DNA from: an uncultured Bacteroidia bacterium
Lineage (GTDB): Bacteria; Bacteroidota; Bacteroidia; Bacteroidales; UBA932
Reading direction: 5' to 3'
Assembly: GCA_902774145.1 (NCBI GenBank)
Contig: CACYHC010000002.1
Location: forward strand, 23,390-87,389
Length of the DNA stretch: 64,000 nucleotides
In this document: positions 1 through 64,000 of the stretch, one piece after another
Position numbering within the stretch: the stretch's first letter is position 1
Layout: every line of letters begins with the position of its first letter
Notes under the pieces: generated by a model
What the model was told of the DNA's origin: nothing
Seen by the model: only the letters and a program-made list of their open reading frames with translations
Database searches by the model: none
Translations under genes and position numbers: made by a program

Positions 1-2
1 CT

Positions 3-1445
3 CCCTTTACCATCGAGGAAGTCTCTGACGGCGGCGAGGACCTCCGGGCCCGCTACCGTTACCTGGACCTCAGGCGTCCGCCCCTGCAGCGGGCCCTGGC
101 CCTGCGCCACCGGCTGGCCCAGGAAATCCGTTCTTTCTTGGACGGGGAGGGATTCATGGAAATCGAGACCCCGTACCTGATCAAGTCTACCCCGGAAGGG
201 GCGCGTGACTTCGTGGTGCCTTCCCGGATGAATCCGGGCTGCTTCTACGCCCTGCCCCAGAGTCCGCAGACCTTCAAGCAGCTGCTGATGGTCTCCGGCT
301 ATGACCGCTATTTCCAGATTGTCCGCTGTTTCCGCGACGAAGACCTCCGCGCCGACCGTCAGCCGGAATTCACGCAGATCGACTGCGAGATGTCCTTCGT
401 CGAACAGGAGGATGTGCTGGATACCTTCGAGCGGATGATGCGCCGGATGTTCAAGAACGCCCTCGGCGTCGATATTCCTTCCCCGATGCCGCGGATGAGC
501 TGGTATGATGCGATGGACCGTTACGGTTCCGACAAACCTGACATCCGCTTCGGAATGGAACTCAAGGACATTACGGACCTCGCGCACGGACACGGATTCG
601 GCGTGTTCGACGCATGTGCCTACGTGGGCGCCTTTGCCGTTCCGGGCTGCGCCGGCTATACCCGCAAACAGACGGACGAACTGACCGAGTGGGTGAAACG
701 CCCGCAGGTGGGCGCCGGCGGCATGGTCTGGGTGAAATGGCTCGAAGACGGCAGCGTCAAGAGCAGCGTGGACAAGTTCTTCGCGCCCGAAGACCTGCTC
801 TCCATTGCGCAGCGTTGCGGTGCGGCGAAGGGGGACCTCATCCTCGTTCTCTGCGGCGACAAGCGCAAGACGCAGAACCGTCTGGGCGTACTCCGTATCG
901 AAATGGGCAACCGTCTGGGCCTGCGCAATCCCGCCGTGTTCGCGCCGCTCTGGGTCGTGGATTTCCCGCTGCTGGAGTGGAGCGAAGAGGACGGCCGCTT
1001 CTATGCGATGCACCATCCCTTCACGGCCCCCAAGCCTGAGCACGAGCAGTGGTTCTACTCCGACAAGAAGGAAGACCTGGAACGGGTCTGCGCCAATGCC
1101 TATGACTTCGTCCTGAACGGGACCGAACTGGGCGGCGGCTCCATCCGTATCCACAACGCGGAGATGCAGGAAAGGATGTTCGAGGTGCTGGGCATCTCGA
1201 AGGAAGAGGCGGAGTACAAGTTCGGCTTCATCATCAACGCCTTCAAGTTCGGCGCCCCGCCCCACGGCGGGCTGGCGTTCGGATTTGACCGCGTGTGCGC
1301 CCTCTTCGGCGGACAGGAATCCATCCGCGACTACATCGCCTTCCCGAAGAACAACCAGGGCAGGGATGTGATGATCGATTCCCCGTCCAGGATCGACGAT
1401 GCGCAGATGCAGGAACTTTTCCTCAGTTCAACCGCACAGAAATAA
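3..1445 (+). CDS. aspS: Aspartate-tRNA ligase (5' end cut by window)
   Basis: Class II aminoacyl-tRNA synthetase that charges tRNA-Asp in the cytosol. The frame is open from the left edge, so the N-terminal anticodon-binding domain and the start codon lie outside; about 480 residues remain. Seen: class II motif 2 around [18 protein letters not shown], a middle region where bacterial AspRS carries the GAD insertion, and motif 3 near the C-terminus (GLAFGFDRV). Whether it is discriminating or also charges tRNA-Asn cannot be read here. The secreted GH2 gene follows after 9 bases on the same strand, and murB and murA come next at similar spacing, so one transcript is likely. Family assignment is certain. 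Confidence 0.97.
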
Positions 1446-1454
1446 CATACGCTT

Positions 1455-4010
1455 ATGCGACGGACACTTTTTTCCCTGCTGCTCCTGCTGGGAGCCTTGC
1501 CTTTGTTTGCGGCTCCCCGCGTCATCCGGACCATCAATGACTGGTGGGACTTTACAAAGGAGGGGGAGACAGTGTCCGTCAATATTCCCCATTGCTGGAA
1601 CGCGGACGATACCCGGGACGACACCCCCGGCTACTATCGCGGCCTGTGTACCTACCGGAAGTCCGTGCTCCTGACGGAGGACCTCTCGGACAAGAACCTG
1701 TATGTGCGTTTCGAGGGGGCTTACCAGGACGCCACAGTGCTCGTGAACGGACGCGAGGCGGGACGCCATATCGGCGGAACGACCGCATTCTGCTTCAACA
1801 TTACGCCGATGGTCAAGCCCGGCTACAACTTCTTCGAAGTACGGCTGGACAATTCCCATAACGAGGCGATTCCGCCGCTCTCGGCGGACTATACTTTCTT
1901 CGGGGGCATCTACCGCGACATCGAGCTGATTTTTACGCCGAAGGTGCAGCTCTCGACGACGCATTATGCGACCAGCGGCGTATATGTATCGACGCCGGAA
2001 GTGTCCGAAGCGAAATCGCGCGTCCGCATCACGGCCTACCTGACCAACGCAACGGCCTCTTCGCAAGACCTGACGCTGGAACACCGCGCCTATGCACCGG
2101 ACGGTACGCTGGCGGGAACGGTGCGCACGCGTGTGAAGCTGCCCGCTGCGTCGGAGAATGTTCCGGTGGCCGCCGAAATGGAACTGACGGACTGCCGGCT
2201 CTGGAGTCCCGATACGCCGCAGCTCTACCGGCTGGAAACCGCGCTGCTGGAGCGGAAAAGCGGCGCCTGCATCGACGAAGTAGCCAACCGTTTCGGCCTG
2301 CGTTACTTCCGCTTCGACCCGCAGGAGGGCTTTTTCCTGAACGGGCAGCACCTGAAGCTGATGGGCACCAACCGGCACCAGGACCGCGCGGGCATCGGCT
2401 ATGCCCTTACCGATGAGATGCACGTCGCCGACATTCGGCAAATCAAGGAGATGGGCGCCAATTTCCTGCGGATTTCCCATTATCCCCAGGATCCCGTCAT
2501 CACACAGATGTGCGATGCCCTGGGCCTGGTGGCTTCCGTGGAGATTCCCATCGTGGATTATATCTCGCGCGGGAACGAGGCCTTTGCGCAGAATTGCCTG
2601 AATATGGTCACGGAGATGGTCTGGCAGGACTACAATTCGCCGAGCGTCGTCATCTGGGCCTATATGAACGAGATTCTCAACAAGCAGTCCCGTTTCTTCA
2701 AGAAAAAGGACCCGGTGGAGGTGAAACGTCCTTACTGGCAGCAGGTGGAGGCGTTGGCGCAGCGGCTCAATGCGGCCATCAAGGCCCTGGACGGCGGCCG
2801 TTATACGATGATTCCCTGCAATGCCTCCGTCTATGATTACGGGCAGAGCGGGATAGCCGCCGTCCCCGATATCCTCGGATGGAACATTTACCGGGGTTGG
2901 TACGGCAGCGATTTCGAGGGCGGGCGCAAGTTCCTCGAGGAAGCGCACAAGGCGTTCCCGGACAAGCCGGTCATCGTTACGGAATATGGCGCCGGCGTGG
3001 ATCCGCGCCTCAAGAGCAACCACCCCTGCCTGTTTGATTTCTCCGCCGAATACGGCGTGAAATTCCACCAGTACTATACGGCCCTCATCCGGGAATTCCC
3101 CTGGGTGTCCGGCAGCAATGTCTGGAATTTCAATGACTTTTACGTGGAGCACCGCATCGATGCCGTGCCTCACGTCAACAACAAGGGCCTGGTGGGCCTG
3201 GACCGTGTGCCGAAGGACACCTATCTTTTCTATAAGGCGGCCCTCGCGAAGACCCCGGTCGTACTGATCGGCGGAAAGGACTGGCCCGTACTGGCCGGTG
3301 CGGAGGGCGACGTACAGTATATTCCGGTATTTTCCAATGCGCCCGAAGTGGAGCTGCGGCTGAACGGTTCTCTTGTGGGCCGGTATCCCGTGGAGCAGTA
3401 CCTGGCACGGGTTCCCGTGCAAATGCGTGAGGGGGATAACCGGCTGGAGGCGGAGGCCGTCGTGGACGGACAGCGTGTGAGCGACCATCTGCGTGTGACC
3501 TGGCGCGGCGTGCCGGCCGACCTTCGCCGTTTCCGGGAAATGAGCGTGATGCTCGGATCGGACCGTACTTTCCGTGAAGAGATTTCCGGTGCGGTATGGA
3601 TTCCGGAGCGTGCGTATACGCCGGGCGGCTGGGGTTATGTCGGCGGGTTCCGTCCCTCGTTTGCCCGGGGGCCGGTCTCGAACCAGGATGCTTTCGGCAC
3701 GCCGGACGACCCGGTGTTCCAGAGCTGGCGCGAGGGCATCGAGTCCTTCCGTGCAGACCTTCCGGACGGACAGTATTATGTCTGGCTGTATCTGGCCGAA
3801 CTCTCCGGGAAGCGCCGCCGCTTTGACGTGCTGGCGAACGGAGAGCGGGTCCTGCCGGAGGTGAACCTGCTGGAACGCCCCGGCGCGCAGAAGGCGCTGA
3901 TACAGAAAATTACGGTCCTTTGCAAGAATGGAGAAGGCCTGCGCCTTGATTTTGTCCCCATCGAAGGACAGCCCATTCTGAATGCCGTCCGGATTTACCG
4001 TTGCTTTTAG
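1455..4010 (+). CDS. Secreted glycoside hydrolase family 2 protein with C-terminal malectin-like region
   Basis: Exported beta-glycosidase of the beta-galactosidase/beta-glucuronidase superfamily, 851 residues. An N-terminal signal peptide is visible (MRRTLFSLLLLLGALPLFA). Then come the GH2 sugar-binding and immunoglobulin-like domains (about 25-285) and the TIM barrel (about 285-600). The acid/base Glu is E406 in the YMNEI motif and the nucleophile is E510 in the TEYGA motif, so the enzyme should be active and retaining. The last 160 residues, with GYVGGFRP and the YYVWLYLAEL stretch, resemble a malectin-type carbohydrate-binding domain. Substrate cannot be told from sequence. The setting is odd: it sits 9 bases after aspS and 9 before murB, with no partner SusC/SusD genes in the window. 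Confidence 0.9.
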   Translation: MRRTLFSLLLLLGALPLFAAPRVIRTINDWWDFTKEGETVSVNIPHCWNADDTRDDTPGYYRGLCTYRKSVLLTEDLSDKNLYVRFEGAYQDATVLVNGREAGRHIGGTTAFCFNITPMVKPGYNFFEVRLDNSHNEAIPPLSADYTFFGGIYRDIELIFTPKVQLSTTHYATSGVYVSTPEVSEAKSRVRITAYLTNATASSQDLTLEHRAYAPDGTLAGTVRTRVKLPAASENVPVAAEMELTDCRLWSPDTPQLYRLETALLERKSGACIDEVANRFGLRYFRFDPQEGFFLNGQHLKLMGTNRHQDRAGIGYALTDEMHVADIRQIKEMGANFLRISHYPQDPVITQMCDALGLVASVEIPIVDYISRGNEAFAQNCLNMVTEMVWQDYNSPSVVIWAYMNEILNKQSRFFKKKDPVEVKRPYWQQVEALAQRLNAAIKALDGGRYTMIPCNASVYDYGQSGIAAVPDILGWNIYRGWYGSDFEGGRKFLEEAHKAFPDKPVIVTEYGAGVDPRLKSNHPCLFDFSAEYGVKFHQYYTALIREFPWVSGSNVWNFNDFYVEHRIDAVPHVNNKGLVGLDRVPKDTYLFYKAALAKTPVVLIGGKDWPVLAGAEGDVQYIPVFSNAPEVELRLNGSLVGRYPVEQYLARVPVQMREGDNRLEAEAVVDGQRVSDHLRVTWRGVPADLRRFREMSVMLGSDRTFREEISGAVWIPERAYTPGGWGYVGGFRPSFARGPVSNQDAFGTPDDPVFQSWREGIESFRADLPDGQYYVWLYLAELSGKRRRFDVLANGERVLPEVNLLERPGAQKALIQKITVLCKNGEGLRLDFVPIEGQPILNAVRIYRCF

Positions 4011-4019
4011 AAGCTGACT

Positions 4020-5036
4020 ATGTTGAAGCGGATTCCCGATTATGACCTCTCGCCCCGGAACACGTTCCGGATGAAGGCGAAGTGTACCCTGTACATCGAG
4101 TATGACAGCGTCAAGGACCTGGAGGAGCTGGATTTCGACGCGTTGCCCCGTCCGTTGCTTTCCATCGGCGAAGGCAGCAACCTGCTTTTCACCCGCGATT
4201 TTCCCGGGACGGTGCTCTGTTCGAAGATTGCCTATCTGAAGTTTTTCGACCTGGGGCTCGACGAAGTTCCGGTGGCGGCGGGCGCCGGCGTGAAATTCGA
4301 CGACCTTTGCGCCCGGATGTGCGCCGAGGGGCTCTGGGGCCTCGAGAACCTGTCCCTGATTCCCGGGACGGCGGGTGCGGCGGCGGTCCAAAATATCGGC
4401 GCTTATGGCGTGGAATTCAAGGACATTGCCTCCGGCGTAAGTTGCTTCGACATCGAGAAGCGCTGCAAATGCAGTTTCAAGGTGGAGGAATGTGCCTACG
4501 GCTACCGGGATTCGTTTTTCAAGCGTCCGGAGAACAAGGAACGCTATATCATTACAGGCGTGCTCCTGCGCCTGTCACGCAAGGCTGCGCCCCGGCTCGA
4601 TTACGGCGCGCTCCGTTCTTTCTTCCCGGAGGGGGACCCGGTGTCGCCGCAGGAGGTGCGGGACGCCGTCATCCGGACACGCCGCGAGAAATTGCCCGAC
4701 CCGCTGGAAATCGGCAGCGCCGGCAGTTTCTTTAAGAACCCGGTCGTTCCGAAGGAACATTATGAGGCAATTGTCGCCGCCGAGGGGGTTACCGTCCCGC
4801 ACTACGACCTTCCCGACGGCAGCGTAAAGATTCCCGCCGCGTGGATGATCGACCGGCTGGGATTCAAAGGCAGACGCCTGGGGGGCGCCGCCGTACACGA
4901 AAAGCAGCCGCTGGTCCTGATCAACGTGACAGGCGATGCCCCTGCGGCCGATATCCTTGCCCTTGAAAAAGAAATCTGCGATGCGGTGGAACAGCGTTTC
5001 GGCATCCGCCTGCATCCCGAAGTGGAACACTTATAA
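4020..5036 (+). CDS. murB: UDP-N-acetylenolpyruvoylglucosamine reductase
   Basis: FAD-dependent cytosolic enzyme that reduces UDP-GlcNAc-enolpyruvate to UDP-MurNAc, the second committed step of peptidoglycan synthesis. It has 338 residues, usual for type I MurB. Seen: NTFRMKA at the start, the FAD-binding GEGSNLLF and IPGTAGAAAVQNIGAYG segments, GYRDSFFK, and the catalytic-serine motif GSAGSFFKNP with S236 as the likely proton donor. The C-terminal RRLGGAAVHEKQPLVL segment completes the substrate-binding domain. ATG lies 9 bases after the GH2 stop; murA follows after 13 bases, so substrate-making and substrate-using enzymes are adjacent, though in reverse pathway order. Confidence 0.96.
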   Translation: MLKRIPDYDLSPRNTFRMKAKCTLYIEYDSVKDLEELDFDALPRPLLSIGEGSNLLFTRDFPGTVLCSKIAYLKFFDLGLDEVPVAAGAGVKFDDLCARMCAEGLWGLENLSLIPGTAGAAAVQNIGAYGVEFKDIASGVSCFDIEKRCKCSFKVEECAYGYRDSFFKRPENKERYIITGVLLRLSRKAAPRLDYGALRSFFPEGDPVSPQEVRDAVIRTRREKLPDPLEIGSAGSFFKNPVVPKEHYEAIVAAEGVTVPHYDLPDGSVKIPAAWMIDRLGFKGRRLGGAAVHEKQPLVLINVTGDAPAADILALEKEICDAVEQRFGIRLHPEVEHL

Positions 5037-5049
5037 AATCTGATAACCT

Positions 5050-6360
5050 ATGTCCAGTTTTGTCATCGAAGGAGGCCGTCGCCTGAGCGGCACCATTATT
5101 CCCCAGGGCGCCAAGAACGAGGCGCTGCAAGTCCTCAGCGCCGTCCTTTTGACGGAGGATGTCATCGAAATGGAGAATGTTCCGGAAATCCTTGATGTCA
5201 AAAACCTGATTGCCCTGCTGGAAGGGATGGGGGTCCGGGTGGAGCGCAAGGCGCGCGGGCATTACACTTTCCAGGCGGACAACATTTCCCGCGCGTATGT
5301 GGCCAGCGAGGAATTCGTCCGCCGCTGTGCTGCCCTCCGCGGTTCCGTGATGATTACCGGTCCGCTGCTGACCCGCTTCGGGGAGGCGTTCTTCCCCAAG
5401 CCGGGCGGAGACAAAATCGGCCGCCGGCGGGTGGATACCCATATCGAAGGCTTCGTGAATCTGGGTGCCAGTTATACCTATGACCACCACTTGCGGGCCT
5501 ACCACCTCGTGGCGCCCGAAGGCCTGAGCGGAAGCTATATGCTGCTGGACGAGGCCTCCGTTACCGGTACGGCGAATATCGTCATGGCGGCGGTGCTCGC
5601 CAAAGGCACGACCACCATCTACAACGCCGCCTGCGAACCCTATCTCCAGCAACTCTGCAAAATGCTTATGGCGATGGGCGCGAAAATCGAGGGCATCGGC
5701 TCCAACCTGCTGACCATCCACGGGGTGCCGTCCCTGCACGGGGCTTCCCATCGCATTCTGCCCGATATGATCGAGGTGGGTTCCTTCATCGGAATGGCCG
5801 CGATTACCCGCAGTGCGCTGACCATCAAGGATGTCTCCTGGAAGAACCTGGGGATTATCCCGGAGTGCTTCAAGCGCCTGGGTGTGAAACTGGAGCAGCG
5901 CGGAGACGATATTTTCGTGCCGGAACAGGAGAGTTACGAGATTGAATCCTTCATCGACGGTTCGATCATGACCATCGCCGATGCGCCCTGGCCGGGCCTG
6001 ACGCCGGACCTTTTGAGCGTGATGCTGGTGGTGGCGACGCAGTGCAAGGGCAGCGTGCTGATTCACCAGAAGATGTTCGAGAGCCGCCTGTTCTTCGTGG
6101 ACAAGCTCATCGATATGGGGGCGCAGATTATCCTTTGTGATCCCCACCGGGCCGTGGTCATCGGACACGACCACCGTTTTACCCTGAAGGCGGGCAGGAT
6201 GAGTTCCCCGGACATCCGGGCCGGTATCGCCCTGCTGCTGGCGGCCATGTCCGCCAAGGGCACGTCCATCATCGACAACGTAGAGCAGATCGACCGCGGC
6301 TACGAAGATATCGAAGCCCGTCTCAACGCCCTCGGCGCCTCCATTACCCGGCAGGACTGA
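5050..6360 (+). CDS. murA: UDP-N-acetylglucosamine 1-carboxyvinyltransferase, fosfomycin-insensitive form
   Basis: Transfers enolpyruvate from PEP to UDP-GlcNAc, the first committed step of peptidoglycan synthesis; 436 residues, cytosolic. The two-domain EPT fold is recognised by the N-terminal GTIIPQGAKNEAL segment and repeated inside-out motifs. The mobile loop reads PKPGGDKIGRRRVDTH: the cysteine that fosfomycin alkylates in Escherichia coli MurA (C115) is here aspartate, D121. The Cys-to-Asp form is known from Mycobacterium and Chlamydia to be active and fosfomycin-resistant, and to my knowledge is common in Bacteroidota. The gene ends the aspS-GH2-murB-murA run; dapA converges from the other strand 13 bases away. 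Confidence 0.96.
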   Translation: MSSFVIEGGRRLSGTIIPQGAKNEALQVLSAVLLTEDVIEMENVPEILDVKNLIALLEGMGVRVERKARGHYTFQADNISRAYVASEEFVRRCAALRGSVMITGPLLTRFGEAFFPKPGGDKIGRRRVDTHIEGFVNLGASYTYDHHLRAYHLVAPEGLSGSYMLLDEASVTGTANIVMAAVLAKGTTTIYNAACEPYLQQLCKMLMAMGAKIEGIGSNLLTIHGVPSLHGASHRILPDMIEVGSFIGMAAITRSALTIKDVSWKNLGIIPECFKRLGVKLEQRGDDIFVPEQESYEIESFIDGSIMTIADAPWPGLTPDLLSVMLVVATQCKGSVLIHQKMFESRLFFVDKLIDMGAQIILCDPHRAVVIGHDHRFTLKAGRMSSPDIRAGIALLLAAMSAKGTSIIDNVEQIDRGYEDIEARLNALGASITRQD

Positions 6361-6386
6361 GAAACAGCGGTTTCTAAAGATTTTTT
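6360..6386. terminator. Possible weak terminator between convergent murA and dapA
   Basis: A 6-bp stem (AGAAAC / GTTTCT, loop AGCG) begins at the murA stop, and a run of six T follows five bases after it, inside the dapA stop region. The spacing between stem and T tract is poor, so this is a weak candidate only. Confidence 0.3.
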
Positions 6387-7249
6387 AGCGCAGCGCGCAT
6401 CGTCTCGACGGTCTTCTCCGTGGCGGAGGAGAGGGGGAGGCGCATCTCGCGGGTGCAGAGGCCCAGCAGTTCCATCGCTGCCTTGATGGGGATGGGATTG
6501 CTTTCCACGAAGCAGGCGCGGAAGAGCGGTGAAAGGCGGTGATGCAGCGCCCGTGCTTTGAGGAAGTCTTCGGAAAGCAGGGCGCGGGTCAGCGCCGACA
6601 CCTCGGCGGGCAGCGCGTTGGAAGCGACGCTCACGACCCCTTGTCCGCCCGCGGCCATAATGGGGAAGGTCAGGTCGTCGTCGCCGCTCAGGACGGAAAA
6701 TCCTTCGTGTACGTTACGGATAATCTCGCAGGCCTGGGTAAAGCGGCCGGAGGCCTCCTTGATGCCGACGATCTGCGGACAGTCCGCGGCCAGGCGCAGC
6801 GTCGTAGCCGCGTCCATGTTCATTCCGGTGCGTGCGGGCACATTGTAGATGACGATGGGTTTGTCTGTCTCGCCGGCGATTGCCTTGAAATAATCGTACT
6901 GTCCCTGCTGGGTGGGTTTGTTGTAGAAAGGTACGACGACGAGCCAGGCGTCCACCCCTTCGCCCTCCAGCGCGCGGATATTCGCGACAGTCCCGGCGAC
7001 GGAATTGCTGCCGCAGCCGCAGAGCAGGGGAAGCTCCCCGGCGTGCTCGCGCGTAAGCCGCAGCAATTGCAGTTTTTCTTCCGCAGTGAGCGCGGGCGTT
7101 TCGCCGGTAGTGGCCAGCGGGACAAGGAAGTCCACCCCGCCTTCCACCTGGCGGTCAATCAGGCGCGCATAGGTTTCAAAATCCACTTCTCCGTTCTTGA
7201 ACGGCGTCACCAGCGCCGTCCCACAACCTTGCAGATATAGGTTTTTCAT
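6374..7249 (-). CDS. dapA: 4-hydroxy-tetrahydrodipicolinate synthase
   Basis: Condenses aspartate semialdehyde and pyruvate on the lysine/meso-diaminopimelate pathway; 291 residues, cytosolic TIM-barrel lyase. Seen: the ATTGE motif of the pyruvate-binding site, Y135 in the IYNVPARTG motif and the Schiff-base lysine K164 in GIKEASG. It overlaps dapB by 4 bases (ATGA), so the two consecutive pathway enzymes are translationally coupled. A product for peptidoglycan cross-linking fits the convergent murB-murA genes, though they are on the opposite strand. Assignment within the DapA/NanA superfamily is supported by the dapB partner. Confidence 0.95.
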   Translation of the reverse strand: MKNLYLQGCGTALVTPFKNGEVDFETYARLIDRQVEGGVDFLVPLATTGETPALTAEEKLQLLRLTREHAGELPLLCGCGSNSVAGTVANIRALEGEGVDAWLVVVPFYNKPTQQGQYDYFKAIAGETDKPIVIYNVPARTGMNMDAATTLRLAADCPQIVGIKEASGRFTQACEIIRNVHEGFSVLSGDDDLTFPIMAAGGQGVVSVASNALPAEVSALTRALLSEDFLKARALHHRLSPLFRACFVESNPIPIKAAMELLGLCTREMRLPLSSATEKTVETMRAALKNL

Positions 7250-7908
7250 AAAATCAAGTCTTTGAATTCGTGAACCCCGCTGAGGCCTTCGGTCAGTTCG
7301 GCGGCCCGGACGGCCCCTTCCGCAAGTCCTTTGCGTGAAAATGCCTCGTGGCAGATGGTAATCTTGTCGCAGGCTCCCTCGAAGGTCAGTTCGTGGATGC
7401 CCGGCACCTCGCCGATGCGGCGGCTTTCAATGGCTACGGTATCGCCGAACTTGCCTTCGACGATTTTCCCCATCGTGACGGCCGTCCCGGACGGAGCGTC
7501 GAGCTTGTGGATATGGTGCGTTTCGACAATCGAAGCCTTGTAGCCCAGTCCCCTGAGCTTTTCGGCGGCAAGGGCGGAAAGCGCGAAACTGACATTCACC
7601 CCGATGCTGAAGTTCGAGGCGTAAATCATCGGCGTACCGTGCTTCTCGAAGCAGGCGATGACCTCCGGGGCGATGTCGTGCCAGCCCGTGGTGCCGACGA
7701 CCACAGCCTTGAAACGCTCGGCGAGTAGAGGATAGTTCTCCCGGAAAGAGGAGGGAAAGGTGAAGTCGATGCAGACACTCTGCGCTGCAATCGCCGGATC
7801 GAAGGAGGCAATATCTTCGGAAATGCCCGCGCAGGGAATTCCCTTCTCCCGCAGGACTTCTTCCACCATATGGCCCATCCGGCCATATCCGCTGATGACT
7901 ACTTGCAT
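7246..7908 (-). CDS. dapB: 4-hydroxy-tetrahydrodipicolinate reductase
   Basis: NAD(P)H-dependent reductase following DapA in the diaminopimelate/lysine pathway; about 220 residues, slightly short for the family as in other Bacteroidota. Seen: the Rossmann start VVISGYGRMG, the VVGTTGW segment, SNFSIGVNV, and the substrate site ETHHIHKLDAPSGTA with the catalytic His/Lys. An in-frame TTG nine bases upstream would extend it by three residues, but the ATG before QVVISGYG fits the family better. The last bases overlap dapA. A -7 promoter-like box lies 23 bases upstream, so dapB-dapA may have its own promoter besides readthrough from the genes behind it. Confidence 0.95.
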   Translation of the reverse strand: MQVVISGYGRMGHMVEEVLREKGIPCAGISEDIASFDPAIAAQSVCIDFTFPSSFRENYPLLAERFKAVVVGTTGWHDIAPEVIACFEKHGTPMIYASNFSIGVNVSFALSALAAEKLRGLGYKASIVETHHIHKLDAPSGTAVTMGKIVEGKFGDTVAIESRRIGEVPGIHELTFEGACDKITICHEAFSRKGLAEGAVRAAELTEGLSGVHEFKDLIL

Positions 7909-7931
7909 AGTTTTCAATTGAAATACTGCTA

Positions 7932-7939
7932 CAAATATA
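7932..7939 (-). promoter_or_regulatory. -7 box of a candidate dapB promoter
   Basis: Minus-strand TATATTTG matches the Bacteroidota -7 consensus TAnnTTTG. No convincing -33 box is seen at the right distance, so this is a partial promoter match in an AT-rich 35-base gap. Confidence 0.4.
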
Positions 7940-7943
7940 ATAA

Positions 7944-9140
7944 TTATAAACTATACCCCACACACCATTCCTGGCAGTAAGAACTGTCAAAATAATGAAT
8001 CCGCAGGTTTAGCCCCGCAAAAAGCCCTTTCGGACGCCGGAAATGGTAGCGGATGCCGATACGCTCGTAATCCAGCCCCATATTCTCCGTCAGTCCGGTC
8101 TTCTTGAAAAAGTGGATGCCCGCGTTCAGGTGCACGGACACCCGCCGGTACCAGAACTCCTGGATGAAATAGATGCCGCAGTAGATGGGGGAATAGCCCA
8201 GCGGGTCCTCCCTGCCCAGCCGCAGCAGGTCCACCTCCCGGTAGCGGTTTTCCGCATAATTGACATCTATGCCGAAGCCGGTGGCAAAGACGGGGTGATA
8301 GCGCCAGACGCCCTCGACGCCGACCACGGCCCGGGCGCGCGTCGGGATAGGGTACCATTTTTCGGGCGGCATCTCCAGGACGATGGCGCTTTCCAGTTCG
8401 AGATAACTGGCGTGCCCGCCCCCAGCCGCGAAAAAGTTCCAGTGAAGTCCCTTCTCGTATTCCGGCCGTTCCAGTTTCGGCCCCTGTCCGTGCTCCCAGT
8501 CCGCCGGGGCGATGCGGTAGCGGACGCCGGCATTGAAGGACAGTTCATTGAGCCCGAGGTTGGGAACGACAATCATCCCGTTGGAGTGGTGCGTGAACCA
8601 GGCGCCGGCCACGAGACTCCACCTGGGGGCAAAGAGCCATTCCGCCTGGATCCCCCCGCCCACCAGGGCAAAAATCCGGGAGCCGACATACATGTTTTCC
8701 GGGTTTGTGACCGGATGATAGGCCTCCGGCGTGTAGGCGGCCCCCAGTTCCAGGACCGGCCCCAGCCGGAAATGACGGGTGCGGACAAAATCGAATTCCG
8801 CCCAGCCGTAGAGGTTGTAGAGGTCGCCGAGGCGGGAAATCCCCTTGCAGGGGAGGCTGCCCATCCGCTGATAGGAAAAACCCAGCCCGAAGCCGGGATA
8901 ATTGTAGGCCCGCTCGAACCAGCCGCCCTCTCCGCGCCGGGTATGGAGCCCGACCTTCAGGTCGTACATATCGTAGCCGCCGCGCTCCAGCAGGTTCCTG
9001 TAGATGTCCCAACCGTCGAGGACATGGGTATAGCGCGCGGAAGCGGAGATGCTCAGGTGCTCCGCATCCACCTTCTGGGCGTAGGCGGTCCCGCTTGCCG
9101 CAAGCAGGAGTCCCGCGAATAGAATCCGGAACCTTTTCAT
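7944..9140 (-). CDS. PagL-like acyloxyacyl hydrolase, outer-membrane beta-barrel
   Basis: Predicted outer-membrane lipid A deacylase-type enzyme, 398 residues with the ATG chosen at MKRFRILFAGLL, which gives a clean signal peptide ending at AYAQ. Alternating aromatic strands suggest a beta-barrel. The segment FTHHSNGMIVVPNLGLNE carries the His-x-Ser-Asn and PNxGxN pattern of the PagL family, in which His and Ser with a nearby Glu form the active site. Known PagL enzymes are near 170 residues; this Bacteroidota type has a long C-terminal extension of unknown role. Its start overlaps the upstream manC-like gene by 4 bases, linking it to envelope sugar supply. Activity on lipid A is inferred, not shown. 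Confidence 0.7.
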   Translation of the reverse strand: MKRFRILFAGLLLAASGTAYAQKVDAEHLSISASARYTHVLDGWDIYRNLLERGGYDMYDLKVGLHTRRGEGGWFERAYNYPGFGLGFSYQRMGSLPCKGISRLGDLYNLYGWAEFDFVRTRHFRLGPVLELGAAYTPEAYHPVTNPENMYVGSRIFALVGGGIQAEWLFAPRWSLVAGAWFTHHSNGMIVVPNLGLNELSFNAGVRYRIAPADWEHGQGPKLERPEYEKGLHWNFFAAGGGHASYLELESAIVLEMPPEKWYPIPTRARAVVGVEGVWRYHPVFATGFGIDVNYAENRYREVDLLRLGREDPLGYSPIYCGIYFIQEFWYRRVSVHLNAGIHFFKKTGLTENMGLDYERIGIRYHFRRPKGLFAGLNLRIHYFDSSYCQEWCVGYSL

Positions 9141-10216
9141 CGGTATTTCTCGAATTCGGGAAGGCCCAGGCGGGCGATGAAATCGCTCAGTTCCGCCTCT
9201 TTGCGCGGGCAAATCATCAGGACGTCCCCCGCATCGACGATGACAAAGTCGTCCAGGCCGTGTACGGCAATCAGCTTGTCCTTTCCGCTGCCGAGGACGA
9301 TGTTGCGCCGGCTGCCCTCGATGAGCACTTTCCCGCGCGAGAAGACCGCGTTCTCCCTTCGGTCCCGGGACGGGAGGAAACGGTAGAGGGTTTCCCAGTC
9401 ATTGATGTCGGTCCAGCCGAAGTTGCAGGGGAGTACCCAGGCGTTGTTGCTGCGTTCCAGCAGGGCGTCCCCGATGGAGATGCGGGGACATCCGGCATAC
9501 GCCTTTTCCAGAAAGGTCGCCCTTCCGCTCCCGGGGAGCGCCGTTTTCCAGCCTTTCCAGAGATCGGTCACTTCCGGCGCGTGCTTTTCCAGTTCCGTGC
9601 GCAGGACCGAGGCCTTCCAGGCCTGGATGCCGGTATTCTGCAGGAATTCCCCACTCGCTACGAAGCGTTCTGCAAGCGCCTGCGGGGGTTCCTGGGTAAA
9701 GGTCTTGACTTTGACCGGTTTTCCCTTCGCCGGCGAGGCCATCTGGATATAGCCGCAGGAGCAGACCGCCCGCTGCGGGACGGCCCCCAGGCTGATGAGC
9801 GCGCCGCCGCTGGCGGCAAACGAGAGGGCCTGGGAAACGCTTTCGCGGAAAGCGGCGTCATCGGTAAGCGTAAGGTCTGCCGGGACGGTGACAAAAACGG
9901 CCTCCGGATCCCGCAGGAGCAAGGTGTAGGCGGCAAAGACGGTGGCGGGCGCCGTATTCCGGCTATAGGGCTCGGACAGCAGGTTTTGCGCAGGCAGTTC
10001 GCCCAGTTGCTGCGAGACGATATCGGCGTAACTATGGTGGGTAACGACGAGAATGCGCTCCGCCGGGAAAATGCCCCGCATCCGGTCATAGGTGATGCGG
10101 AGGAACGAGCGTCCCTTGGTGGTCAGGTCCAGGAACTGCTTGGGCATATCCGCCCGGCTTACCGGCCAGAACTTCGCGCCGGTCCCCCCGGCCATAATAA
10201 CGCAATATTCAGACAT
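9137..10216 (-). CDS. Mannose-1-phosphate guanylyltransferase-like nucleotidyltransferase
   Basis: Nucleotidyltransferase expected to make GDP-mannose from mannose-1-phosphate and GTP for cell-surface glycans; 359 residues from the ATG at MSEYCVIMAGG. Seen: the pyrophosphorylase signature in a variant form, GGTGAKFWPVSRADMPKQF, where the usual Arg after the glycines is Ala-Lys; NTAPA; and the C-terminal FGWTDINDWE motif typical of GDP-mannose pyrophosphorylases. There is no fused isomerase domain; a separate ManA lies at 59 kb. It overlaps yraN by 8 bases and the PagL-like gene by 4. A related hexose-1-phosphate substrate is possible, but the manC family is the best fit. Confidence 0.85.
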   Translation of the reverse strand: MSEYCVIMAGGTGAKFWPVSRADMPKQFLDLTTKGRSFLRITYDRMRGIFPAERILVVTHHSYADIVSQQLGELPAQNLLSEPYSRNTAPATVFAAYTLLLRDPEAVFVTVPADLTLTDDAAFRESVSQALSFAASGGALISLGAVPQRAVCSCGYIQMASPAKGKPVKVKTFTQEPPQALAERFVASGEFLQNTGIQAWKASVLRTELEKHAPEVTDLWKGWKTALPGSGRATFLEKAYAGCPRISIGDALLERSNNAWVLPCNFGWTDINDWETLYRFLPSRDRRENAVFSRGKVLIEGSRRNIVLGSGKDKLIAVHGLDDFVIVDAGDVLMICPRKEAELSDFIARLGLPEFEKYR

Positions 10217-10583
10217 AGATGGGGATAAAGGCTTGGGGAAAATATTCGATGTGCCGCTTCTCTCCGTCCAGGACGACACTGACGACATCGAAAAAGATTT
10301 CCTGGGCGTTGCCGTGGAGGGTCTTGCTGTCGTTCAGGTAGGCGTTTGCCGCCCCCACCATCCGCCGCCGCTTGTCCTGGCGGACGCTCTCCTCCGGGGC
10401 GGCTGTCAGCGGGGCGACGCGGGTCTTCACTTCCACGAAATGCAGCCCCGCCCCATCCATGCTGACGATATCCAGCTCCAGGTGGCCGGAGCGCCAGTTG
10501 CGTTCGAGAATCCGGTGCCCCTGCGCTTCCAGATAGCGGCAGGCGGCCTCCTCGCCCAGCGTTCCGACAGTCTTCTTGTCCAT
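10209..10583 (-). CDS. YraN family (UPF0102) putative endonuclease-fold protein
   Basis: Small 124-residue protein of the UPF0102/YraN family. Seen: GTLGEEAACRYLEAQGH at the start, the ELDIVSMDG and FVEVKTR segments that form the restriction-endonuclease-like core (Asp and Glu-x-Lys), and a conserved tail. Family members are thought to act on nucleic acids, but no reaction is established. It lies 9 bases after mutS2, a DNA-processing neighbour, and overlaps the manC-like gene, so it is within one transcription unit. Confidence 0.88.
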   Translation of the reverse strand: MDKKTVGTLGEEAACRYLEAQGHRILERNWRSGHLELDIVSMDGAGLHFVEVKTRVAPLTAAPEESVRQDKRRRMVGAANAYLNDSKTLHGNAQEIFFDVVSVVLDGEKRHIEYFPQAFIPIYV

Positions 10584-10592
10584 AAACGGCCT

Positions 10593-13055
10593 CTAATCAA
10601 AAGTCACGACCGTGACGCCGCTGCCTCCGCGGCGGACATCTTCATCGGCGACGGAAGCGACGCCTCTTACGGTCCTGAGGTATTTCTGAAGTTCGTCGCG
10701 CAGCACGCCGGTCCCTTTTCCGTGAATGATGCGCACGCTGCCCATTCCGAGCATAATCGCATCGTCGATAAAGTGGACGGTCAGGTCCAGGGCCTCCTGC
10801 AGGCGTTCTCCGCGGACGTCGAGTTCCGGCTTGAAATTCAGGCGCCGGCTGGCGATGGCGGCATCGTCCCGCTGGTAGGCGGGGGGCAGGGTCTTCCGCG
10901 ACACTTCCCGGAATTCTGCGGCGGAAATGCGTTCCAGCCGGTCCGGAGAGAGGGTGCTGCTGATGTTCCCGACGATGAGGGTGACGGATTTGGCGGAGAC
11001 GCGGGAAACTTCGCCCACCATGCCGCTGTCCTTGATGCGGACTTTTTCGCCCACCTTGAGCAGTTCCTGCCGCGGTGCCTCTTCCTTTGCCGTGCCCTTC
11101 TTGCGCTTGCCCAGGAGGTCCATCTTGCGTTCCAGGTAGGCGTCGCGTCCCCGGGCCTGCTTCTCTTTCTTCTCGCGCAGGGCACCCAGGAAGTCCTGCA
11201 GTTCGGCGCGGGCTTCTTTCGTCTTTTCCTTTTCCGCTCCGGCTTCCTTGATGTCCCGGATGGTTTTTTCCACCTGTTTGCCGGCGCCCTTCACGATGTT
11301 CTCCGCTTCGCCCATCGCCTCTTCGAGAATGGCGCTGCGCTGTCCCCGGATGTCTTCGAGTTCGCGCTGGTAGCGCTCGGCGAGTTCCTCCAGTTCCTTG
11401 TCCGTATGCTTGATTTTCTGAAGCTTTTCGTCGAGGATGCGGCGGTTCCGGGCAATTTTCCGCAGGTTTCGTTCCATCCCGACGAAGCCCTCGCCGGCGC
11501 GCAGTTCGGCGTCCTTGACAATCACTTCCGGCAACTGCATTTTCCGCGCGAGTTCGAAGGCGAAGGAATTGCCGGGCAGGCCGGCTTCCAGCTTGAACAG
11601 GGGTTCGATGCGCGCGGTGTCGAAGAGCATCGCGCCGTTGACTACGCCATTGTCCGCTGCCGAGGCAAACAGTTTCAGGTTGGTGTAGTGCGTGGTAATC
11701 ACGCCGTAAACGCCGCGCCGGTCCAGTTCGGCCAAAATGGCTTCGGCGATAGCGCCGCCGGCGGCAGGTTCCGTTCCGGAGCCGAATTCGTCGATGAAGA
11801 CCAGCGTCCCCGGCCCCGCCTCGTGCAGCATTTCCCGCATATCGGCGAGGAAGGAACTGTAGGTGCTGAGGTCGTTTTCCAGCGACTGGTCATCCCCGAT
11901 GCTGACCATCATCTGCTTGAAGACAGGCAGTTCGGAGCTTTCTGAAGTGGGAATCAGCATCCCCCACTGGAACATATACTGCAGCAGGCCGACCGTCTTG
12001 AGGCAGACGGATTTGCCGCCTGCGTTCGGCCCGGAAATGAGCAGGATGCGTCCCTTGCCGTCCAGATGGACGCTTAAGGGGACAATTTTGCGCTGTTCGC
12101 GGGCGAGGGCCTTTTCCAGCAGGGGGTGACGGGCCTTGCGCAGGTCCAGCCGTCCGTCTTCGGAAATGACCGGGATGCCGGCCACGAAATCGAGCGCCGT
12201 CTGCGCTTTGGCCATCAGGAAATCCGTCTCGCCGATGAAAACTGCGCTTTTCTGCAGTTCCGGCGCATAGGGACGGGCAAAATCGCTGAATGCGCGCAGA
12301 ATGGCGGAAATCTCCCGGGCCTCGTCGTAGCGCAGTTCGCGGATTTCGTTTTCGAGTTCCATGACCTCAGCCGGCTGGATGAAACTGGTCTTGCCGGTGG
12401 CGGATTCGCCGAAGATAAAGCCGGGCAGCTTGCGCTTGAGGGTGGTGTTGACCGGGATGAGCAGGCGGCCGTCGCGCAGGGTCACGCCGGCGTCGGCCTC
12501 GCAGAGCCCTTCCGCCTGCGCGCGCCGCAGCACCGCTTCGGCGCGGCGCGACAGCCCCTGTTCCTTTTCTCTTATTCGCGCGCGTATCTGCGCGAGCGCG
12601 GGAGAAGCGGAATCCTTGATGTCGCCGTGCCGGTCCAGGATGCTCTCGATGCGCCGGAGGACTTCCGGATAATAGGGGACCTTGACGGCCCGTTTTTTCA
12701 ACAGGGGATAGACCCCGTCGCCGGCACTGGTGAAGAAGGCGCGCAGGCGCCGCACCGTGTCCAGCAGCGTCCCCAGTTTCCCGAGCGACAGGATGTCCAG
12801 GCTGACGGAGGGGTTCTCCAGGGCTTTCAGGAAGGGGAGGGCGTCGATGTATCCGCTACTGGGGAAATTGTCCTCGAAGAGCAGGATGAGCCGCATCTCT
12901 TCGGTGAGGGCCAGCCGGCTGCGGATTTCCCGCGCTTCCGTGCTGAACGCCTCCGCCGCCGTCCGCTCCGCCGCATAGTCCGTGGCGCAGCGGGAGGCGA
13001 TGATTTCCCGGATCTTGTCAAAACCCAGTTTGCTTTCGATCCTGTCGTAATTCAT
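10593..13055 (-). CDS. mutS2: Endonuclease MutS2
   Basis: DNA-structure-binding ATPase of the MutS2 family, 820 residues. It suppresses recombination between diverged DNA or, in some bacteria, splits collided ribosomes. Seen: N-terminal core and lever region, the Walker A motif ISGPNAGGKS with K348, a Walker B/DEFGSGT segment, a long charged coiled-coil clamp (about 520-640), a KOW-like segment, and a C-terminal Smr nuclease domain with LDVRGER and HGKGTG. The domain order is complete. Start ATG overlaps the stop of cdaA by 4 bases, indicating translational coupling of MutS2 with a c-di-AMP synthase. Confidence 0.96.
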   Translation of the reverse strand: MNYDRIESKLGFDKIREIIASRCATDYAAERTAAEAFSTEAREIRSRLALTEEMRLILLFEDNFPSSGYIDALPFLKALENPSVSLDILSLGKLGTLLDTVRRLRAFFTSAGDGVYPLLKKRAVKVPYYPEVLRRIESILDRHGDIKDSASPALAQIRARIREKEQGLSRRAEAVLRRAQAEGLCEADAGVTLRDGRLLIPVNTTLKRKLPGFIFGESATGKTSFIQPAEVMELENEIRELRYDEAREISAILRAFSDFARPYAPELQKSAVFIGETDFLMAKAQTALDFVAGIPVISEDGRLDLRKARHPLLEKALAREQRKIVPLSVHLDGKGRILLISGPNAGGKSVCLKTVGLLQYMFQWGMLIPTSESSELPVFKQMMVSIGDDQSLENDLSTYSSFLADMREMLHEAGPGTLVFIDEFGSGTEPAAGGAIAEAILAELDRRGVYGVITTHYTNLKLFASAADNGVVNGAMLFDTARIEPLFKLEAGLPGNSFAFELARKMQLPEVIVKDAELRAGEGFVGMERNLRKIARNRRILDEKLQKIKHTDKELEELAERYQRELEDIRGQRSAILEEAMGEAENIVKGAGKQVEKTIRDIKEAGAEKEKTKEARAELQDFLGALREKKEKQARGRDAYLERKMDLLGKRKKGTAKEEAPRQELLKVGEKVRIKDSGMVGEVSRVSAKSVTLIVGNISSTLSPDRLERISAAEFREVSRKTLPPAYQRDDAAIASRRLNFKPELDVRGERLQEALDLTVHFIDDAIMLGMGSVRIIHGKGTGVLRDELQKYLRTVRGVASVADEDVRRGGSGVTVVTFD

Positions 13056-13855
13056 CGCTCGTCCCTCCGGCCCGAAAGCAGCAGTTTCAGTTGGTTGAGT
13101 CCCGATACCGGCACCATCTTCCCCCGGCTCACGAAACTGATGTGCCCGGTTTCCTCGGAAACCACGATGACATTCGCATCGGTCTGCTCGGAGAGTCCGA
13201 TGGCGGCCTTGTGACGCATCCCGTAACTGGCCGGGATATCGGTCCGCGTCGTCATCGGCAGGGTGCAGCGCGCAGCCAGGACCCTGTCTCCGCCGATGAT
13301 CACGGCCCCGTCGTGCAGCGGGGAATTCTTGAAAAAGATATTCAGAATCAGGCGTTTGCTGATTTCCGCGTCAATGCGGTCGCCGGTGGCGAGGATGTCC
13401 TCGAGCCGGTCGGACTGGCGGACGGCAATCAGCGCCCCGGTATGCGCTTCGCCCATTTCCATACAGGCTTCGGCCAGAGAGGCCACGCTGCTCTCCTGCA
13501 GGTCCTCATTCCCGGAGGTGCCGAGGAGCCGCGAGAGCAGGTTGCGTTTCTCCAGCGAATCGCCGGCCGTCCGGCCGATATTGCCCAGGAAGCGGCGGAT
13601 TTCCGGCTGGAACAGGACCAGCACGGCGACGACGCCGACGTCGAGCACCGTCCCGAGCAGCGAGGAAACGAGCCGCATCCCCAGGACTTCCGCGACGATG
13701 CGGGCGACGAGCAGGATGATGATGGCGATGAAAATATTCATCGCCGAAGAACCGCGGATTTGCCTGAATACCAAATAGATAATCAGTGCAACGAGGACTA
13801 TGTCAAGAATGTCTGCGGGGGTGATGTGCAGAAATCCCGGTAAAATCGAAATCAT
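13052..13855 (-). CDS. cdaA: Diadenylate cyclase CdaA
   Basis: Membrane-bound synthase of the second messenger c-di-AMP from two ATP; 267 residues from the ATG at MISILPGF. Three N-terminal membrane helices (about 10-90) precede the DAC domain. Seen: the DGA motif at 182-184 (SPLHDGAVII) and the GMRHK segment at 212-216, where the usual RHR reads RHK. Length and layout match CdaA rather than DisA or CdaS. Downstream mutS2 overlaps by 4 bases. The -7 box ends only 4 bases before this ATG, so the mRNA is probably leaderless or nearly so. An ATG 36 bases upstream would add residues encoded within and above the promoter box and is rejected. Confidence 0.94.
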   Translation of the reverse strand: MISILPGFLHITPADILDIVLVALIIYLVFRQIRGSSAMNIFIAIIILLVARIVAEVLGMRLVSSLLGTVLDVGVVAVLVLFQPEIRRFLGNIGRTAGDSLEKRNLLSRLLGTSGNEDLQESSVASLAEACMEMGEAHTGALIAVRQSDRLEDILATGDRIDAEISKRLILNIFFKNSPLHDGAVIIGGDRVLAARCTLPMTTRTDIPASYGMRHKAAIGLSEQTDANVIVVSEETGHISFVSRGKMVPVSGLNQLKLLLSGRRDER

Positions 13856-13859
13856 CGTA

Positions 13860-13892
13860 CAAAGATAGGCAAAAAAGTTATTAACAATCAAA
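13860..13892 (-). promoter_or_regulatory. Promoter of the cdaA-mutS2-yraN run
   Basis: Minus-strand TATCTTTG (13867-13860) matches the -7 consensus; TTTG (13892-13889) lies 21 bases upstream as the -33 box. Only 4 bases separate the -7 box from the cdaA ATG, which predicts transcription starting at or within a few bases of the start codon. Confidence 0.65.
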
Positions 13893-13894
13893 TG

Positions 13895-13925
13895 TTTGTA
13901 ATTTGAATATTAATTCGTATCTTTG
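13895..13925 (+). promoter_or_regulatory. Promoter of rplC operon
   Basis: TTTG (13895-13898), 19-base spacer, TATCTTTG (13918-13925): full match to the Bacteroidota -33/-7 pattern. It is divergent from and interleaved with the cdaA promoter. The leader to rplC is about 60 bases. Confidence 0.8.
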
Positions 13926-13929
13926 CAGC

Positions 13930-13943
13930 CCGCAAAATTGCGG
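13930..13943 (+). other. 5'-leader hairpin of rplC operon
   Basis: CCGCA / TGCGG stem with an AAAT loop begins 4 bases after the -7 box, so it would form the very 5' end of the mRNA. A similar hairpin (CCCAA / TTGGG) sits at the same place in the rplP operon leader. It could stabilise the transcript or be a ribosomal-protein binding site; neither is shown. Confidence 0.45.
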
Positions 13944-13986
13944 CAATATACTTAATGTATTTATACTCAATTAATTAATTAAACCA

Positions 13987-14613
13987 ATGCCTGGATTAAT
14001 TGGAAAAAAAATCGGAATGACTTCCGTTTTCAGTGCCGAGGGTAAGAATATGCCATGCACTGTTATCGAGGCTGGTCCGTGCGTTGTTACGCAACTCCGT
14101 ACAGTTGAAAAAGATGGTTATGCCGCTGTACAGCTTGCCTATGACGAAACCACAGAAAAGCACGCCAGCGCGCCTCTCCAGGGGCATTTCAAAAAGGCAG
14201 GAACCACGCCCAAGCGCAAGCTCGTCGAATTTCCGGCGGATTTCGCGAGGGAGCTGAATCTCGGCGACGTCCTTACCGTCAGCGACATTTTCGCGGAAGA
14301 CGGTACTTTCGTCGATGTCGTCGGTACTTCCAAAGGTAGGGGATTCCAGGGTGTCGTGCACCGCTGGGGCTTCGCCGGTGTCGGCGGACAGACCCACGGC
14401 CAGCACAACCGTCTGCGTCACCCCGGTTCCATGGGTGCATCTTCCTGGCCGTCCCGCGTACTTCCCGGTATGCGTATGGCGGGCCATATGGGAAATCAGC
14501 GCGTGAAGGTGTTCAACCTTCAGGTGATCAAGGTCATCCCTGAGAACAATCTCATCGTTGTCAAGGGTTCCGTTCCGGGAGCCAAGGGTTCTTATGTAAT
14601 TTTGGAGGCTTAA
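13987..14613 (+). CDS. rplC: 50S ribosomal protein L3 (uL3)
   Basis: Early-assembly 50S protein near the peptidyl-transferase centre, 208 residues. Seen: start [15 protein letters not shown], and the conserved [17 protein letters not shown] segment with [26 protein letters not shown] forming the extended loop. It is the first gene of this operon: rpsJ, which nearly always precedes rplC, is absent here, and the gene upstream is divergent cdaA. rplD follows after 4 bases. Confidence 0.97.
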
Positions 14614-14617
14614 GACT

Positions 14618-15247
14618 ATGAAACTCGACGTTTTGAAAATTGACGGAACTCCCTCCGGAAAGCAGGTCGAACTGGCGGACAGCGTATTCGCCGTCACCCC
14701 CAACGACCACGCCATTTATCTTGATGTAGTGCAGTACCTCGCCAACCAGCGTCACGGCAATGCCAAGACCAAGGATCGTAGCGAGATTGCCCACAGCACG
14801 AAGAAGCTCGGACGCCAGAAGGGCGGCGGCGGTGCACGCCACGGCTCCCTCAAGGCGAACATCTTCGTCGGTGGCGGACGCGTATTCGGCCCCGTGCCCC
14901 GCTTCTACCACAACAAGCTGAACAAGAAGCTCAAGAAGCTCGCCCGCGTCTCCGCGCTCAGCTACAAGGCACAGGAGAACGCCATCATTCTGCTCGAGCC
15001 CTTCACGATGGAGGCGCCCAAGACCAAGGAATTCCTGCAGATCGTTACCGCCATCAAGGCCGGCGACCGCAAGGTGCTCTTTGTGCTCCCGCAGAATTCC
15101 GACAATATTTTCCTTTCATCCCGTAACCTTCCCCAGGTGAATGTCATCACCGTGGACGAGATCAACACCTACGCCATCATGAACGCCAATTCGCTGGTGC
15201 TCATCGACGGTGTGCAGGATACGCTCGCCCAGAGGAACGAACGCTAA
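14618..15247 (+). CDS. rplD: 50S ribosomal protein L4 (uL4)
   Basis: 50S protein lining the exit tunnel, 209 residues. Seen: the tunnel loop RSEIAHSTKKLGRQKGGGGARHG and the NAIILLEPF segment. In proteobacteria L4 also represses its own operon; no matching control site was identified in this leader. It sits between rplC and rplW (12-base gap). Confidence 0.97.
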   Translation: MKLDVLKIDGTPSGKQVELADSVFAVTPNDHAIYLDVVQYLANQRHGNAKTKDRSEIAHSTKKLGRQKGGGGARHGSLKANIFVGGGRVFGPVPRFYHNKLNKKLKKLARVSALSYKAQENAIILLEPFTMEAPKTKEFLQIVTAIKAGDRKVLFVLPQNSDNIFLSSRNLPQVNVITVDEINTYAIMNANSLVLIDGVQDTLAQRNER

Positions 15248-15259
15248 AAGTTTACTCAG

Positions 15260-15550
15260 ATGGGAATTATCATTAAGCCAATAGTAACAGAGAAGCTGAC
15301 GGCTCAGGGCGAAAAGTTGAACCGTTACGGCTTTGTCGTCGACCGCAAAGCCAACAAGCTTCAGATCAAGGAAGCGGTGGAAAAGATGTACGGCGTCTCC
15401 GTGGCGTCCGTCAACACCGTCAATTATCACGGTAAGCGCAAGTCCCGCTTCACCAAGAGCGGACTCCTGCGGGGCCGTATGAATCACTTCAAGAAGGCGT
15501 ACGTCTCCCTTGCCGGTGAGGATAAGATTGATTTTTACAGCAACATTTAA
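15260..15550 (+). CDS. rplW: 50S ribosomal protein L23 (uL23)
   Basis: Tunnel-exit protein that docks trigger factor and SRP, 96 residues. Seen: IIKPIVTEKLT at the start, YGFVVDRKANKLQIKEAVEKMYGV, and a C-terminal basic stretch. Order rplD-rplW-rplB is the standard S10 order. Confidence 0.96.
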   Translation: MGIIIKPIVTEKLTAQGEKLNRYGFVVDRKANKLQIKEAVEKMYGVSVASVNTVNYHGKRKSRFTKSGLLRGRMNHFKKAYVSLAGEDKIDFYSNI

Positions 15551-15565
15551 GGGGAGGACACGAAA

Positions 15566-16390
15566 ATGGCAGTAAGAAAATTCAAGCCGGTAACTCCCGG
15601 CCAGCGGAACAAGGTCATCAGCACCTTTGAGGAAATCACCGCGAAGAAGCCCCAGAAGTCATTGCTCGAGCCTCTCAAGAGCACCGGCGGCCGCAACAAT
15701 ACCGGCCAGATGACCGTGCGTTATCTGGGCGGCGGACACAAGCGGATGTACCGTATCATCGACTTCCGTCGTGACAAGGACAACTGCACCGCCACCGTGC
15801 TTACCATCGAGTACGATCCCAACCGCAGCGCCCGTATCGCCCTCATCCAGTATGAGGACGGCGAGAAGCGCTACATCATCGCTCCTGACGGACTCAAGCC
15901 CGGCCAGGTCATCGCTTCCGGCAGCGGTGTCGCTCCCGAAGTGGGCAATGCCCTTCCCCTGAGCGAGATTCCCGTAGGTACGCTCGTACACAATATCGAA
16001 CTCCGTCCCGGCCAGGGTGCCGCTATGGCCCGCAGCGCCGGTGCATCCGCGCAACTGGCTGCCCGTGAAGGCAACCACGCCGTGCTGCGCCTGCCTTCGG
16101 GTGAGACCCGTATGGTGCTCGTCACCTGCCGTGCGACGGTGGGTACGGTCTCCAATCCGGACCACAACCTGGAGTCCCACGGAAAGGCCGGACGCCGCCG
16201 CTGGCTCGGCAAGCGCCCGCACAACCGTGGTGTCGTGATGAACCCTGTCGATCACCCGATGGGTGGTGGTGAAGGCCGCGCTTCCGGTGGACATCCGCGT
16301 TCGCGCAAGGGTCTGCCTGCGAAGGGCTACAAGACCCGCAACCCGAAGGCGGCGTCCAACAAGTTCATCATTGAAAGGAGAAAGAAGTAA
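15566..16390 (+). CDS. rplB: 50S ribosomal protein L2 (uL2)
   Basis: Large primary 23S rRNA-binding protein needed for subunit joining and peptidyl transfer, 274 residues, full length. Seen: [13 protein letters not shown], the [17 protein letters not shown] segment, and the catalytic-centre tail [17 protein letters not shown]. An unusual strong Shine-Dalgarno-like GGGGAGGA lies 7 bases before the ATG (15551-15558); most genes here lack one. Confidence 0.97.
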
Positions 16391-16412
16391 CCGGAATAAA
16401 ACGATATAGATT

Positions 16413-16685
16413 ATGAGTCGTTCATTAAGAAAAGGTCCGTACATCCAGGAAGCCCTGGAGAAGAGGGTGCTTGCCATGAATGAAGGAAGCAAGCCCAAGG
16501 AGGTTGTCAAAACCTGGTCCCGTGCCAGTATGATTTCTCCTGACTTCATCGGCCACACCATTGCCGTCCATAACGGAAACAAGTTTATTCCGGTGTATGT
16601 AACGGAGCAGATGGTCGGTCACAAACTCGGCGAATTCGCCCCGACCCGTACCTTCAGGGGTCATGCTGGTAACAATAAGAAGTAG
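16413..16685 (+). CDS. rpsS: 30S ribosomal protein S19 (uS19)
   Basis: 30S head protein contacting S13 and the A-site tRNA, 90 residues. Seen: [12 protein letters not shown] at the start, [18 protein letters not shown] and the [12 protein letters not shown] tail. Standard position between rplB and rplV. Confidence 0.97.
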
Positions 16686-16690
16686 TCACT

Positions 16691-17107
16691 ATGGGAAAGC
16701 GTAAAAGAGAAATGGCCGAACGCCTCAAGGAGGCGAAGAAGGTTACGGCGATTGCCAAGCTGAATGACGTCCCTACCTCTCCCCGCAAGATGCGTCTTGT
16801 CGCGGATACCGTCAGGGGTGTCGAGGTGAACCGTGCACTCGACCTGCTCAGGTTCTCGAAGCGCGAGGCGTCCATCCGTCTGGAGAAACTGCTCCGCAGC
16901 GCCATCGCGAACTGGGAAGCCAAGAATCCCGACAGCTCCAGGGAGCTCGAGAACGGGAATGTGTATGTCAAGACCATCATGGTCGATGAAGGACGTACGC
17001 TCAAGCGTATCCGTCCCTGCCCTCAGGGCCGGGCCGGCCGCATCCGCAAGCGTTCCAACCACGTGACTGTGATCCTCGATGTTAAACAACCGGTAGAGAA
17101 CAAGTAA
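16691..17107 (+). CDS. rplV: 50S ribosomal protein L22 (uL22)
   Basis: 50S protein whose loop lines the exit tunnel, 138 residues. The core has the [17 protein letters not shown] segment and the tail [19 protein letters not shown] that forms the tunnel beta-hairpin. The first 20 residues are a charged extension not present in the shortest homologues. rpsC starts 1 base after the stop. Confidence 0.96.
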
Positions 17108-17108
17108 T

Positions 17109-17864
17109 ATGGGACAGAAAACTAATCCTATCAGCAACAGAATCGGCATTACCCGTGGTTGGGACTCTAACTGGTGTGGAGGAAACTACGCGGAGAAGAT
17201 CGCGGAGGACTACGAAATCCGTAAGTATCTGGGCGCCCGCCTTGCCAAGGCCAGCCTGAGCAAAATCATCATTGAGCGCACGCTCAAACTCGTGACCGTC
17301 ACCATCTACGCGGCCCGTCCGGGCTTCGTGATCGGAAAGGGCGGCCAGGAGGTGGAGAACCTCAAGAATGAGCTCAAGAAGGTCACCGGAAAGGATGTCC
17401 AGATCAACATCTACGAGGTGAAGCGTCCCGAGGTGGACGCCCACATCGTGGCGGACAGCATCGCCCGTCAGATCGAGGGCCGTGTTTCCTACCGTCGTTC
17501 CATCAAGATGGCCGTCGCCAATACGATGCGTATGGGCGCCGAGGGCATCAAGATTCAGATTAGCGGCCGTGTCGGCGGCGCCGAAATGGCCCGTTCCGAG
17601 ATGTTCAAGGAAGGACGCACCCCGCTCCATACTTTCCGTGCCGACATCGACTACGCCCTGGCAGTTGCCAAGACGAAGGTCGGTGCCCTCGGCATCAAGG
17701 TGTGGATCTGCAACGGAGAGCGCTATGGCAAGCAGGATCTTACTCCCGCCGCCATCGCCGCCGCGAATGCCCAGGCTTCCGGCCAGCCTCGTCAGGGTGG
17801 TCGTGACGGCCGTGGCCGCAGGGGTGACCGCCGCGGTCCCCGCAGGGACGGTGAGCAGAAGTAG
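17109..17864 (+). CDS. rpsC: 30S ribosomal protein S3 (uS3)
   Basis: 30S protein at the mRNA entry channel, 251 residues. Seen: [21 protein letters not shown], the KH domain with [16 protein letters not shown], the C-terminal [16 protein letters not shown] domain, and a Gly/Arg-rich tail. In most bacteria rplP follows directly; here a perfect 13-bp terminator follows and rplP is 9.5 kb away. Confidence 0.97.
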
Positions 17865-17888
17865 TTTGTAAAAAATTACTATCTTTAT

Positions 17889-17923
17889 AGCCGGTTCCGG
17901 ATTTTTCCGGAACCGGCTTTTTT
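17889..17923 (+). terminator. Intrinsic terminator after rpsC
   Basis: Perfect 13-bp stem AGCCGGTTCCGGA / TCCGGAACCGGCT with a TTTT loop and a T tract running to 17923. It ends the rplC-rpsC transcript. The ATG of the next gene is at 17925, directly after the T tract. Confidence 0.9.
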
Positions 17924-17924
17924 G

Positions 17925-18413
17925 ATGAGACGCCGTATCCTTCATATCCTGTTCGTCCTGTTGGCCTGTACGGCCTGCCGCTCTGCCGGCGGTCCGTCCG
18001 GGACCTTGCAGGAGGGCGATATGTTCGTGGATTTCCCCCTCTCCGGCGGAAAGGCCTTTTCCGAGTATGCCGGCCGGGGAACTTATGTGCTGGTCTATGG
18101 CTGGGCCTCCTGGTCGGCGCCTTCCGTGACACAGCTTTCCCGCCTGGAAGCGGAGTCGGCCGAACTGGCCGCCGGAAAGGTGAATGCCCTGGCGCTGGCC
18201 CTGTGCGACACGCCCGCCGATGCGGCTTCCATCGCGGCGCGCCGTGCGCCTTCCGTCCCGCTCGCCGTCAGTGAAGATGCCGCCCCGGTCCGTCTGCTGG
18301 GCGTGGATACCCTGCCCGTCCTGATGCTCTTCGGCCCGGACGGGACCCTCCTGAAAAGAGACCTGCGCTGGCGTGACCTCCCCAAAATCTTGCGTTATAC
18401 CGGTGGAAACTGA
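17925..18413 (+). CDS. Thioredoxin-fold lipoprotein lacking both active-site cysteines
   Basis: Predicted exported lipoprotein, 162 residues. The N-terminus MRRRILHILFVLLACTAC has a hydrophobic core and candidate lipobox cysteines C15 and C18. The rest looks like a TlpA/ResA-type thioredoxin fold: YVLVYGWASWSAPSVTQLSRLE, then a LPVLMLFGPDGTLL strand with the cis-Pro motif. The redox motif WCxPC reads W63-S-A-P-S67, so both cysteines are serine and no disulfide chemistry is expected. The start codon abuts the rpsC terminator, leaving no room for a normal leader; a near-match -7 box (TATCTTTA, 17880-17887) sits before the hairpin. An in-frame TTG one codon upstream is less likely. The stop lies inside the uvrC start region. 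Confidence 0.75.
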   Translation: MRRRILHILFVLLACTACRSAGGPSGTLQEGDMFVDFPLSGGKAFSEYAGRGTYVLVYGWASWSAPSVTQLSRLEAESAELAAGKVNALALALCDTPADAASIAARRAPSVPLAVSEDAAPVRLLGVDTLPVLMLFGPDGTLLKRDLRWRDLPKILRYTGGN

Positions 18414-20202
18414 GGCTGCACTGAAAGAGAAGATTGCCCTCCTGCCGCATTCCCCGGGGGTGTACCGCTATTATGATGCAGCGGGTACCGTCATCTATGT
18501 GGGCAAGGCGAAGGACCTCTTCAAGCGGGTTTCCCAATACTTTGTGGACCCGTCCCGCCTGACGCTCAAAACCCGGCACCTCGTCGCGAAAATCGCCGAC
18601 ATCCAATATGCCGTGGTGGACAGCGAGGCGGACGCCTTGTTGCTGGAAAACAACCTGATCAAGCAGTATAAGCCCCGCTACAATATCCTGCTCAAGGATT
18701 CCAAGACCTATCCCTGGATTTGCGTTACGGCGGAGCCTTTCCCACGGATTTTCCTGACCCGGCGTGTCGTGAAGGACGGCTCCCGCTATTTCGGCCCCTA
18801 CAGTTCCGTCGTGCACGCCCGCGTCCTGATGAATTTTTTCCGGGCGAACTATCCCTTGCGCAGTTGCCGTCACACCCTGGACGCCGATGCTGTCCTGCGC
18901 CGACGGATCCGTCCCTGCCTGGACATTCAGATCGGCCGTTGCCGCGGCTGTTGCGTCGGCGGGATTTCCGTGGAGGAATACCGGGCGATGGTGGAGGAAA
19001 TCGTGCATCTGCTCTCCGGTGGCGTGAACGACATCATCCGCAGTTACCGCAGCGCAATGACCGAAGCGGCCGAACGGCTCGAATTTGAACGCGCGCAGCA
19101 GCTGAAGGAGCGGATGGAGGCTCTCCAGCGCCATTACGCCAAATCCGTTATCACCACTTCCGGCGATTTGTCCGCCGATGTCTTTTCGCTCGTCTTCGAC
19201 GGTCCGGACGCGTTCGGCAATTTCCTGCGCGTGCGCGGCGGCGCCATTGTCCAGTCGCTCAACCTGGGCTTCAAGCTCAATATCGAGGAGGACAGAGGCG
19301 CGGTCCTGAGTGAATTCATCGCCGAAATCCGCGCCAAATTCGGGGCGCTTTCCCCCGAACTGATCGTCCCGTTCAAGCCGGACAGTCCCTTCGACGGGCT
19401 GAAGGTGCCGCTTCGCGGGGACAAGCTCGCGCTGTTGGAACTGAGCACCAAGAATGCGAAGGAGTTCCGCTTCAATACCCTGAAGTCCAAGGAACGCACG
19501 AACCCGCAGGAATACCGGGAGGGCGTGCTGGAAGAACTCCGCGTAGCCCTGGGGATGCAGGAACCGCCCCGTCATATGGAGTGCTTCGACAATTCCAATA
19601 TCCTCGGGACGAATCCCGTGGCGGCCTGCGTCGTATTCCGTGATGCGGAGCCCTGTAAGCGGGATTATCGCAAATTCAAGATCAAGACCGTCGTCGGGGC
19701 CAACGATTATGCGTCGATGAAGGAAATCGTGAACCGCCGCTATGCGCGAATGTTGCAGGAAGCGCCGGACGACCTGCCGCAACTGGTCGTCATCGACGGG
19801 GGGAAGGGGCAGCTCAATTTTGCCTGGCAGGCCCTTTGCGAACTGGGCATCCAGGACCGGTTGACCGTGGTGGGCCTGGCCGAGCGGATGGAAGAAGTCA
19901 TTCGCATCGGGGACCCCTATCCGCTGTTCCTCGACCGGAATTCGCGCGCCTTCAAGGTGATTACGCATATCCGCGACGAAGCGCACCGCTTCGGCATCAC
20001 CTTCCACCGTTCCCTGCGCAGCAAGGCGGCGCTGCAGGGGGCGCTGGATGCCATTCGCGGCGTAGGGCCGAAGACGGCCGAGAGCCTGCTGATGCACTTC
20101 GGCAGCGTGGCGCGCATTGCAGCGGCGCCGGAGGAGGAAATCGCCGCATTGACCGGACCGGCGCTCGCCCGCCGTATCCACGAAGCATTGAACCATGACT
20201 GA
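18403..20202 (+). CDS. uvrC: Excinuclease ABC subunit C
   Basis: Nuclease of nucleotide excision repair that cuts both sides of a lesion marked by UvrA/UvrB; about 599 residues. Seen: the GIY-YIG domain (HSPGVYRYY, VIYVGKAKDL), a Cys-rich segment at about 180-195, the UvrB-binding UVR motif (RLEFERAQQLKERMEAL), the RNase H-like nuclease core (MECFDNSNILGTNPVA, VVIDGGKGQL), and the C-terminal helix-hairpin-helix (IRGVGPKTAESLLMHFGS). I chose the GTG at 18403, which overlaps the previous stop; an in-frame GTG at 18373 would add ten residues with no family match. pnuC overlaps its end by 8 bases. Confidence 0.96.
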   Translation: METEAALKEKIALLPHSPGVYRYYDAAGTVIYVGKAKDLFKRVSQYFVDPSRLTLKTRHLVAKIADIQYAVVDSEADALLLENNLIKQYKPRYNILLKDSKTYPWICVTAEPFPRIFLTRRVVKDGSRYFGPYSSVVHARVLMNFFRANYPLRSCRHTLDADAVLRRRIRPCLDIQIGRCRGCCVGGISVEEYRAMVEEIVHLLSGGVNDIIRSYRSAMTEAAERLEFERAQQLKERMEALQRHYAKSVITTSGDLSADVFSLVFDGPDAFGNFLRVRGGAIVQSLNLGFKLNIEEDRGAVLSEFIAEIRAKFGALSPELIVPFKPDSPFDGLKVPLRGDKLALLELSTKNAKEFRFNTLKSKERTNPQEYREGVLEELRVALGMQEPPRHMECFDNSNILGTNPVAACVVFRDAEPCKRDYRKFKIKTVVGANDYASMKEIVNRRYARMLQEAPDDLPQLVVIDGGKGQLNFAWQALCELGIQDRLTVVGLAERMEEVIRIGDPYPLFLDRNSRAFKVITHIRDEAHRFGITFHRSLRSKAALQGALDAIRGVGPKTAESLLMHFGSVARIAAAPEEEIAALTGPALARRIHEALNHD

Positions 20203-20950
20203 AAAGACTTTCAATAAAGCGCTGAACGTATCCCTGCTGGCCGGAATGACCCTTGCGGTCCTGGTGGCTACTGTGTTGCGTTTCCCTTCCGCGCAGGACG
20301 GACGTTTCCTGCTGCTGGTATCCGCCTTTAGTTCCCTGATGGGCATCCTGAGTGCCGTCTGTTCTGCCAACGGGCTGATCATCACTTTCCTGTTCGGCCT
20401 GCTGGACGTATCGCTCTACGGCGTGGTCTGCCTCCTGAACTGGAAAGACGGCGGTGCCGGGCTGGGGAACGCCCTGCTGCATTTTGTCTATTTCGTGCCG
20501 ATGCAGTTCGTCGGCTTTTTCCAGTGGCGCCGCCGCGGTCATTCGGAGGAGGGGGCCGTCCGGGCCCGGAGACTCACGCCCCGCGGACGCCTGCTCACCG
20601 GCGTGGCGTTCCTCGTCGCGGGCGTGGCCGCCTACCTGCTGCTCCTGCACTTTGACCGTTCCGGAGCGCAGGGCTTCTGGCGCTGGACCGTCCTGCTGGA
20701 CGTCCTGCCGCTGATCTGTAACATCATCGGCCAGATCCTGCTCTCCGCGGCCTATATGGAACAGTGGATTTTCTGGATTGGGGTGAATATCTTTTCGATT
20801 GCGATGTGGGGCGCCACGATGAAGAACACTCCGGACGCATCCTATGCGCTCATCTATTTGATCAAGTATACTTTCTATCTGGTCAACTCCTGCAACGGCC
20901 TCCGGATCTGGCTGTCGCTCAGTGCACCGGAAAGGCGTTTGGATAAGTGA
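20195..20950 (+). CDS. pnuC: Nicotinamide riboside transporter PnuC
   Basis: Inner-membrane facilitator importing nicotinamide riboside for NAD synthesis; 251 residues with about seven membrane helices. Seen: FLFGLLDVSLYG, the FVPMQFVGFFQWRRR segment and the MEQWIFWIGVN segment, which are PnuC signatures. No NAD-related riboswitch or nicotinamide riboside kinase gene is next to it. It overlaps uvrC by 8 bases and is likely co-transcribed with it. The acpP promoter -33 box lies in its last codons. Confidence 0.9.
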   Translation: MTEKTFNKALNVSLLAGMTLAVLVATVLRFPSAQDGRFLLLVSAFSSLMGILSAVCSANGLIITFLFGLLDVSLYGVVCLLNWKDGGAGLGNALLHFVYFVPMQFVGFFQWRRRGHSEEGAVRARRLTPRGRLLTGVAFLVAGVAAYLLLLHFDRSGAQGFWRWTVLLDVLPLICNIIGQILLSAAYMEQWIFWIGVNIFSIAMWGATMKNTPDASYALIYLIKYTFYLVNSCNGLRIWLSLSAPERRLDK

Positions 20951-20969
20951 ATTTATTTCATTACCTTTG
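20938..20969 (+). promoter_or_regulatory. Promoter of acpP
   Basis: TTTG (20938-20941), 20-base spacer, TACCTTTG (20962-20969): full -33/-7 match. The -33 box overlaps the 3' end of pnuC. The leader to the acpP ATG is about 45 bases and AT-rich. Confidence 0.8.
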
Positions 20970-21017
20970 CAGGCCAATTTGACACAAATAATTAAACAAT
21001 TTAAATATTAACCTATT

Positions 21018-21260
21018 ATGGATTACGCAGAAATCAAAAAGAAGGTGACCGACATCATCGTTGACAAGCTCGGTGCGGAACCCTCCGAGGTGACCGAAGA
21101 GGCCAACTTCACCAATGACCTGGGCGCTGATTCCCTCGACACCGTCGAGCTGCTCATGGAGTTCGAGAAAGTGTTCGGCATTCAGATTCCCGACGATGAA
21201 GCCAGCACGATTGCGACCGTGAAGGACGCTATCGACAAGGTGGCCGAGAAGATCGCCTAA
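21018..21260 (+). CDS. acpP: Acyl carrier protein
   Basis: Small acidic carrier that holds growing acyl chains on phosphopantetheine in fatty-acid and lipid A synthesis; 80 residues. The attachment serine is S39 in [10 protein letters not shown]. It has its own promoter and is followed by a strong bidirectional terminator, so it is monocistronic. The usual partner fabF is not beside it. Confidence 0.97.
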
Positions 21261-21280
21261 TTTCGAATATAGACGAAATA

Positions 21281-21306
21281 AAAGCCGCCCGGCAGGGCGG
21301 CTTTTT
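21281..21306. terminator. Bidirectional terminator between acpP and the DUF4270 gene
   Basis: AAAGCCGCCC / GGGCGGCTTT perfect stem with a GGCA loop, flanked by A and T runs, so it can work for acpP on the plus strand and for the convergent DUF4270 gene on the minus strand. Confidence 0.88.
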
Positions 21307-21323
21307 CGTGTTTACAGGGTTGC

Positions 21324-22940
21324 TTAATCAATCGGCAGCGAATAGGTCAGCTCCAGCATCGGGTGGCGGCCGGCTTCCGTTCCGTTGAGAACGGTGCGGT
21401 AATACCGGTCCTGATCCAGCAGCAGCTGCGTCTGGGTGGAGCTGGTGGAAGCGCTGCTGTTCATCGCCGACCAGTAGTAATAGTTGGAGTAGTAGTCGTT
21501 GTAGCCGTAACTGCCGGAGCCGCCGTAGCCGTACATCTGGTAATAGTAGTTCTGGTAGGCGAGCTGCTGGTAATAGTCGTTGATGCTCTGCGTGGAGGCG
21601 TTGGTGGTCAGCTTCTCGTATTTCTTGATCAGCAGCCAGACATCGTAGTTGCTGCTGACGGGTTGGTCTGCGCTCTGGTCCAGGATGGCCTGGAGATGGT
21701 AGGTGATGTCCGGGCGGTAACTCCGGGTCCCGAGGTTGATGTCCCCCTGGTTTTCGTCGCTCGACGCGGCGTCGGTAATGTTCATGAAGATGGCCGAATT
21801 GTCCGTGGTATAACGCACGGTGGGGGAGAGCACCTCGGCGAAGGCGTCGAAGCGCTCCGGCACTTCGTAGGGGAGAATCAGCGTCGCCTTGTTGACGACG
21901 GCTTTACCGGCCAGGTCTTCAAGTTCTGCGGGACTGATATCCGGCATCTCTTTGCGGATTTCCGCCTTGATGGCGTTGCGCACGATATCCCTGAGGTAGG
22001 TGGCGCTCACCACCGGTTTCGGGGCGCCGCCGCCCTCCACCAGGATGTCTCCTTCGATGCGGGGCGTTTCCCGGGTCGTGCAGCTCTGAATGTTGAGCGC
22101 ATACTGCGGGAAGATACCGGTGGCGCTGTTGGTCAGCAGGGAGTCGGATTTATAGAAATTGTCGGCCCCGAGGAAGAAGCAGAACAGGGAGTCCTTGACC
22201 ACGCCGTCGTAGGTCCCCCGGGTCTGGAGGATCGCGTAGTTGCCGAGGAAGTAACCGTTGCTGCTGTCGTAGTCGAACTGGAGCTTGAAGATGTTGATGC
22301 GTCCGCCCATTCCGGCGGGCGCTTCCGTCTCGATGTAGATGCCCGGGAACTTCTGGATGTATTTGCTGTAGTCGCTTTTCTCTTCGTCGGTGAGGGTGAG
22401 GAAGCGCCGGCCGTATTCTTCCGTGAAGTCGAAAGAGAGGGAGTCGCTGCCGTTGATGACGGGGGAACCGCGTACGATGGAGGTGGTGCCGTGCGGCTGG
22501 TCTTCCAGTCCGCCGTGGTCCGCGCCCGTCCGGATCGGGCGGGTCAGTTCATAGACCCGGATATTCTGGAGGATGCACTCCTGGCTGGCGTTCTCCATCG
22601 AAACGGTGTCGAGTTCCGAGGAAAAATGGAAACTGACGAACTCCGGATTCTCGCCGAAGTCCATTTTTGGGTTCATCGGCACGAGCGCCAGGGCGCAGGA
22701 GCGGGTGCTGAGTCCGAAAACATTGTCCCGGACGGCGCCGATGGTGATGCGCCTCGAAGAATAGCCGGTCAGGCTGTCGGGGGACTGCAGGGCGAATTCC
22801 GTCACGGGGATGTCCGCGGTATGGATCGTGAACATCTGGTTGCCGGGAACGAGGTTCCCGCCGAGATTGTAGTCGATGTCGACACATGCGGTGCAGAGCG
22901 CGGCAAGCGCAACCACCGCCGCCACCAGGCGGAATTTCAT
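21324..22940 (-). CDS. DUF4270 lipoprotein with tyrosine-rich C-terminal insert
   Basis: Predicted outer-membrane lipoprotein of unknown function, 538 residues from MKFRLVAAVVALAALCTAC, a clear lipoprotein signal. An in-frame upstream start lies in the GT5 gene and is rejected. The DUF4270 family is confined to Bacteroidota and is typically placed after the short GT5 glycogen synthase, as here (1-base gap). The body has several FDY/YLRDI/TLILPYEV segments of a beta-rich domain. Between about residues 445 and 495 (bases 21455-21595) lies a low-complexity stretch with about 15 Tyr plus Gly, Ser and Asn, which looks inserted and variable. Function is not known. Confidence 0.8.
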   Translation of the reverse strand: MKFRLVAAVVALAALCTACVDIDYNLGGNLVPGNQMFTIHTADIPVTEFALQSPDSLTGYSSRRITIGAVRDNVFGLSTRSCALALVPMNPKMDFGENPEFVSFHFSSELDTVSMENASQECILQNIRVYELTRPIRTGADHGGLEDQPHGTTSIVRGSPVINGSDSLSFDFTEEYGRRFLTLTDEEKSDYSKYIQKFPGIYIETEAPAGMGGRINIFKLQFDYDSSNGYFLGNYAILQTRGTYDGVVKDSLFCFFLGADNFYKSDSLLTNSATGIFPQYALNIQSCTTRETPRIEGDILVEGGGAPKPVVSATYLRDIVRNAIKAEIRKEMPDISPAELEDLAGKAVVNKATLILPYEVPERFDAFAEVLSPTVRYTTDNSAIFMNITDAASSDENQGDINLGTRSYRPDITYHLQAILDQSADQPVSSNYDVWLLIKKYEKLTTNASTQSINDYYQQLAYQNYYYQMYGYGGSGSYGYNDYYSNYYYWSAMNSSASTSSTQTQLLLDQDRYYRTVLNGTEAGRHPMLELTYSLPID

Positions 22941-22941
22941 A

Positions 22942-23760
22942 CTAGAGGCTGTCGTAGAAAGCATTGTACCTGTCGATATATTCTCCGTTCTCCATCGCCT
23001 TCGCGTCAAAATCCAGGACAGGAATATGCGTGGCGCGACACATCCGCACCAGGGATTCGTCGATGCCGCCGCTGCCCAGAATCACGCCGTCCGCATACTG
23101 GATGGCTGTTTGGGCCAGGCCGATGGCGTCCGCTTTCTCGAGGAAGGGGAGGTCGGCTTCGCCCAGGGCGCCGAAGGGAACCTTGGAGCGGAAGGCGGAC
23201 GGGAAAGTCATTCCTTCCCCGTCGTTGTACAGGGAGAGCACCACCTTGCAGGACGAGAAAATCGGGTCGTCCTTGTAGGCTTTTTTCAGGAAGGCGGGGA
23301 CGAGGTGGGAAATCCAGCCGTGGCAGTGGATGACATCCGGCGCCCAGCGCAGTTTCTTCACGGTCTCCAGCACGCCGCGTGCGTAGAAGATGGCGCGCTC
23401 ATCGTTGTCTTCAAAGAATTTCCCGTCGGTGTCGCAATAGGTCTGTTTGCGCTTGAAATAGTCTTCGTTGTCAATGAAATAAACCTGTATCCGGGCACTG
23501 GGAATGGAGGCCACCTTGATGATGAGGGGGCGGTCCACGTCACTGATGATGATGTTCATGCCGGAGAGGCGGATGACTTCGTGCAATTGGTTCTTGCGCT
23601 CGTTGATGCAGCCAAAGCGGGGCATGAAGGAGCGCGTCTCCTTATGCCTCTCCTGGATTCCCTGGGGCAATTGCCTGCAAGTGAGCGACATCGGACTTTC
23701 CGGAAGATAAGGGAAAATTTCCGAATTGACGAAAAGGATTCTATGTTTGATTTCTCCCAT
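22942..23760 (-). CDS. glgA: Glycogen/starch synthase, GT5 N-terminal domain only
   Basis: GT5-type glucosyltransferase domain expected to use ADP- or UDP-glucose, 272 residues. Seen: ILFVNSEIFPYLPESPMS in place of the usual KTGGL loop, the IIKVASIPSARIQVYFIDN segment, and DVIHCHGWISHLVPAFL. Full GlgA is near 480 residues; here only the acceptor-binding N-terminal Rossmann half is present, as in other Bacteroidota. Whether it synthesises glucan alone is open, and the GlgA name is by family. The -7 promoter box ends 7 bases before the ATG. The DUF4270 gene follows after 1 base. Confidence 0.82.
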   Translation of the reverse strand: MGEIKHRILFVNSEIFPYLPESPMSLTCRQLPQGIQERHKETRSFMPRFGCINERKNQLHEVIRLSGMNIIISDVDRPLIIKVASIPSARIQVYFIDNEDYFKRKQTYCDTDGKFFEDNDERAIFYARGVLETVKKLRWAPDVIHCHGWISHLVPAFLKKAYKDDPIFSSCKVVLSLYNDGEGMTFPSAFRSKVPFGALGEADLPFLEKADAIGLAQTAIQYADGVILGSGGIDESLVRMCRATHIPVLDFDAKAMENGEYIDRYNAFYDSL

Positions 23761-23767
23761 ATTCGCA

Positions 23768-23775
23768 CAAAGATA
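23768..23775 (-). promoter_or_regulatory. -7 box of the GT5-DUF4270 promoter
   Basis: Minus-strand TATCTTTG, exact -7 consensus, 7 bases before the ATG. No clear -33 box. It is divergent from the ftsX promoter within a 72-base AT-rich gap. Confidence 0.6.
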
Positions 23776-23784
23776 AGAATTTTT

Positions 23785-23813
23785 TTTGAATTCTTCTTAA
23801 ATGATTATCTTTG
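23785..23813 (+). promoter_or_regulatory. Promoter of ftsX run
   Basis: TTTG (23785-23788), 17-base spacer, TATCTTTG (23806-23813), 19 bases before the ftsX ATG. The spacer is shorter than the usual 19-20. Confidence 0.6.
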
Positions 23814-23832
23814 AACGCTCAAACGGACACGG

Positions 23833-24711
23833 ATGGACAGGAAAGAAAGAAAAATGATGCGGAGGCGGCTGTTCAACGCCTATGCCTCCAGTATCGTCAG
23901 CATCTCGCTCGTGTTGATGCTGGTGGGGCTGTCGTCGCTGTTTATTGTCAACGCCCGCCGGATGGCGGATTATTTCAAGGAAAACCTTCAGGTAATGGTG
24001 CTGTTGCGCGAAAATGTTTCCGACGCACAGGCCGCGGATTATTGCAGCGAGGTCGCGGAGCGTCCCTATGTGCGCAGCGCACGGGTCGTTACCCGCGAGG
24101 AAGGGGAGGCGGAACTGAAAAAAATGCTCGGCGAGGATTTCCTCGACGTCTTTTCCGCATCGCCGGTCCCGGTGTCGCTGGACGTGAACCTTTGGGCCGC
24201 GTATGTCAATCCGGACAGTCTGGAAGTGGTGCGGGCGGACTTTGCCGCATCGCCGCTGGTGGAGGAAGTGGAGTGCCGGCAGTCGCTGGTGGAAACCCTG
24301 AACCGGAGCCTGGGCAAGTTGTCGCTGCTCCTGGTGGTCGTGGTGGCGCTGCTGCTCTTCATTTCGTATGTGCTGATTGGCAATACGGTGCGCCTGAACG
24401 TGTTTGCGCGCCGTTTCACCGTGCATACGATGAAGTTGGTCGGGGCTACGCGCGCCTTTATCCGGCGGCCTTTCCTGGGTGCCGGGGTGCTGCAGGGGCT
24501 CATCGCCGGCGGGATTGCGTTCGGGGGGATTACCCTGGCGGTTTCGCTGTTGCGGCGTTCCTTCCCGGACCTGGTCGACGTGGTGGTGGGGGATTCGCTG
24601 CCCGTGGTGGCGGCGATTGTGGTCGCGGCGGGGATCTTCATCTGCGTCACCAGCACCTGGTTCGTCGTCAACCGGTTGATATCTTTGAACAAGGACGATT
24701 TATATTATTGA
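23833..24711 (+). CDS. ftsX: Cell division permease-like protein FtsX
   Basis: Inner-membrane partner of the FtsE ATPase that controls peptidoglycan hydrolases at the division site; 292 residues. Seen: an N-terminal membrane helix (about 18-40), an extracellular domain (VMVLLRENVSDAQ, REEGEAELKKMLGEDF), and three C-terminal helices with the LNVFARRFTVHTMKLVGAT segment typical of FtsX. As in other Bacteroidota, ftsE is not adjacent. DUF3098 follows after 1 base. Confidence 0.93.
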   Translation: MDRKERKMMRRRLFNAYASSIVSISLVLMLVGLSSLFIVNARRMADYFKENLQVMVLLRENVSDAQAADYCSEVAERPYVRSARVVTREEGEAELKKMLGEDFLDVFSASPVPVSLDVNLWAAYVNPDSLEVVRADFAASPLVEEVECRQSLVETLNRSLGKLSLLLVVVVALLLFISYVLIGNTVRLNVFARRFTVHTMKLVGATRAFIRRPFLGAGVLQGLIAGGIAFGGITLAVSLLRRSFPDLVDVVVGDSLPVVAAIVVAAGIFICVTSTWFVVNRLISLNKDDLYY

Positions 24712-24712
24712 T

Positions 24713-24931
24713 ATGGAGAATAGAATGGCGATGGGGCCGAAGGGGTTGCGGCTGCTTTTGGCGGGGCTGCTGGTGATGGCGGCCGGATTTGTGCTGATGA
24801 CCGGCGGCGGCAGCAAGGACCCGCAGGTGTTCAATACGGCGATGTTTGATTTCCGGCGCCTGGTCCTGGCGCCCGTCGTGATTTTGGCGGGCATCGTGAC
24901 GGAAGTGGTCGCCATAATGAAAAAACAGTAG
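24713..24931 (+). CDS. DUF3098 small membrane protein
   Basis: 72-residue protein with two membrane helices (about 12-30 and 50-68) joined by a short GGGSKDPQVFNTAMFDFRRL loop. The DUF3098 family is found in Bacteroidota, regularly between ftsX and uppP, as here. No function is known; the neighbours suggest a role at the cell envelope. Confidence 0.85.
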   Translation: MENRMAMGPKGLRLLLAGLLVMAAGFVLMTGGGSKDPQVFNTAMFDFRRLVLAPVVILAGIVTEVVAIMKKQ

Positions 24932-24934
24932 GCG

Positions 24935-25741
24935 ATGGATTGGTGGCAGGCATTGCTGCTCGGGCTGGTGCAGGGGCTTACGGAGTTCCTGCCGGTGAGC
25001 AGCAGCGGACATTTGATGATTGCCCGGGAACTCTTCGGCGTGGACGGAGAAGGCTTCCTGGATTTTACCGTAACGGTGCATTTTGCGACGGTCCTGAGCA
25101 CCCTGGTGGTGTTCCGCAAACCGATTGCCGCGCTCTTGCGCGACCTTTTCCGCTTCAAACTGAACGACGGTACCGACTACATCTGGAAACTCTGTCTTTC
25201 GATGATTCCGGTGGCCGTCGTCGGCTTTTTCTTCAAGGATGAGGTGGAGGCCCTCTTCGACGGCGGCCTGCGGACGGTGGCGGTCTGCCTGCTGGTGACG
25301 GCGGCATTGCTGGCGTTTTCGGACCTGCTGGGCGGAAAACTGCCCGTGCGCGGGAATTACCGGAACGGGATTTCCTGGTGGCAGGCCCTGCTGGTGGGGC
25401 TCGGCCAGGCCTGTGCCGTCGCGCCCGGCCTGTCGCGTTCCGGAACGACCATTGCGACGGGCCTGATCAGCGGTGTAAAGCGGGAGGGGATGGCGCAGTT
25501 CTCCTTCCTGATGGTGCTGGTGCCCATTATCGGCGAGCAGATGTTGGATTTGCTCAAGGGGTCTTCCGCTGCGGCGGGAACGGGTGTCGGCTCCCTTGCG
25601 CTGCTCTGCGGCTTTGCCGCCGCTTTCATTTCCGGACTGCTGGCCTGCAGCGCGATGGTGGCGCTGGTGCGGCGGTCGCGCCTCTACTGGTTCTCGATTT
25701 ACTGTGCCGTCGTCGCCGTTTTGATTTTCGTGCTGGGATGA
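24935..25741 (+). CDS. uppP: Undecaprenyl-diphosphatase
   Basis: Integral membrane phosphatase (BacA/UppP) recycling undecaprenyl diphosphate to the monophosphate carrier for peptidoglycan and surface glycans; 268 residues, about eight helices. Seen: the two inverted-repeat motifs FLPVSSSGHLMIARE and APGLSRSGTTIATGL. The stop overlaps the ATG of the next gene (ATGA), so the two are coupled. Confidence 0.95.
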   Translation: MDWWQALLLGLVQGLTEFLPVSSSGHLMIARELFGVDGEGFLDFTVTVHFATVLSTLVVFRKPIAALLRDLFRFKLNDGTDYIWKLCLSMIPVAVVGFFFKDEVEALFDGGLRTVAVCLLVTAALLAFSDLLGGKLPVRGNYRNGISWWQALLVGLGQACAVAPGLSRSGTTIATGLISGVKREGMAQFSFLMVLVPIIGEQMLDLLKGSSAAAGTGVGSLALLCGFAAAFISGLLACSAMVALVRRSRLYWFSIYCAVVAVLIFVLG

Positions 25742-26481
25742 CGCGTACGCTGAATTATTTTGTCGCCGACGTGCACCTGGGGCTGCGCGGACCGGACCGG
25801 GAGGGCCGCGAGCGGCGGTTCCTGCAGTTTCTGGACAGCATCCCGGCGGAGCGCACCCAAGGGCTTTACCTGCTCGGCGACATCTGGGATTTCTGGTATG
25901 AATACCACGACGTGGTCCCGCGCGAAGCGGCCCGGGTGGTCTGTGCCCTGGTCCGGTTGATGGATGCGGGGGTGCAGGTCTTCTTCGTTCCCGGAAACCA
26001 CGACGTCTGGACCTATTCTTTCTTCGAGTCCCTCGGGATGCGGCGCCTCGAGCAGCCCGCGCAGGTGGAAATCGGCGGGAAGCCGTTCTGTCTGGGGCAC
26101 GGGGACGGCCTGGGCGACGTGCCCTTCGGCGACCGGCTCATCGGCTGGATTTTTCACAACAAAGTACTGCAGGCCCTGTTCAGCACCCTGCATCCCTGGT
26201 TTGCGTACCGGCTGGGGATTGCCTGGTCGTCGCGCAACCGGCAGACGCACGGCGCTTTTGTCTTCGACGAAAAGAAGATTCCGCTCCGCGGCTTTGTCGA
26301 AGCGTATGCGCGCGAACACCGCGTCGACGCCTTTATTTTCGGGCACTATCACCACCGCCTGGATACCACCCTGGCGGGCGGGGAGCGTTTCCTGATTGTC
26401 GGCGACTGGATCGGCGGGGAAAATCCCTATGTCCTTTTCGACGGGGAGGCCCTCCGTCTTACTTCTTTTTCAGCGGCTTGA
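25738..26481 (+). CDS. UDP-2,3-diacylglucosamine diphosphatase (LpxH-like)
   Basis: Metallophosphoesterase of lipid A synthesis that cleaves UDP-2,3-diacylglucosamine to lipid X; 247 residues. Seen metal-binding motifs in order: ADVHLG, LGDIWDFWYEY, GNHDVW, GHGDGLGD and GHYHH. The ATG overlaps the uppP stop; long open frame upstream of it is uppP in another frame. The 3' end overlaps the convergent DUF4294 gene by 23 bases. Function follows the family; Bacteroidota proteins of this group are LpxH-type. Confidence 0.87.
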   Translation: MTRTLNYFVADVHLGLRGPDREGRERRFLQFLDSIPAERTQGLYLLGDIWDFWYEYHDVVPREAARVVCALVRLMDAGVQVFFVPGNHDVWTYSFFESLGMRRLEQPAQVEIGGKPFCLGHGDGLGDVPFGDRLIGWIFHNKVLQALFSTLHPWFAYRLGIAWSSRNRQTHGAFVFDEKKIPLRGFVEAYAREHRVDAFIFGHYHHRLDTTLAGGERFLIVGDWIGGENPYVLFDGEALRLTSFSAA

Positions 26482-27157
26482 CGCTGCTCTCCAGGTGGTC
26501 TCTCTCCACCGTGTAGCGGATGGGTTTTTCCATAAAGATGGAACTGTAGAAAGCATCCCATTGCCCCGCTTCCCAGATTTGAACGAGCTGTTCGATGTCG
26601 GCGTCCTTCCCCTTGGGGTCGTAGCGCGCCTTGAGGTCCTGTGAGAACAGTTTGGCCACCACCTGCCAGAAGCCGGCCACGAAGCCGCTTTCGTAGGTTT
26701 TGATCAGGTCGTAGGGACACCTCCCGCATTCGCGGTCGATCAGCCGCATCAGGACGACGCCCTGGCTGATGGTCATATTCCGGATGTCCTTTTCGAACAG
26801 GCGGAAAAGTTCCTTCTCCACATCGTCGATATAGCGGTTGCGCTGCGAGCGTTTGCTGACATCGGCGGCGAGGGTGCTGTCCACCTGGCGGATCATTTTC
26901 CTCCCCGCGAGCGCATAGGGGTAGACGCGGTTGAAATTGTAGACCAGTTTGTATTTCTTGCGCCAGTCGTTGCCTTTGCGCCGGCCGCGGCGGTTCCGGG
27001 GGAAGACCCAGACCGGATCGATGACATCCCGGAAAACGGTGTCCCCGTTCTCCTCTACCTCATAGTACATCAGATAGCCCCCCTTGACCGGCCACTGGGC
27101 GAGCAGGGCGGGTGTGGCGGCCAGCAGGGAAAGGAGTATGAGGAGCGCTTTTCGCAT
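26459..27157 (-). CDS. DUF4294 exported protein
   Basis: Predicted periplasmic or surface protein, 232 residues, with a signal peptide MRKALLILLSLLAATPALLA. The body has the DUF4294 features: GDTVFRDVIDPVWVFP, a YKLVYNFNRVYPYA segment, and TISQGVVLMRLIDRECG. The family is Bacteroidota-specific and without known function; the conserved charged segments suggest an enzyme, but I do not assign one. Its -7 promoter box ends 7 bases before the ATG. Its last 23 bases overlap the convergent LpxH-like gene. Confidence 0.82.
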   Translation of the reverse strand: MRKALLILLSLLAATPALLAQWPVKGGYLMYYEVEENGDTVFRDVIDPVWVFPRNRRGRRKGNDWRKKYKLVYNFNRVYPYALAGRKMIRQVDSTLAADVSKRSQRNRYIDDVEKELFRLFEKDIRNMTISQGVVLMRLIDRECGRCPYDLIKTYESGFVAGFWQVVAKLFSQDLKARYDPKGKDADIEQLVQIWEAGQWDAFYSSIFMEKPIRYTVERDHLESSVKPLKKK

Positions 27158-27164
27158 GGCGGGA

Positions 27165-27172
27165 CAAAGATA
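27165..27172 (-). promoter_or_regulatory. -7 box of the DUF4294 gene promoter
   Basis: Minus-strand TATCTTTG, exact -7 consensus, 7 bases before the ATG. No good -33 box seen. It shares the 266-base gap with the rplP promoter; the rest of that gap is AT-rich with no gene. Confidence 0.6.
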
Positions 27173-27307
27173 ACAATCTTTTTGATACCGGAGCTTCGTC
27201 CAAAACTGCGGAAAGTTTTTTTTAACAGGTTATGTAAACCCCTGAAAAAAAGAAGATTGACTGTGCAGTTCCCGCGTCGAAAATCTGTAAAAAAATGATA
27301 AAAAAGA

Positions 27308-27337
27308 TTTGCATTTGCAGAATTTTTACTAAATTTG
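27308..27337 (+). promoter_or_regulatory. Promoter of rplP operon
   Basis: TTTG (27308-27311), 18-base spacer, TAAATTTG (27330-27337). This independent promoter explains how the second part of the ribosomal cluster is expressed away from the rplC part. The leader is about 85 bases. Confidence 0.78.
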
Positions 27338-27341
27338 CAGT

Positions 27342-27355
27342 CCCAAAAATTGGGG
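27342..27355 (+). other. 5'-leader hairpin of rplP operon
   Basis: CCCAA / TTGGG stem with an AAA loop starting 4 bases after the -7 box, matching the position and shape of the hairpin in the rplC leader. Role unknown. Confidence 0.4.
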
Positions 27356-27423
27356 TATTCTGGCGTAATGTCCTGAATATCACTGATTTGGATTGAATTT
27401 TATGTTTTTAAAGTAATACTGCG

Positions 27424-27843
27424 ATGTTACAACCCAAGAGAACCAAATTCAGAAGGGAACAGAAGAACCGCATGAAAGGTATGGCCCAGCGCGGCAACCA
27501 GCTCGCGTTCGGCTCCTTCGGTATCAAGACCCTTGAAAATTGTTGGCTTACCGCACAGCAGATCGAGGCCGCCCGTCAGGCGATCTCCCGTTACATGAAC
27601 CGTGAGGGCCAGATCTGGATCCGTGTATTCCCGGTGAAGCCCGTGACGAAGAAACCGCTGGATACCCGTATGGGTAAGGGTAAGGGCGATCCCTACGGAT
27701 TCGTCGCGCCCATCACGCCCGGCCGCATCCTCTTCGAGGCGGAAGGCGTGTCCCTGGAAATCGCCAAGGAGGCTATGCGTCTCGGCGCCAACAAGCTCCC
27801 CGTCGCCACCAAGTTCGTGGTCCGCAGGGATTATGTAGAATAA
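27424..27843 (+). CDS. rplP: 50S ribosomal protein L16 (uL16)
   Basis: 50S protein near the A site, 139 residues. Seen: [18 protein letters not shown], the [15 protein letters not shown] segment, and [14 protein letters not shown], which surrounds the functional loop. It opens the second ribosomal transcript, directly behind its own promoter, instead of following rpsC. Confidence 0.97.
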
Positions 27844-27861
27844 TTAAAGGAGAAAGGAACA

Positions 27862-28056
27862 ATGAAAGCATCAGAAGCACGCGAAATGTCCATCCAGGAC
27901 CTGCGCGACCGGATTGAGGTCGAAAAGAACAACCTCGACACGATGAAGATCAATCACGCGATTTCTCCGCTGGAAGACACTTCCAAAATCAAAAAGTCCA
28001 GAAGGGATATCGCTCTTATGATCACTATCCTTGCTGAAAAAGAAAAACAGAACTAA
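27862..28056 (+). CDS. rpmC: 50S ribosomal protein L29 (uL29)
   Basis: Small helical tunnel-exit protein, 64 residues, beginning MKASEAREMSIQDLRDRIEV. AAAGGAG (27846-27852) nine bases before the ATG is a Shine-Dalgarno-like site. Confidence 0.95.
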   Translation: MKASEAREMSIQDLRDRIEVEKNNLDTMKINHAISPLEDTSKIKKSRRDIALMITILAEKEKQN

Positions 28057-28068
28057 AAAGCAGAAGTT

Positions 28069-28323
28069 ATGGAAAGAAATCTTCGCAAGGAAAGAATGGG
28101 TGTCGTGGTCAGCAACAAGATGGACAAGACCATCGTGGTTGCCATCGAGGCCAAGGAGAAGCACCCCCTGTACGGCAAGTTCGTAAAGAAGACCACCAAG
28201 TTCGTCGCTCAGGATGAAAAGAACGAATGCGGCGTGGGCGACACCGTACGCATCATGGAGACCCGTCCTCTGTCCAAGACAAAGAACTGGAGATTAGTTG
28301 AAATCGTAGAAAAAGCAAAGTAG
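28069..28323 (+). CDS. rpsQ: 30S ribosomal protein S17 (uS17)
   Basis: Primary 16S rRNA-binding OB-fold protein, 84 residues. Seen: [33 protein letters not shown] and [19 protein letters not shown]. rplN follows after 4 bases. Confidence 0.96.
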
Positions 28324-28327
28324 CCTT

Positions 28328-28693
28328 ATGATACAGCAGGAAACCCGTTTGCAGGTGGCCGACAACAGCGGCGCGAAGGAAGTCCTTTGCATCCGCGTGT
28401 TGGGCGGAACCCACCATCGTTACGCTTCCGTGGGCGACATGATCGTCGTCGCGGTGAAGAACGCCATCCCCGGCGGCGACGCCAAGAAGGGGACGGTGTC
28501 GAAAGCAGTCGTGGTACGCACGAAGAAGGAAGTGCGCCGTCCCGACGGATCCTACATCCGCTTCGACGACAACGCCTGTGTCCTTCTCAACAATGCCGGC
28601 GAACTCCGCGGAACCCGTATTTTCGGACCGGTCGCGAGGGAGCTGCGCGAGAACTATATGAAGATTGTTTCACTGGCACCGGAGGTCCTTTAA
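28328..28693 (+). CDS. rplN: 50S ribosomal protein L14 (uL14)
   Basis: 50S interface protein, 121 residues, beginning [23 protein letters not shown], written here in part: VADNSGAKE is the family signature. The tail [21 protein letters not shown] is complete in sense and ends in SLAPEVL. Confidence 0.97.
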
Positions 28694-28705
28694 TTCAACA
28701 CGTCT

Positions 28706-29023
28706 ATGAAAAAGATTCATATCAAGAAAGGTGACACCGTGTATGTGAACGCCGGGAACGACAAGGGCAAGACCGGAAAGGTCCTCTCCGTCATCCCGTC
28801 CAAAGACCGCGCCATCGTAGAGGGCGTGAACATGGTCAGCAAGCACACCAAGCCGAATTCCAAGCAGCCCCAGGGCGGCATCGTCAAGCAGGAAGCCGGC
28901 ATCCACATTTCCAATCTCAATCTTATCGATCCCCAGTCCGGAAAGCCTACGCGCGTAGGTTACAAGACCGTGGACGGCAAGAAAGTCCGTTTCGCTAAAA
29001 AATCCGGTGAGGAAATCAAGTAA
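28706..29023 (+). CDS. rplX: 50S ribosomal protein L24 (uL24)
   Basis: Assembly-initiating 50S protein, 105 residues, with the KOW motif [19 protein letters not shown] and the downstream [14 protein letters not shown] segment. rplE starts 2 bases after the stop. Confidence 0.96.
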
Positions 29024-29025
29024 TT

Positions 29026-29625
29026 ATGGCAAAGACTAAGAAAACAGAAGCAGTTGCGGCGGCGGTTCCGTCCAACTACGTTCCTGCCCTGAAGAAGGTG
29101 TATAAGGAGCAGATCGTGGACCAGCTTATGAAGCAGTTCGGTTATACCACGGTCATGCAGGCCCCGAGGCTTCTCAAGATTACCTTGAACGAAGGCGTCG
29201 GCGACGCGACCCAGGACAAGAAGATTGTCGAGGAAGCGGCGGCCGAGCTTTCCCTCATCACCGGCCAGAAGGCGGTCATCACCGCCTCCAAGAAGGACGT
29301 TTCCAACTTCAAGCTGCGCCGCGGCATGCCTATCGGCACCAAGGTGACGCTTCGTGACGTCAAGATGTACGAATTCCTGGAGAGGCTCATCCGTGTGGCG
29401 CTTCCCCGTATCCGCGACTTCAACGGCATCGCCGAGAAGATGGACGGACAGGGTAACTTCACCCTCGGTATCAAGGAGCAGATCATCTTCCCTGAAATCG
29501 ACATCGACAAGAACCCCCGTATCCACGGTCTGGAGATCACGTTTGTGACGACGGCCCGCACCGACGAGGAGTGCCACGCCCTGCTCGCCGCCTTCGGCCT
29601 GCCCTTCAAGAAACATAACAAATAA
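29026..29625 (+). CDS. rplE: 50S ribosomal protein L5 (uL5)
   Basis: 5S rRNA-binding protein of the central protuberance, 199 residues. A charged N-terminal extension of about 18 residues precedes the family core (ALKKVYKEQIVDQLMKQFGY, KLRRGMPIGTKVTLR, LPRIRDFNGI, GIKEQIIFPEIDIDK). Confidence 0.97.
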   Translation: MAKTKKTEAVAAAVPSNYVPALKKVYKEQIVDQLMKQFGYTTVMQAPRLLKITLNEGVGDATQDKKIVEEAAAELSLITGQKAVITASKKDVSNFKLRRGMPIGTKVTLRDVKMYEFLERLIRVALPRIRDFNGIAEKMDGQGNFTLGIKEQIIFPEIDIDKNPRIHGLEITFVTTARTDEECHALLAAFGLPFKKHNK

Positions 29626-29631
29626 GATACT

Positions 29632-29901
29632 ATGGCTAAAGAATCAATGAAAGCCCGCGAAGTAAAGCGCGCTAAACTGGTGGCGAAGTACGCAGAAAAG
29701 AGGAAGGCGCTCAAGGAGGCCGGTGACTGGGCCGCCTTGGACAAGCTCCCCAAGAATGCTTCCCCGGTACGCCTGCATAACCGCTGCTCCCTGACGGGAC
29801 GTCCCAAGGGCTATATGAGGGCCTTCGGCCTGAGCCGTATTCAGTTCCGTGAAATGGCCTCCAACGGTCTTATCCCGGGCGTCAAGAAGGCAAGTTGGTA
29901 A
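29632..29901 (+). CDS. rpsN: 30S ribosomal protein S14, zinc-free type (uS14)
   Basis: 30S head protein, 89 residues. Seen: [19 protein letters not shown] and [19 protein letters not shown]. It is the long form without the four-cysteine zinc site of the short form, so it does not depend on zinc. Confidence 0.96.
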
Positions 29902-29919
29902 TTCAAAAAGAGAAACGAT

Positions 29920-30315
29920 ATGACTGATCCCATTGCAGATTATCTCACCAGGATCCGCAACGCTTATATGGCGGGAAAGAAGGTCGTGGAAATTCCTTCG
30001 TCCAAGATGAAGGAAGCGATGACCAAGATCCTCTGCGAGAAAGGATACATCCTCAGCTACAAGGTAGTCGAGGGAACTCCTTACAACACCATCAAAATCG
30101 CCCTCAAGTATCATCCCCAGACCAAGATGGCGGCCATCAAGAAGATTGAAAGGGTCTCCACGCCGGGTCTGCGCCGGTATACTGACGTGAAAGACATGCC
30201 CCGCGTCCTGAACGGACTCGGCATCGCCGTGATTTCCACGTCCAAGGGCCTCGTTACCGACAAGGAAGCCAGGGAAATGGGCGTCGGCGGCGAAGTGATT
30301 TGTTACGTATATTAA
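29920..30315 (+). CDS. rpsH: 30S ribosomal protein S8 (uS8)
   Basis: 16S rRNA-binding protein of the platform, 131 residues: MTDPIADYLTRIRNAYMA at the start and the C-terminal signature STSKGLVTDKEAREMGVGG. In Escherichia coli it represses its operon; no operator was identified here. Confidence 0.97.
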   Translation: MTDPIADYLTRIRNAYMAGKKVVEIPSSKMKEAMTKILCEKGYILSYKVVEGTPYNTIKIALKYHPQTKMAAIKKIERVSTPGLRRYTDVKDMPRVLNGLGIAVISTSKGLVTDKEAREMGVGGEVICYVY

Positions 30316-30333
30316 TTTAAATCATTTTATTGA

Positions 30334-30894
30334 ATGTCACGAATTGGTAAATTGCCTGTAAGCCTTCCGTCCGGCGTCAGCGTTTCGCTCGAGGCCGGCA
30401 ACGTGGTGAAGGTTAAAGGACCTCTCGGTGAAATGAGCCAGAAAGTCGATCCCGACATCAAGGTCACCGTTGAGGACAATCAGATCAAGTTCGAACGCCC
30501 GACCGACCTTCCCCGTCACCGTTCGATGCACGGTCTCTACCGTGCCCTGGTGCACAATATGGTCGTCGGCGTGTCCGAAGGTTTCACCACCCGGCAGGAA
30601 CTTGTCGGCGTCGGTTTCCGCGTAGCCCAGCAGGGCCAGCTTCTCATTTTCTCCCTCGGCTTCTCCCACGACATCCACTTCCTCCTTCCCAAGGAGGTGA
30701 GCGCCGATGTTCCCCAGGTCAAGAAGGGCGAGAACCCCGTTCTCGTGCTCAAGAGCTGCGACAAGCAGCTGGTCGGCCAGGTAGCGGCCAAGATCCGTTC
30801 CTTCCGCAAGCCTGAACCTTACAAGGGCAAGGGTATCAAGTTCGTCGGTGAACAGCTCCGCCGCAAGGCCGGCAAGACTGCAGCCGCTAAATAA
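30334..30894 (+). CDS. rplF: 50S ribosomal protein L6 (uL6)
   Basis: 50S stalk-base protein, 186 residues with two repeated L6 folds. Seen: MSRIGKLPVSLPSGV, the GVSEGFTTRQELVGVGFRV segment and the signature PEPYKGKGIKFVGEQLRRK. Confidence 0.97.
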   Translation: MSRIGKLPVSLPSGVSVSLEAGNVVKVKGPLGEMSQKVDPDIKVTVEDNQIKFERPTDLPRHRSMHGLYRALVHNMVVGVSEGFTTRQELVGVGFRVAQQGQLLIFSLGFSHDIHFLLPKEVSADVPQVKKGENPVLVLKSCDKQLVGQVAAKIRSFRKPEPYKGKGIKFVGEQLRRKAGKTAAAK

Positions 30895-30910
30895 TTAGGA
30901 GGATACAATT

Positions 30911-31273
30911 ATGGCACTTTCAAGAATAGAAAGAAGAAAAAGGATTCACTACCGTATCCGCAAGCACGTTAACGGAACGGCCGAGCGCCCGCGCATGGTC
31001 GTCTTCCGCTCCAACAAGCAGATCTATGTCCAGGTGATTGACGACGAGCAGGGCAAGACCCTCGCCGCGGCTTCTTCCGTGGAGAAGGATCTCGCCGCCG
31101 CCTGCAAAGGCAAGACCGGTGTCGAGGCTGCCGCCATCGTCGGCAAGGCCATCGCCGAGCGCGCCCTTGCCAAGGGGATTACCATCATTTCCTTCGACCG
31201 CGGAGGTTATCTCTTCCACGGCCGGGTCAAGAGTTTGGCTGACGCTGCCCGCGAAGGCGGTCTCGTATTCTAA
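30911..31273 (+). CDS. rplR: 50S ribosomal protein L18 (uL18)
   Basis: 5S rRNA-binding protein, 120 residues: [20 protein letters not shown] and [20 protein letters not shown] are the recognisable segments. A full Shine-Dalgarno AGGAGG (30897-30902) stands 8 bases before the ATG. Confidence 0.97.
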
Positions 31274-31284
31274 CAGAAACGACT

Positions 31285-31803
31285 ATGGCAAATACGAATG
31301 TTAAAAGAGTAAAGACCTCTGACCTTGAGCTCAAGGACAGGCTGGTCGCCATCCAGAGGGTTACCAAGGTGACCAAGGGTGGTCGTCACTTCCGCTTTGC
31401 GGCCATTGTTGTCGTGGGCGACGAAAACGGTGTCGTCGGTTACGGCCTGGGTAAGGCCAACGAGGTTACCGCTGCGATTGCGAAGGGTGTCGAGGACGCG
31501 AAGAAGAATCTCGTGAAGATTCCCGTCATCAACTCCACCATTCCGCACGAGCAGGAGTCCAAGTTCGGCGGTTCCCGCGTGTTCATGAAGCCCGCGGCCC
31601 CCGGTACCGGTGTCAAGGCCGGCGGTGCTATGCGTGCCGTGTTCGAGTCGGCCGGCGTACAGAACGTTCTGGCGAAGTCCAAGGGTTCTTCCAACCCCCA
31701 CAACCTCGTCAAGGCGACGGTTACCGCCCTGACCGAAATGCGTGATGCGTACACTGTCGCCGGTCTGCGCGGTGTCCCTATGTCCAAGGTATTCAACGGA
31801 TAG
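31285..31803 (+). CDS. rpsE: 30S ribosomal protein S5 (uS5)
   Basis: Decoding-fidelity protein, 172 residues: the double-stranded-RNA-binding-like N domain ([38 protein letters not shown]) and the C domain ending in [14 protein letters not shown]. Standard position between rplR and rpmD. Confidence 0.97.
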
Positions 31804-31814
31804 GAGGAAGCGTT

Positions 31815-31997
31815 ATGGCAAAGTACAAAATTACCCAGATCGTCAGCAGCAACGGTGAGACCAAGCGCCAGAAGGACAACCTCCGGTGCCTGGGCATCCG
31901 CCGTATGCACCAGACCGTAGAGGTCGAGAAGAACCCCGTTTCCACCGGTATGGTGGCGAAGGTGGCCCACCTCTGCAAAGTTGAAGAAATTGATTAA
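31815..31997 (+). CDS. rpmD: 50S ribosomal protein L30 (uL30)
   Basis: 60-residue 50S protein: YKITQIVSSNGETKRQKDNL and CLGIRRMHQTVEVEKNP. AGGAGG (31802-31807) overlaps the rpsE stop and lies 7 bases before the ATG. Confidence 0.95.
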   Translation: MAKYKITQIVSSNGETKRQKDNLRCLGIRRMHQTVEVEKNPVSTGMVAKVAHLCKVEEID

Positions 31998-32010
31998 GGA
32001 GGGTTAAACG

Positions 32011-32463
32011 ATGAAACTTGAAAATTTGACTCCCGCTAAAGGTTCGACTTCATCCGTCAAGCGCGTAGGTCGCGGCCAGGGTTCCGGAAAGGGCGGCACC
32101 GCCACCCGTGGAACCAAGGGTGCGCAGGCGCGTGCCGGTTACGAACACAAGATTGGTTTCGAAGGAGGCCAGATGCCGATTCAGCGGCGTCTTCCCAAGT
32201 TCGGATTCAAGAATCCCAACCGTGTGGAATACCAGGCCGTGAACCTGGACGCCATTCAGGCTATCGCTGAGAAGAGCGGTGCCGCCGCTGTGAATCCCGA
32301 TGATTTCCGCGCGGCCGGACTCGCTGCCAAGACCGACCTGGTCAAGGTGCTCGGCAACGGGGAAATCACCGTGGCTGTCGAGGTGGTCGCCGATGCGTTC
32401 TCCAAGAGCGCCATTGCGAAGATTGAGGCGGCCGGAGGAAAGGCTACCGTAATCGGAAAGTAA
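32011..32463 (+). CDS. rplO: 50S ribosomal protein L15 (uL15)
   Basis: Late-assembly 50S protein, 150 residues. The Gly-rich N-terminus has VGRGQGSGKGGTATRGTKG and then GFEGGQMPIQRRLPKFGF. AAGGAGGG (31996-32003) 7 bases before the ATG is a strong Shine-Dalgarno-like site. secY starts 1 base after the stop. Confidence 0.97.
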   Translation: MKLENLTPAKGSTSSVKRVGRGQGSGKGGTATRGTKGAQARAGYEHKIGFEGGQMPIQRRLPKFGFKNPNRVEYQAVNLDAIQAIAEKSGAAAVNPDDFRAAGLAAKTDLVKVLGNGEITVAVEVVADAFSKSAIAKIEAAGGKATVIGK

Positions 32464-32464
32464 T

Positions 32465-33799
32465 ATGAAGTTCGTAGAAACTATCAAAAACATCTTCAAG
32501 ATTGAAGAACTCCGCAAGCGGATCGTCTACACGATGCTCCTGATCCTGGTGTACAGGTTCGGGTGCTTCGTGGTGCTTCCGGGCATCGACGCGTCCATGC
32601 TTGCCGGGCTCCAGGGGAGCACGCAGGAAGGTCTTGTCGGCCTCCTGAACATGTTCTCCGGCGGTGCCTTCGGAAACGCTTCGATCTTTGCGCTGGGTGT
32701 GATGCCTTACATCTCGGCATCCATCGTCATCCAGCTGCTGGGTGTTTTCGTCCCCTACTTCCGCAAACTCCAGATGGAGGGCGAAAGCGGACGGAAAAAG
32801 ATGAATCAGCTGACGCGGTATCTGACCCTCGTCGTCATCTGCATCCAGGCTCCCGCTTACCTTACTTCCATCCATAGCCAGATTCCCGGCGACGCCTTCG
32901 TGGCCGTGCGCAGGCTCGGTTGGAGCAATTTTGCCTTCAACCTGATCTCCACGATCATCCTGATGGCCGGGTCGATGTTCGTGATGTGGCTCGGCGAGCG
33001 CATCACCGACCGGGGTATCGGCAATGGTATCTCCCTGATCATTATGATCGGTATCGTCGCCCGTCTGCCTTATGCGCTTGCGGCTGAAATCGGCGAGAAG
33101 GTCGCTGCCACCAACGGTGGTTTCCTCCTCTTGATTGTCGAGTTCCTGATCTGGTTCTTCGTCATCATCGCCGCGATTGCGCTGGTACAGGCGGTCCGCA
33201 AGGTGCCCGTGCAGTATGCCAAGCGGGTGATTGGCAACCGCCAGTACGGCGGTGTCCGCCAGTACATCCCCCTCAAGGTCAATGCCGCGGGCGTGATGCC
33301 TATCATCTTTGCGCAGGCCCTGATGCTCTTCCCCATCCTCTTCTCGCAGTGGGATTCCACGCGGGGACTGGCTGCCACGCTGAGCAATTACACGGGCTTC
33401 TGGTATAACTTCATTTTCGCACTGCTCGTCATTGTGTTTACGTATTTCTATACGGCCGTTACCGTGAACCCCACGATGATGGCGGAGAATATCAAGCAGA
33501 ACGGCGGGTTCATCCCCGGAGTAAAGCCCGGCAAGAAGACCGCGGAGAAACTCGACTCCATCATGTCGAGAATCACCTTCCCCGGATCCGTATTCCTGGC
33601 CATGATCGCTATACTTCCGGCGTTTGCGATGATTTTCGGAATCAACAACCAGTTTGCGAGCTTCTACGGCGGTACGTCGCTGCTGATTCTCGTGGGTGTC
33701 GTCCTGGATACGCTGCAGCAGATTGACAGCTACCTCCTCGTGCGCCACTACGACGGTCTGATGAAGACCGGCCGGCTGGTCGGACGTTCCGGTATGTAA
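32465..33799 (+). CDS. secY: Protein translocase subunit SecY
   Basis: Channel-forming subunit of the SecYEG translocon in the inner membrane, 444 residues with ten membrane helices. Seen: the signature GIDASMLAGL near helix 1, the plug/helix 2 segment FALGVMPYISASIVIQLL, GIGNGISLIIM, the ribosome-binding loop PVQYAKRV, and VNAAGVMPIIFAQAL. Its place between rplO and map is the usual one. Confidence 0.97.
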   Translation: MKFVETIKNIFKIEELRKRIVYTMLLILVYRFGCFVVLPGIDASMLAGLQGSTQEGLVGLLNMFSGGAFGNASIFALGVMPYISASIVIQLLGVFVPYFRKLQMEGESGRKKMNQLTRYLTLVVICIQAPAYLTSIHSQIPGDAFVAVRRLGWSNFAFNLISTIILMAGSMFVMWLGERITDRGIGNGISLIIMIGIVARLPYALAAEIGEKVAATNGGFLLLIVEFLIWFFVIIAAIALVQAVRKVPVQYAKRVIGNRQYGGVRQYIPLKVNAAGVMPIIFAQALMLFPILFSQWDSTRGLAATLSNYTGFWYNFIFALLVIVFTYFYTAVTVNPTMMAENIKQNGGFIPGVKPGKKTAEKLDSIMSRITFPGSVFLAMIAILPAFAMIFGINNQFASFYGGTSLLILVGVVLDTLQQIDSYLLVRHYDGLMKTGRLVGRSGM

Positions 33800-33820
33800 T
33801 TCCAAGCAAGAAAAAGTAGG

Positions 33821-34600
33821 ATGATCAAGCCCAAGACCGAAGAAGAGATTGCCCTGCTCAGGGAGAATGCGCTCATCGTCTCCAAGACGCTGGGTGAGGT
33901 CGGCAAGGCAGTGGAGCCCGGTGTCACCACCGCGGCCCTCTGCAAGATTGCCGACACCTGCATCCGTGACCACGGCGCAATCCCCAGCTTCCTCGGTTTT
34001 GAAGGCTTCCCCGCAGCCATCTGCGCGTCCGTGAACGATGTGGTGGTCCACGGCTTTCCGTCGGACTATGTCCTCCGCGAGGGCGACATCTTCACGGCCG
34101 ACATCGGCACGCTCTACAAGGGGTATAACGGCGATTCCGCGTACACCTTCCCGGTCGGGGAGGTGGACGCGAAAACGCAGAAACTCCTGGAGGTGACGAA
34201 GGCGTCCCTGTACAAGGGCATCGCAGCGGCTGTCGCGGGTGCACGCGTCGGCGATATCGGACACGCGGTGCAATCGTATGTCGAATCCTTCGGATTTTCC
34301 GTAGTCCGCGAACTCGAAGGCCACGGAATCGGCACCAAAATGCACGAGAACCCGGGCATTCCCAATTACGGGCGCCAGGGCCACGGGCCGCGGCTGTCGG
34401 AAGGAATGGTAATATGCATCGAACCGATGATCAATGCGGGAGGACGGGGTGTGTACCTGGCCAAGAACGGCTGGGCCGTCCATACCGCCGACAAGAGCAA
34501 TTCGGCGCATTTCGAACTTACGGTTGTTGTCCGTAAAGGCCATGCGGAGCAGTTGTCCACTTTCGACTGGATCGAGAAGGATGGCAAGTTTAAATTTTGA
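33821..34600 (+). CDS. map: Type I methionine aminopeptidase
   Basis: Removes N-terminal methionine from new proteins, 259 residues. Dinuclear metal ligands are in place: Asp in [14 protein letters not shown] (two), His in [14 protein letters not shown], Glu in CIEPM and Glu in [10 protein letters not shown]; the catalytic His is in VVVHGFP. Position between secY and infA is standard for Bacteroidota. Confidence 0.96.
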
Positions 34601-34612
34601 AGTGTAATTTCT

Positions 34613-34831
34613 ATGTCCAAGCAAGTATCGATAGAACAAGACGGAAAGGTGATCGAGACCCTTCCCAACGCTATGTTCAAGGTGGAACTCGAAAACGGTC
34701 ACGTCCTGCTCTGTACCCTCTCCGGCAAGATGCGGATGCACTTTATCCGCATTCTCCTCGGAGACAAGGTGCGGGTGGAAATTACACCTTACGATTTGAC
34801 CAGAGGCAGAATATCTTTCAGATACAAATAA
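34613..34831 (+). CDS. infA: Translation initiation factor IF-1
   Basis: A-site-binding OB-fold initiation factor, 72 residues: [39 protein letters not shown] and RGRISFRYK. rpmJ follows after 11 bases. Confidence 0.97.
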
Positions 34832-34842
34832 AAATTATCGAT

Positions 34843-34959
34843 ATGAAAGTCAAAACATCCATCAAAAAGCGCAGCGAAGATTGCAAAATCGTCAGACGCA
34901 AAGGCCGCCTGTATGTAATCTGCAAGAAGAACCCCAAGTTCAAGATGCGCCAGGGTTAA
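34843..34959 (+). CDS. rpmJ: 50S ribosomal protein L36 (bL36), partly degenerate zinc site
   Basis: 38-residue ribosomal protein. Zinc-binding L36 has C11, C14, C27 and H33; here C14 and C27 remain but positions 11 and 33 are Ser and Phe, so zinc binding is unlikely. Sequence ends [10 protein letters not shown] as in other Bacteroidota. The ATG at 34843 gives the family length exactly. Confidence 0.93.
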
Positions 34960-34989
34960 TTTAAAGTAACAAATTAAGCAAGTATAATT

Positions 34990-35367
34990 ATGGCAAGAAT
35001 AGCCGGTGTTGATTTACCCAACAACAAAAGAGGAGAGATAGGTCTGACCTATATCTTCGGTATCGGACGCAGCTCCGCCAAAAAGATCCTCGAAGAGTGC
35101 GGAATCGACGAAAGCATCAAGGTCGGGGACTGGAACGACGAGCAGATTGCGAAGATCCGTGCCAAAATCAATGAGGAGTACAAGATCGAAGGTGAACTTC
35201 GTTCCTCCGTCCAGATGGACATCAAACGTCTGATGGACATCGGTTGCTACCGTGGCATCCGCCACCGTGCGGGTCTTCCCGTCCGCGGCCAGAGCACCAA
35301 GAACAATGCCCGTACCCGCAAGGGTAAGAAGAAGACTGTGGCCAACAAGAAGAAAGCGACCAAGTAA
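34990..35367 (+). CDS. rpsM: 30S ribosomal protein S13 (uS13)
   Basis: 30S head protein forming bridges to the 50S subunit, 125 residues: [20 protein letters not shown], the helix-two-turn-helix region, and the signature [20 protein letters not shown] with a lysine-rich tail. Confidence 0.97.
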
Positions 35368-35380
35368 AAATTGATGAATT

Positions 35381-35767
35381 ATGGCAAAGAAAACTACAAC
35401 ATCCAAGAGGGTTGTCAAGGTTGAAGCTTATGGCGAGGCCCATATTTCATCGACCTTCAACAACGTCATCGTTTCGCTGACCAACGCCCAGGGCCAGGTC
35501 ATCAGCTGGGGTTCTGCCGGAAAGTGCGGTTTCCGCGGTTCCAAGAAGAACACCCCCTATGCCGCCCAGATGGCTGCGGAAGACGCTTCCAAGACCGCTT
35601 ATGATGCCGGTCTCCGCCGCGTCAAGTGCTATGTAAAGGGTCCCGGATCCGGCCGTGAGTCCGCCATCCGTACCATCAACAATGCGGGTATCATCGTGAC
35701 CGAGATCGTGGATGTCACCCCGATGCCCCACAATGGTTGCAGACCGAAAGGCCGTCGTAAAGTTTAA
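35381..35767 (+). CDS. rpsK: 30S ribosomal protein S11 (uS11)
   Basis: Platform protein near the mRNA exit, 128 residues: [19 protein letters not shown] and the tail [18 protein letters not shown], both near invariant in the family. rpsD follows after 19 bases. Confidence 0.97.
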
Positions 35768-35786
35768 CCTTTAAAAAGAAGTTACC

Positions 35787-36389
35787 ATGGCAAGATATAC
35801 CGGTCCGAGTACCAAAATCGCCCGTAAGTTCGGTGAACCCATCTTCGGTTCCGACAAATATTTCGAGAAGAGAAACTTCCCTCCGGGACAGCACGGTCTC
35901 GCCTCCAAGCGCAAGAAGCAGAAGGAGTACGGCGTGCAGCTGAAGGAGAAGCAGAAAGTCAAGTATATGTACGGTGTGCTGGAGCGTCAGTTCCACAATA
36001 CCTACGACAAGGCTTCCCGCATGGCCGGCCAGAAGGGTGAGAACCTCATCCTCCTGCTCGAGTCCCGTCTGGACAACGTCGTGTACCGTATGGGCATCGC
36101 CCCTACCCGTGCCGCGGCGCGTCAGCTCGTCTCCCATCATCACATCACCCTCAACGGCGCCGTCTGCAGCATCCCTTCCACTTTCGTGAAGGCCGGTGAC
36201 ACCGTGGCGGTCCGTGAGCGTTCCAAGAGCCTGGAGGTTATCCAGAAGAGCGTGGCGTCGGTAAACAAGTATTCCTGGCTCGAGTTCGATACCAAGACCC
36301 TCGTCGGCAAGTTCCTCAATATGCCCACGCGCGTCGAAGTTCCCGAGAGCATCAACGAGCAGTTGATCGTTGACCTTTACTCCAAGTAA
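35787..36389 (+). CDS. rpsD: 30S ribosomal protein S4 (uS4)
   Basis: Primary 16S rRNA-binding protein, 200 residues, beginning [20 protein letters not shown]. The S4 RNA-binding domain has [20 protein letters not shown] and [14 protein letters not shown]. No N-terminal zinc cysteines are present. Confidence 0.97.
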
Positions 36390-36415
36390 CCGATAACCAC
36401 CAAAGCACTTTAATC

Positions 36416-37420
36416 ATGGCAATCTTAGCATTTCAGAAACCGGACAAGGTCATCAAGCTCGAGAGCACGGAGACCGTCGGAAGTTTCGAGTTCAGGCCCC
36501 TTGAGCCTGGCTACGGCCAGACCATCGGGAATGCGCTCCGCCGAATCCTTCTGGCCTCCCTGGAGGGATTTGCCATCAGCCAGATCCGCATCTCCGGCGT
36601 CGACCAGGAATTTGCGACCATCCCCGGCGTTATCGAGGGGATGCAGGATATCATCCTGAACCTCAAGCAGGTCCGTTTCCGCAGAATGATCGACACGGTG
36701 GATACCGAGACGGCGAATATCACCATCAGCGGCAAGCAGGAGTTTACCGCCGAGGATATTTCGAAGGCGCTCTCTTCCTTCAAGGTGCTCAACCCGCAGC
36801 AGCACATCTGCTCGCTCGAGCCTTCGGTCAAGCTGGAAATCGTCCTGACCATCACCAAGGGCCGCGGTTTCGTTCCCGCCGAGGAGCTCCGCGATGAGAA
36901 TACGCCGATCGGAACCATTCCCGTCGATGCCATTTACACCCCGATCCGCAAGGTGAACTGGAGCGTGGACAACTGGCGCGTCGAGCAGAAGACCGACTAC
37001 GAAAAACTCAACCTCGAGATTGTGACCGACGGGTCCATTACCCCGCAGGACGCACTCCAGGAGGCTGCGAACATCCTGATTTCGCACTTCAAGCTCTTTA
37101 CCGACAGCAAGGCGGTTCCCGTGGACAACGGGACCGAAAGCAAGGCCGGCGAGCTGAACGAGGAAGCGCTTCGGATGCGTCACCTGCTGCTGACCAAGCT
37201 CTCCGACATGGGTCTTTCGGTGCGCGCTTTCAACTGCCTCAAGGCGGCTGATATCGACACCTTCGCAGACCTTGTCTCCTACTCCCGTGCCGAGCTGATG
37301 AAATTCCGCAACTTTGGTCGGAAGTCCCTCAGTGAGATTGACGAACTGGTCGAGAAGATGAAGCTCACCTTCGGGATGGATGTCACCAAGTACAATATTG
37401 AACCTAAGAAAAAGATCTAA
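36416..37420 (+). CDS. rpoA: DNA-directed RNA polymerase subunit alpha
   Basis: RNA polymerase assembly platform, 334 residues. N-terminal domain (about 1-230) has [20 protein letters not shown] and the VPAEELRDE segment; the C-terminal domain (about 255-325) has [20 protein letters not shown] and [12 protein letters not shown], the DNA-binding helix-hairpin-helix pair. rplQ starts 2 bases after the stop. Confidence 0.98.
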
Positions 37421-37422
37421 AG

Positions 37423-37920
37423 ATGAGACACAATAAAGCGATCAATCATCTCGGACGGCAGAGCGGTCACCGCAAGGCGATGCTCGCGAACATGGCTTCT
37501 TCCCTGATCCTGAACAAGCGCATTGAGACCACCGTCGCCAAGGCGAAGGCCCTCAAGCCCTATGTGGAGCCCCTGATTACCAAATCCAAGGAGGATACCA
37601 CCCATTCCCGCCGCGTCGTGTTCAGTTATCTCAAGAACAAGTACGCCGTTACCGAGCTTTTCCGTAACGTGGCCCCCAAGATTGCGGACCGTCCGGGCGG
37701 ATACTGCCGTATCCTGCACGTCGGTTTCCGTCAGGGTGACGCTGCCGAAATGGCCCTCATCGAGCTGGTGGACTTCTTTGAGCCCGCTGCGAAGAAGGAG
37801 GTCAAGAAGACCACCCGTCGCAGTCGCGCCAAGAAGGCCGAGGCCCCTGTGGCTGAGGCTCCTGCAGCCGAAGCCCCCGTCGAGGAGGCCCCTGCAGCCG
37901 AAGCGCCGAAGGCTGAATAA
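37423..37920 (+). CDS. rplQ: 50S ribosomal protein L17 with Ala/Pro/Glu-rich tail (bL17)
   Basis: 50S protein at the tunnel exit, 165 residues. Core (1-117): [20 protein letters not shown], a 20-residue signature, and [20 protein letters not shown]. After a basic hinge comes a tail of repeated EAP/AEAP units (about 137-165). Escherichia coli L17 is 127 residues; acidic Ala/Pro tails are seen in Bacteroidota. It is the last gene of the operon. Confidence 0.97.
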
Positions 37921-37939
37921 TCAGGCGAAGCATTTTTTA

Positions 37940-37967
37940 AAGGGGTTCCGCGAGGGACCCCTTTTTT
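37940..37967 (+). terminator. Intrinsic terminator after rplQ
   Basis: 10-bp stem AAGGGGTTCC / GGGACCCCTT (one G-T pair) closed by a GCGA tetraloop of the GNRA class, followed by six T. It closes the rplP-rplQ transcript. Confidence 0.9.
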
Positions 37968-37992
37968 GTGCTCATTTTTTCCGAAAAAAATG

Positions 37993-38000
37993 TATCTTTG
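37993..38000 (+). promoter_or_regulatory. -7 box of the GH97 gene promoter
   Basis: TATCTTTG, exact consensus, 25 bases before the ATG and just downstream of the rplQ terminator. A -33 box at normal distance is not clear. Confidence 0.55.
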
Positions 38001-38025
38001 AAAGTTGTAACATAAAATCTGCACC

Positions 38026-39978
38026 ATGAACCTGTTGTGTTTCCTTCTCGCCGTGTTGCATTACACCCTTCTTTCCCCAGACGGTGGCATCCGTGCCGAT
38101 ATCCGTACCGATGAAGGAATCAGCTATAGCGTCAGCGTGGACGGAAAGACCGTGCTTGCGCCCTCTGCCGTGGATATGACGCTCGGGGACGGGACCCGCA
38201 TCGGCGCGAAGTGCAAGGGCGCGAAGGTGACGACGCGTACTGTGGACACCCGCCTGCAGACGGTCGTGTACCGGAAGTCGGAGGTGCAGGACTGTTTCAA
38301 CGAACTGACGCTCCGTCTGCCGGCCGCCGATATTATCTGGCGGGCCTATGACGACGGAGTGGCCTATCGCATCGTTTCCCGCTCCCGGAAAAGCTTTACG
38401 GTGGTTTCCGAGACGGTGGAATACAACTTCGTCGCGGATTACCGGGCGAAGGTGCCTTATGTGTCGTTAAAAAAATCCTATCCGAGCCAGTTTGCAACTT
38501 CCTTTGAGCGGCGCTACGCCTCGACTTCGCTTTCTTCCTGGGAGAAGGAACGCCTGGCGTTCCTGCCCCTGATGGTGGATGCCGGAAATGCGAAATTGCT
38601 GGTGATGGAAGCGGACCTGCTGCATTATCCCGGTCTCTATCTGGTCAACAATGACGGCGACACGGCGCTGGAAGGCGTCTTTGCCCCGCTCCCGGACAAA
38701 GTGGAACAGGGCGGACACAACAATTTCCAGGGGGTCGTGAAGAGCGTGAAGCCCTGCATTGCCGAGGCGGCCCCCTTCGAGGCGTTCCCCTGGCGGATTC
38801 TTGCCGTTGCGCGCCGAGACGCGGACCTGGCGGACTGCGACCTGGTCTACCGCCTGTCCCGGCAGGAGGATTCCCGGGATTGGAGCTGGATCAAGCCCGG
38901 CAAGGTGTCCTGGGACTGGTGGTGTGCCTGGAATCTATACGGCGTGGACTTCAAGGCGGGCATCAATACCCGCACCTACGAATATTTCATCGATTTTGCG
39001 AGCCGTTTCGGCCTGGAGTATGTACTGCTGGACGAGGGTTGGGCGGTGCCCGGCGCGGTGGATATGATGCAGGTGGTGGACGCCCTCGACCTGCCGCATC
39101 TCTGCCGCTACGCGCAGGAAAGGGGCGTGGGCCTGCTCCTCTGGGGCGGCTTCTGGGCCTTTAACCGGGATATGGAAGGCCTTTGCCGCCACTATTCCGA
39201 GATGGGCGTCAAGGGCTTCAAGATTGACTTTATGAACCGGGACGACCAGATGATGGTCGATTTCTGTGCCCGGGCGGCGGAAATGGCCGCGAAGTACAAG
39301 CTGGTCATCGACTTCCACGGCGTTTTCAAGCCGGCGGGCCTGCAGCGGACCTGGCCGAATGTCCTGAATTTCGAAGGCGTGTTCGGGCTGGAGCAGATGA
39401 AATGGCTCAGTGAGACGGATATGCCCGATTATGATGTGACGATACCCTACATCCGAATGGCCTCCGGCCCGATGGATTATACGCAGGGGGCAATGCGCAA
39501 TGCGAACAAAAAGAATTACCGTCCGGTGGGCAGCGAGCCGATGAGCCAGGGAACCCGGACGCATCAGGCCGCCGAGTATATCGTCTTCGATTCTCCGCTG
39601 GTGATGCTATGCGACAGCCCGTCCGCCTATGAAGCGGAGCCGGACTATACCCGTCTGATTGCTTCCGTGCCCACGGTCTGGGAGGAGACCCGGATACTGG
39701 ACGGAAAGGTAGGGGAGTTTATCGTCACGGCGCGGCGTGCCGGCGGGCAGTGGTATGTGGGTGCCCTGACCAACTGGACGGAACGAGAACTGGAGATCCC
39801 GCTGGACTTCCTGGGCGAGGGGGTCTGGCAGGTGGAACTTTGTGTGGATGGGCCGAATGCGGGGCGGGCGGCGCGCGATTACGCGCTGCGGACCCTGCAG
39901 GTCCGCGCAGGCGAACGCCTGCCCGCCCGCCTCGCATCCGGCGGGGGATGGTTCGCCCGTTTCACCCCTGTCAAGTAA
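38026..39978 (+). CDS. Glycoside hydrolase family 97, retaining alpha-galactosidase type
   Basis: Exported or periplasmic alpha-glycosidase, 650 residues, with a short hydrophobic N-terminus (MNLLCFLLAVLHYTLL) as a weak signal. N-terminal beta-sandwich (about 15-260), TIM barrel (about 280-540; WSWIKPGKVSWDWWCAWN) and C-terminal beta-domain. The segment KGFKIDFMNRDDQ supplies Asp D401, the nucleophile position of retaining GH97 alpha-galactosidases; the inverting alpha-glucosidases of the family (SusB type) lack it. A candidate acid/base is E456, 55 residues downstream, or E450. The fused NagB-like/PIG-L gene follows after 26 bases. The specific sugar is inferred from the subfamily. Confidence 0.88.
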   Translation: MNLLCFLLAVLHYTLLSPDGGIRADIRTDEGISYSVSVDGKTVLAPSAVDMTLGDGTRIGAKCKGAKVTTRTVDTRLQTVVYRKSEVQDCFNELTLRLPAADIIWRAYDDGVAYRIVSRSRKSFTVVSETVEYNFVADYRAKVPYVSLKKSYPSQFATSFERRYASTSLSSWEKERLAFLPLMVDAGNAKLLVMEADLLHYPGLYLVNNDGDTALEGVFAPLPDKVEQGGHNNFQGVVKSVKPCIAEAAPFEAFPWRILAVARRDADLADCDLVYRLSRQEDSRDWSWIKPGKVSWDWWCAWNLYGVDFKAGINTRTYEYFIDFASRFGLEYVLLDEGWAVPGAVDMMQVVDALDLPHLCRYAQERGVGLLLWGGFWAFNRDMEGLCRHYSEMGVKGFKIDFMNRDDQMMVDFCARAAEMAAKYKLVIDFHGVFKPAGLQRTWPNVLNFEGVFGLEQMKWLSETDMPDYDVTIPYIRMASGPMDYTQGAMRNANKKNYRPVGSEPMSQGTRTHQAAEYIVFDSPLVMLCDSPSAYEAEPDYTRLIASVPTVWEETRILDGKVGEFIVTARRAGGQWYVGALTNWTERELEIPLDFLGEGVWQVELCVDGPNAGRAARDYALRTLQVRAGERLPARLASGGGWFARFTPVK

Positions 39979-40004
39979 ACTGAATTGTATTGAACCACAA
40001 GCAT

Positions 40005-41939
40005 ATGAAACACTTCTCCCTCCCCAAAGACGGTGGCCTGAAGGCCGATTCCATCGCACCGGACATCCTGCACAGTTTCGACAGGATCTATACGGAAATC
40101 CGCCCGGACGCTTATGTCGCCAGCAAAGAGATTGCGGATATGATTCTTACCGAAGTCAATGGCTTTGACGCCGCTCGCGAGGGTCGTCCCTTCAAGCTGG
40201 GACTTTCCACGGGCTCTTCTCCCATTACCCTCTACGAGGAATTGTGTGCCCGTTTCAAGGCCGGCGAGGTCTCTTTCAAGGATGTGGAAATCATTTCCAT
40301 CGACGAATACTATCCCATCGCTCCCAACGCGCACCAGAGCCGCAACCGCAAGATTCACGAGGTCTTCCTCAACAATGTGGACGTACGCCCGGAGAATGTC
40401 CACATTCCGGACGGCAGCGTCTCCAAAGAAGACCTGCACGCCTACTGTAAGGAATTTGACGCCCTGGCCCGCAATATGGACCTGCTGGTGATGGGCGTAG
40501 GAGACAAGGGCCAGATCGGCTTCAATGAGGCGGGCTCCTCCGAAACGAGCCGCACCCGCACCGTGACCCTGCCCTACAATTCCCGCAAGCGTCAGGCCCG
40601 CAATTTCAACGGGAACATCGCCGATACCCCCAAGGCGGCGATCACCCTCGGCGTGGCGACGATGAAAAGTGCAAAAAAGGTTATCCTGATGGCCTGGGGC
40701 GAGGACAAGGCGGAATCCGTCCAGCAGATTGTGGAGCAGGAGTGCACCTCCGAATATCCGGCTTCCTACTTCCAGCATCACGACAAGATCCGCTTCTTCG
40801 TGGACGAACCGGCGGGAGAACTCCTTACCCGCAATGTGGCTCCCTGGCTCATCGGTCCCTGCGAGTGGACGCCGAAGTTCCGCCGCAAGGCCGTGGTCTG
40901 GCTCTGCGCCAGGGTGGGCAAGCCCATCCTGAAACTCACGGAAAAGGATTATCTGCAGAACTCGCTCGACGAACTGCTGGACAAGTTCGGTCCCTACGAC
41001 AAGATCAACATCGACATCTTCAACGACCTCCAGCACACCATTACCGGCTGGCCGGGCGGAAAGCCGGGCTGCAACGACGCCACCCGTCCCGTCTCTTCCG
41101 AACCCTATCCCAAGACGGTGCTGATTTTCTCGCCGCATCCCGACGACGATGTCATCTCGATGGGCGGCACCTTCATCCGCCTGGCGCACCAGGGTCACGA
41201 CGTGCATGTTGCCTATGAAACCTCCGGCGACGTGGCCGTGCACGACGACGTGGTCATCCAGCATATGGACGCCGCCTACCAACTGGGCTTCGGCAACCGT
41301 ATTGAAGAAATCAAGGCCCTGATCGCCTCCAAGCGTCCCGGCGCTCCCGAACCGAAAGAACTGCTCGCCATCAAGGCGGCCATCCGCCGCAGCGAGGCCC
41401 GCGGTGCCGACCGTTCCTTCGGCCTCAACGACGAGACCAACGTCCACTTCCTCAACCTCCCGTTTTACGAGTCCGGCGGCATCTCCAAAATGCCCCGCAC
41501 CCAGGTGGACGTGGACATCATCAAGGACCTGATGAAGCGCCTGGCCCCCGACCAGATTTATATGGCGGGCGACCTTGCGGACCCGCACGGCACCCACCGG
41601 GTCTGTACGGAAGCGGCGCTCGAAGCCCTCGAGCAGCTGCGCGAGGAAGGTGAGTCCTGGGTGAAGACCTGCACCGTCTGGCTCTACCGCGGCGCGTGGA
41701 TGGAATGGGACCTGGGCAGCGTCGACATGGCCGTTCCCCTGAGCCCGGACGAGGTGGTGGAAAAGCGCCACGCCATCTATCATCACCTTTCGCAGAAAGA
41801 CATCGTGCCCTTCCCCGGCGACGACCCGCGCGAATTCTGGCAGCGGGCCGAAGAGCGTACGCAAAACACCGCCAAACTGTACAATGATGTCGGTATGGCC
41901 GAATACCAGGCCATCGAAGTTTTCTTAAAACTGTATTAA
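40005..41939 (+). CDS. Fused NagB-like (inactive-looking) and PIG-L deacetylase protein
   Basis: Two-domain cytosolic protein, 644 residues from the ATG at MKHFSLPKD; an in-frame TTG 15 bases upstream is less likely. Residues about 30-270 are a glucosamine-6-phosphate deaminase fold (LGLSTGSSPITLYEEL, SIDEYYPI). The catalytic loop that reads NDGHIAFNE in active NagB reads DKGQIGFNE: the Asp of the pair is K168 and the ring-opening His is Q170; E175 stays. Residues about 365-600 are a PIG-L/LmbE zinc deacetylase: SPHPDDDVISMGG (H378, D380, D381) and HGTHR. The active nagB follows after 7 bases. A role in amino-sugar de-N-acetylation is inferred; similar fusions are widespread in Bacteroidota and often labelled NagB. 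Confidence 0.85.
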   Translation: MKHFSLPKDGGLKADSIAPDILHSFDRIYTEIRPDAYVASKEIADMILTEVNGFDAAREGRPFKLGLSTGSSPITLYEELCARFKAGEVSFKDVEIISIDEYYPIAPNAHQSRNRKIHEVFLNNVDVRPENVHIPDGSVSKEDLHAYCKEFDALARNMDLLVMGVGDKGQIGFNEAGSSETSRTRTVTLPYNSRKRQARNFNGNIADTPKAAITLGVATMKSAKKVILMAWGEDKAESVQQIVEQECTSEYPASYFQHHDKIRFFVDEPAGELLTRNVAPWLIGPCEWTPKFRRKAVVWLCARVGKPILKLTEKDYLQNSLDELLDKFGPYDKINIDIFNDLQHTITGWPGGKPGCNDATRPVSSEPYPKTVLIFSPHPDDDVISMGGTFIRLAHQGHDVHVAYETSGDVAVHDDVVIQHMDAAYQLGFGNRIEEIKALIASKRPGAPEPKELLAIKAAIRRSEARGADRSFGLNDETNVHFLNLPFYESGGISKMPRTQVDVDIIKDLMKRLAPDQIYMAGDLADPHGTHRVCTEAALEALEQLREEGESWVKTCTVWLYRGAWMEWDLGSVDMAVPLSPDEVVEKRHAIYHHLSQKDIVPFPGDDPREFWQRAEERTQNTAKLYNDVGMAEYQAIEVFLKLY

Positions 41940-41946
41940 TCCTACT

Positions 41947-42747
41947 ATGAAAGTTATCATTCGCGACGACAGCAAGACCGCTTCCGTTTGGGCGGCCCGC
42001 TACATTGCAGCCCGTATCAACGAGAAGGCTGCCAAGGAACCCGGAAAGCCCTTTGTCATCGGCCTCTGCACCGGTTCCACCCCCATCGAGACCTATGCCG
42101 AACTGATCCGCCTCGTCAAGGCCGGGGAAGTGAGTTTCAAGAACGTCATTTCCTTCAATATGGACGAGTATGTGGGGCTCCCCGAATCGCACCCTGAGAG
42201 CTACCACTCCTTTATGCACAAATACCTCTTCGACAATATCGACGAGCCCAAGGCGAACATCCACATCCTGAACGGCAATGCGCCGGACCTCGCGAAGGAA
42301 TGCGCCGACTACGAGAAGGCCATCGCCGCCGCCGGCGGATTCGATTTCTTCCTCGGTGGTATCGGCGAAGACGGGCATATCGCCTTCAACGAACCTTTCT
42401 CGCCGCTCAGCTCCCGCACGCGCGTCGTTACGCTGACCGAAGACACCCGCATCGTCAATTCCCGTTTCTTTGACGGCGATATGAACCAGGTGCCCAAACA
42501 GGCGCTTTCCGTGGGTGTTGCGACCGTCACCGACGCCAAGGAAGTGATGATCCTGGCCTTCGGCCCCAAGAAGGCACGCGCCATCAAGGATGCCGTCGAG
42601 GGTCCGCTCAGCCACTACTGCACCGTATCGGCGCTCCAGAATCACCAGAACGGCTTTATCGTCTGCGACGAGGCCGCCGTCGGCGAACTGAAACTCAATA
42701 GCTACAAATACTTCAAGGCCGTCGAGGCCGCCGAATTGCGGGGCTGA
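41947..42747 (+). CDS. nagB: Glucosamine-6-phosphate deaminase
   Basis: Converts glucosamine-6-phosphate to fructose-6-phosphate and ammonia; 266 residues. All catalytic parts are present: LCTGSTPIETYAEL, FNMDEYVGL, and GIGEDGHIAFNEP with the Asp, His and Glu that the upstream paralogous domain lacks in part. Pairing of an intact NagB with a NagB-like/PIG-L fusion suggests use of N-acetylated amino sugars. No nagA or transporter is seen beside it. Confidence 0.96.
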   Translation: MKVIIRDDSKTASVWAARYIAARINEKAAKEPGKPFVIGLCTGSTPIETYAELIRLVKAGEVSFKNVISFNMDEYVGLPESHPESYHSFMHKYLFDNIDEPKANIHILNGNAPDLAKECADYEKAIAAAGGFDFFLGGIGEDGHIAFNEPFSPLSSRTRVVTLTEDTRIVNSRFFDGDMNQVPKQALSVGVATVTDAKEVMILAFGPKKARAIKDAVEGPLSHYCTVSALQNHQNGFIVCDEAAVGELKLNSYKYFKAVEAAELRG

Positions 42748-42761
42748 ACACCACCGCCCCG

Positions 42762-42793
42762 TTTGCTTAAATTGAAAGGAAAGTGTATCTTTG
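42762..42793 (+). promoter_or_regulatory. Promoter of the PCMD gene
   Basis: TTTG (42762-42765), 20-base spacer, TATCTTTG (42786-42793): full match. The -7 box ends 8 bases before the first ATG, so the leader is very short. Confidence 0.72.
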
Positions 42794-42801
42794 TGAGATT
42801 T

Positions 42802-43554
42802 ATGATGAAACGGACACTTATCCTGATAACCACGCTGCTGCTCTCTTTTGTCCTTCGGGCACAGGAGCAGCAGCTTTATAATTTGAATTTCAACACCTGG
42901 TCCCGGAGCGGCGTCACCTGGAATCCTTATCCCAAGGATGCGACGCCTTCCCAGCGGACTTGGGATACCGCCAACCGGGCACTCAGCATGCTCGGGCTCA
43001 ATTCCGTGGTCCCGGAAGAAAAGCATGTCGCGGTAAAGGGCGGCAAGGCCGTCAAACTGGTCAGCCGCAAGGTGTTCGGCATTTTTGTTTCCGGAAGCCT
43101 GTTCACCGGCAGCTTCGAGGGTGTGGTCGGTACTTCCGGTGCCAAGATGAAATTCGGCATTCCCTTCAAGGGACGTCCCAAGAGCCTTTCCGGGTATGTC
43201 CATTACATTCCCGGCACGGTGAATTATGCCAAGGCCCCGTATCTGGCGATGAAGGGCAAGACCGATATCGGCAAGGTGGATATTTCGCTGACCGCCTGGC
43301 CGGAGGCCAAGTTGTACAATACGACCAAGGACAGTTTCGAACTGGACGGTGATCCGGGCGTCATCGCTACCGATATCCTTTATTTCAAGAAGGCGACGGA
43401 CGGCTATGTCCGCTTTGAGATTCCCGTCCATTATAAGGATGACCGTACGCCTTCCTTCATTATCCTTACCGCCTCGGCCAGTGCTTTCGGTGCCTATTTC
43501 ACCGGCTCCACCGACAGCGTCCTCTATCTCGACGACCTGCGGCTCAACTACTAA
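42802..43554 (+). CDS. PCMD domain-containing exported protein
   Basis: Predicted exported protein, 250 residues; signal peptide MMKRTLILITTLLLSFVLRAQ. The body matches the putative carbohydrate metabolism (PCMD) domain by FGIPFKGRPKSLSGYVHYIPG, a sandwich-like order of strands, and a final YLDDLRLNY strand. The domain is common in Bacteroidota surface glycan systems; no reaction is known. A longer reading frame upstream is excluded because it would begin before the promoter. A GT4 glycosyltransferase gene starts 3 bases after the stop. Confidence 0.75.
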   Translation: MMKRTLILITTLLLSFVLRAQEQQLYNLNFNTWSRSGVTWNPYPKDATPSQRTWDTANRALSMLGLNSVVPEEKHVAVKGGKAVKLVSRKVFGIFVSGSLFTGSFEGVVGTSGAKMKFGIPFKGRPKSLSGYVHYIPGTVNYAKAPYLAMKGKTDIGKVDISLTAWPEAKLYNTTKDSFELDGDPGVIATDILYFKKATDGYVRFEIPVHYKDDRTPSFIILTASASAFGAYFTGSTDSVLYLDDLRLNY

Positions 43555-43557
43555 AGT

Positions 43558-44724
43558 ATGAAGATTCTCTTTGTTCTCAATAATATGTACCTCCGGGGGA
43601 ACGGCCTCTGCGCCTCAGCCCAGCGGACGATGGATTTTCTGAAAAAGGCCGGACAGGACGTCAAGTTGCTGTCCGGAAAGAATGACGATCCGGACGGGCC
43701 CCAGCCGGACTTTGTCCTGGCGGAGGAATTTCATATCTATCCCTTCGACGGGCTCATCCACTCCCAGGGTTACAAGTTCTCCAAGAATGACGTACGCGTC
43801 ATCGAGGAGGCGCTTCGCTGGGCGGATGTCGTGCATCTGGAAGAGCCCTTCCACGTGCAGTGGAAAGTGGCGAAGATTGCCAAGAAGATGGGGGTTCCCT
43901 GTACGGGTACCTATCACTTGCATCCCGAGAACATTTTCTGCAATATCGGTATGGCGGGCTGGAAGTGGCTGAACAACGCCACCCTGAAAGTGGCCCGGGA
44001 CCTGATTTTCAATCACTGTACGGATATCCAGTGTCCTACGCGCAATGTGCAGGAGCGGCTGGAGAAATTCAACTTTACGGCCCGGCTGCACCTGATTCCC
44101 AACGGACTCGTTCCCGCCCCGCTCCTGCGCCAGCGGGATGCCGTCAGGGATCCGGAAAAGCCCTGGATGGTCACCTGCATCGGACGCCTCTCGAACGAGA
44201 AGGACCAGTTCACCCTGCTCAAGTCCATGCGCTACTGCCGCCACGCCAAGCAGATCCAGCTCTATTTCGCCGGTCGCGGTCCCGAAGAGAAAGCCATCTG
44301 CGCCCTGGCGGACAAGGTGTATGAGGAAGGTACGCTGGCCTATCGTCCGATTTTCGCTTTCCACACCCTTTCGGAACTGACGGAACTGGCGGCCAAGTCC
44401 GACCTGTATATCCACTGCGCCAACGTGGAGGTGGAAGGTCTTTCCGCACTGGAGGCTATGCAGCAGGCCGTGGTGCCCATCATCGCCGAAGCGCCGCTTT
44501 CCGCCACGTCCCAGTTTGCCCTGGATTCCCGTAGCCTTTTCCCCGCCGGAGATCCCAAAGCGCTGGCTGAGCGTATCGACTACTGGCTGGACCACCCGGA
44601 AGAACTGGAAGAGATGCGCTGGCAGTACGCCGAATCCGTCAAGCAGTACAGAATCGACAAATCCATCGCCGCCCTCATCGAGATGTTCCATCAGGCCTGC
44701 GGCACCCCTTGCACGGAAAAATAA
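43558..44724 (+). CDS. Glycosyltransferase family 4 protein
   Basis: Cytosolic or membrane-associated retaining glycosyltransferase, 388 residues, GT-B fold. N-terminal domain starts ILFVLNNMYLRGNGLCASAQ; acceptor region has GTYHLHPEN; the C-terminal donor domain has IPNGLVPAP, CIGRLSNEKDQFTLLKSM and the E-x7-E motif in VEVEGLSALEAMQQAV. Donor and acceptor are unknown. It is a lone GT rather than part of a polysaccharide cluster. Confidence 0.85.
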   Translation: MKILFVLNNMYLRGNGLCASAQRTMDFLKKAGQDVKLLSGKNDDPDGPQPDFVLAEEFHIYPFDGLIHSQGYKFSKNDVRVIEEALRWADVVHLEEPFHVQWKVAKIAKKMGVPCTGTYHLHPENIFCNIGMAGWKWLNNATLKVARDLIFNHCTDIQCPTRNVQERLEKFNFTARLHLIPNGLVPAPLLRQRDAVRDPEKPWMVTCIGRLSNEKDQFTLLKSMRYCRHAKQIQLYFAGRGPEEKAICALADKVYEEGTLAYRPIFAFHTLSELTELAAKSDLYIHCANVEVEGLSALEAMQQAVVPIIAEAPLSATSQFALDSRSLFPAGDPKALAERIDYWLDHPEELEEMRWQYAESVKQYRIDKSIAALIEMFHQACGTPCTEK

Positions 44725-44739
44725 ATATTTATACATTTG
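44709..44739 (+). promoter_or_regulatory. Promoter of the rubredoxin-pheA unit
   Basis: TTG (44709-44711), 20-base spacer, TACATTTG (44732-44739). The -7 box ends 6 bases before the rubredoxin ATG, predicting a leaderless or ultra-short leader. Confidence 0.6.
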
Positions 44740-44745
44740 TGCGTT

Positions 44746-44880
44746 ATGAAGTACACATGTAATATTTGCGGCTATGTCTATGACGATGCCGAGCAGGGAG
44801 TCCCTTTTGCTGAACTGCCCGAGGATTGGGTTTGTCCGCTCTGCGGCGTCGGCAAGGAAGACTTCACGGCAGAAGAATAG
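44746..44880 (+). CDS. Rubredoxin, short form
   Basis: One-iron electron carrier, only 44 residues. The Fe(Cys)4 site is complete: C5-x2-C8-G and C30-P-x-C33-G, with the family residues Y10, W28 and the DWVCP segment. Typical rubredoxins have 52-54 residues; the loop between the two cysteine pairs is shorter here. It sits 18 bases before pheA, apparently in the same transcript; a link with aromatic synthesis is not established, and a general role in oxygen or peroxide defence of anaerobes is the usual inference. Confidence 0.92.
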
Positions 44881-44898
44881 CCCGAAAGAAGGTTGGTT

Positions 44899-45996
44899 AT
44901 GAACGAGTTGGAAGCGTCCCGGCGGGAAATCAACGCCGTGGACAAACAGATTGCATCCCTCTTTGAGGAGCGGATGCGTCTGGTGGAAAAGATCCTCGCC
45001 TATAAGAAGGAAAAGGGTCTCCCCATCCTGGATGCGGAGCGGGAGAAGCGCGTCATCGAAAGCAATGCCGCCCGGGTCGCCGACCCGCTGCTCCGCGAGT
45101 ACTATGTCCTTTTCCAGCAGCAGCTGATGGCCCTTTCCCGGGCCTATCAGGGGCGTCTGCTCGAAGGGATGAAGGTGGCCTACTGCGGCGTGCCGGGCGC
45201 CTTTGCGCAAATCGCCGCGGGAAGACTTTTCCCGGAATCGAGGCAGATGGCCTTCGCCGATTTTGCGAGCGCCTACCGGGCCTGCGAAAGCGGGGACTGT
45301 GACGCGGCGCTCCTGCCCATCGAGAACAGTTCCGCCGGCGACGTAGGCAGTGTCATGGACCTGGCCTTCACCGGCAGTCTGCACATCAATATGATGGCGG
45401 AAATGGACATCACGCAGAACCTGCTGGTCCTGCCCGGTACTGCGCTCTCGGATATCCGTACGGTCCTCAGCCATCCGCAGGCACTTGCCCAGTGCAGCCC
45501 GTACCTCCGGGAAAAGGGCTTCGCGGAGCAGGAATGCGCCAGTACCGCCGATGCGGCCAAGACTGTCGCCCAAAGCGGGGACAAGCGTCTTGCCGCGGTG
45601 GCCTCGCTGGAAACGGCCCGTCTCTACGGCCTGGAGGTGCTGGAGCGGCATATCAACAGTTCCGGCGCCAATAGCACCCGCTTTGCCGTTTTCTCCCGGG
45701 TCCAGGGGCCGATGTCTCCGGTTCCCGCCCCCGGCGAGCATTTCAGCATCGTTTTCACGGTGCGCAACGAAGCGGGCGCCCTCGCCAAAATCCTGAACAT
45801 CATCGGATCGCACGGCTTCAATATGAGCAGTCTGCACAGCCGTCCGGTTGAGGGTCCGCAGTGGAGCCATTATTTCTTTGCGGAACTCGAGGGCGGTGCC
45901 GGCAGCGAAGACGGCCGGGACCTGCTCCGCCAACTGGAGCCGGTCTGCGCCCGCCTGAAACTGGTCGGTTCATACAAATCCATTCATTTGGAGTAG
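44899..45996 (+). CDS. pheA: Bifunctional chorismate mutase/prephenate dehydratase
   Basis: Makes phenylpyruvate from chorismate for phenylalanine; 365 residues from the ATG at MNELEAS (an in-frame TTG two codons upstream is less likely). Domains: AroQ chorismate mutase (1-90; VDKQIASLFEERM, YKKEKGLPILDAEREKRVI), prephenate dehydratase (95-275; GVPGAFAQ, LPIENSSAGDVG, NSTRFAVFSR) and a C-terminal ACT domain (285-365; NEAGALAKILNIIGSHGFNM, SLHSRPVEG) for feedback by phenylalanine. In many Bacteroides the mutase is fused to DAHP synthase instead, with an aminotransferase in the operon; neither is seen here. A structured 150-base element separates it from aroC. Confidence 0.94.
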   Translation: MNELEASRREINAVDKQIASLFEERMRLVEKILAYKKEKGLPILDAEREKRVIESNAARVADPLLREYYVLFQQQLMALSRAYQGRLLEGMKVAYCGVPGAFAQIAAGRLFPESRQMAFADFASAYRACESGDCDAALLPIENSSAGDVGSVMDLAFTGSLHINMMAEMDITQNLLVLPGTALSDIRTVLSHPQALAQCSPYLREKGFAEQECASTADAAKTVAQSGDKRLAAVASLETARLYGLEVLERHINSSGANSTRFAVFSRVQGPMSPVPAPGEHFSIVFTVRNEAGALAKILNIIGSHGFNMSSLHSRPVEGPQWSHYFFAELEGGAGSEDGRDLLRQLEPVCARLKLVGSYKSIHLE

Positions 45997-46003
45997 AATT
46001 GGA

Positions 46004-46143
46004 GCCCGTAAGGGCGATGGTAAGTCCCTTCCTTGAGGGAAGGGATTTAGGAAAGGAGTAACGAAGTATAGAATGTGCGGTGGGAAAGGTTTCGCAAGTC
46101 CCATTAAACATTCGAAAAGCGAAATACTTAAAACTTGCGAAAC
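46004..46143 (+). repeat. Structured intergenic element between pheA and aroC
   Basis: Three palindromes in 140 bases: GCCC-GTAA-GGGC (46004-46015); a 12-bp stem TAAGTCCCTTCC / GGAAGGGATTTA with one G-T pair and a TTGAG loop (46021-46049); and an 11-bp perfect inverted repeat GTTTCGCAAGT / ACTTGCGAAAC (46089-46099 and 46133-46143) followed by TTTTT. The sequence GCGAAA occurs twice (46119, 46137), so TTTCGC at 46090 can pair with either copy. No protein is encoded. It may be a repetitive extragenic palindrome, a terminator for pheA, or an attenuator for aroC; a genome search would decide. Confidence 0.55.
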
Positions 46144-46150
46144 TTTTTGG

Positions 46151-47242
46151 ATGAAAAACAGCATAGGTACAAGCATTATCCTCACCCTTGCGGGGGAGTC
46201 GCACGGCAGCGACATCTGCGCTATCCTGGACGGGATGGCACCGGGCCTCCGCGTCGACGAGGCCTTCATCGCCCGGCAACTGGAACGCCGCCGCCCTTCG
46301 GGCTTTACCGATACCGCCCGCCGGGAAGCGGACGCCTACCGCATCGTGAGCGGGGTAAAGGACGGGCTGACCACCGGTGCGCCGATTTGCATCCTCATTC
46401 CCAACACCGATGTGCGTAGCGCCGACTACGATGCCCTGCAGGAACTGGCGCGTCCCTCGCACGCCGACTGGGCCGCTTCCGCCAAATACGGGGGCTTCGA
46501 GGACCGTCGCGGCGGCGGGCACTTCAGCGGCCGGATTACCGTCGGCATCGTTGCCGCGGGGGCCATCGCCCTGAGCGCGCTGAAAGCCAAAGGCATCGCC
46601 GTGGGGACGCATATCCTTCGTTGCGGGGGTGCGCAGGACCGGTCCTTCGGCGATATCGCCGCGGACATTGAAGCCTTGCACCGGGCGGCTTTCCCCGTGC
46701 TGGACGAGGCGGCCGGAAAGGCGATGTGCGAAGCGATTGCCGCGGCCCGTGCGGAAGGGGATTCCGTCGGCGGCGTGTTGCAGACGGCGGTTGCCGGTTT
46801 TCCCGCCGGCGTGGGCGAGCCCTGGTTCGGATCGGTGGAAGGCGTGCTTGCGAATGCGATTTTCTCGCTCGGCGGCGTGAAAGGCGTGGAATTCGGGGAG
46901 GGCTTTGGCATCGCCGGGATGAAGGGTTCCGAAGCCAATGACGGTTTCTGCGCTCAGGACGGCCGTATCCAGACAAAGACCAACCATAGCGGCGGCATCA
47001 ACGGAGGAATTTCCAACGGGATGCCGATTCTTTTCCAGACGGCGGTCAAACCCACGCCGTCCATTGCGCTGCCGCAGCAGAGCGTGAACCTGCGCACCGG
47101 AGAAATCCAGCCGCTGGAAATCAAAGGACGGCACGACCCGGCCATCGTCCGGCGCATCTGCCCGGTGGTGGATGCGCTCACGGCCCTCGTGCTCTGCGAT
47201 TTGCTGGCGCTCCGCTTCGGAACGGACTACTTGAAGCCGTAA
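46151..47242 (+). CDS. aroC: Chorismate synthase
   Basis: Last shikimate-pathway step, 5-enolpyruvylshikimate-3-phosphate to chorismate, with reduced FMN; 363 residues. Seen: LAGESHGSDI, RRRPSGFTDTARREAD, the HADWAASAKYGGFEDRRGGGHFSGR loop region in part (GGHFSGR), and NHSGGINGGISNGMPI. ATG 46151 matches the family start; an upstream in-frame ATG would translate the palindromic element and is rejected. aroEK follows after 3 bases. Confidence 0.96.
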   Translation: MKNSIGTSIILTLAGESHGSDICAILDGMAPGLRVDEAFIARQLERRRPSGFTDTARREADAYRIVSGVKDGLTTGAPICILIPNTDVRSADYDALQELARPSHADWAASAKYGGFEDRRGGGHFSGRITVGIVAAGAIALSALKAKGIAVGTHILRCGGAQDRSFGDIAADIEALHRAAFPVLDEAAGKAMCEAIAAARAEGDSVGGVLQTAVAGFPAGVGEPWFGSVEGVLANAIFSLGGVKGVEFGEGFGIAGMKGSEANDGFCAQDGRIQTKTNHSGGINGGISNGMPILFQTAVKPTPSIALPQQSVNLRTGEIQPLEIKGRHDPAIVRRICPVVDALTALVLCDLLALRFGTDYLKP

Positions 47243-47245
47243 AGA

Positions 47246-48487
47246 ATGGAATACGCGCTCATAGGAGAACATCTGGGACACAGTTTCTCGCCGGAACTGC
47301 ACGCCTTGCTGGGCCTGGAAGGCTACGGCCTACAGGAGCTTTCTCCCGCGCAGTTGCCGGCCTTTATGCAGGAATTTCCCCTGAAGGGCGCCAATGTGAC
47401 GATTCCCTACAAAAAAACGGTCATCCCTTACCTGGACCATCTCTCCGACAGCGCGCGGCTCAGCGGTGCGGTCAACACCATCGTCCGCGCTCCGGAGGGA
47501 CTCACAGGTTACAATACGGATTTTGACGGTTTCCTGATGATGGCGCGCGAGGCGGGTATCCGTTTCCGGGATGCTTCCGTGCTGATTCTCGGGGCGGGAG
47601 GGGCTGCCAGTGCCGCGGCGGCGGCCGTCCGCTCGCAGGGCGCGGCCGAACTCCGCTTTGCCGTAAGGACACCCCGCACGGAGGACCAGCTGCTGCTCAG
47701 TGAGCCGGAACGCTGGATGGACGCCGATATCGTCGTCAACTGCACGCCCGTAGGGATGCACCCCGACGATGCTTCGACGCCTGTCGATATCCGCGTCTTC
47801 GAACGCCTTACCGGGGTGCTCGACTGCGTGTACAACCCCCTCCGCACCAACCTGGTGCTGGATGCGCAGGAGGCGGGCATCCCTGCGGCTGGCGGCCTCT
47901 ATATGCTTGTGGGACAGGCGTTCCGCGCGCAGGAACTGTATCGCGGGGAAACGCTCGACCTCGCCCTTTGCGCCCAGGTCTACCGGCAATTGCTCGCACA
48001 AAAACGCAACATCGTGCTCTGCGGGATGCCGTCCAGCGGAAAGACGACCGTGGGCAAGGCCCTGGCCCGGCGGCTGGGGCGTGAATTCATCGACACCGAT
48101 GCGCTGGTGCGCGAGCGTACGGGCAAGAGCGTCGAGGCGCTTTTCGCCGAGGGTGGGGAAGCGTATTTCCGGCGTCTCGAAGCCGAGGCGGTGGCGGAGG
48201 TTGCCGCCTGCCAGGGGAAGGTGATTTCCACCGGCGGCGGCACGGTGATGTTTCCCGCCAATGTGCGGGCCCTCAAGCGCAACGGCGTCCTGTGTTTCCT
48301 GGACCGCGCCCTGGAAAACCTGCGCCCCACCGGCGACCGTCCGCTTTCGCGCGACCCGGAGGCCCTTCGGCGCCTTTACGAACAAAGACTTCCCGTGTAC
48401 CGGAGCGTGGCGGACGTGTCGGTCTATAACGACGGCGCCATGGCCCAGGCCGTGGATTATCTGGAAAGATATGTTGGACAAGAATAA
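47246..48487 (+). CDS. Fused shikimate dehydrogenase-shikimate kinase
   Basis: Bifunctional shikimate-pathway enzyme, 413 residues. Residues 1-247 are AroE: HSFSPELH, NVTIPYKK with catalytic K56, and NTDFDGF with D92, then a GAGGAASAA nucleotide-binding loop. Residues 252-413 are AroK: P-loop CGMPSSGKTT (K266), DTDALVRERTG, STGGGTV and the LID arginines in RPTGDRPLSRD. Both active sites look complete. The two steps flank EPSP synthase chemistry, and aroA and aroB are not in the window. The last 17 bases overlap tyrA. Confidence 0.94.
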   Translation: MEYALIGEHLGHSFSPELHALLGLEGYGLQELSPAQLPAFMQEFPLKGANVTIPYKKTVIPYLDHLSDSARLSGAVNTIVRAPEGLTGYNTDFDGFLMMAREAGIRFRDASVLILGAGGAASAAAAAVRSQGAAELRFAVRTPRTEDQLLLSEPERWMDADIVVNCTPVGMHPDDASTPVDIRVFERLTGVLDCVYNPLRTNLVLDAQEAGIPAAGGLYMLVGQAFRAQELYRGETLDLALCAQVYRQLLAQKRNIVLCGMPSSGKTTVGKALARRLGREFIDTDALVRERTGKSVEALFAEGGEAYFRRLEAEAVAEVAACQGKVISTGGGTVMFPANVRALKRNGVLCFLDRALENLRPTGDRPLSRDPEALRRLYEQRLPVYRSVADVSVYNDGAMAQAVDYLERYVGQE

Positions 48488-49322
48488 GAAGATACTCATC
48501 GTCGGGCTGGGCCTGATGGGCGGCAGTTATGCGCTGGCGCTCAAGGAGAAAGGCTACCGGGTTGGAGCGGTAACGCGCTCGCCGGAAACGATACGCTATG
48601 CCCTGGAACAGGGGATGATCGACGAGGGAACGACCGCCCCGGAGGCGGCTTTCGTCGGCGCGTACGACCTGGTTGTCTTTGCGCTGTATCCGCACCTGCT
48701 GCTGGAGTGGCTGGAGCAGTATCAGGGAATGTTGCGTCCCGGCGCGCTGCTTACGGATGTGACGGGCGTCAAAAGCAGCATCGTGTACCGCGTACAGCAG
48801 ATGCTTCGCGGCGATGTCGAATTCATCGGCGCGCACCCGATGGCCGGACGCGAACTGAGCGGCGTACGCAGCGCCGATGCGGGCATTTTCCGCGGCGCGA
48901 ACTACATCGTCACCCCTACGGTCGCCAATACGGAAGCGGCGATAACGGCCTGCGAAGACCTCGGGCGTGCGCTCGGCGTTGCACGCATTTCGCGGCTCAG
49001 TCCGGAAAAGCACGACGAGATGATCGGCTTCCTGAGCCAGCTGACGCACTGCATCGCCGTATCGCTGATGACTTGCCGCGATACGGAGCACCTAAGCGCC
49101 TATACCGGCGATTCGTTCCGGGACCTGACGCGCATCGCCCGCATCAACGGCGATATGTGGAGCGAGCTCTTCCTGCTCAACAAGGAGGAACTGCAGCGGC
49201 AGATCGGCTTGTTCATCACGCAGCTGGATGCGTTGAAGACGGCCATCGAAAACGACGATACAGATACATTGAAGGAAATGATGCGCCTCTCTACCGAGCG
49301 GCGGGCATTTTTTGATAAATGA
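48471..49322 (+). CDS. tyrA: Prephenate dehydrogenase
   Basis: NAD(P)-dependent oxidative decarboxylation of prephenate to 4-hydroxyphenylpyruvate for tyrosine; 283 residues. Seen: Rossmann motif ILIVGLGLMGGSYALAL, the DVTGVKSSIV segment, the active-site GAHPMAGRELSG and the SQLTHCIAVSL helix. No fused mutase or ACT domain. The ATG lies inside the aroEK end (17-base overlap), giving translational coupling. DAHP synthase begins 4 bases after the stop. Confidence 0.94.
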   Translation: MLDKNKKILIVGLGLMGGSYALALKEKGYRVGAVTRSPETIRYALEQGMIDEGTTAPEAAFVGAYDLVVFALYPHLLLEWLEQYQGMLRPGALLTDVTGVKSSIVYRVQQMLRGDVEFIGAHPMAGRELSGVRSADAGIFRGANYIVTPTVANTEAAITACEDLGRALGVARISRLSPEKHDEMIGFLSQLTHCIAVSLMTCRDTEHLSAYTGDSFRDLTRIARINGDMWSELFLLNKEELQRQIGLFITQLDALKTAIENDDTDTLKEMMRLSTERRAFFDK

Positions 49323-49326
49323 AGCT

Positions 49327-50358
49327 ATGAATATGGAGTTTAGGCGGGAATTGTTCAGCCCGCAGGAGATTAAGCAGATGTACCCCGTAACGGAAGCGGG
49401 GATGGCGGCCAAACAGGCCAATGACGCGGCGGTACGCGATGTGCTGTCCGGGGCGTCCAGGAAGTTTTTGCTGGTCATCGGCCCCTGTTCGGCGGACCGC
49501 GAAGATGCGGTCGTCGACTATATTTCGCGTCTGCGGCCGCTGCAGGAAAAGGTGGCGGACAAAATCGTCATCGTTCCGCGCATCTACACCAACAAGCCGC
49601 GCACGACGGGCGCGGGTTACAAGGGAATGCTGCACCAGCCCGATCCGCACACGAGTCCGGATCTCTTCAAGGGCCTGATTTCCATCCGTAAACTGCATCT
49701 GCGCGCACTGCTGGAGACGGGCTTCTCCTGCGCCGACGAAATGCTCTACCCGGAAAACCACCTCTTCCTGAGCGACCTGCTCAGCTATGTCGCCGTGGGC
49801 GCGCGGAGCGTCGAAAACCAGCAACACCGGCTCGTCGCCAGCGGCCTGGACATTCCCGTCGGGATGAAAAACCCTACCGGCGGCGACCTTACCGTGATGA
49901 TGAACTCGATCAGTGCGGCGCAGCACCCGCACAATTTCATTTACCGGAACTGGGACGTGCAGAGCGCCGGCAATCCCTTCGCGCACGCCATCCTGCGGGG
50001 CTATGTGGACAATCACGGCACCTCGCACCCCAACTATCATTACGAGGACCTGAAGCACCTGGCTGAGTTGTATGAGATGCACGATTTCGCCAATCCGGCG
50101 GTGCTGGTGGACTGCAATCATTCCAACTCCGGCAAGCAGTTCATGGAGCAGGGAAGAATTGCCAAGGAAGTGTTGCACAGTATGCGGCACTGCAATACGG
50201 TCGGGGCGCTGGTCAAGGGCCTGATGATCGAGTCCTATCTGGAGGACGGCTGCCAGAAGGCGGGGGAGAATGTCTATGGCAAATCCATTACCGACCCTTG
50301 CCTTGGCTGGGAGAAAACAGAACGTTTGGTCCTTGAACTGGCGGAACTTTTGCGATAA
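49327..50358 (+). CDS. 3-deoxy-7-phosphoheptulonate synthase (class I)
   Basis: First step of the shikimate pathway, condensing PEP and erythrose-4-phosphate; 343 residues, AroF/AroG/AroH type. Seen: VIGPCSADREDAVVDY, YTNKPRTTGAGYKG, GMKNPTGGDLTVM and DCNHSNSGKQFM with metal-binding Cys, His, Glu and Asp residues. No chorismate-mutase domain is attached. Which aromatic amino acid inhibits it cannot be told. It ends the aroC-aroEK-tyrA-aroF-type run, so the first and last steps of the pathway are co-encoded. Confidence 0.95.
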   Translation: MNMEFRRELFSPQEIKQMYPVTEAGMAAKQANDAAVRDVLSGASRKFLLVIGPCSADREDAVVDYISRLRPLQEKVADKIVIVPRIYTNKPRTTGAGYKGMLHQPDPHTSPDLFKGLISIRKLHLRALLETGFSCADEMLYPENHLFLSDLLSYVAVGARSVENQQHRLVASGLDIPVGMKNPTGGDLTVMMNSISAAQHPHNFIYRNWDVQSAGNPFAHAILRGYVDNHGTSHPNYHYEDLKHLAELYEMHDFANPAVLVDCNHSNSGKQFMEQGRIAKEVLHSMRHCNTVGALVKGLMIESYLEDGCQKAGENVYGKSITDPCLGWEKTERLVLELAELLR

Positions 50359-50446
50359 GGGAATATTTTTGTACCTATCGTGAAAATATTTGCAGCCGTT
50401 TCCGCGGTAAATGGCGAACTTTCGGCATAACTTGTATTTAATTGTT

Positions 50447-50593
50447 ATGCTGAAAAAATTATTTCCCTATTCGGCACCGGACTGTCTGGCGGTGCTGGAT
50501 TCAGCCAAGGGCGTGATTTGTTCTTCTTTGGTGGGCAGTACCCCGGATCTCGTCGATACGGACGCCGAGGGCTTGACCTGGACCGAGTATTAA
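50447..50593 (+). CDS. Small hypothetical peptide gene before surface lipoprotein
   Basis: 48-codon frame starting MLKKLFPYSAPDC and ending in TWTEY. The pattern of an N-terminal basic patch, a central LDSAKGVICSS segment and an acidic end resembles short proteins found in many Bacteroidota before surface-lipoprotein genes. An in-frame ATG at 50411 would add 12 residues. The lipoprotein ATG lies 12 bases after its stop. Function unknown; moderate confidence that it is translated. Confidence 0.5.
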   Translation: MLKKLFPYSAPDCLAVLDSAKGVICSSLVGSTPDLVDTDAEGLTWTEY

Positions 50594-50605
50594 ACAACAG
50601 GCGCC

Positions 50606-53140
50606 ATGAAACAGTTTATCCCGTTTCTCTTGTGTTGTATGGCCGTATTTGCGGCCTGCACCCGGTCCGACGAGATGACCGCCCCCATCGACACGTCGGG
50701 AGGCAACCGGCTTGTCGCCGTCATCGACGACCTTTCCAAAACCTTTATCGACGACCTCGACGTCCCCGGGACCCACAAGGTGAAGTGGGCGGAGGGAGAC
50801 GCCCTTTCCATCAACGGAACGGCGGTTTCCGATTTGCAGATTGCTCCCGACGGCCTGAGCGCCGTTGTCGACGCTGCCGGCCTGGAAGCGCCGTACCGTG
50901 CCTTCTATCCAGCCGCCGCGGTCCAGGAAGGCTCGTTTATCCGTGCACACGTGGTTGCGCCCGGCGACACGGTGGGCTACAAGTCCGCAGACGGCAATTG
51001 GTACGACTATCTGCAGGCCGACTTCCCCGCCGTACAGCACTTTACCCCGGGTACTTTTGATGCGGCCTCTTCCTTCATGGCCTCGTCCGTGGAGGACAAC
51101 CAATTGGTGTTCAAGCCGCTGACGGCCTTCCTGAAGATCACCGTCACGGGGAACGTCGAAAATATCCGCCGTATCGTCATTACGAACGGCCGCTCCAAGA
51201 GCGGTATGGCCGGAACCTACAAGTATGTGTTCAAGAACGACAATGTCGTCTCGCAGACCCTTTCCAACGAGGATGTACAGCAAAACATCACCGTCGATTG
51301 CGGAGTGGATGGCGTTCCCGCGGGCACGACGGTGCTGGCGGTCGTTCCCGCCCGTACCTATTCGGAAGGCCTGATCGTCACGGTGGAAACCGTAGATGGT
51401 TATTTCAACTCCATCAAGTCTTCCCCGCTGGCCCTGCTCGACGGACAGGGGACCATCCTTACTGTCCCGGTGGAATACACGGGAACGGGCGAGCGCGGCT
51501 ATATCTCCACGGCGAACGAGTGGAACCTCTTCGCCTCCGACGTCAATAAGGGCAATTCCCTGGACCGGTGGCTGGTGGACGGTGTAGTCAAACTGAAGAA
51601 TCACATCTCTGCGGATGACCTGGACCGGATCACGGCCCCCTGGACTTATGTCCTGGACGGTTGCGACTGCGCCATTATCCAGGAGGCGGCCAATGGCCCC
51701 CTGTTTACCACCGTGGATGGCGGTACGGTCAAGAACCTTACCCTGTACGGCCAGATTGGGGACAATGTGGAAGATGCCTCTACGCCCGGCTATGTCTCCC
51801 TCGTCCAAATCGTGAAGGGAGGCGGCTTGATTTCCAATATCGGCAATTATATGAATATGCTTGCCAAGGTGCAGACCAAACAGCATATCGCCATGGCGGG
51901 CATCTGCCGTCAGATTCTCAGCGGCACTATAGAGGATTGCTACAACGCTGGCGAGATTTCCGCGTCCTATCCGGCGGCGACGACCGTCAACTGCTATGCG
52001 GCGGGCATCGTAGCCCTCATCGGTACGCTCAGTCCATCCGCCCCTGCACTCGAGGGCCCCGTACTTATCCAGAATTGCCAGAACTATGCGAAGGTCCACA
52101 CGGAGAATACGACCACATCTGCCGCGTATCCGATGCACTACAACGCGCTTGGCGGCATCGTATCCTGGATTGCCTACGACAAGGGGGAATATTCCGCCAC
52201 CCTGTATAATTGCAGCAATAACGCCGAGGTCTCCACGGACCGGGGAAAGCATGGTCCGAATCTCTCGTTTGCGGCCGTCGGCGGAATCGTGGGCTGTGCC
52301 TATTTCCCGAACAGTTCGTTCACTTATTCCAATAACGGCAAGGATTACGGCGTTCCCGTGGGACGGAGTTTTGCCTGTCCCTATGGCTGCAAGCTCTGGC
52401 CGACGGGCAGCGGTTCCGAAGCGCATAAGGACGGTGTATTCTTCCGTCTGGAGAAGTGTTCCAATTCCGGTATCCTGTACAATGCCGCACCTTCCAACAG
52501 TGCCGTCGCTTCTTCCACGCTTCGCATGAAACAATATACCGGAGGTATCGCCGGGGTGGCTATCGGAGAAGTGGACCGGCACGCGCAAATCGTGGATTGC
52601 TCCTCCACAGGTATCGTTGACGGCGGTTCGGAATACTCCCGCTCTTCCTATCAGTCGGTCAATGCCGGCCTGGTGGGTCTGGCCGGCGCCCTGGATGTGT
52701 CAGGTTGCGAAGTCGGCACGGCGACAACCGCGCTTCAGATTGGAAGAAGTTTCAACACCTTCGCGAACGGCGGACTCTTCGGTCTGATGCCCATCGCTTG
52801 TAATGTCAGTGATTGTACCTTGAATTTCCTCCTCACCGCGGTAGGGTCGGGACACGACACGATGCCGTACTTCGCCGCCCTCGCAGCGATGGTCAAGGGC
52901 GGAAATTCCAATCAGGGGGGATACCTCAAGGATGCAGACGATCCCACGCACTATTATGCGGGCAGTTCCTTCAAGAATGTGCTCGTCAGGGGACAGATCG
53001 ACCACGGCAAGACCTTGGATACCATTACACCGGTCGGGCTGGATGTCACCAATCTCAACGATTGGCTGTTCTGCTCCTACGACAAGGCGGACACCGACGT
53101 GCAGGCTTTCGATATGAGCGGTACCGGCTACTGGTTCTAA
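50606..53140 (+). CDS. Large surface lipoprotein, fimbrillin-like start and GLUG-type repeats
   Basis: Predicted outer-membrane lipoprotein, 844 residues; signal MKQFIPFLLCCMAVFAAC with lipobox cysteine C18. Residues about 35-290 have a fimbrillin-like beta-sandwich (HKVKWAEGDALSINGTAV, an AFLKITVTGNVENI strand). Residues about 360-760 are repetitive: Gly-Gly-(I/L)-x-(G/S) turns followed by Cys-x-Asn/Ser units (GGLISNIGNY, GGIVSWIAYD, GGIVGCAYFP, GGIAGVAIGE), as in GLUG-motif adhesins. An adhesion or surface-display role is inferred. Its last 4 bases overlap the convergent gene. No SusC/SusD genes accompany it. Confidence 0.72.
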   Translation: MKQFIPFLLCCMAVFAACTRSDEMTAPIDTSGGNRLVAVIDDLSKTFIDDLDVPGTHKVKWAEGDALSINGTAVSDLQIAPDGLSAVVDAAGLEAPYRAFYPAAAVQEGSFIRAHVVAPGDTVGYKSADGNWYDYLQADFPAVQHFTPGTFDAASSFMASSVEDNQLVFKPLTAFLKITVTGNVENIRRIVITNGRSKSGMAGTYKYVFKNDNVVSQTLSNEDVQQNITVDCGVDGVPAGTTVLAVVPARTYSEGLIVTVETVDGYFNSIKSSPLALLDGQGTILTVPVEYTGTGERGYISTANEWNLFASDVNKGNSLDRWLVDGVVKLKNHISADDLDRITAPWTYVLDGCDCAIIQEAANGPLFTTVDGGTVKNLTLYGQIGDNVEDASTPGYVSLVQIVKGGGLISNIGNYMNMLAKVQTKQHIAMAGICRQILSGTIEDCYNAGEISASYPAATTVNCYAAGIVALIGTLSPSAPALEGPVLIQNCQNYAKVHTENTTTSAAYPMHYNALGGIVSWIAYDKGEYSATLYNCSNNAEVSTDRGKHGPNLSFAAVGGIVGCAYFPNSSFTYSNNGKDYGVPVGRSFACPYGCKLWPTGSGSEAHKDGVFFRLEKCSNSGILYNAAPSNSAVASSTLRMKQYTGGIAGVAIGEVDRHAQIVDCSSTGIVDGGSEYSRSSYQSVNAGLVGLAGALDVSGCEVGTATTALQIGRSFNTFANGGLFGLMPIACNVSDCTLNFLLTAVGSGHDTMPYFAALAAMVKGGNSNQGGYLKDADDPTHYYAGSSFKNVLVRGQIDHGKTLDTITPVGLDVTNLNDWLFCSYDKADTDVQAFDMSGTGYWF

Positions 53141-54024
53141 AACCAGCGGTTCAGCGGAAACTCATAGCGCAGTCCTGCGCTGAGCATCATAAAGGGGTAA
53201 TCCCGGATTCCCCAGGCAAAGACGGCGAAGGGCGTGAAACGCCCAGCATGAAAGTCCAGCCGGCCACGGACAGTGACCGGCTGGTCGCCGTCTTTCTCCC
53301 AGCCGAAATAGCCCGCCAGCTGGGTTTCCAGGCGGAAAACTTTTGTATCCAGCATGGCGGAAACGCCGGCCTGCCAGGCGTCGTTCTGCCGGCCGTTGTC
53401 GGTTTGCCAGCAGAGGAAGCCCCCGCTGGCTGCGCCGCGCAGTTCTTTGCAGAATCCGTTGAAATACAAAGAATTGGCGATGGTGACATCAAAGAAATAA
53501 CCCGGTGCGTCATAGTAGCGTGCTTCGGCAAAGTGATTGCCGGAAGCCGTCTTCAGGACGGCCCGCACCAGGATGTCCGGCACCCAGCCCCGGGCTTTCA
53601 GGACATAGAGATCCGCGGAAATATAGAGGTCGCCGGAGTCGTGTCCCTTCCCCCCGTCCTTGTAGGCCTCGCCCAGCCGCCGCAGGGCGGCGGTTTCTGC
53701 ATCATAGTTCCACCATTCCTGGATGGGCATCCACAGGCTCAGGGCGGCCCGGTCCGTCCAGAGCGGAATACGCAGGTGGAAGGAGGGACCGCCCGTAAAG
53801 TCCAGGCGCCGGTCCTGGGGGAGGAAAAAGTCCCCGGAGAGCTCCACCCGGAGGTTTTTGTCCAGGCGTGCTTCCGGGATGACCGGGACGGGAAAAGCGT
53901 TGGGCCCGAAGTAGGCCGGGGCGATTTTGCTCGGAACGGATAGGTCCGAGGGGACGATGGGCGTCTGCGCCCCGGCCCGCGTGCAGGCCAGCAAAAAAAG
54001 GAGCGTGAGGACCTTATTGTGCAT
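53137..54024 (-). CDS. Exported beta-barrel-like envelope protein, unknown function
   Basis: Protein of 295 residues with a signal peptide ending near TRAGAQ. The C-terminal half has alternating Tyr/Phe/Trp strands (FFDVTIANSLYFNGFCKELR, LDTKVFRLETQLAGYFGWE) and a final aromatic residue (RYEFPLNRWF), the usual C-terminal barrel signal. I do not recognise a named family. Its start overlaps the end of the trpB-type gene by 11 bases, so it is probably on the same attenuated transcript, which is an unexplained pairing. Confidence 0.68.
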   Translation of the reverse strand: MHNKVLTLLFLLACTRAGAQTPIVPSDLSVPSKIAPAYFGPNAFPVPVIPEARLDKNLRVELSGDFFLPQDRRLDFTGGPSFHLRIPLWTDRAALSLWMPIQEWWNYDAETAALRRLGEAYKDGGKGHDSGDLYISADLYVLKARGWVPDILVRAVLKTASGNHFAEARYYDAPGYFFDVTIANSLYFNGFCKELRGAASGGFLCWQTDNGRQNDAWQAGVSAMLDTKVFRLETQLAGYFGWEKDGDQPVTVRGRLDFHAGRFTPFAVFAWGIRDYPFMMLSAGLRYEFPLNRWF

Positions 54025-55384
54025 TGTTCAGGTCATCGGCGCTCTTCATAAAGGAGGCAATCTCTTCATCGGAGAGGTGGTAGTTCTGCATCTCGCCGGA
54101 GAAATAGCTGTCATAGGCCGCCATATCCACGAAGGCGTGTCCGGAAAGGTTGAAGAGGATGGTCTTCTGCTCGCCGCTTTCCTTGCATTTGAGGGCCTCG
54201 TTGACGGTGGCCGCAATCGCGTGGCAGCTTTCCGGTGCGGGAATGATGCCCTCGGTCTGCGCAAAGAGCACGCCCGCCTTGAAGGAATCGAGCTGTTCGA
54301 TATCGACGGCTTCCATATAGCCGTCCTTCATCAGCTGGCTAAGGATGACGCCGGCACCGTGGTAGCGCAGGCCGCCTGCGTGGATGGAGGCGGGTTTGAA
54401 GGCGTGTCCGAGCGTGTACATCGGCAGGAGAGGGGTCATACCGGCCTCGTCGCCGAAGTCATATTCGAATTTGCCGCGGGTGAGTTTCGGGCAGGAGAAA
54501 GGCTCCGCCGCGATGAAGCGGGTCTTTTTGCCTTCCAGGATGTTGTGGCGCATAAAGGGGAATGCCAGGCCGGAGAAGTTCGAACCGCCGCCGAAGCAGG
54601 CAATCACGATATCCGGGTATTCGCCCGCGAGTTCCATCTGCTTTTCCGCCTCCAGGCCGATAACGGTCTGGTGCAGGCAGACGTGGTTCAGGACGCTGCC
54701 CAGTGCGTATTTGCAGTTGGGCGTGCTCAGGGCCAGTTCGATGGCCTCGGAAATCGCGCAGCCCAGGGACCCCCGGTCGTTGGGGTTGCGGGTGAGAATA
54801 TCCTTGCCGGCGCGGGTGGACATCGACGGGGAAGGGGTGACCGCGGCGCCGAACGCCTGCATGATGGAGCGGCGGTAGGGTTTCTGCTCGTAGCTGACCT
54901 TGACCATATAGACCGCGCAGTCGATGCCGAACTTCTTGGTGGCGTAGCTCAGCGCACCGCCCCACTGGCCGGCGCCCGTCTCGGTGGTGAGGTTGGTGAC
55001 GCCCTGCTGTTTGGCGTAGTAAGCCTGGGCGATGGCGGAGTTGAGTTTGTGCGATCCGGCGGGGCTCACGCTCTCGTTCTTGAAATAGATGTGGGCCGGG
55101 GTGCCGAGCGCCTTTTCCAGCTCATAGGCGCGCACGAGCGGGGTGCAGCGGTAGGCGGCGTACTGCTCGCGCACTTCTTCCGGGATGGGAATCCATACAT
55201 CCGTCTGGTTGAGTTCCTGGTCGGCGCAGGCCTTGCAGAAGATGGGGTAGAGGTCTTCCGCCTTGAGGGGCTGGCGGGTTGCGGGGTGCAGGAAGGGGAG
55301 GGGCTTGTTGGGCATCACCGCCTGGATGTTGAAGAAGTGGGTCGGGATTTCCGACTCCGGCAGCATGAATTTTTTCTGTCTCAT
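54014..55384 (-). CDS. Tryptophan synthase beta chain-like PLP enzyme (TrpB2 type)
   Basis: PLP enzyme that joins indole (or an indole source) with serine to give tryptophan; 456 residues. The length, the IPIPEEVREQYAAYRCTPL start and the PAGSHKLN motif with PLP lysine K113 match the TrpB2 subgroup, which is longer than classical TrpB (about 395). Also seen: TETGAGQWG, the CFGGGSNFSG phosphate loop and ESCHAIAA. There is no trpA beside it. The upstream leader codes for tandem Trp codons with a terminator, so expression should rise when tryptophan is scarce; this supports a tryptophan role over a generic PLP function. Confidence 0.9.
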   Translation of the reverse strand: MRQKKFMLPESEIPTHFFNIQAVMPNKPLPFLHPATRQPLKAEDLYPIFCKACADQELNQTDVWIPIPEEVREQYAAYRCTPLVRAYELEKALGTPAHIYFKNESVSPAGSHKLNSAIAQAYYAKQQGVTNLTTETGAGQWGGALSYATKKFGIDCAVYMVKVSYEQKPYRRSIMQAFGAAVTPSPSMSTRAGKDILTRNPNDRGSLGCAISEAIELALSTPNCKYALGSVLNHVCLHQTVIGLEAEKQMELAGEYPDIVIACFGGGSNFSGLAFPFMRHNILEGKKTRFIAAEPFSCPKLTRGKFEYDFGDEAGMTPLLPMYTLGHAFKPASIHAGGLRYHGAGVILSQLMKDGYMEAVDIEQLDSFKAGVLFAQTEGIIPAPESCHAIAATVNEALKCKESGEQKTILFNLSGHAFVDMAAYDSYFSGEMQNYHLSDEEIASFMKSADDLNNAQ

Positions 55385-55419
55385 AACGATAATATGTTGA
55401 AATATTTATTTTCCATTAA

Positions 55420-55453
55420 CAAAAAAGACCATCCGGGGCTCCTCCGGACAGTC
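55420..55453 (-). terminator. Attenuator terminator before the TrpB2-type gene
   Basis: Minus-strand stem GACTGTCCGG / CCGGATGGTC with a seven-base loop (ten pairs including two G-T), followed by TTTTTT. It lies 36 bases before the structural gene, after the leader peptide, so it would stop transcription before the gene is reached unless an antiterminator forms. Confidence 0.82.
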
Positions 55454-55484
55454 TCGCAAAGTATGCTTACACGCGCGCTTACGC

Positions 55485-55547
55485 CTAACGGGCCTGACCG
55501 GAAAATTCGTTCAGGCGCCACCAGAAGAAAGTGTTCTTGCGTGTCAT
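55485..55547 (-). CDS. trpL: Trp attenuation leader peptide
   Basis: 20-codon leader with F7, F8, W9 and W10 encoded in a row, stopping with TAG. It is too short for ordinary gene finders. RNA segments: segment 1, GCCTGA, follows the two Trp codons directly (55516-55511); segment 2, CCGGTCAGGC, lies at the end of the leader (55501-55492); segment 2 pairs either with segment 1 (GCCTGA/TCAGGC) or with the 5' arm of the terminator (eight of ten pairs). Ribosome stalling at W9-W10 would mask segment 1 and favour the antiterminator; a ribosome at the stop codon would mask segment 2 and allow termination. Only 6 bases separate the -7 box from this ATG. Structure was judged by eye, not folded. Confidence 0.82.
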   Translation of the reverse strand: MTRKNTFFWWRLNEFSGQAR

Positions 55548-55553
55548 CGGCAG

Positions 55554-55584
55554 CAAATGTAAGCATTATTTTTTATTGTGCAAA
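55554..55584 (-). promoter_or_regulatory. Promoter of the attenuated trp unit
   Basis: Minus-strand TTTG (55584-55581), 19-base spacer, TACATTTG (55561-55554). The -33 box overlaps the end of metK region. The leader-peptide ATG begins 6 bases after the -7 box. Confidence 0.78.
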
Positions 55585-56793
55585 CAAATCGCGGATTTTT
55601 TGCACGGCATCGGTTTTTTCCCAGCCGAAGAACTGCAGTCCGTCCTTGACATAGGGTTCTTGTCCCATATGGCCGTAGGTGGCCGTCGGTTCGAAAATCG
55701 GGGATTTCAACCCGAATTGCTTAATAATCGCGGCGGGACGCAGGTCGAAAGCCCCGTGGATGCGGCGGGCGATTTCTCCGTCGGAAACGCCCTGCAGTTT
55801 CGAGGTGCCGTAGGTATCGACGAATACGCTGACGGGCTCGGCGACGCCGATGGCATAGGCGAGCTGCACCAGGCATTCGTCGGCGATGCCGGCCGCTACG
55901 AGGTTCTTGGCGAGGTAGCGGGCCGCATAGGCGGCGCTGCGGTCCACTTTCGACGGGTCTTTTCCCGAGAAGGCGCCGCCGCCGTGGGCGCCCTTTCCTC
56001 CGTAGGTATCGACGATGATTTTGCGCCCGGTGAGGCCCGTATCGCCGGCGGGACCGCCGATGACGAATTTTCCCGTCGGGTTGACCAGCAGTTTGAATGT
56101 GCCGTCGAAAAGGGCTGCGGTCTGTTCCGGCAGGCTTGCGATGAGTCTCGGAAGTACAATCTCGCGTACGTCGGCTTCGATTTTCGCGTGCATTTCGGCT
56201 TCGCTGGCGAATTCGTCGTGCTGCGTGCTCAGGACGATGGTGTGGATGCGCAGGGGCTGGCGCTTCTCGTTGTATTCGATGGTGAACTGGGCCTTGGCGT
56301 CCGGGCGCAGGTAGGACATCGGCTGCGGCGTTTCCCTCCGGATATCGGCGAGCAGGCGGAGCAGCCTGTGGGACAGAGAGAGCGCAAGTGGCATATATTC
56401 CGCGGTTTCCCGGCAGGCATAGCCGAACATCATTCCCTGGTCGCCGGCGCCCTGTTCTTCGGGACTTTCGCGCACGACACCCTGGTTGATGTCGGGACTC
56501 TGTTCGTGAATCGTGGAGATGATGCCGCAGGAACTGGCGTCAAAGCCGTATTCCGCCTTGTTGTAGCCAATCTTCTCGATGACGCGGCGGGCGGTTTCCT
56601 GGATGTCCACCCAGACCTCGGAGCGGACTTCGCCGCCCACGATGACCAGGCCCGAGGTGCAGAAAGTTTCACAAGCAACTTTGGCCTCCGGGTCCTTGCG
56701 GAGGAATTCGTCGAGAATGGCGTCTGAAATCTGGTCGGCAACCTTGTCAGGATGCCCTTCGGAGACACTCTCCGATGTGAAGAGATAGTTCAT
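55573..56793 (-). CDS. metK: S-adenosylmethionine synthase
   Basis: Makes S-adenosylmethionine from methionine and ATP; 406 residues, cytosolic tetramer. Seen: [32 protein letters not shown], and [20 protein letters not shown] with the metal- and ATP-binding residues. The ATG at 56793 matches the family start; in-frame upstream codons belong to the riboswitch. A SAM-II aptamer ends directly at this start codon, so translation is probably shut off by the product. The minus-strand uxuA terminator lies upstream, separating it from that unit. Confidence 0.96.
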
Positions 56794-56845
56794 TTTAGCA
56801 TTTTTTGGTTTACCGGGGTTGCAAGCAGTCAAATCTGTCCCCGTG
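56791..56845 (-). ncRNA. SAM-II riboswitch upstream of metK
   Basis: On the minus strand the P1 stem is CGGGG (56843-56839) with CCCCG (56818-56814), enclosing GATTTGACTGCTTGCAA, which holds the SAM-II conserved GATTT and TTGCAA. Downstream an A-rich stretch leads to GCTAAA directly before the metK ATG, the position of the conserved pseudoknot strand. The layout agrees base for base in the key parts with the known SAM-II consensus. SAM binding would bury the start codon. A near -7 box (TATCTTCG, 56871-56864) lies just upstream. No fold was computed. Confidence 0.82.
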
Positions 56846-56874
56846 GGTTTGTTAATTGTGGCGCGAAGATAGGG

Positions 56875-56913
56875 ATAAAAAAAATAACCTGCAAGTTTCC
56901 CTGCAGGTTATTT
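56875..56913 (-). terminator. Terminator after uxuA
   Basis: Perfect 12-bp stem AAATAACCTGCA / TGCAGGTTATTT with an 8-base loop, directly after the uxuA stop, followed on the minus strand by eight T. It ends the SDR-uxuA transcript ahead of the metK promoter and riboswitch. Confidence 0.88.
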
Positions 56914-58077
56914 TTAGCGGTACAGGCTTTGTGCGATGCCCAGCTCCAGGCCGCGGAGCTCCGCGAGGGAGCGCAGGCGCCCGTAGCAGGAGTAGCCGGG
57001 ATTGGACTTCCGGTTCAGGTCGTCGCACATCTGGTGGCCGTGGTCCGGCCGCAGGTAGATGCGCGTCTTGCGCTGCTGCTCCACCTCGAGCATCGCCTTC
57101 ATCATCTCATAGACGGGCACGTCGCCCTCCAGCAGGTTCGCCTCGTAGAAGTTGCCGTCGGCATCGCGCTTGGTGGCGCGCAGATGCACGAAATCCACGC
57201 GGTCGCCGAATTCCCGCATCATCGCCGGGAGGTCGTTGTCCGCGCGTACGCCGAAGGAACCGGTGCAGAGGTTCAGGCCGTTGGACGGGTTGGGCACCGC
57301 GGCGACCAGTTTGCGGAAATCGTCCGCCGTACTCAGGATACGCGGCAGGCCGAGGATGGGGTAGGGCGGATCGTCGGGGTGAATCACCATCCGGGAGCCG
57401 ACCTCGTCGCAGACCGGGCAGACCTGCTGCAGGAAGAAGATGAGGTTTGCGCGAAGCTGCTCCGCGTCGATGCCCTTGTAGCGGTCGAGCGCCGCCTGGA
57501 ACTGCTCCAGGGTGAAACTCTCCTCGCTGCCGGGCAGGCCGGCAATCATGTTGCGGGTGATGAGCGCCTTTTCGGCTTCGTCCATCTGTGCATAGCGCGC
57601 TTCCGCCTTGGCGATGTCCTCGGCGCTGTACTCGTTGCGGGCGCCGGGGCGCTTGAGGATGCAAAGGTCGAAGGCGAGGAAGGCCGCGCGCTCGAAGCGC
57701 AGGGCCCGGCTGCCGTCCGGCATCTCGTAGGCGAGGTTCGTGCGCGTCCAGTCCAGCACCGGCATAAAGTTATAGGTGATGACGTGGATGTTGCACTTTG
57801 CGAGATTGCGGATGGTCTGCTTGTAGTTTTCGATGTATTTCAGGTATTCGCCTTCCCGCGTTTTGATGTGCTCGTGGACGGGGACGCTTTCGACGACGCT
57901 CCACTCCAGTCCTTTTTCCGCGCACTGGGCTTTGCGCTTTTCGATTTCTTCGACGGTCCAGACCTCTCCGTTGGGGATGTGGTGGAGGGCGCTGACGATG
58001 TCGGTGACGCCGGCCTGGCGGATGTTGTCGAGGGTGACGGGGTCATTCGGTCCATACCACCGCCACGATTGTTTCAT
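56914..58077 (-). CDS. uxuA: Mannonate dehydratase
   Basis: Dehydrates D-mannonate to 2-keto-3-deoxygluconate in glucuronate/hexuronate breakdown; 387 residues, metal-dependent TIM barrel. Seen: [42 protein letters not shown] and RPDHGHQM with the metal-binding His, Cys and Asp positions. An in-frame ATG three codons upstream is possible. The upstream SDR gene, 13 bases away, supplies the preceding fructuronate-to-mannonate step. Confidence 0.95.
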
Positions 58078-58090
58078 TAAATACATAGGA

Positions 58091-58912
58091 TTAGATACTG
58101 AAACTGTTGAAGCCACCGTCGACGACGGAGATGGTACCGGTGACGCCCTTCGAGGCATCGGAAGCCAGGTAGTGGAGGGCGCCGACGAGTTCGTCGGGCT
58201 CCAGGAAGCGTCCGAACGGCGTATGGCCGATGATTTTGTGGGAACGGTCGGTCAGGGAGCCGTCTTCGTTGGTGAGCAGCGAACGGTTCTGGTTGGTGAG
58301 CAGGAAGCCGGGGGCGATGCCGTTGACGCGCAGGCCGTCGCCGTATTTGGTGGCCAGTTCCCCGGCCAGCCACATCGTCCAGGAGGCGAGGGCCGCCTTG
58401 GCCATTCCGTAGCCTGCGACACGCGTGAGGGGCCGGAAGGAGGACATCGAGCAGAAGTTGACGATCGAGCCCTTGCCGCCGTTTTCCACCATCGCCTTGG
58501 CGAAGACCAGGGTCGGATAGATGGCGCCGAGGATATTCAGGTCGAAGACCTTGCGGATGGCGTCCATGTCAATGTCGAAGACGCTCTGTTCGGGTCCCAC
58601 ATTGGCGGGCCCCATGTTGCCGCCGGCACCGTTCAGCAGGATGTCGACACGGCCGTAGGCCGCAAGGATGTCCGCCAGGTTCTTCTCGAGGACGCTGCGG
58701 TCCAGGACATTGGTGGGGAGGAACATCGCCTCGCCGCCGTCCGCCTTGATTTCGGCAACGAGTTTCTCTCCGACCGCCGCGGCCCGTTCCAGGTCCAACA
58801 GGACGACCTTGCTGCCCTGTGCGGCAAAATACTTTACGATAGTGGCGCCAAGCACCCCGCAGGCTCCCGTCATGACGGTCACCTTGCCTTTGATGTCAAA
58901 CAGGTTGTTCAT
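58091..58912 (-). CDS. SDR oxidoreductase, probable fructuronate reductase (mannonate-forming)
   Basis: NAD(P)-dependent short-chain dehydrogenase, 273 residues. Seen: TGACGVLG cofactor motif (third Gly of TGxxxGxG kept), NGAGGN, the catalytic Ser in FCSMSS and the Y-x3-K motif in GYGMAKAAL. The function is inferred from the uxuA partner: Bacteroidota use an SDR in place of the long-chain UxuB. By sequence alone it is a generic SDR. A weak -7 box (AATATTTG) ends 7 bases before the ATG. Confidence 0.85.
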
Positions 58913-58974
58913 AGTATCGCAAATATTGCAGAATTTCTTTTAAATTGCAAACTTTGCAGAACAGATTTGACAAA

Positions 58975-59976
58975 ATGATACTATATCCGTTTAAATTTAT
59001 CCCCATCCTGAAAACCCTTGTCTGGGGAGGGGCGGCGATTGCCCCCTACAAAGGGATCGAAACCGACCAGAAGAACATTGGTGAAAGCTGGGAACTGTCC
59101 GGCGTCAAGGGCAACGAGTCCGTTGTCCTGAACGGGCCGCTCAAGGGGAAGACCATTGCCGAACTGGTGCGCGAATACAAAGGAGAACTTGTGGGGAAGC
59201 AGGTTTATGCTTCTACCGGCGACGAGTTCCCGCTCCTCATCAAATTCATCGACGCGCTCAGCGACCTTTCCATCCAGGTGCATCCGAACGACGCCCTGGC
59301 GGCGGCGCGCCACAACGGTTCCAAAGGCAAGACCGAGATGTGGTATGTCGTTTCCGCCGCGCCCGGCGCCTATCTTTACGCGGGGCTTTCGAAGGCCATT
59401 ACGCCGCAGGAATATGCAGAGCGGGTGGCCGACGGGAGCATTACCGAGGTACTCGCCCGCCACGAGGTGCACGCCGGCGACGTGTTCTTTCTCCCCGCAG
59501 GCCGCATCCACGCCATCTGCGGCGGCTGTTTCATCGCCGAGATCCAGCAGACCTCGGACATCACCTACCGTCTCTTTGACTACAACCGTCCGGGACTGGA
59601 CGGAAAACCGCGCGAACTGCATACGGAACTGGCCAAGGACGCCATCGACTACACGGTGTACGACAACTACCGCACCGCTTATGCGCAGATGAAAGACGAG
59701 GAGGTGGAGTTGGTGCGCTGCCCGTATTTTGCGACGAGCGTGTACGACCTGACCCTGCCCTATGCCCGCGACCTCTCGGAAATCGATTCCTTTGTGGTGG
59801 TGATGTGCCTGGAGGGGGAGGGTTCCCTGGAAGTGGACGGCGAATCCCTGGACATCCGGCAGGGCGAGACGGTGCTCATCCCCGCATCGGCGGACGACCT
59901 CTGCCTCATTCCGGACGGAAAAATGAAACTGCTTACTTCTTACGTTCCAGCTCCCGAAGGGCCTGCAGCGCTTTAG
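58975..59976 (+). CDS. manA: Mannose-6-phosphate isomerase, class I
   Basis: Zinc enzyme interconverting mannose-6-phosphate and fructose-6-phosphate, 333 residues, Bacteroidota/Firmicutes-type short form. Zinc ligands appear in IQVHPND, GKTEMWYV and AGRIHAI; the start ILYPFKFIPILKTLVWGG is typical. ATG 58975 is preferred over an in-frame ATG 30 bases upstream. It would feed the manC-like enzyme at 9 kb. Its 3' end overlaps the convergent AGCS gene by 44 bases. Confidence 0.92.
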   Translation: MILYPFKFIPILKTLVWGGAAIAPYKGIETDQKNIGESWELSGVKGNESVVLNGPLKGKTIAELVREYKGELVGKQVYASTGDEFPLLIKFIDALSDLSIQVHPNDALAAARHNGSKGKTEMWYVVSAAPGAYLYAGLSKAITPQEYAERVADGSITEVLARHEVHAGDVFFLPAGRIHAICGGCFIAEIQQTSDITYRLFDYNRPGLDGKPRELHTELAKDAIDYTVYDNYRTAYAQMKDEEVELVRCPYFATSVYDLTLPYARDLSEIDSFVVVMCLEGEGSLEVDGESLDIRQGETVLIPASADDLCLIPDGKMKLLTSYVPAPEGPAAL

Positions 59977-61282
59977 GACAGAGCAGGAGCAGCGCAATCA
60001 CATTGATCCAGGTCGTAAGCCCCACGCCGATATCGCCGATGGTCCAGGCGGTTCCGGCCTGGGTGCAGGCGCCGCCGAGGACCGCCGAAAAGAGCAGTCC
60101 GCGGTACACCCAAAGCGCAATGCGTTCCGTCCGCGCGTTCTTGCGTCTGCCCGTCTCAAACAAATAGGAAAGGCTGGATTCGGCATAAAAATAATAGGCC
60201 ATCAGCGTGGTGAAGGCGAAGAAAGCCAGGGCGATGGCGACGAAACTGCTGCCCCAGCCGCGGAAGACCGTATCGATGGCTCCTTGCGTATAGGCGACAT
60301 AATTGCCCCCCAGGTCGGTGGCATAAAGGCCTGTGCAGAGAATCATCAGCGCGGTGGCGGTGCAGACGAGCAGGGTGTCGATATACACGGAAAAGGCCTG
60401 CACAAGCCCTTGCTTGGCGCTTTGGTCTACGGAGGTGCTGGCCGATACGATGGCGCCGCCGCCCTCGCCGGCTTCATTGGAGAAAAGCCCGCGCTTGACG
60501 CCCATCGCAATCGCGCTCCCCACCATGCCCCCGAAAACGGGATCCGCGCCGAAGGCTGACCGGAAAATCAGCGCAAAGGCGCTGGGAACGTTGTTGATAT
60601 GCGCGCAAATGACAATCAGCGCCATCAGGACATAGGCAATGGCCATAAAGGGGGTGACGACAGCGGCCACCTTGGCAATCCTCCGCAGCCCGCCCAGGGT
60701 GACCAGGACCAGCAGCACGACCGCGGTGAACCCTGCCCAGAAGGGCGGCACGCCGAAGGAATTTTCAAAGGCGGAGGCCATGCCGTTGGACTGTACGGCC
60801 GCCAGCAGCACCCCGTAACCGATAATGGTAAAAACGGCGAAGAGGATGCCCAGCCAGCGCTGTCCCAGGCCCTTTTCGATATAACTCGCAGGCCCGCCGC
60901 GCCAGTTTCCCCCGTGCGGAAACTTGTATAGCTGCGCCAGGGTGGATTCCATAAAAGCCGTCGCTGCGCCGATAAATGCAATGACCCACATCCAGAATAC
61001 CGCGCCCGGTCCGCCGATGGCAATGGCCGTCGCCACGCCGACGATATTGCCGGTGCCCACCCGCCCGGAGAGGGCAAGGCAGAAAGCCTGGAAGGACGAA
61101 ACGCCGGCGGTCTGCTCCTGGCTTCTGGGGGCGAAGAGCAGTTTGACCATCAGGGGCAGTTTCCGGATTTGTACGAAGCGGGTGCGGATGGAAAAATACA
61201 AGCCTGCGCCGATCAGCAACACAATCAGCGCGGGGCTCCACACCACCGCGTTTACCGCATTTACGATTTGTTCAAAAGTCAC
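59933..61282 (-). CDS. AGCS-family sodium:alanine/glycine symporter
   Basis: Inner-membrane sodium-coupled amino-acid importer, about 449 residues with ten or more helices. Seen: RTRFVQIRKLP, the family signature GVSSFQAFCLALSGRVGTGNIVG in part (SGRVGTGNIVGVA), GGPGAVFWMW and GLFSNEAGEGGG. The start is uncertain: GTG at 61282 follows the -7 box by three bases; an in-frame TTG at 61288 lies inside the box. The last 44 bases overlap manA. Alanine or glycine is the likely substrate by family. Confidence 0.88.
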   Translation of the reverse strand: MTFEQIVNAVNAVVWSPALIVLLIGAGLYFSIRTRFVQIRKLPLMVKLLFAPRSQEQTAGVSSFQAFCLALSGRVGTGNIVGVATAIAIGGPGAVFWMWVIAFIGAATAFMESTLAQLYKFPHGGNWRGGPASYIEKGLGQRWLGILFAVFTIIGYGVLLAAVQSNGMASAFENSFGVPPFWAGFTAVVLLVLVTLGGLRRIAKVAAVVTPFMAIAYVLMALIVICAHINNVPSAFALIFRSAFGADPVFGGMVGSAIAMGVKRGLFSNEAGEGGGAIVSASTSVDQSAKQGLVQAFSVYIDTLLVCTATALMILCTGLYATDLGGNYVAYTQGAIDTVFRGWGSSFVAIALAFFAFTTLMAYYFYAESSLSYLFETGRRKNARTERIALWVYRGLLFSAVLGGACTQAGTAWTIGDIGVGLTTWINVIALLLLCPKALQALRELERKK

Positions 61283-61285
61283 ATA

Positions 61286-61318
61286 CAAAAATACAAAAAA
61301 TCCCTATTTTTGTACAAA
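61286..61318 (-). promoter_or_regulatory. Promoter of the AGCS symporter gene
   Basis: Minus-strand TTTG (61318-61315), 21-base spacer, TATTTTTG (61293-61286). It nearly touches the start codon and is divergent from the S9 peptidase promoter. Confidence 0.55.
61305..61312 (+). promoter_or_regulatory. -7 box of the S9 peptidase gene
   Basis: TATTTTTG, consensus match, 16 bases before the ATG. A -33 box is not clear. The 46-base gap thus holds two facing promoters. Confidence 0.5.
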
Positions 61319-61328
61319 CCGTCACGCT

Positions 61329-64000
61329 ATGTCTTGCAATAGAATTTTCCTTGCCGGCCTCTGTGCCCTTTGCTGCCTTTCCCTTTCCGCCCGTAAAAAG
61401 CCGCTGGACCACAGCGTCTACGACAGCTGGGAGCGGGTAACGGATGTCGCCCTGACGGCGGACGGTGCCTTCCTGAGCTACCGTATCGCCCTCCAGCAGG
61501 GGGACGGAACCCTGGTGATTCGCCGCACGGCCGACGGGGCGGAACTTCGCATTCCGCGCGGCGAGGGCCTGAGCATCGACGGAAAACGGGCCTATTGCAG
61601 CATCAAGGCGCCGTATGCCGCCACTCGCGCCGCGAAAATCAAGAAAGTCAAGAAGGACAAAATGCCGCAGGACAGCCTTGCGGTCATGGACCTCGGGGCG
61701 ATGACGCTGCACAAATTCCCGCGTTCCAAGCGCTTCAAAACCGGTTTTGATGCGATGCCTTTCGTAGCCTACGAGATAAAAGATGCCGTCGTGGTGCTCA
61801 ATCCCGCCGAAGGGAACCGCGCCGATACGATCAAACAGGCCTCGGCGTTCACTTTCTCGCGCGACGGGCGCCTGCTTGCGCTGGTGCTGAAAAAGGAAAA
61901 GAAGGACAGCCTTTCGCAAAACGCGATGCTCCTCTATGCCCCCGCTACCCGTACGCGGACGGTGCTGGACAGCGGCAAGGCCTATTACGGTGGCATCGCC
62001 TTTGACGATGCGGGTGCGCAGTTGGCCTTCCTCGCATCGGCGGATAGCCTGGAAGATGCGGGCCGGCACTGCGCCCTGATGCTCTGGAACGCTGCATCGG
62101 GCCTGCGGACCTTGCTCGGGGCGGATTACCGTGCGAAGGAGGACTGGTGCCTGACCGAGCGCAGTGCGCCGTTCTTCTCCCGTTCCGGGAAGCGGATATT
62201 TGCCGGTATGGGCCCCTGCAAACCGCCCAAAGATACGACCGTCGTCGAATTTGAAAAGGCGCAGCTGGAAATCTGGAACTGGGATGCGCTCTACACCCCG
62301 CCGATGCGCCGCAAGGACGACCCTGCGAAAAAGACCTTCCAGGCAGTCATCGAAGTGGCCGGCGGGCAACCGGTGCTGCTTTCGGATTCGACGGAAGATG
62401 TCCTGAAACACTACGCCGGGGGCGACGGCGACTATGCCCTGCTCCTCAACGACAGCGCCTACCGCCTCTCCTCTTACTGGGACGCCAATAATTTCTGCGA
62501 TGCGTACCTCGTTTCGCTTGTCACGGGCGAAAGAAAACTGCTTTACAGTAAACTGGAAGGCACGCCGCAGCTTTCCCCAGGCGGAAAATATATTCTATGG
62601 TACAGTTACGGCGATTTGAACTGGCACTGCCGGAACCTTTCGACCGGTGCGGAAGCCAACCTCACCGCGTCCCTGGGCATTCCGTTCTTCGACGAAGAAA
62701 ACGACCGCCCCTGTCCGCCCGACCCCTGGGACCGCCGTCCGCAGTGGACGGAAGGGGATGCCTCCGTGCTCATCTGCGACCGTTATGACCTCTGGAAACT
62801 GCAGCCTGACGGGAGCGCCGCCGTTTGCCTGACGAAAGGGGAGGGCCGTGCGCGGAACCTCCGCTACCGGCGGACGAATTTCGTGGACTGGGGCCTGAGC
62901 GAGACAGACCGGAAGCTGGGCCTGGTGCACAGCCCCTCGGCGAGGGAAAAACTCTGGCTTTCCACCTTCTGTGAAACGGACAAGACCAACGGCCTGGCTG
63001 TTCTGGACGGCCTGAAAGCCCGTGTGCCCGAGGGCTTTACCGCCCCCTGCAGTTTTGCTGCGGGGGCCATCGCCAGAAACGGCAGCGCCGCGGCCCTCAC
63101 GAAAGGCGATTTCCGTCATCCCTACGACCTGTATTTCTGTTTCGCGCGCCGGGGCGTCGGCCTTGCGCAGATGGCTGCGGCGGAGCAGCTGACCCATATC
63201 AATCCCGCACAGGCGGACTACCGCTGGGGCGATGTGCAACTTGTCCACTGGAAGGCCTACGACGGCACCCCGCTGGATGGCCTGCTCTTCCTGCCGGAGG
63301 ACCGCGAGCCCGATGAAAAACTGCCCCTTATGGTGTATTTCTATGAACGGAATGCGGAGACGATGTACAGCTACCGCCAGCCGGCGCCTTCGCGCTCCAT
63401 CATCAATATTCCGCTCTATGTAAGCAACGGCTATGCGGTGTTCGTGCCGGATGTGGTGTACAAGGTGGGGCATCCCGGTGAGAGCGCGTACAACTGCATC
63501 TGCGCCGGTGCGGAGGCGATGTGTGCGCAGTTTCCCTTCCTGGACCGCGACCGGATGGCCATCCAGGGCCAGAGCTGGGGCGGCTACCAGGTGGCGTACC
63601 TCGTCACCCGCACCGATATGTTCCGGGCGGGCGGCGCCGGCGCGCCCGTGGGGAATATGACCAGCGCCTACGGCGGCATCCGCTGGGAGTCCGGCCTGGC
63701 GCGGGCGATGCAGTACGAGCACGGGCAGAGCCGCATCGGCAAATCCCTCTGGGACGAGGGCGGCCGCGAGTTGTATATCGAGAATTCTCCGGTTTTTCAC
63801 GCCGACAAGGTGAAAACCCCGGTGCTGATTATGCACAACGACGCCGACGGTGCCGTTCCCTGGTACCAGGGCATCGAGTTCTTCTGCGCCCTGCGGCGCT
63901 TCGGCTCCCCGGCCTGGCTGCTCCAGTACAAGAACGAAGCCCACAACCTGATGGAACGAAAAAACTGCAAGGACCTCAGCGAAAGGCTCCTGCAGTTCTT
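61329..64000 (+). CDS. Prolyl oligopeptidase family (S9) serine peptidase (3' end cut by window)
   Basis: Exported S9 peptidase; about 890 codons are visible and the frame runs off the right edge without a stop. N-terminal signal MSCNRIFLAGLCALCCLSLS, possibly a lipoprotein signal because of the Cys pair. Residues about 30-600 form a beta-propeller-like region (repeated LxFSRDGR, GGIAFDDAG, LSPGGKYILW units). The C-terminal alpha/beta hydrolase has the nucleophile S749 in GQSWGGYQ, Asp D840 in HNDADGAVP and His H872 in NEAHNLM, so the triad is intact. It likely trims peptides in the periplasm or at the surface. Not in an evident operon. Confidence 0.9.
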   Translation, partial: MSCNRIFLAGLCALCCLSLSARKKPLDHSVYDSWERVTDVALTADGAFLSYRIALQQGDGTLVIRRTADGAELRIPRGEGLSIDGKRAYCSIKAPYAATRAAKIKKVKKDKMPQDSLAVMDLGAMTLHKFPRSKRFKTGFDAMPFVAYEIKDAVVVLNPAEGNRADTIKQASAFTFSRDGRLLALVLKKEKKDSLSQNAMLLYAPATRTRTVLDSGKAYYGGIAFDDAGAQLAFLASADSLEDAGRHCALMLWNAASGLRTLLGADYRAKEDWCLTERSAPFFSRSGKRIFAGMGPCKPPKDTTVVEFEKAQLEIWNWDALYTPPMRRKDDPAKKTFQAVIEVAGGQPVLLSDSTEDVLKHYAGGDGDYALLLNDSAYRLSSYWDANNFCDAYLVSLVTGERKLLYSKLEGTPQLSPGGKYILWYSYGDLNWHCRNLSTGAEANLTASLGIPFFDEENDRPCPPDPWDRRPQWTEGDASVLICDRYDLWKLQPDGSAAVCLTKGEGRARNLRYRRTNFVDWGLSETDRKLGLVHSPSAREKLWLSTFCETDKTNGLAVLDGLKARVPEGFTAPCSFAAGAIARNGSAAALTKGDFRHPYDLYFCFARRGVGLAQMAAAEQLTHINPAQADYRWGDVQLVHWKAYDGTPLDGLLFLPEDREPDEKLPLMVYFYERNAETMYSYRQPAPSRSIINIPLYVSNGYAVFVPDVVYKVGHPGESAYNCICAGAEAMCAQFPFLDRDRMAIQGQSWGGYQVAYLVTRTDMFRAGGAGAPVGNMTSAYGGIRWESGLARAMQYEHGQSRIGKSLWDEGGRELYIENSPVFHADKVKTPVLIMHNDADGAVPWYQGIEFFCALRRFGSPAWLLQYKNEAHNLMERKNCKDLSERLLQF

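Follow-up and report, generated by a model that had tools for sequence, protein, structure and literature searches.

The question raised by this locus is whether the leader of trpB2, a gene for a stand-alone TrpB-like enzyme, is a tryptophan attenuator, and what such a device would control. The classical trp attenuator of E. coli has consecutive Trp codons in its leader, and a 2:3 antiterminator that competes with a 3:4 terminator. Analysis of the window, by which we mean the whole stretch of 64,000 nucleotides, leads us to conclude that trpB2 is very probably controlled by a ribosome-mediated transcription attenuator that would sense charged tRNA-Trp.

Elements of the trpB2 leader

The elements are listed in the direction of transcription, each with the evidence from which it was placed.

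55581–55584, minus strand: −33 box TTTG, from the sequence; within the final codons of metK, with a spacer of 19 nt
55554–55561, minus strand: −7 box TACATTTG, from the sequence; predicted transcription start about 5 nt further on
55485–55547, minus strand: leader peptide MTRKNTFFWWRLNEFSGQAR (20 codons, then stop), from the sequence and the WW ORFs before related trpB2 genes; predicted 5′ UTR about 2 nt
55539–55544, minus strand: 5′ strand of the outer stem, ACACGC (codons 2–3), from the fold and a swap test (0/20,000 over 31 dissimilar leaders)
55518–55523, minus strand: putative regulatory Trp-Trp codons (9–10), from the sequence and their retention in relatives
55511–55516, minus strand: segment 1, GCCTGA, partner of segment 2 in the 1:2 hairpin, from the fold and the swap test (0/20,000), less strongly from a hand alignment
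55493–55505, minus strand: segment 2, TTTTCCGGTCAGG, partner of segment 1 or segment 3, from the swap test and the hand alignment
55470–55475, minus strand: 3′ strand of the outer stem, GCGTGT, from the fold and the same swap test as the 5′ strand
55444–55455, minus strand: segment 3, the terminator 5′ arm GAGACTGTCCGG, which with the adjoining bases CTGTCCGGAGGA is the antiterminator partner of segment 2, from the fold, the swap test and the hand alignment
55421–55436, minus strand: segment 4, the terminator 3′ arm CCGGATGGTCTT with the U tract, from the fold and a terminator script
54014–55384, minus strand: trpB2, a TrpB-like PLP enzyme of 456 amino acids, from matches to NF009057, TIGR01415 and PF00291

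The promoter TTTG-N19-TACATTTG, the six bases (CTGCCG) between the −7 box and the leader ATG at 55547, and the 20-codon ORF with FFWW at codons 7–10 are all present as originally predicted. The rest of the predicted attenuator anatomy, comprising the segments, the terminator and a TrpB2-type gene, is likewise supported by the sequence, the fold and the profile scores. On the 3′ side of the Trp codons lie GCCTGA and TTTTCCGGTCAGGC, followed after about 36 nt of spacer by a strong hairpin (55455–55425, minus strand) with a T tract extending to 55421. The terminator had been described as ten pairs followed by six T; the hairpin and the T6 (55426–55421) are there, but the fold gives it 12 pairs. 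Folding of 55417–55546 gave −51.2 kcal/mol, compared with −39.3 (sd 3.4) for shuffled sequences (z = −3.5), and one of 200 shuffles was as good. The fold thus bears out the proposed leader structure, with the outer stem found in addition.

A short ORF with consecutive Trp codons therefore precedes the regulated gene, and the 2:3 antiterminator and 3:4 terminator are mutually exclusive, as judged from the sequence. The leader stop lies 33 nt past the last Trp codon (9–42 nt after WW across the 70 leaders discussed below), a placement that, taken from positions only, would let a ribosome finishing the peptide reach segment 2. The leader peptide has no match to a Pfam family at E ≤ 0.001. By eye we also noted a 9-base inverted repeat, ATGCTTACA and TGTAAGCAT (55566–55558 and 55471–55463, minus strand), with one copy in the promoter and the other in the pre-terminator spacer; it may be due to chance.

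The ATG of trpB2 (55384) lies 36 nt past the T tract. The protein scores 692 bits with NF009057 (cut-off 366) and 590 bits with TIGR01415 (cut-off 518.85), placing it in the TrpB2 family. The upstream gene, metK, is on the same strand with its coding end at 55573, and is headed by a SAM-II riboswitch (window 56785–56848, minus strand), as is also found at the related locus L003 (2377–2443). Read-through from metK could feed the trpB2 leader.

From this layout we infer the start of transcription, translation of the leader, the response to tryptophan and the salvage of indole. Transcription would start some 2 nt ahead of the leader's AUG, and a ribosome would load at the 5′ end or very close to it. 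When tryptophan is ample the ribosome would pass WW to the stop codon and mask segment 2, so that the 3:4 hairpin would terminate transcription before trpB2. If no ribosome loads, the outer stem and the 1:2 hairpin would form and 3:4 would again terminate. When charged tRNA-Trp is short, a ribosome stalled on WW would cover segment 1, leaving segment 2 to pair with segment 3; this would block the terminator and allow trpB2 to be transcribed. TrpB2 would then join external indole and serine to make tryptophan. The original prediction named tryptophan shortage as the inducing signal, and the WW codons and mutually exclusive pairings are consistent with that.

Tryptophan codons and pairing in related leaders

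Upstream regions were collected from 80 TrpB2 loci of named genomes, 29 further loci and some others. L028 and L056, among the 80, had no gene start and were left out; the gene start could be placed in 123 regions, and once the window was added and nine duplicates were removed, 115 distinct regions were left. Among 40 short regions, 32 had no located gene start in the main set, and all 40 were read by orientation in the comparison within the genus and family. We defined a WW leader as a short ATG-started ORF of 7–45 amino acids containing WW.

Such an ORF is present in 70 of the 115 regions, with WWW in 28 of those 70. Dinucleotide shuffling gave a mean of 0.9 (maximum 5 in 20 rounds), the reverse complement gave 3 and the reversed sequence 2, and these controls rule out a chance ORF. 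WW leaders precede 59 of 68 genes encoding a TrpB2 of at least 80% identity, and 11 of 47 below that value. It had been proposed that relatives lacking the WW codons would count against the attenuator; WW is kept in most of the set, but part of it is of just this kind, with 45 of 115 having no WW ORF by the ATG rule (9/68 at ≥80% identity and 36/47 below). No WW leader was found in Bacteroides luti (L059), the Prevotellaceae loci L057 and L071, or the Muribaculaceae loci L065 and L082; the Prevotellaceae locus L081 carries one. The 14 other genomes of the same genus with trpB2 divide into three with a WW leader and 11 without, and G149 and G171, of that genus, have none despite a TrpB2 at 85% identity. 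L037 has a GTG-started WWW leader, which falls outside the ATG rule, and in four family genomes (L149, L157, L161 and L162) FFFWR(A/T)WFWQ replaces WW, with a different spacing of the Trp codons.

Many of the 70 leaders share an N-F-WW-R context. The residue at −2 is Asn in 42 and Phe in 10, that at −1 is Phe in 38 and Asn in 14, and Arg follows the Trp run in 57. The prevalent codons are AAC (27/42), TTC (33/38) and CGC (50/57), and pairing may be the reason why the Arg codon is retained. A search of the source genome with the pattern TTTG-ATG-TGGTGG gave 76 matches, compared with 25 for the reversed pattern, and we make no case for the trpB2 leader being unique there.

A terminator better than −9 kcal/mol by the script is found in 62 of the 70 leaders, starting 45–85 nt past WW in 61 of them and 153 nt past it in one. 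The remaining eight have no terminator that passes the script; in L043, L045, L049 and L035, hairpins with weaker T tracts after them can be seen by eye. The script terminators of L005 and L044 are possibly wrong, and the arms assigned by the script may err in some leaders.

Pairing was examined by a swap test on 32 leaders less than 80% alike, in which the 45 nt after WW were set against the terminator 5′ arm plus loop. The leaders' own 2:3 duplexes averaged −14.4 kcal/mol and permuted ones −11.5 kcal/mol (sd 0.49), with none of 20,000 permutations as good. Only seven of the 32 leaders had their own partner ranked first in its row, and in five (L041, L044, L050, L096 and L141) the own duplex was weaker than the row mean. 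Reversing the segment, as a control for composition, gave −11.7 against −10.9 (781/20,000), so a small part of the 2:3 effect is due to composition. The 1:2 hairpin, the 3:4 terminator arms and the outer stem (31 leaders) each gave 0 of 20,000 permutations.

Twelve leaders of the subtype seen in the window were aligned by hand. In this alignment the 2:3 helix is paired in 120 of 144 cells, a value reached by 0 of 1000 shuffles, and five of its 12 pairs have changed on both sides. The 1:2 helix is weaker, with 63 of 84 cells paired and 46 of 1000 shuffles reaching this; 12 of the 84 cells have no partner base, leaving 63 of 72 usable cells paired. Since related sequences are not independent, these pairing counts are not probabilities. 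Covariation had been suggested as a check on all three helices: it is found for 2:3 by both methods and for 3:4 in the swap test, while for 1:2 the swap test is positive and the hand alignment less so. Comparison of these leaders, which share ancestry, indicates that the alternative 2:3 antiterminator pairing co-evolves, and the 70-leader set makes this clear.

These data bear on three other ways of reading the locus. A plain intrinsic terminator separating metK from trpB2, accompanied by a chance short ORF and with no attenuation, would be in keeping with the frequency of intergenic terminators and with the 45 related genes that have no WW ORF. Yet WW is found in 70 of 115 regions where 0.9 would arise by chance, the 2:3 pairing co-evolves, and a promoter lies between the coding end of metK and the terminator. 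We have rejected a plain metK terminator on these grounds, and give it almost no weight. The leader might instead be an RNA switch that binds tryptophan, indole or a protein, the peptide being untranslated and TGGTGG an RNA motif. It is indeed structured, its outer stem and 1:2 hairpin are supported by the swap test, and the N-F-W-W-R context recurs in many leaders. However, TGGTGG is in frame with an open ATG in 107 cases, compared with 26 for the other two frames combined, the 70 peptides vary widely apart from WW(W) and the Arg that follows, and the stop codon falls 9–42 nt past WW, as an attenuator requires; a switch of this kind is very improbable. The original prediction also proposed dual control, in which the two Phe codons would add a second, phenylalanine signal. 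FFWW does occur in the window leader and in L003, L008, L044, L045, L047, L050, L055 and L105. But FF precedes WW in only 9 of 70 leaders, the ground on which we have rejected the second signal, and at −2 Asn (42/70) is commoner than Phe (10). Phenylalanine is neither a substrate nor a product of TrpB2, and we know of no link between them. A contribution from phenylalanine is thus highly unlikely, and we retain an attenuator that would respond to tryptophan.

Predicted initiation on the leader peptide

In the available part of a study of Flavobacterium psychrophilum the TAnnTTTG box is placed at −12 to −5 (PMC9723704); given this position, the six bases from box to ATG lead to a predicted 5′ UTR of about 2 nt. 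The start of the leader peptide is probably near-leaderless. According to excerpts of the published work, about 3.7% of 5′ UTRs in Bacteroides thetaiotaomicron are shorter than 10 nt (PMC7366714), 5.5% of F. psychrophilum mRNAs are leaderless (PMC9723704), and the transcript of the trpLE(G) attenuator of Sinorhizobium meliloti starts with the trpL ATG (PMC7298713).

A box no more than 8 nt from the ATG was found in 15 of 33 trpB2 leaders; among ordinary genes, taken from the window and from related loci, 14 of 104 have one (p = 0.0003 by Fisher's test, a value that ignores kinship and is favored by ties between boxes having been settled to the nearer box for leaders). An earlier and less well matched comparison gave 16/37 against 3/28 (p = 0.006). 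Two of the near leaders, L049 and L103, have their nearest ATG just 2 nt past the box and a second one at 8 nt. Within the window, an ATG follows a −33/−7 match by 4–8 nt at the ORFs at 44746 (plus strand), which we take to be rubredoxin-like, 42802 (plus strand), 23760 (minus strand) and 13855 (minus strand); these are further predicted near-leaderless genes. Given the spacing in ordinary genes and the S. meliloti trpL, the near-leaderless layout is enriched in leaders but is neither rare here nor new. The inference of such a start from the promoter box therefore stands, but the original prediction overstated how odd it is.

The same attenuator might be read mainly on a longer metK transcript, in which case initiation on the peptide would be internal rather than leaderless. 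The coding end of metK is at 55573 on the same strand, no terminator is visible by eye in the 25 nt before the leader ATG, and the metK mRNA bears its own SAM-II riboswitch. However, the end of metK, ahead of the leader, carries a promoter that matches both consensus boxes (4/4 at −33, spacer 19), and other trpB2 leaders likewise have a box 5–8 nt ahead of their ATG. We consider internal initiation unlikely, and take transcription to begin probably at the leader's own promoter.

A joint reading of these observations can be put forward tentatively. In the Bacteroidota, where there is little use of Shine-Dalgarno sequences, Trp attenuators may repeatedly have settled on near-leaderless leaders (−7 box to AUG 5–8 nt, with a predicted 5′ UTR of about 1–4 nt) because loading at the end would be the quickest way to couple ribosome and RNA polymerase before a terminator about 125 nt away. 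In addition, the attenuator may have been redeployed from tryptophan synthesis to indole salvage in lineages that have lost their trp operon. The recurrence of near-leaderless leader ORFs makes early ribosome loading for attenuation testable in organisms where Shine-Dalgarno sequences are little used.

Known attenuators and tryptophan physiology

The E. coli trp attenuator has the same mechanism as that proposed here; it controls de novo synthesis, and the outer stem formed from the first leader codons is an extra feature of the present leader. A Bacteroidetes cis-regulatory motif, Bacteroid-trp (RF01692), has been described (Weinberg et al. 2010, PMC2864571, from the part available), and its Rfam name is Bacteroidete tryptophan peptide leader RNA. 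As such leaders were already catalogued, the suggestion that a Trp attenuator is in itself new to the Bacteroidota was overstated. RF01692 gave no match at gathering in the window, none at E ≤ 10 for 55000–56000 and none in the source genome under stricter filters. The window leader falls below the 49-bit score, and we have rejected membership of RF01692 by score. Among 199 genomes of the family there are 27 matches at E ≤ 0.1, of which four are above the cut-off (G045, G154, G196 and G025); their contigs have a TrpA match or a TrpB-like match at about 31–32% identity to TrpB2, which marks ordinary trp genes. In eight sister genomes (G052, G067, G193, G134, G194, G114, G079 and G081) RF01692 also matches immediately before trpB2, at 33–42 bits against the cut-off of 49.

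Comparison of the consensus with our folds by eye gives a leader before a Trp gene in the Bacteroidota, with Trp codons in the outer-stem region and an inner hairpin. The two share phylum, Trp-codon leader, outer stem flanking the WW codons, inner hairpin and a terminator 5′ arm at the end, but the consensus has WWW and A/U-rich spacing and the window leader serves a lone trpB2. Since the model misses the window leader while the anatomy is alike, we file it by mechanism as of the Bacteroid-trp kind, and not as a scored member of RF01692.

Further comparisons rest on excerpts of the papers concerned. The S. meliloti trpLE(G) attenuator shares the mechanism and the ATG-first transcript, but controls de novo genes where ours would control a probable salvage enzyme (PMC7298713). 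Bacteroid-trp has been discussed for the leader of the F. psychrophilum trp operon, so that Bacteroidota attenuation is in print, though before the trp operon and, in the excerpts, with no mention of trpB2 (PMC6414381). The same holds for leaders before amino-acid biosynthesis operons (PMC9723704). For the Corynebacterium glutamicum ilvBNC attenuator leaderless initiation is discussed, and the first hairpin, which resembles the outer stem here, is said to block initiation; it differs in responding to branched-chain amino acids, in phylum and in structure (PMC11857589). In the best-ranked part of the literature on Bacteroidota, tryptophan and attenuation, with few subscription journals, we found no description of an attenuator before trpB2, which does not prove that none exists. 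The locus is well supported as a Trp attenuator of known kind, whose target gene is less usual and whose leader peptide is probably near-leaderless.

The source genome is a draft of 76 contigs, 96.88% complete. It contains no match to TrpE-type chorismate-binding enzymes (PF00425), IGPS/TrpC (PF00218) or TrpA (PF00290), each of which was matched in 14 of 14 control genomes. Apart from trpB2 itself, the TrpB2 query finds one TrpB-like protein there, and that match is weak (32% identity, E 7e-5). The missing trp operon could reflect an assembly gap, though three separate genes are absent. A search for tryptophanase was also empty in this genome, with a model that matched only 4 of 14 control genomes. 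Since the searches turned up no TrpE, IGPS or TrpA homologue, the lone TrpB2 probably makes tryptophan from external indole and serine, and the controlled step would be indole salvage. The available part of a paper on T. kodakarensis mentions the conversion of indole and serine to tryptophan, and cites a title on indole salvage by TrpB1 and TrpB2 (PMC11085991). The locus would add a stand-alone TrpB2 to the genes known to lie under Trp-leader attenuators in the Bacteroidota, here in a genome apparently unable to make tryptophan de novo, and points to indole cross-feeding among gut microbes as a regulated process. Named relatives of the source bacterium, a member of the Bacteroidales, are mostly from the ruminant gut.

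A match to TrpA is present in 33 of the 199 family genomes, and the TrpB2 query matches, when weak matches are counted, in 140. In 70 of the family genomes, a WW leader was present in 27 of the 54 that lack a TrpA and in 4 of the 16 that have one, an association with TrpA absence that is suggestive at most. A DAHP synthase of the aroFGH type is encoded at window 49312–50358 (plus strand), and it seems that the entry step of the shikimate pathway has been kept while the tryptophan branch was lost.
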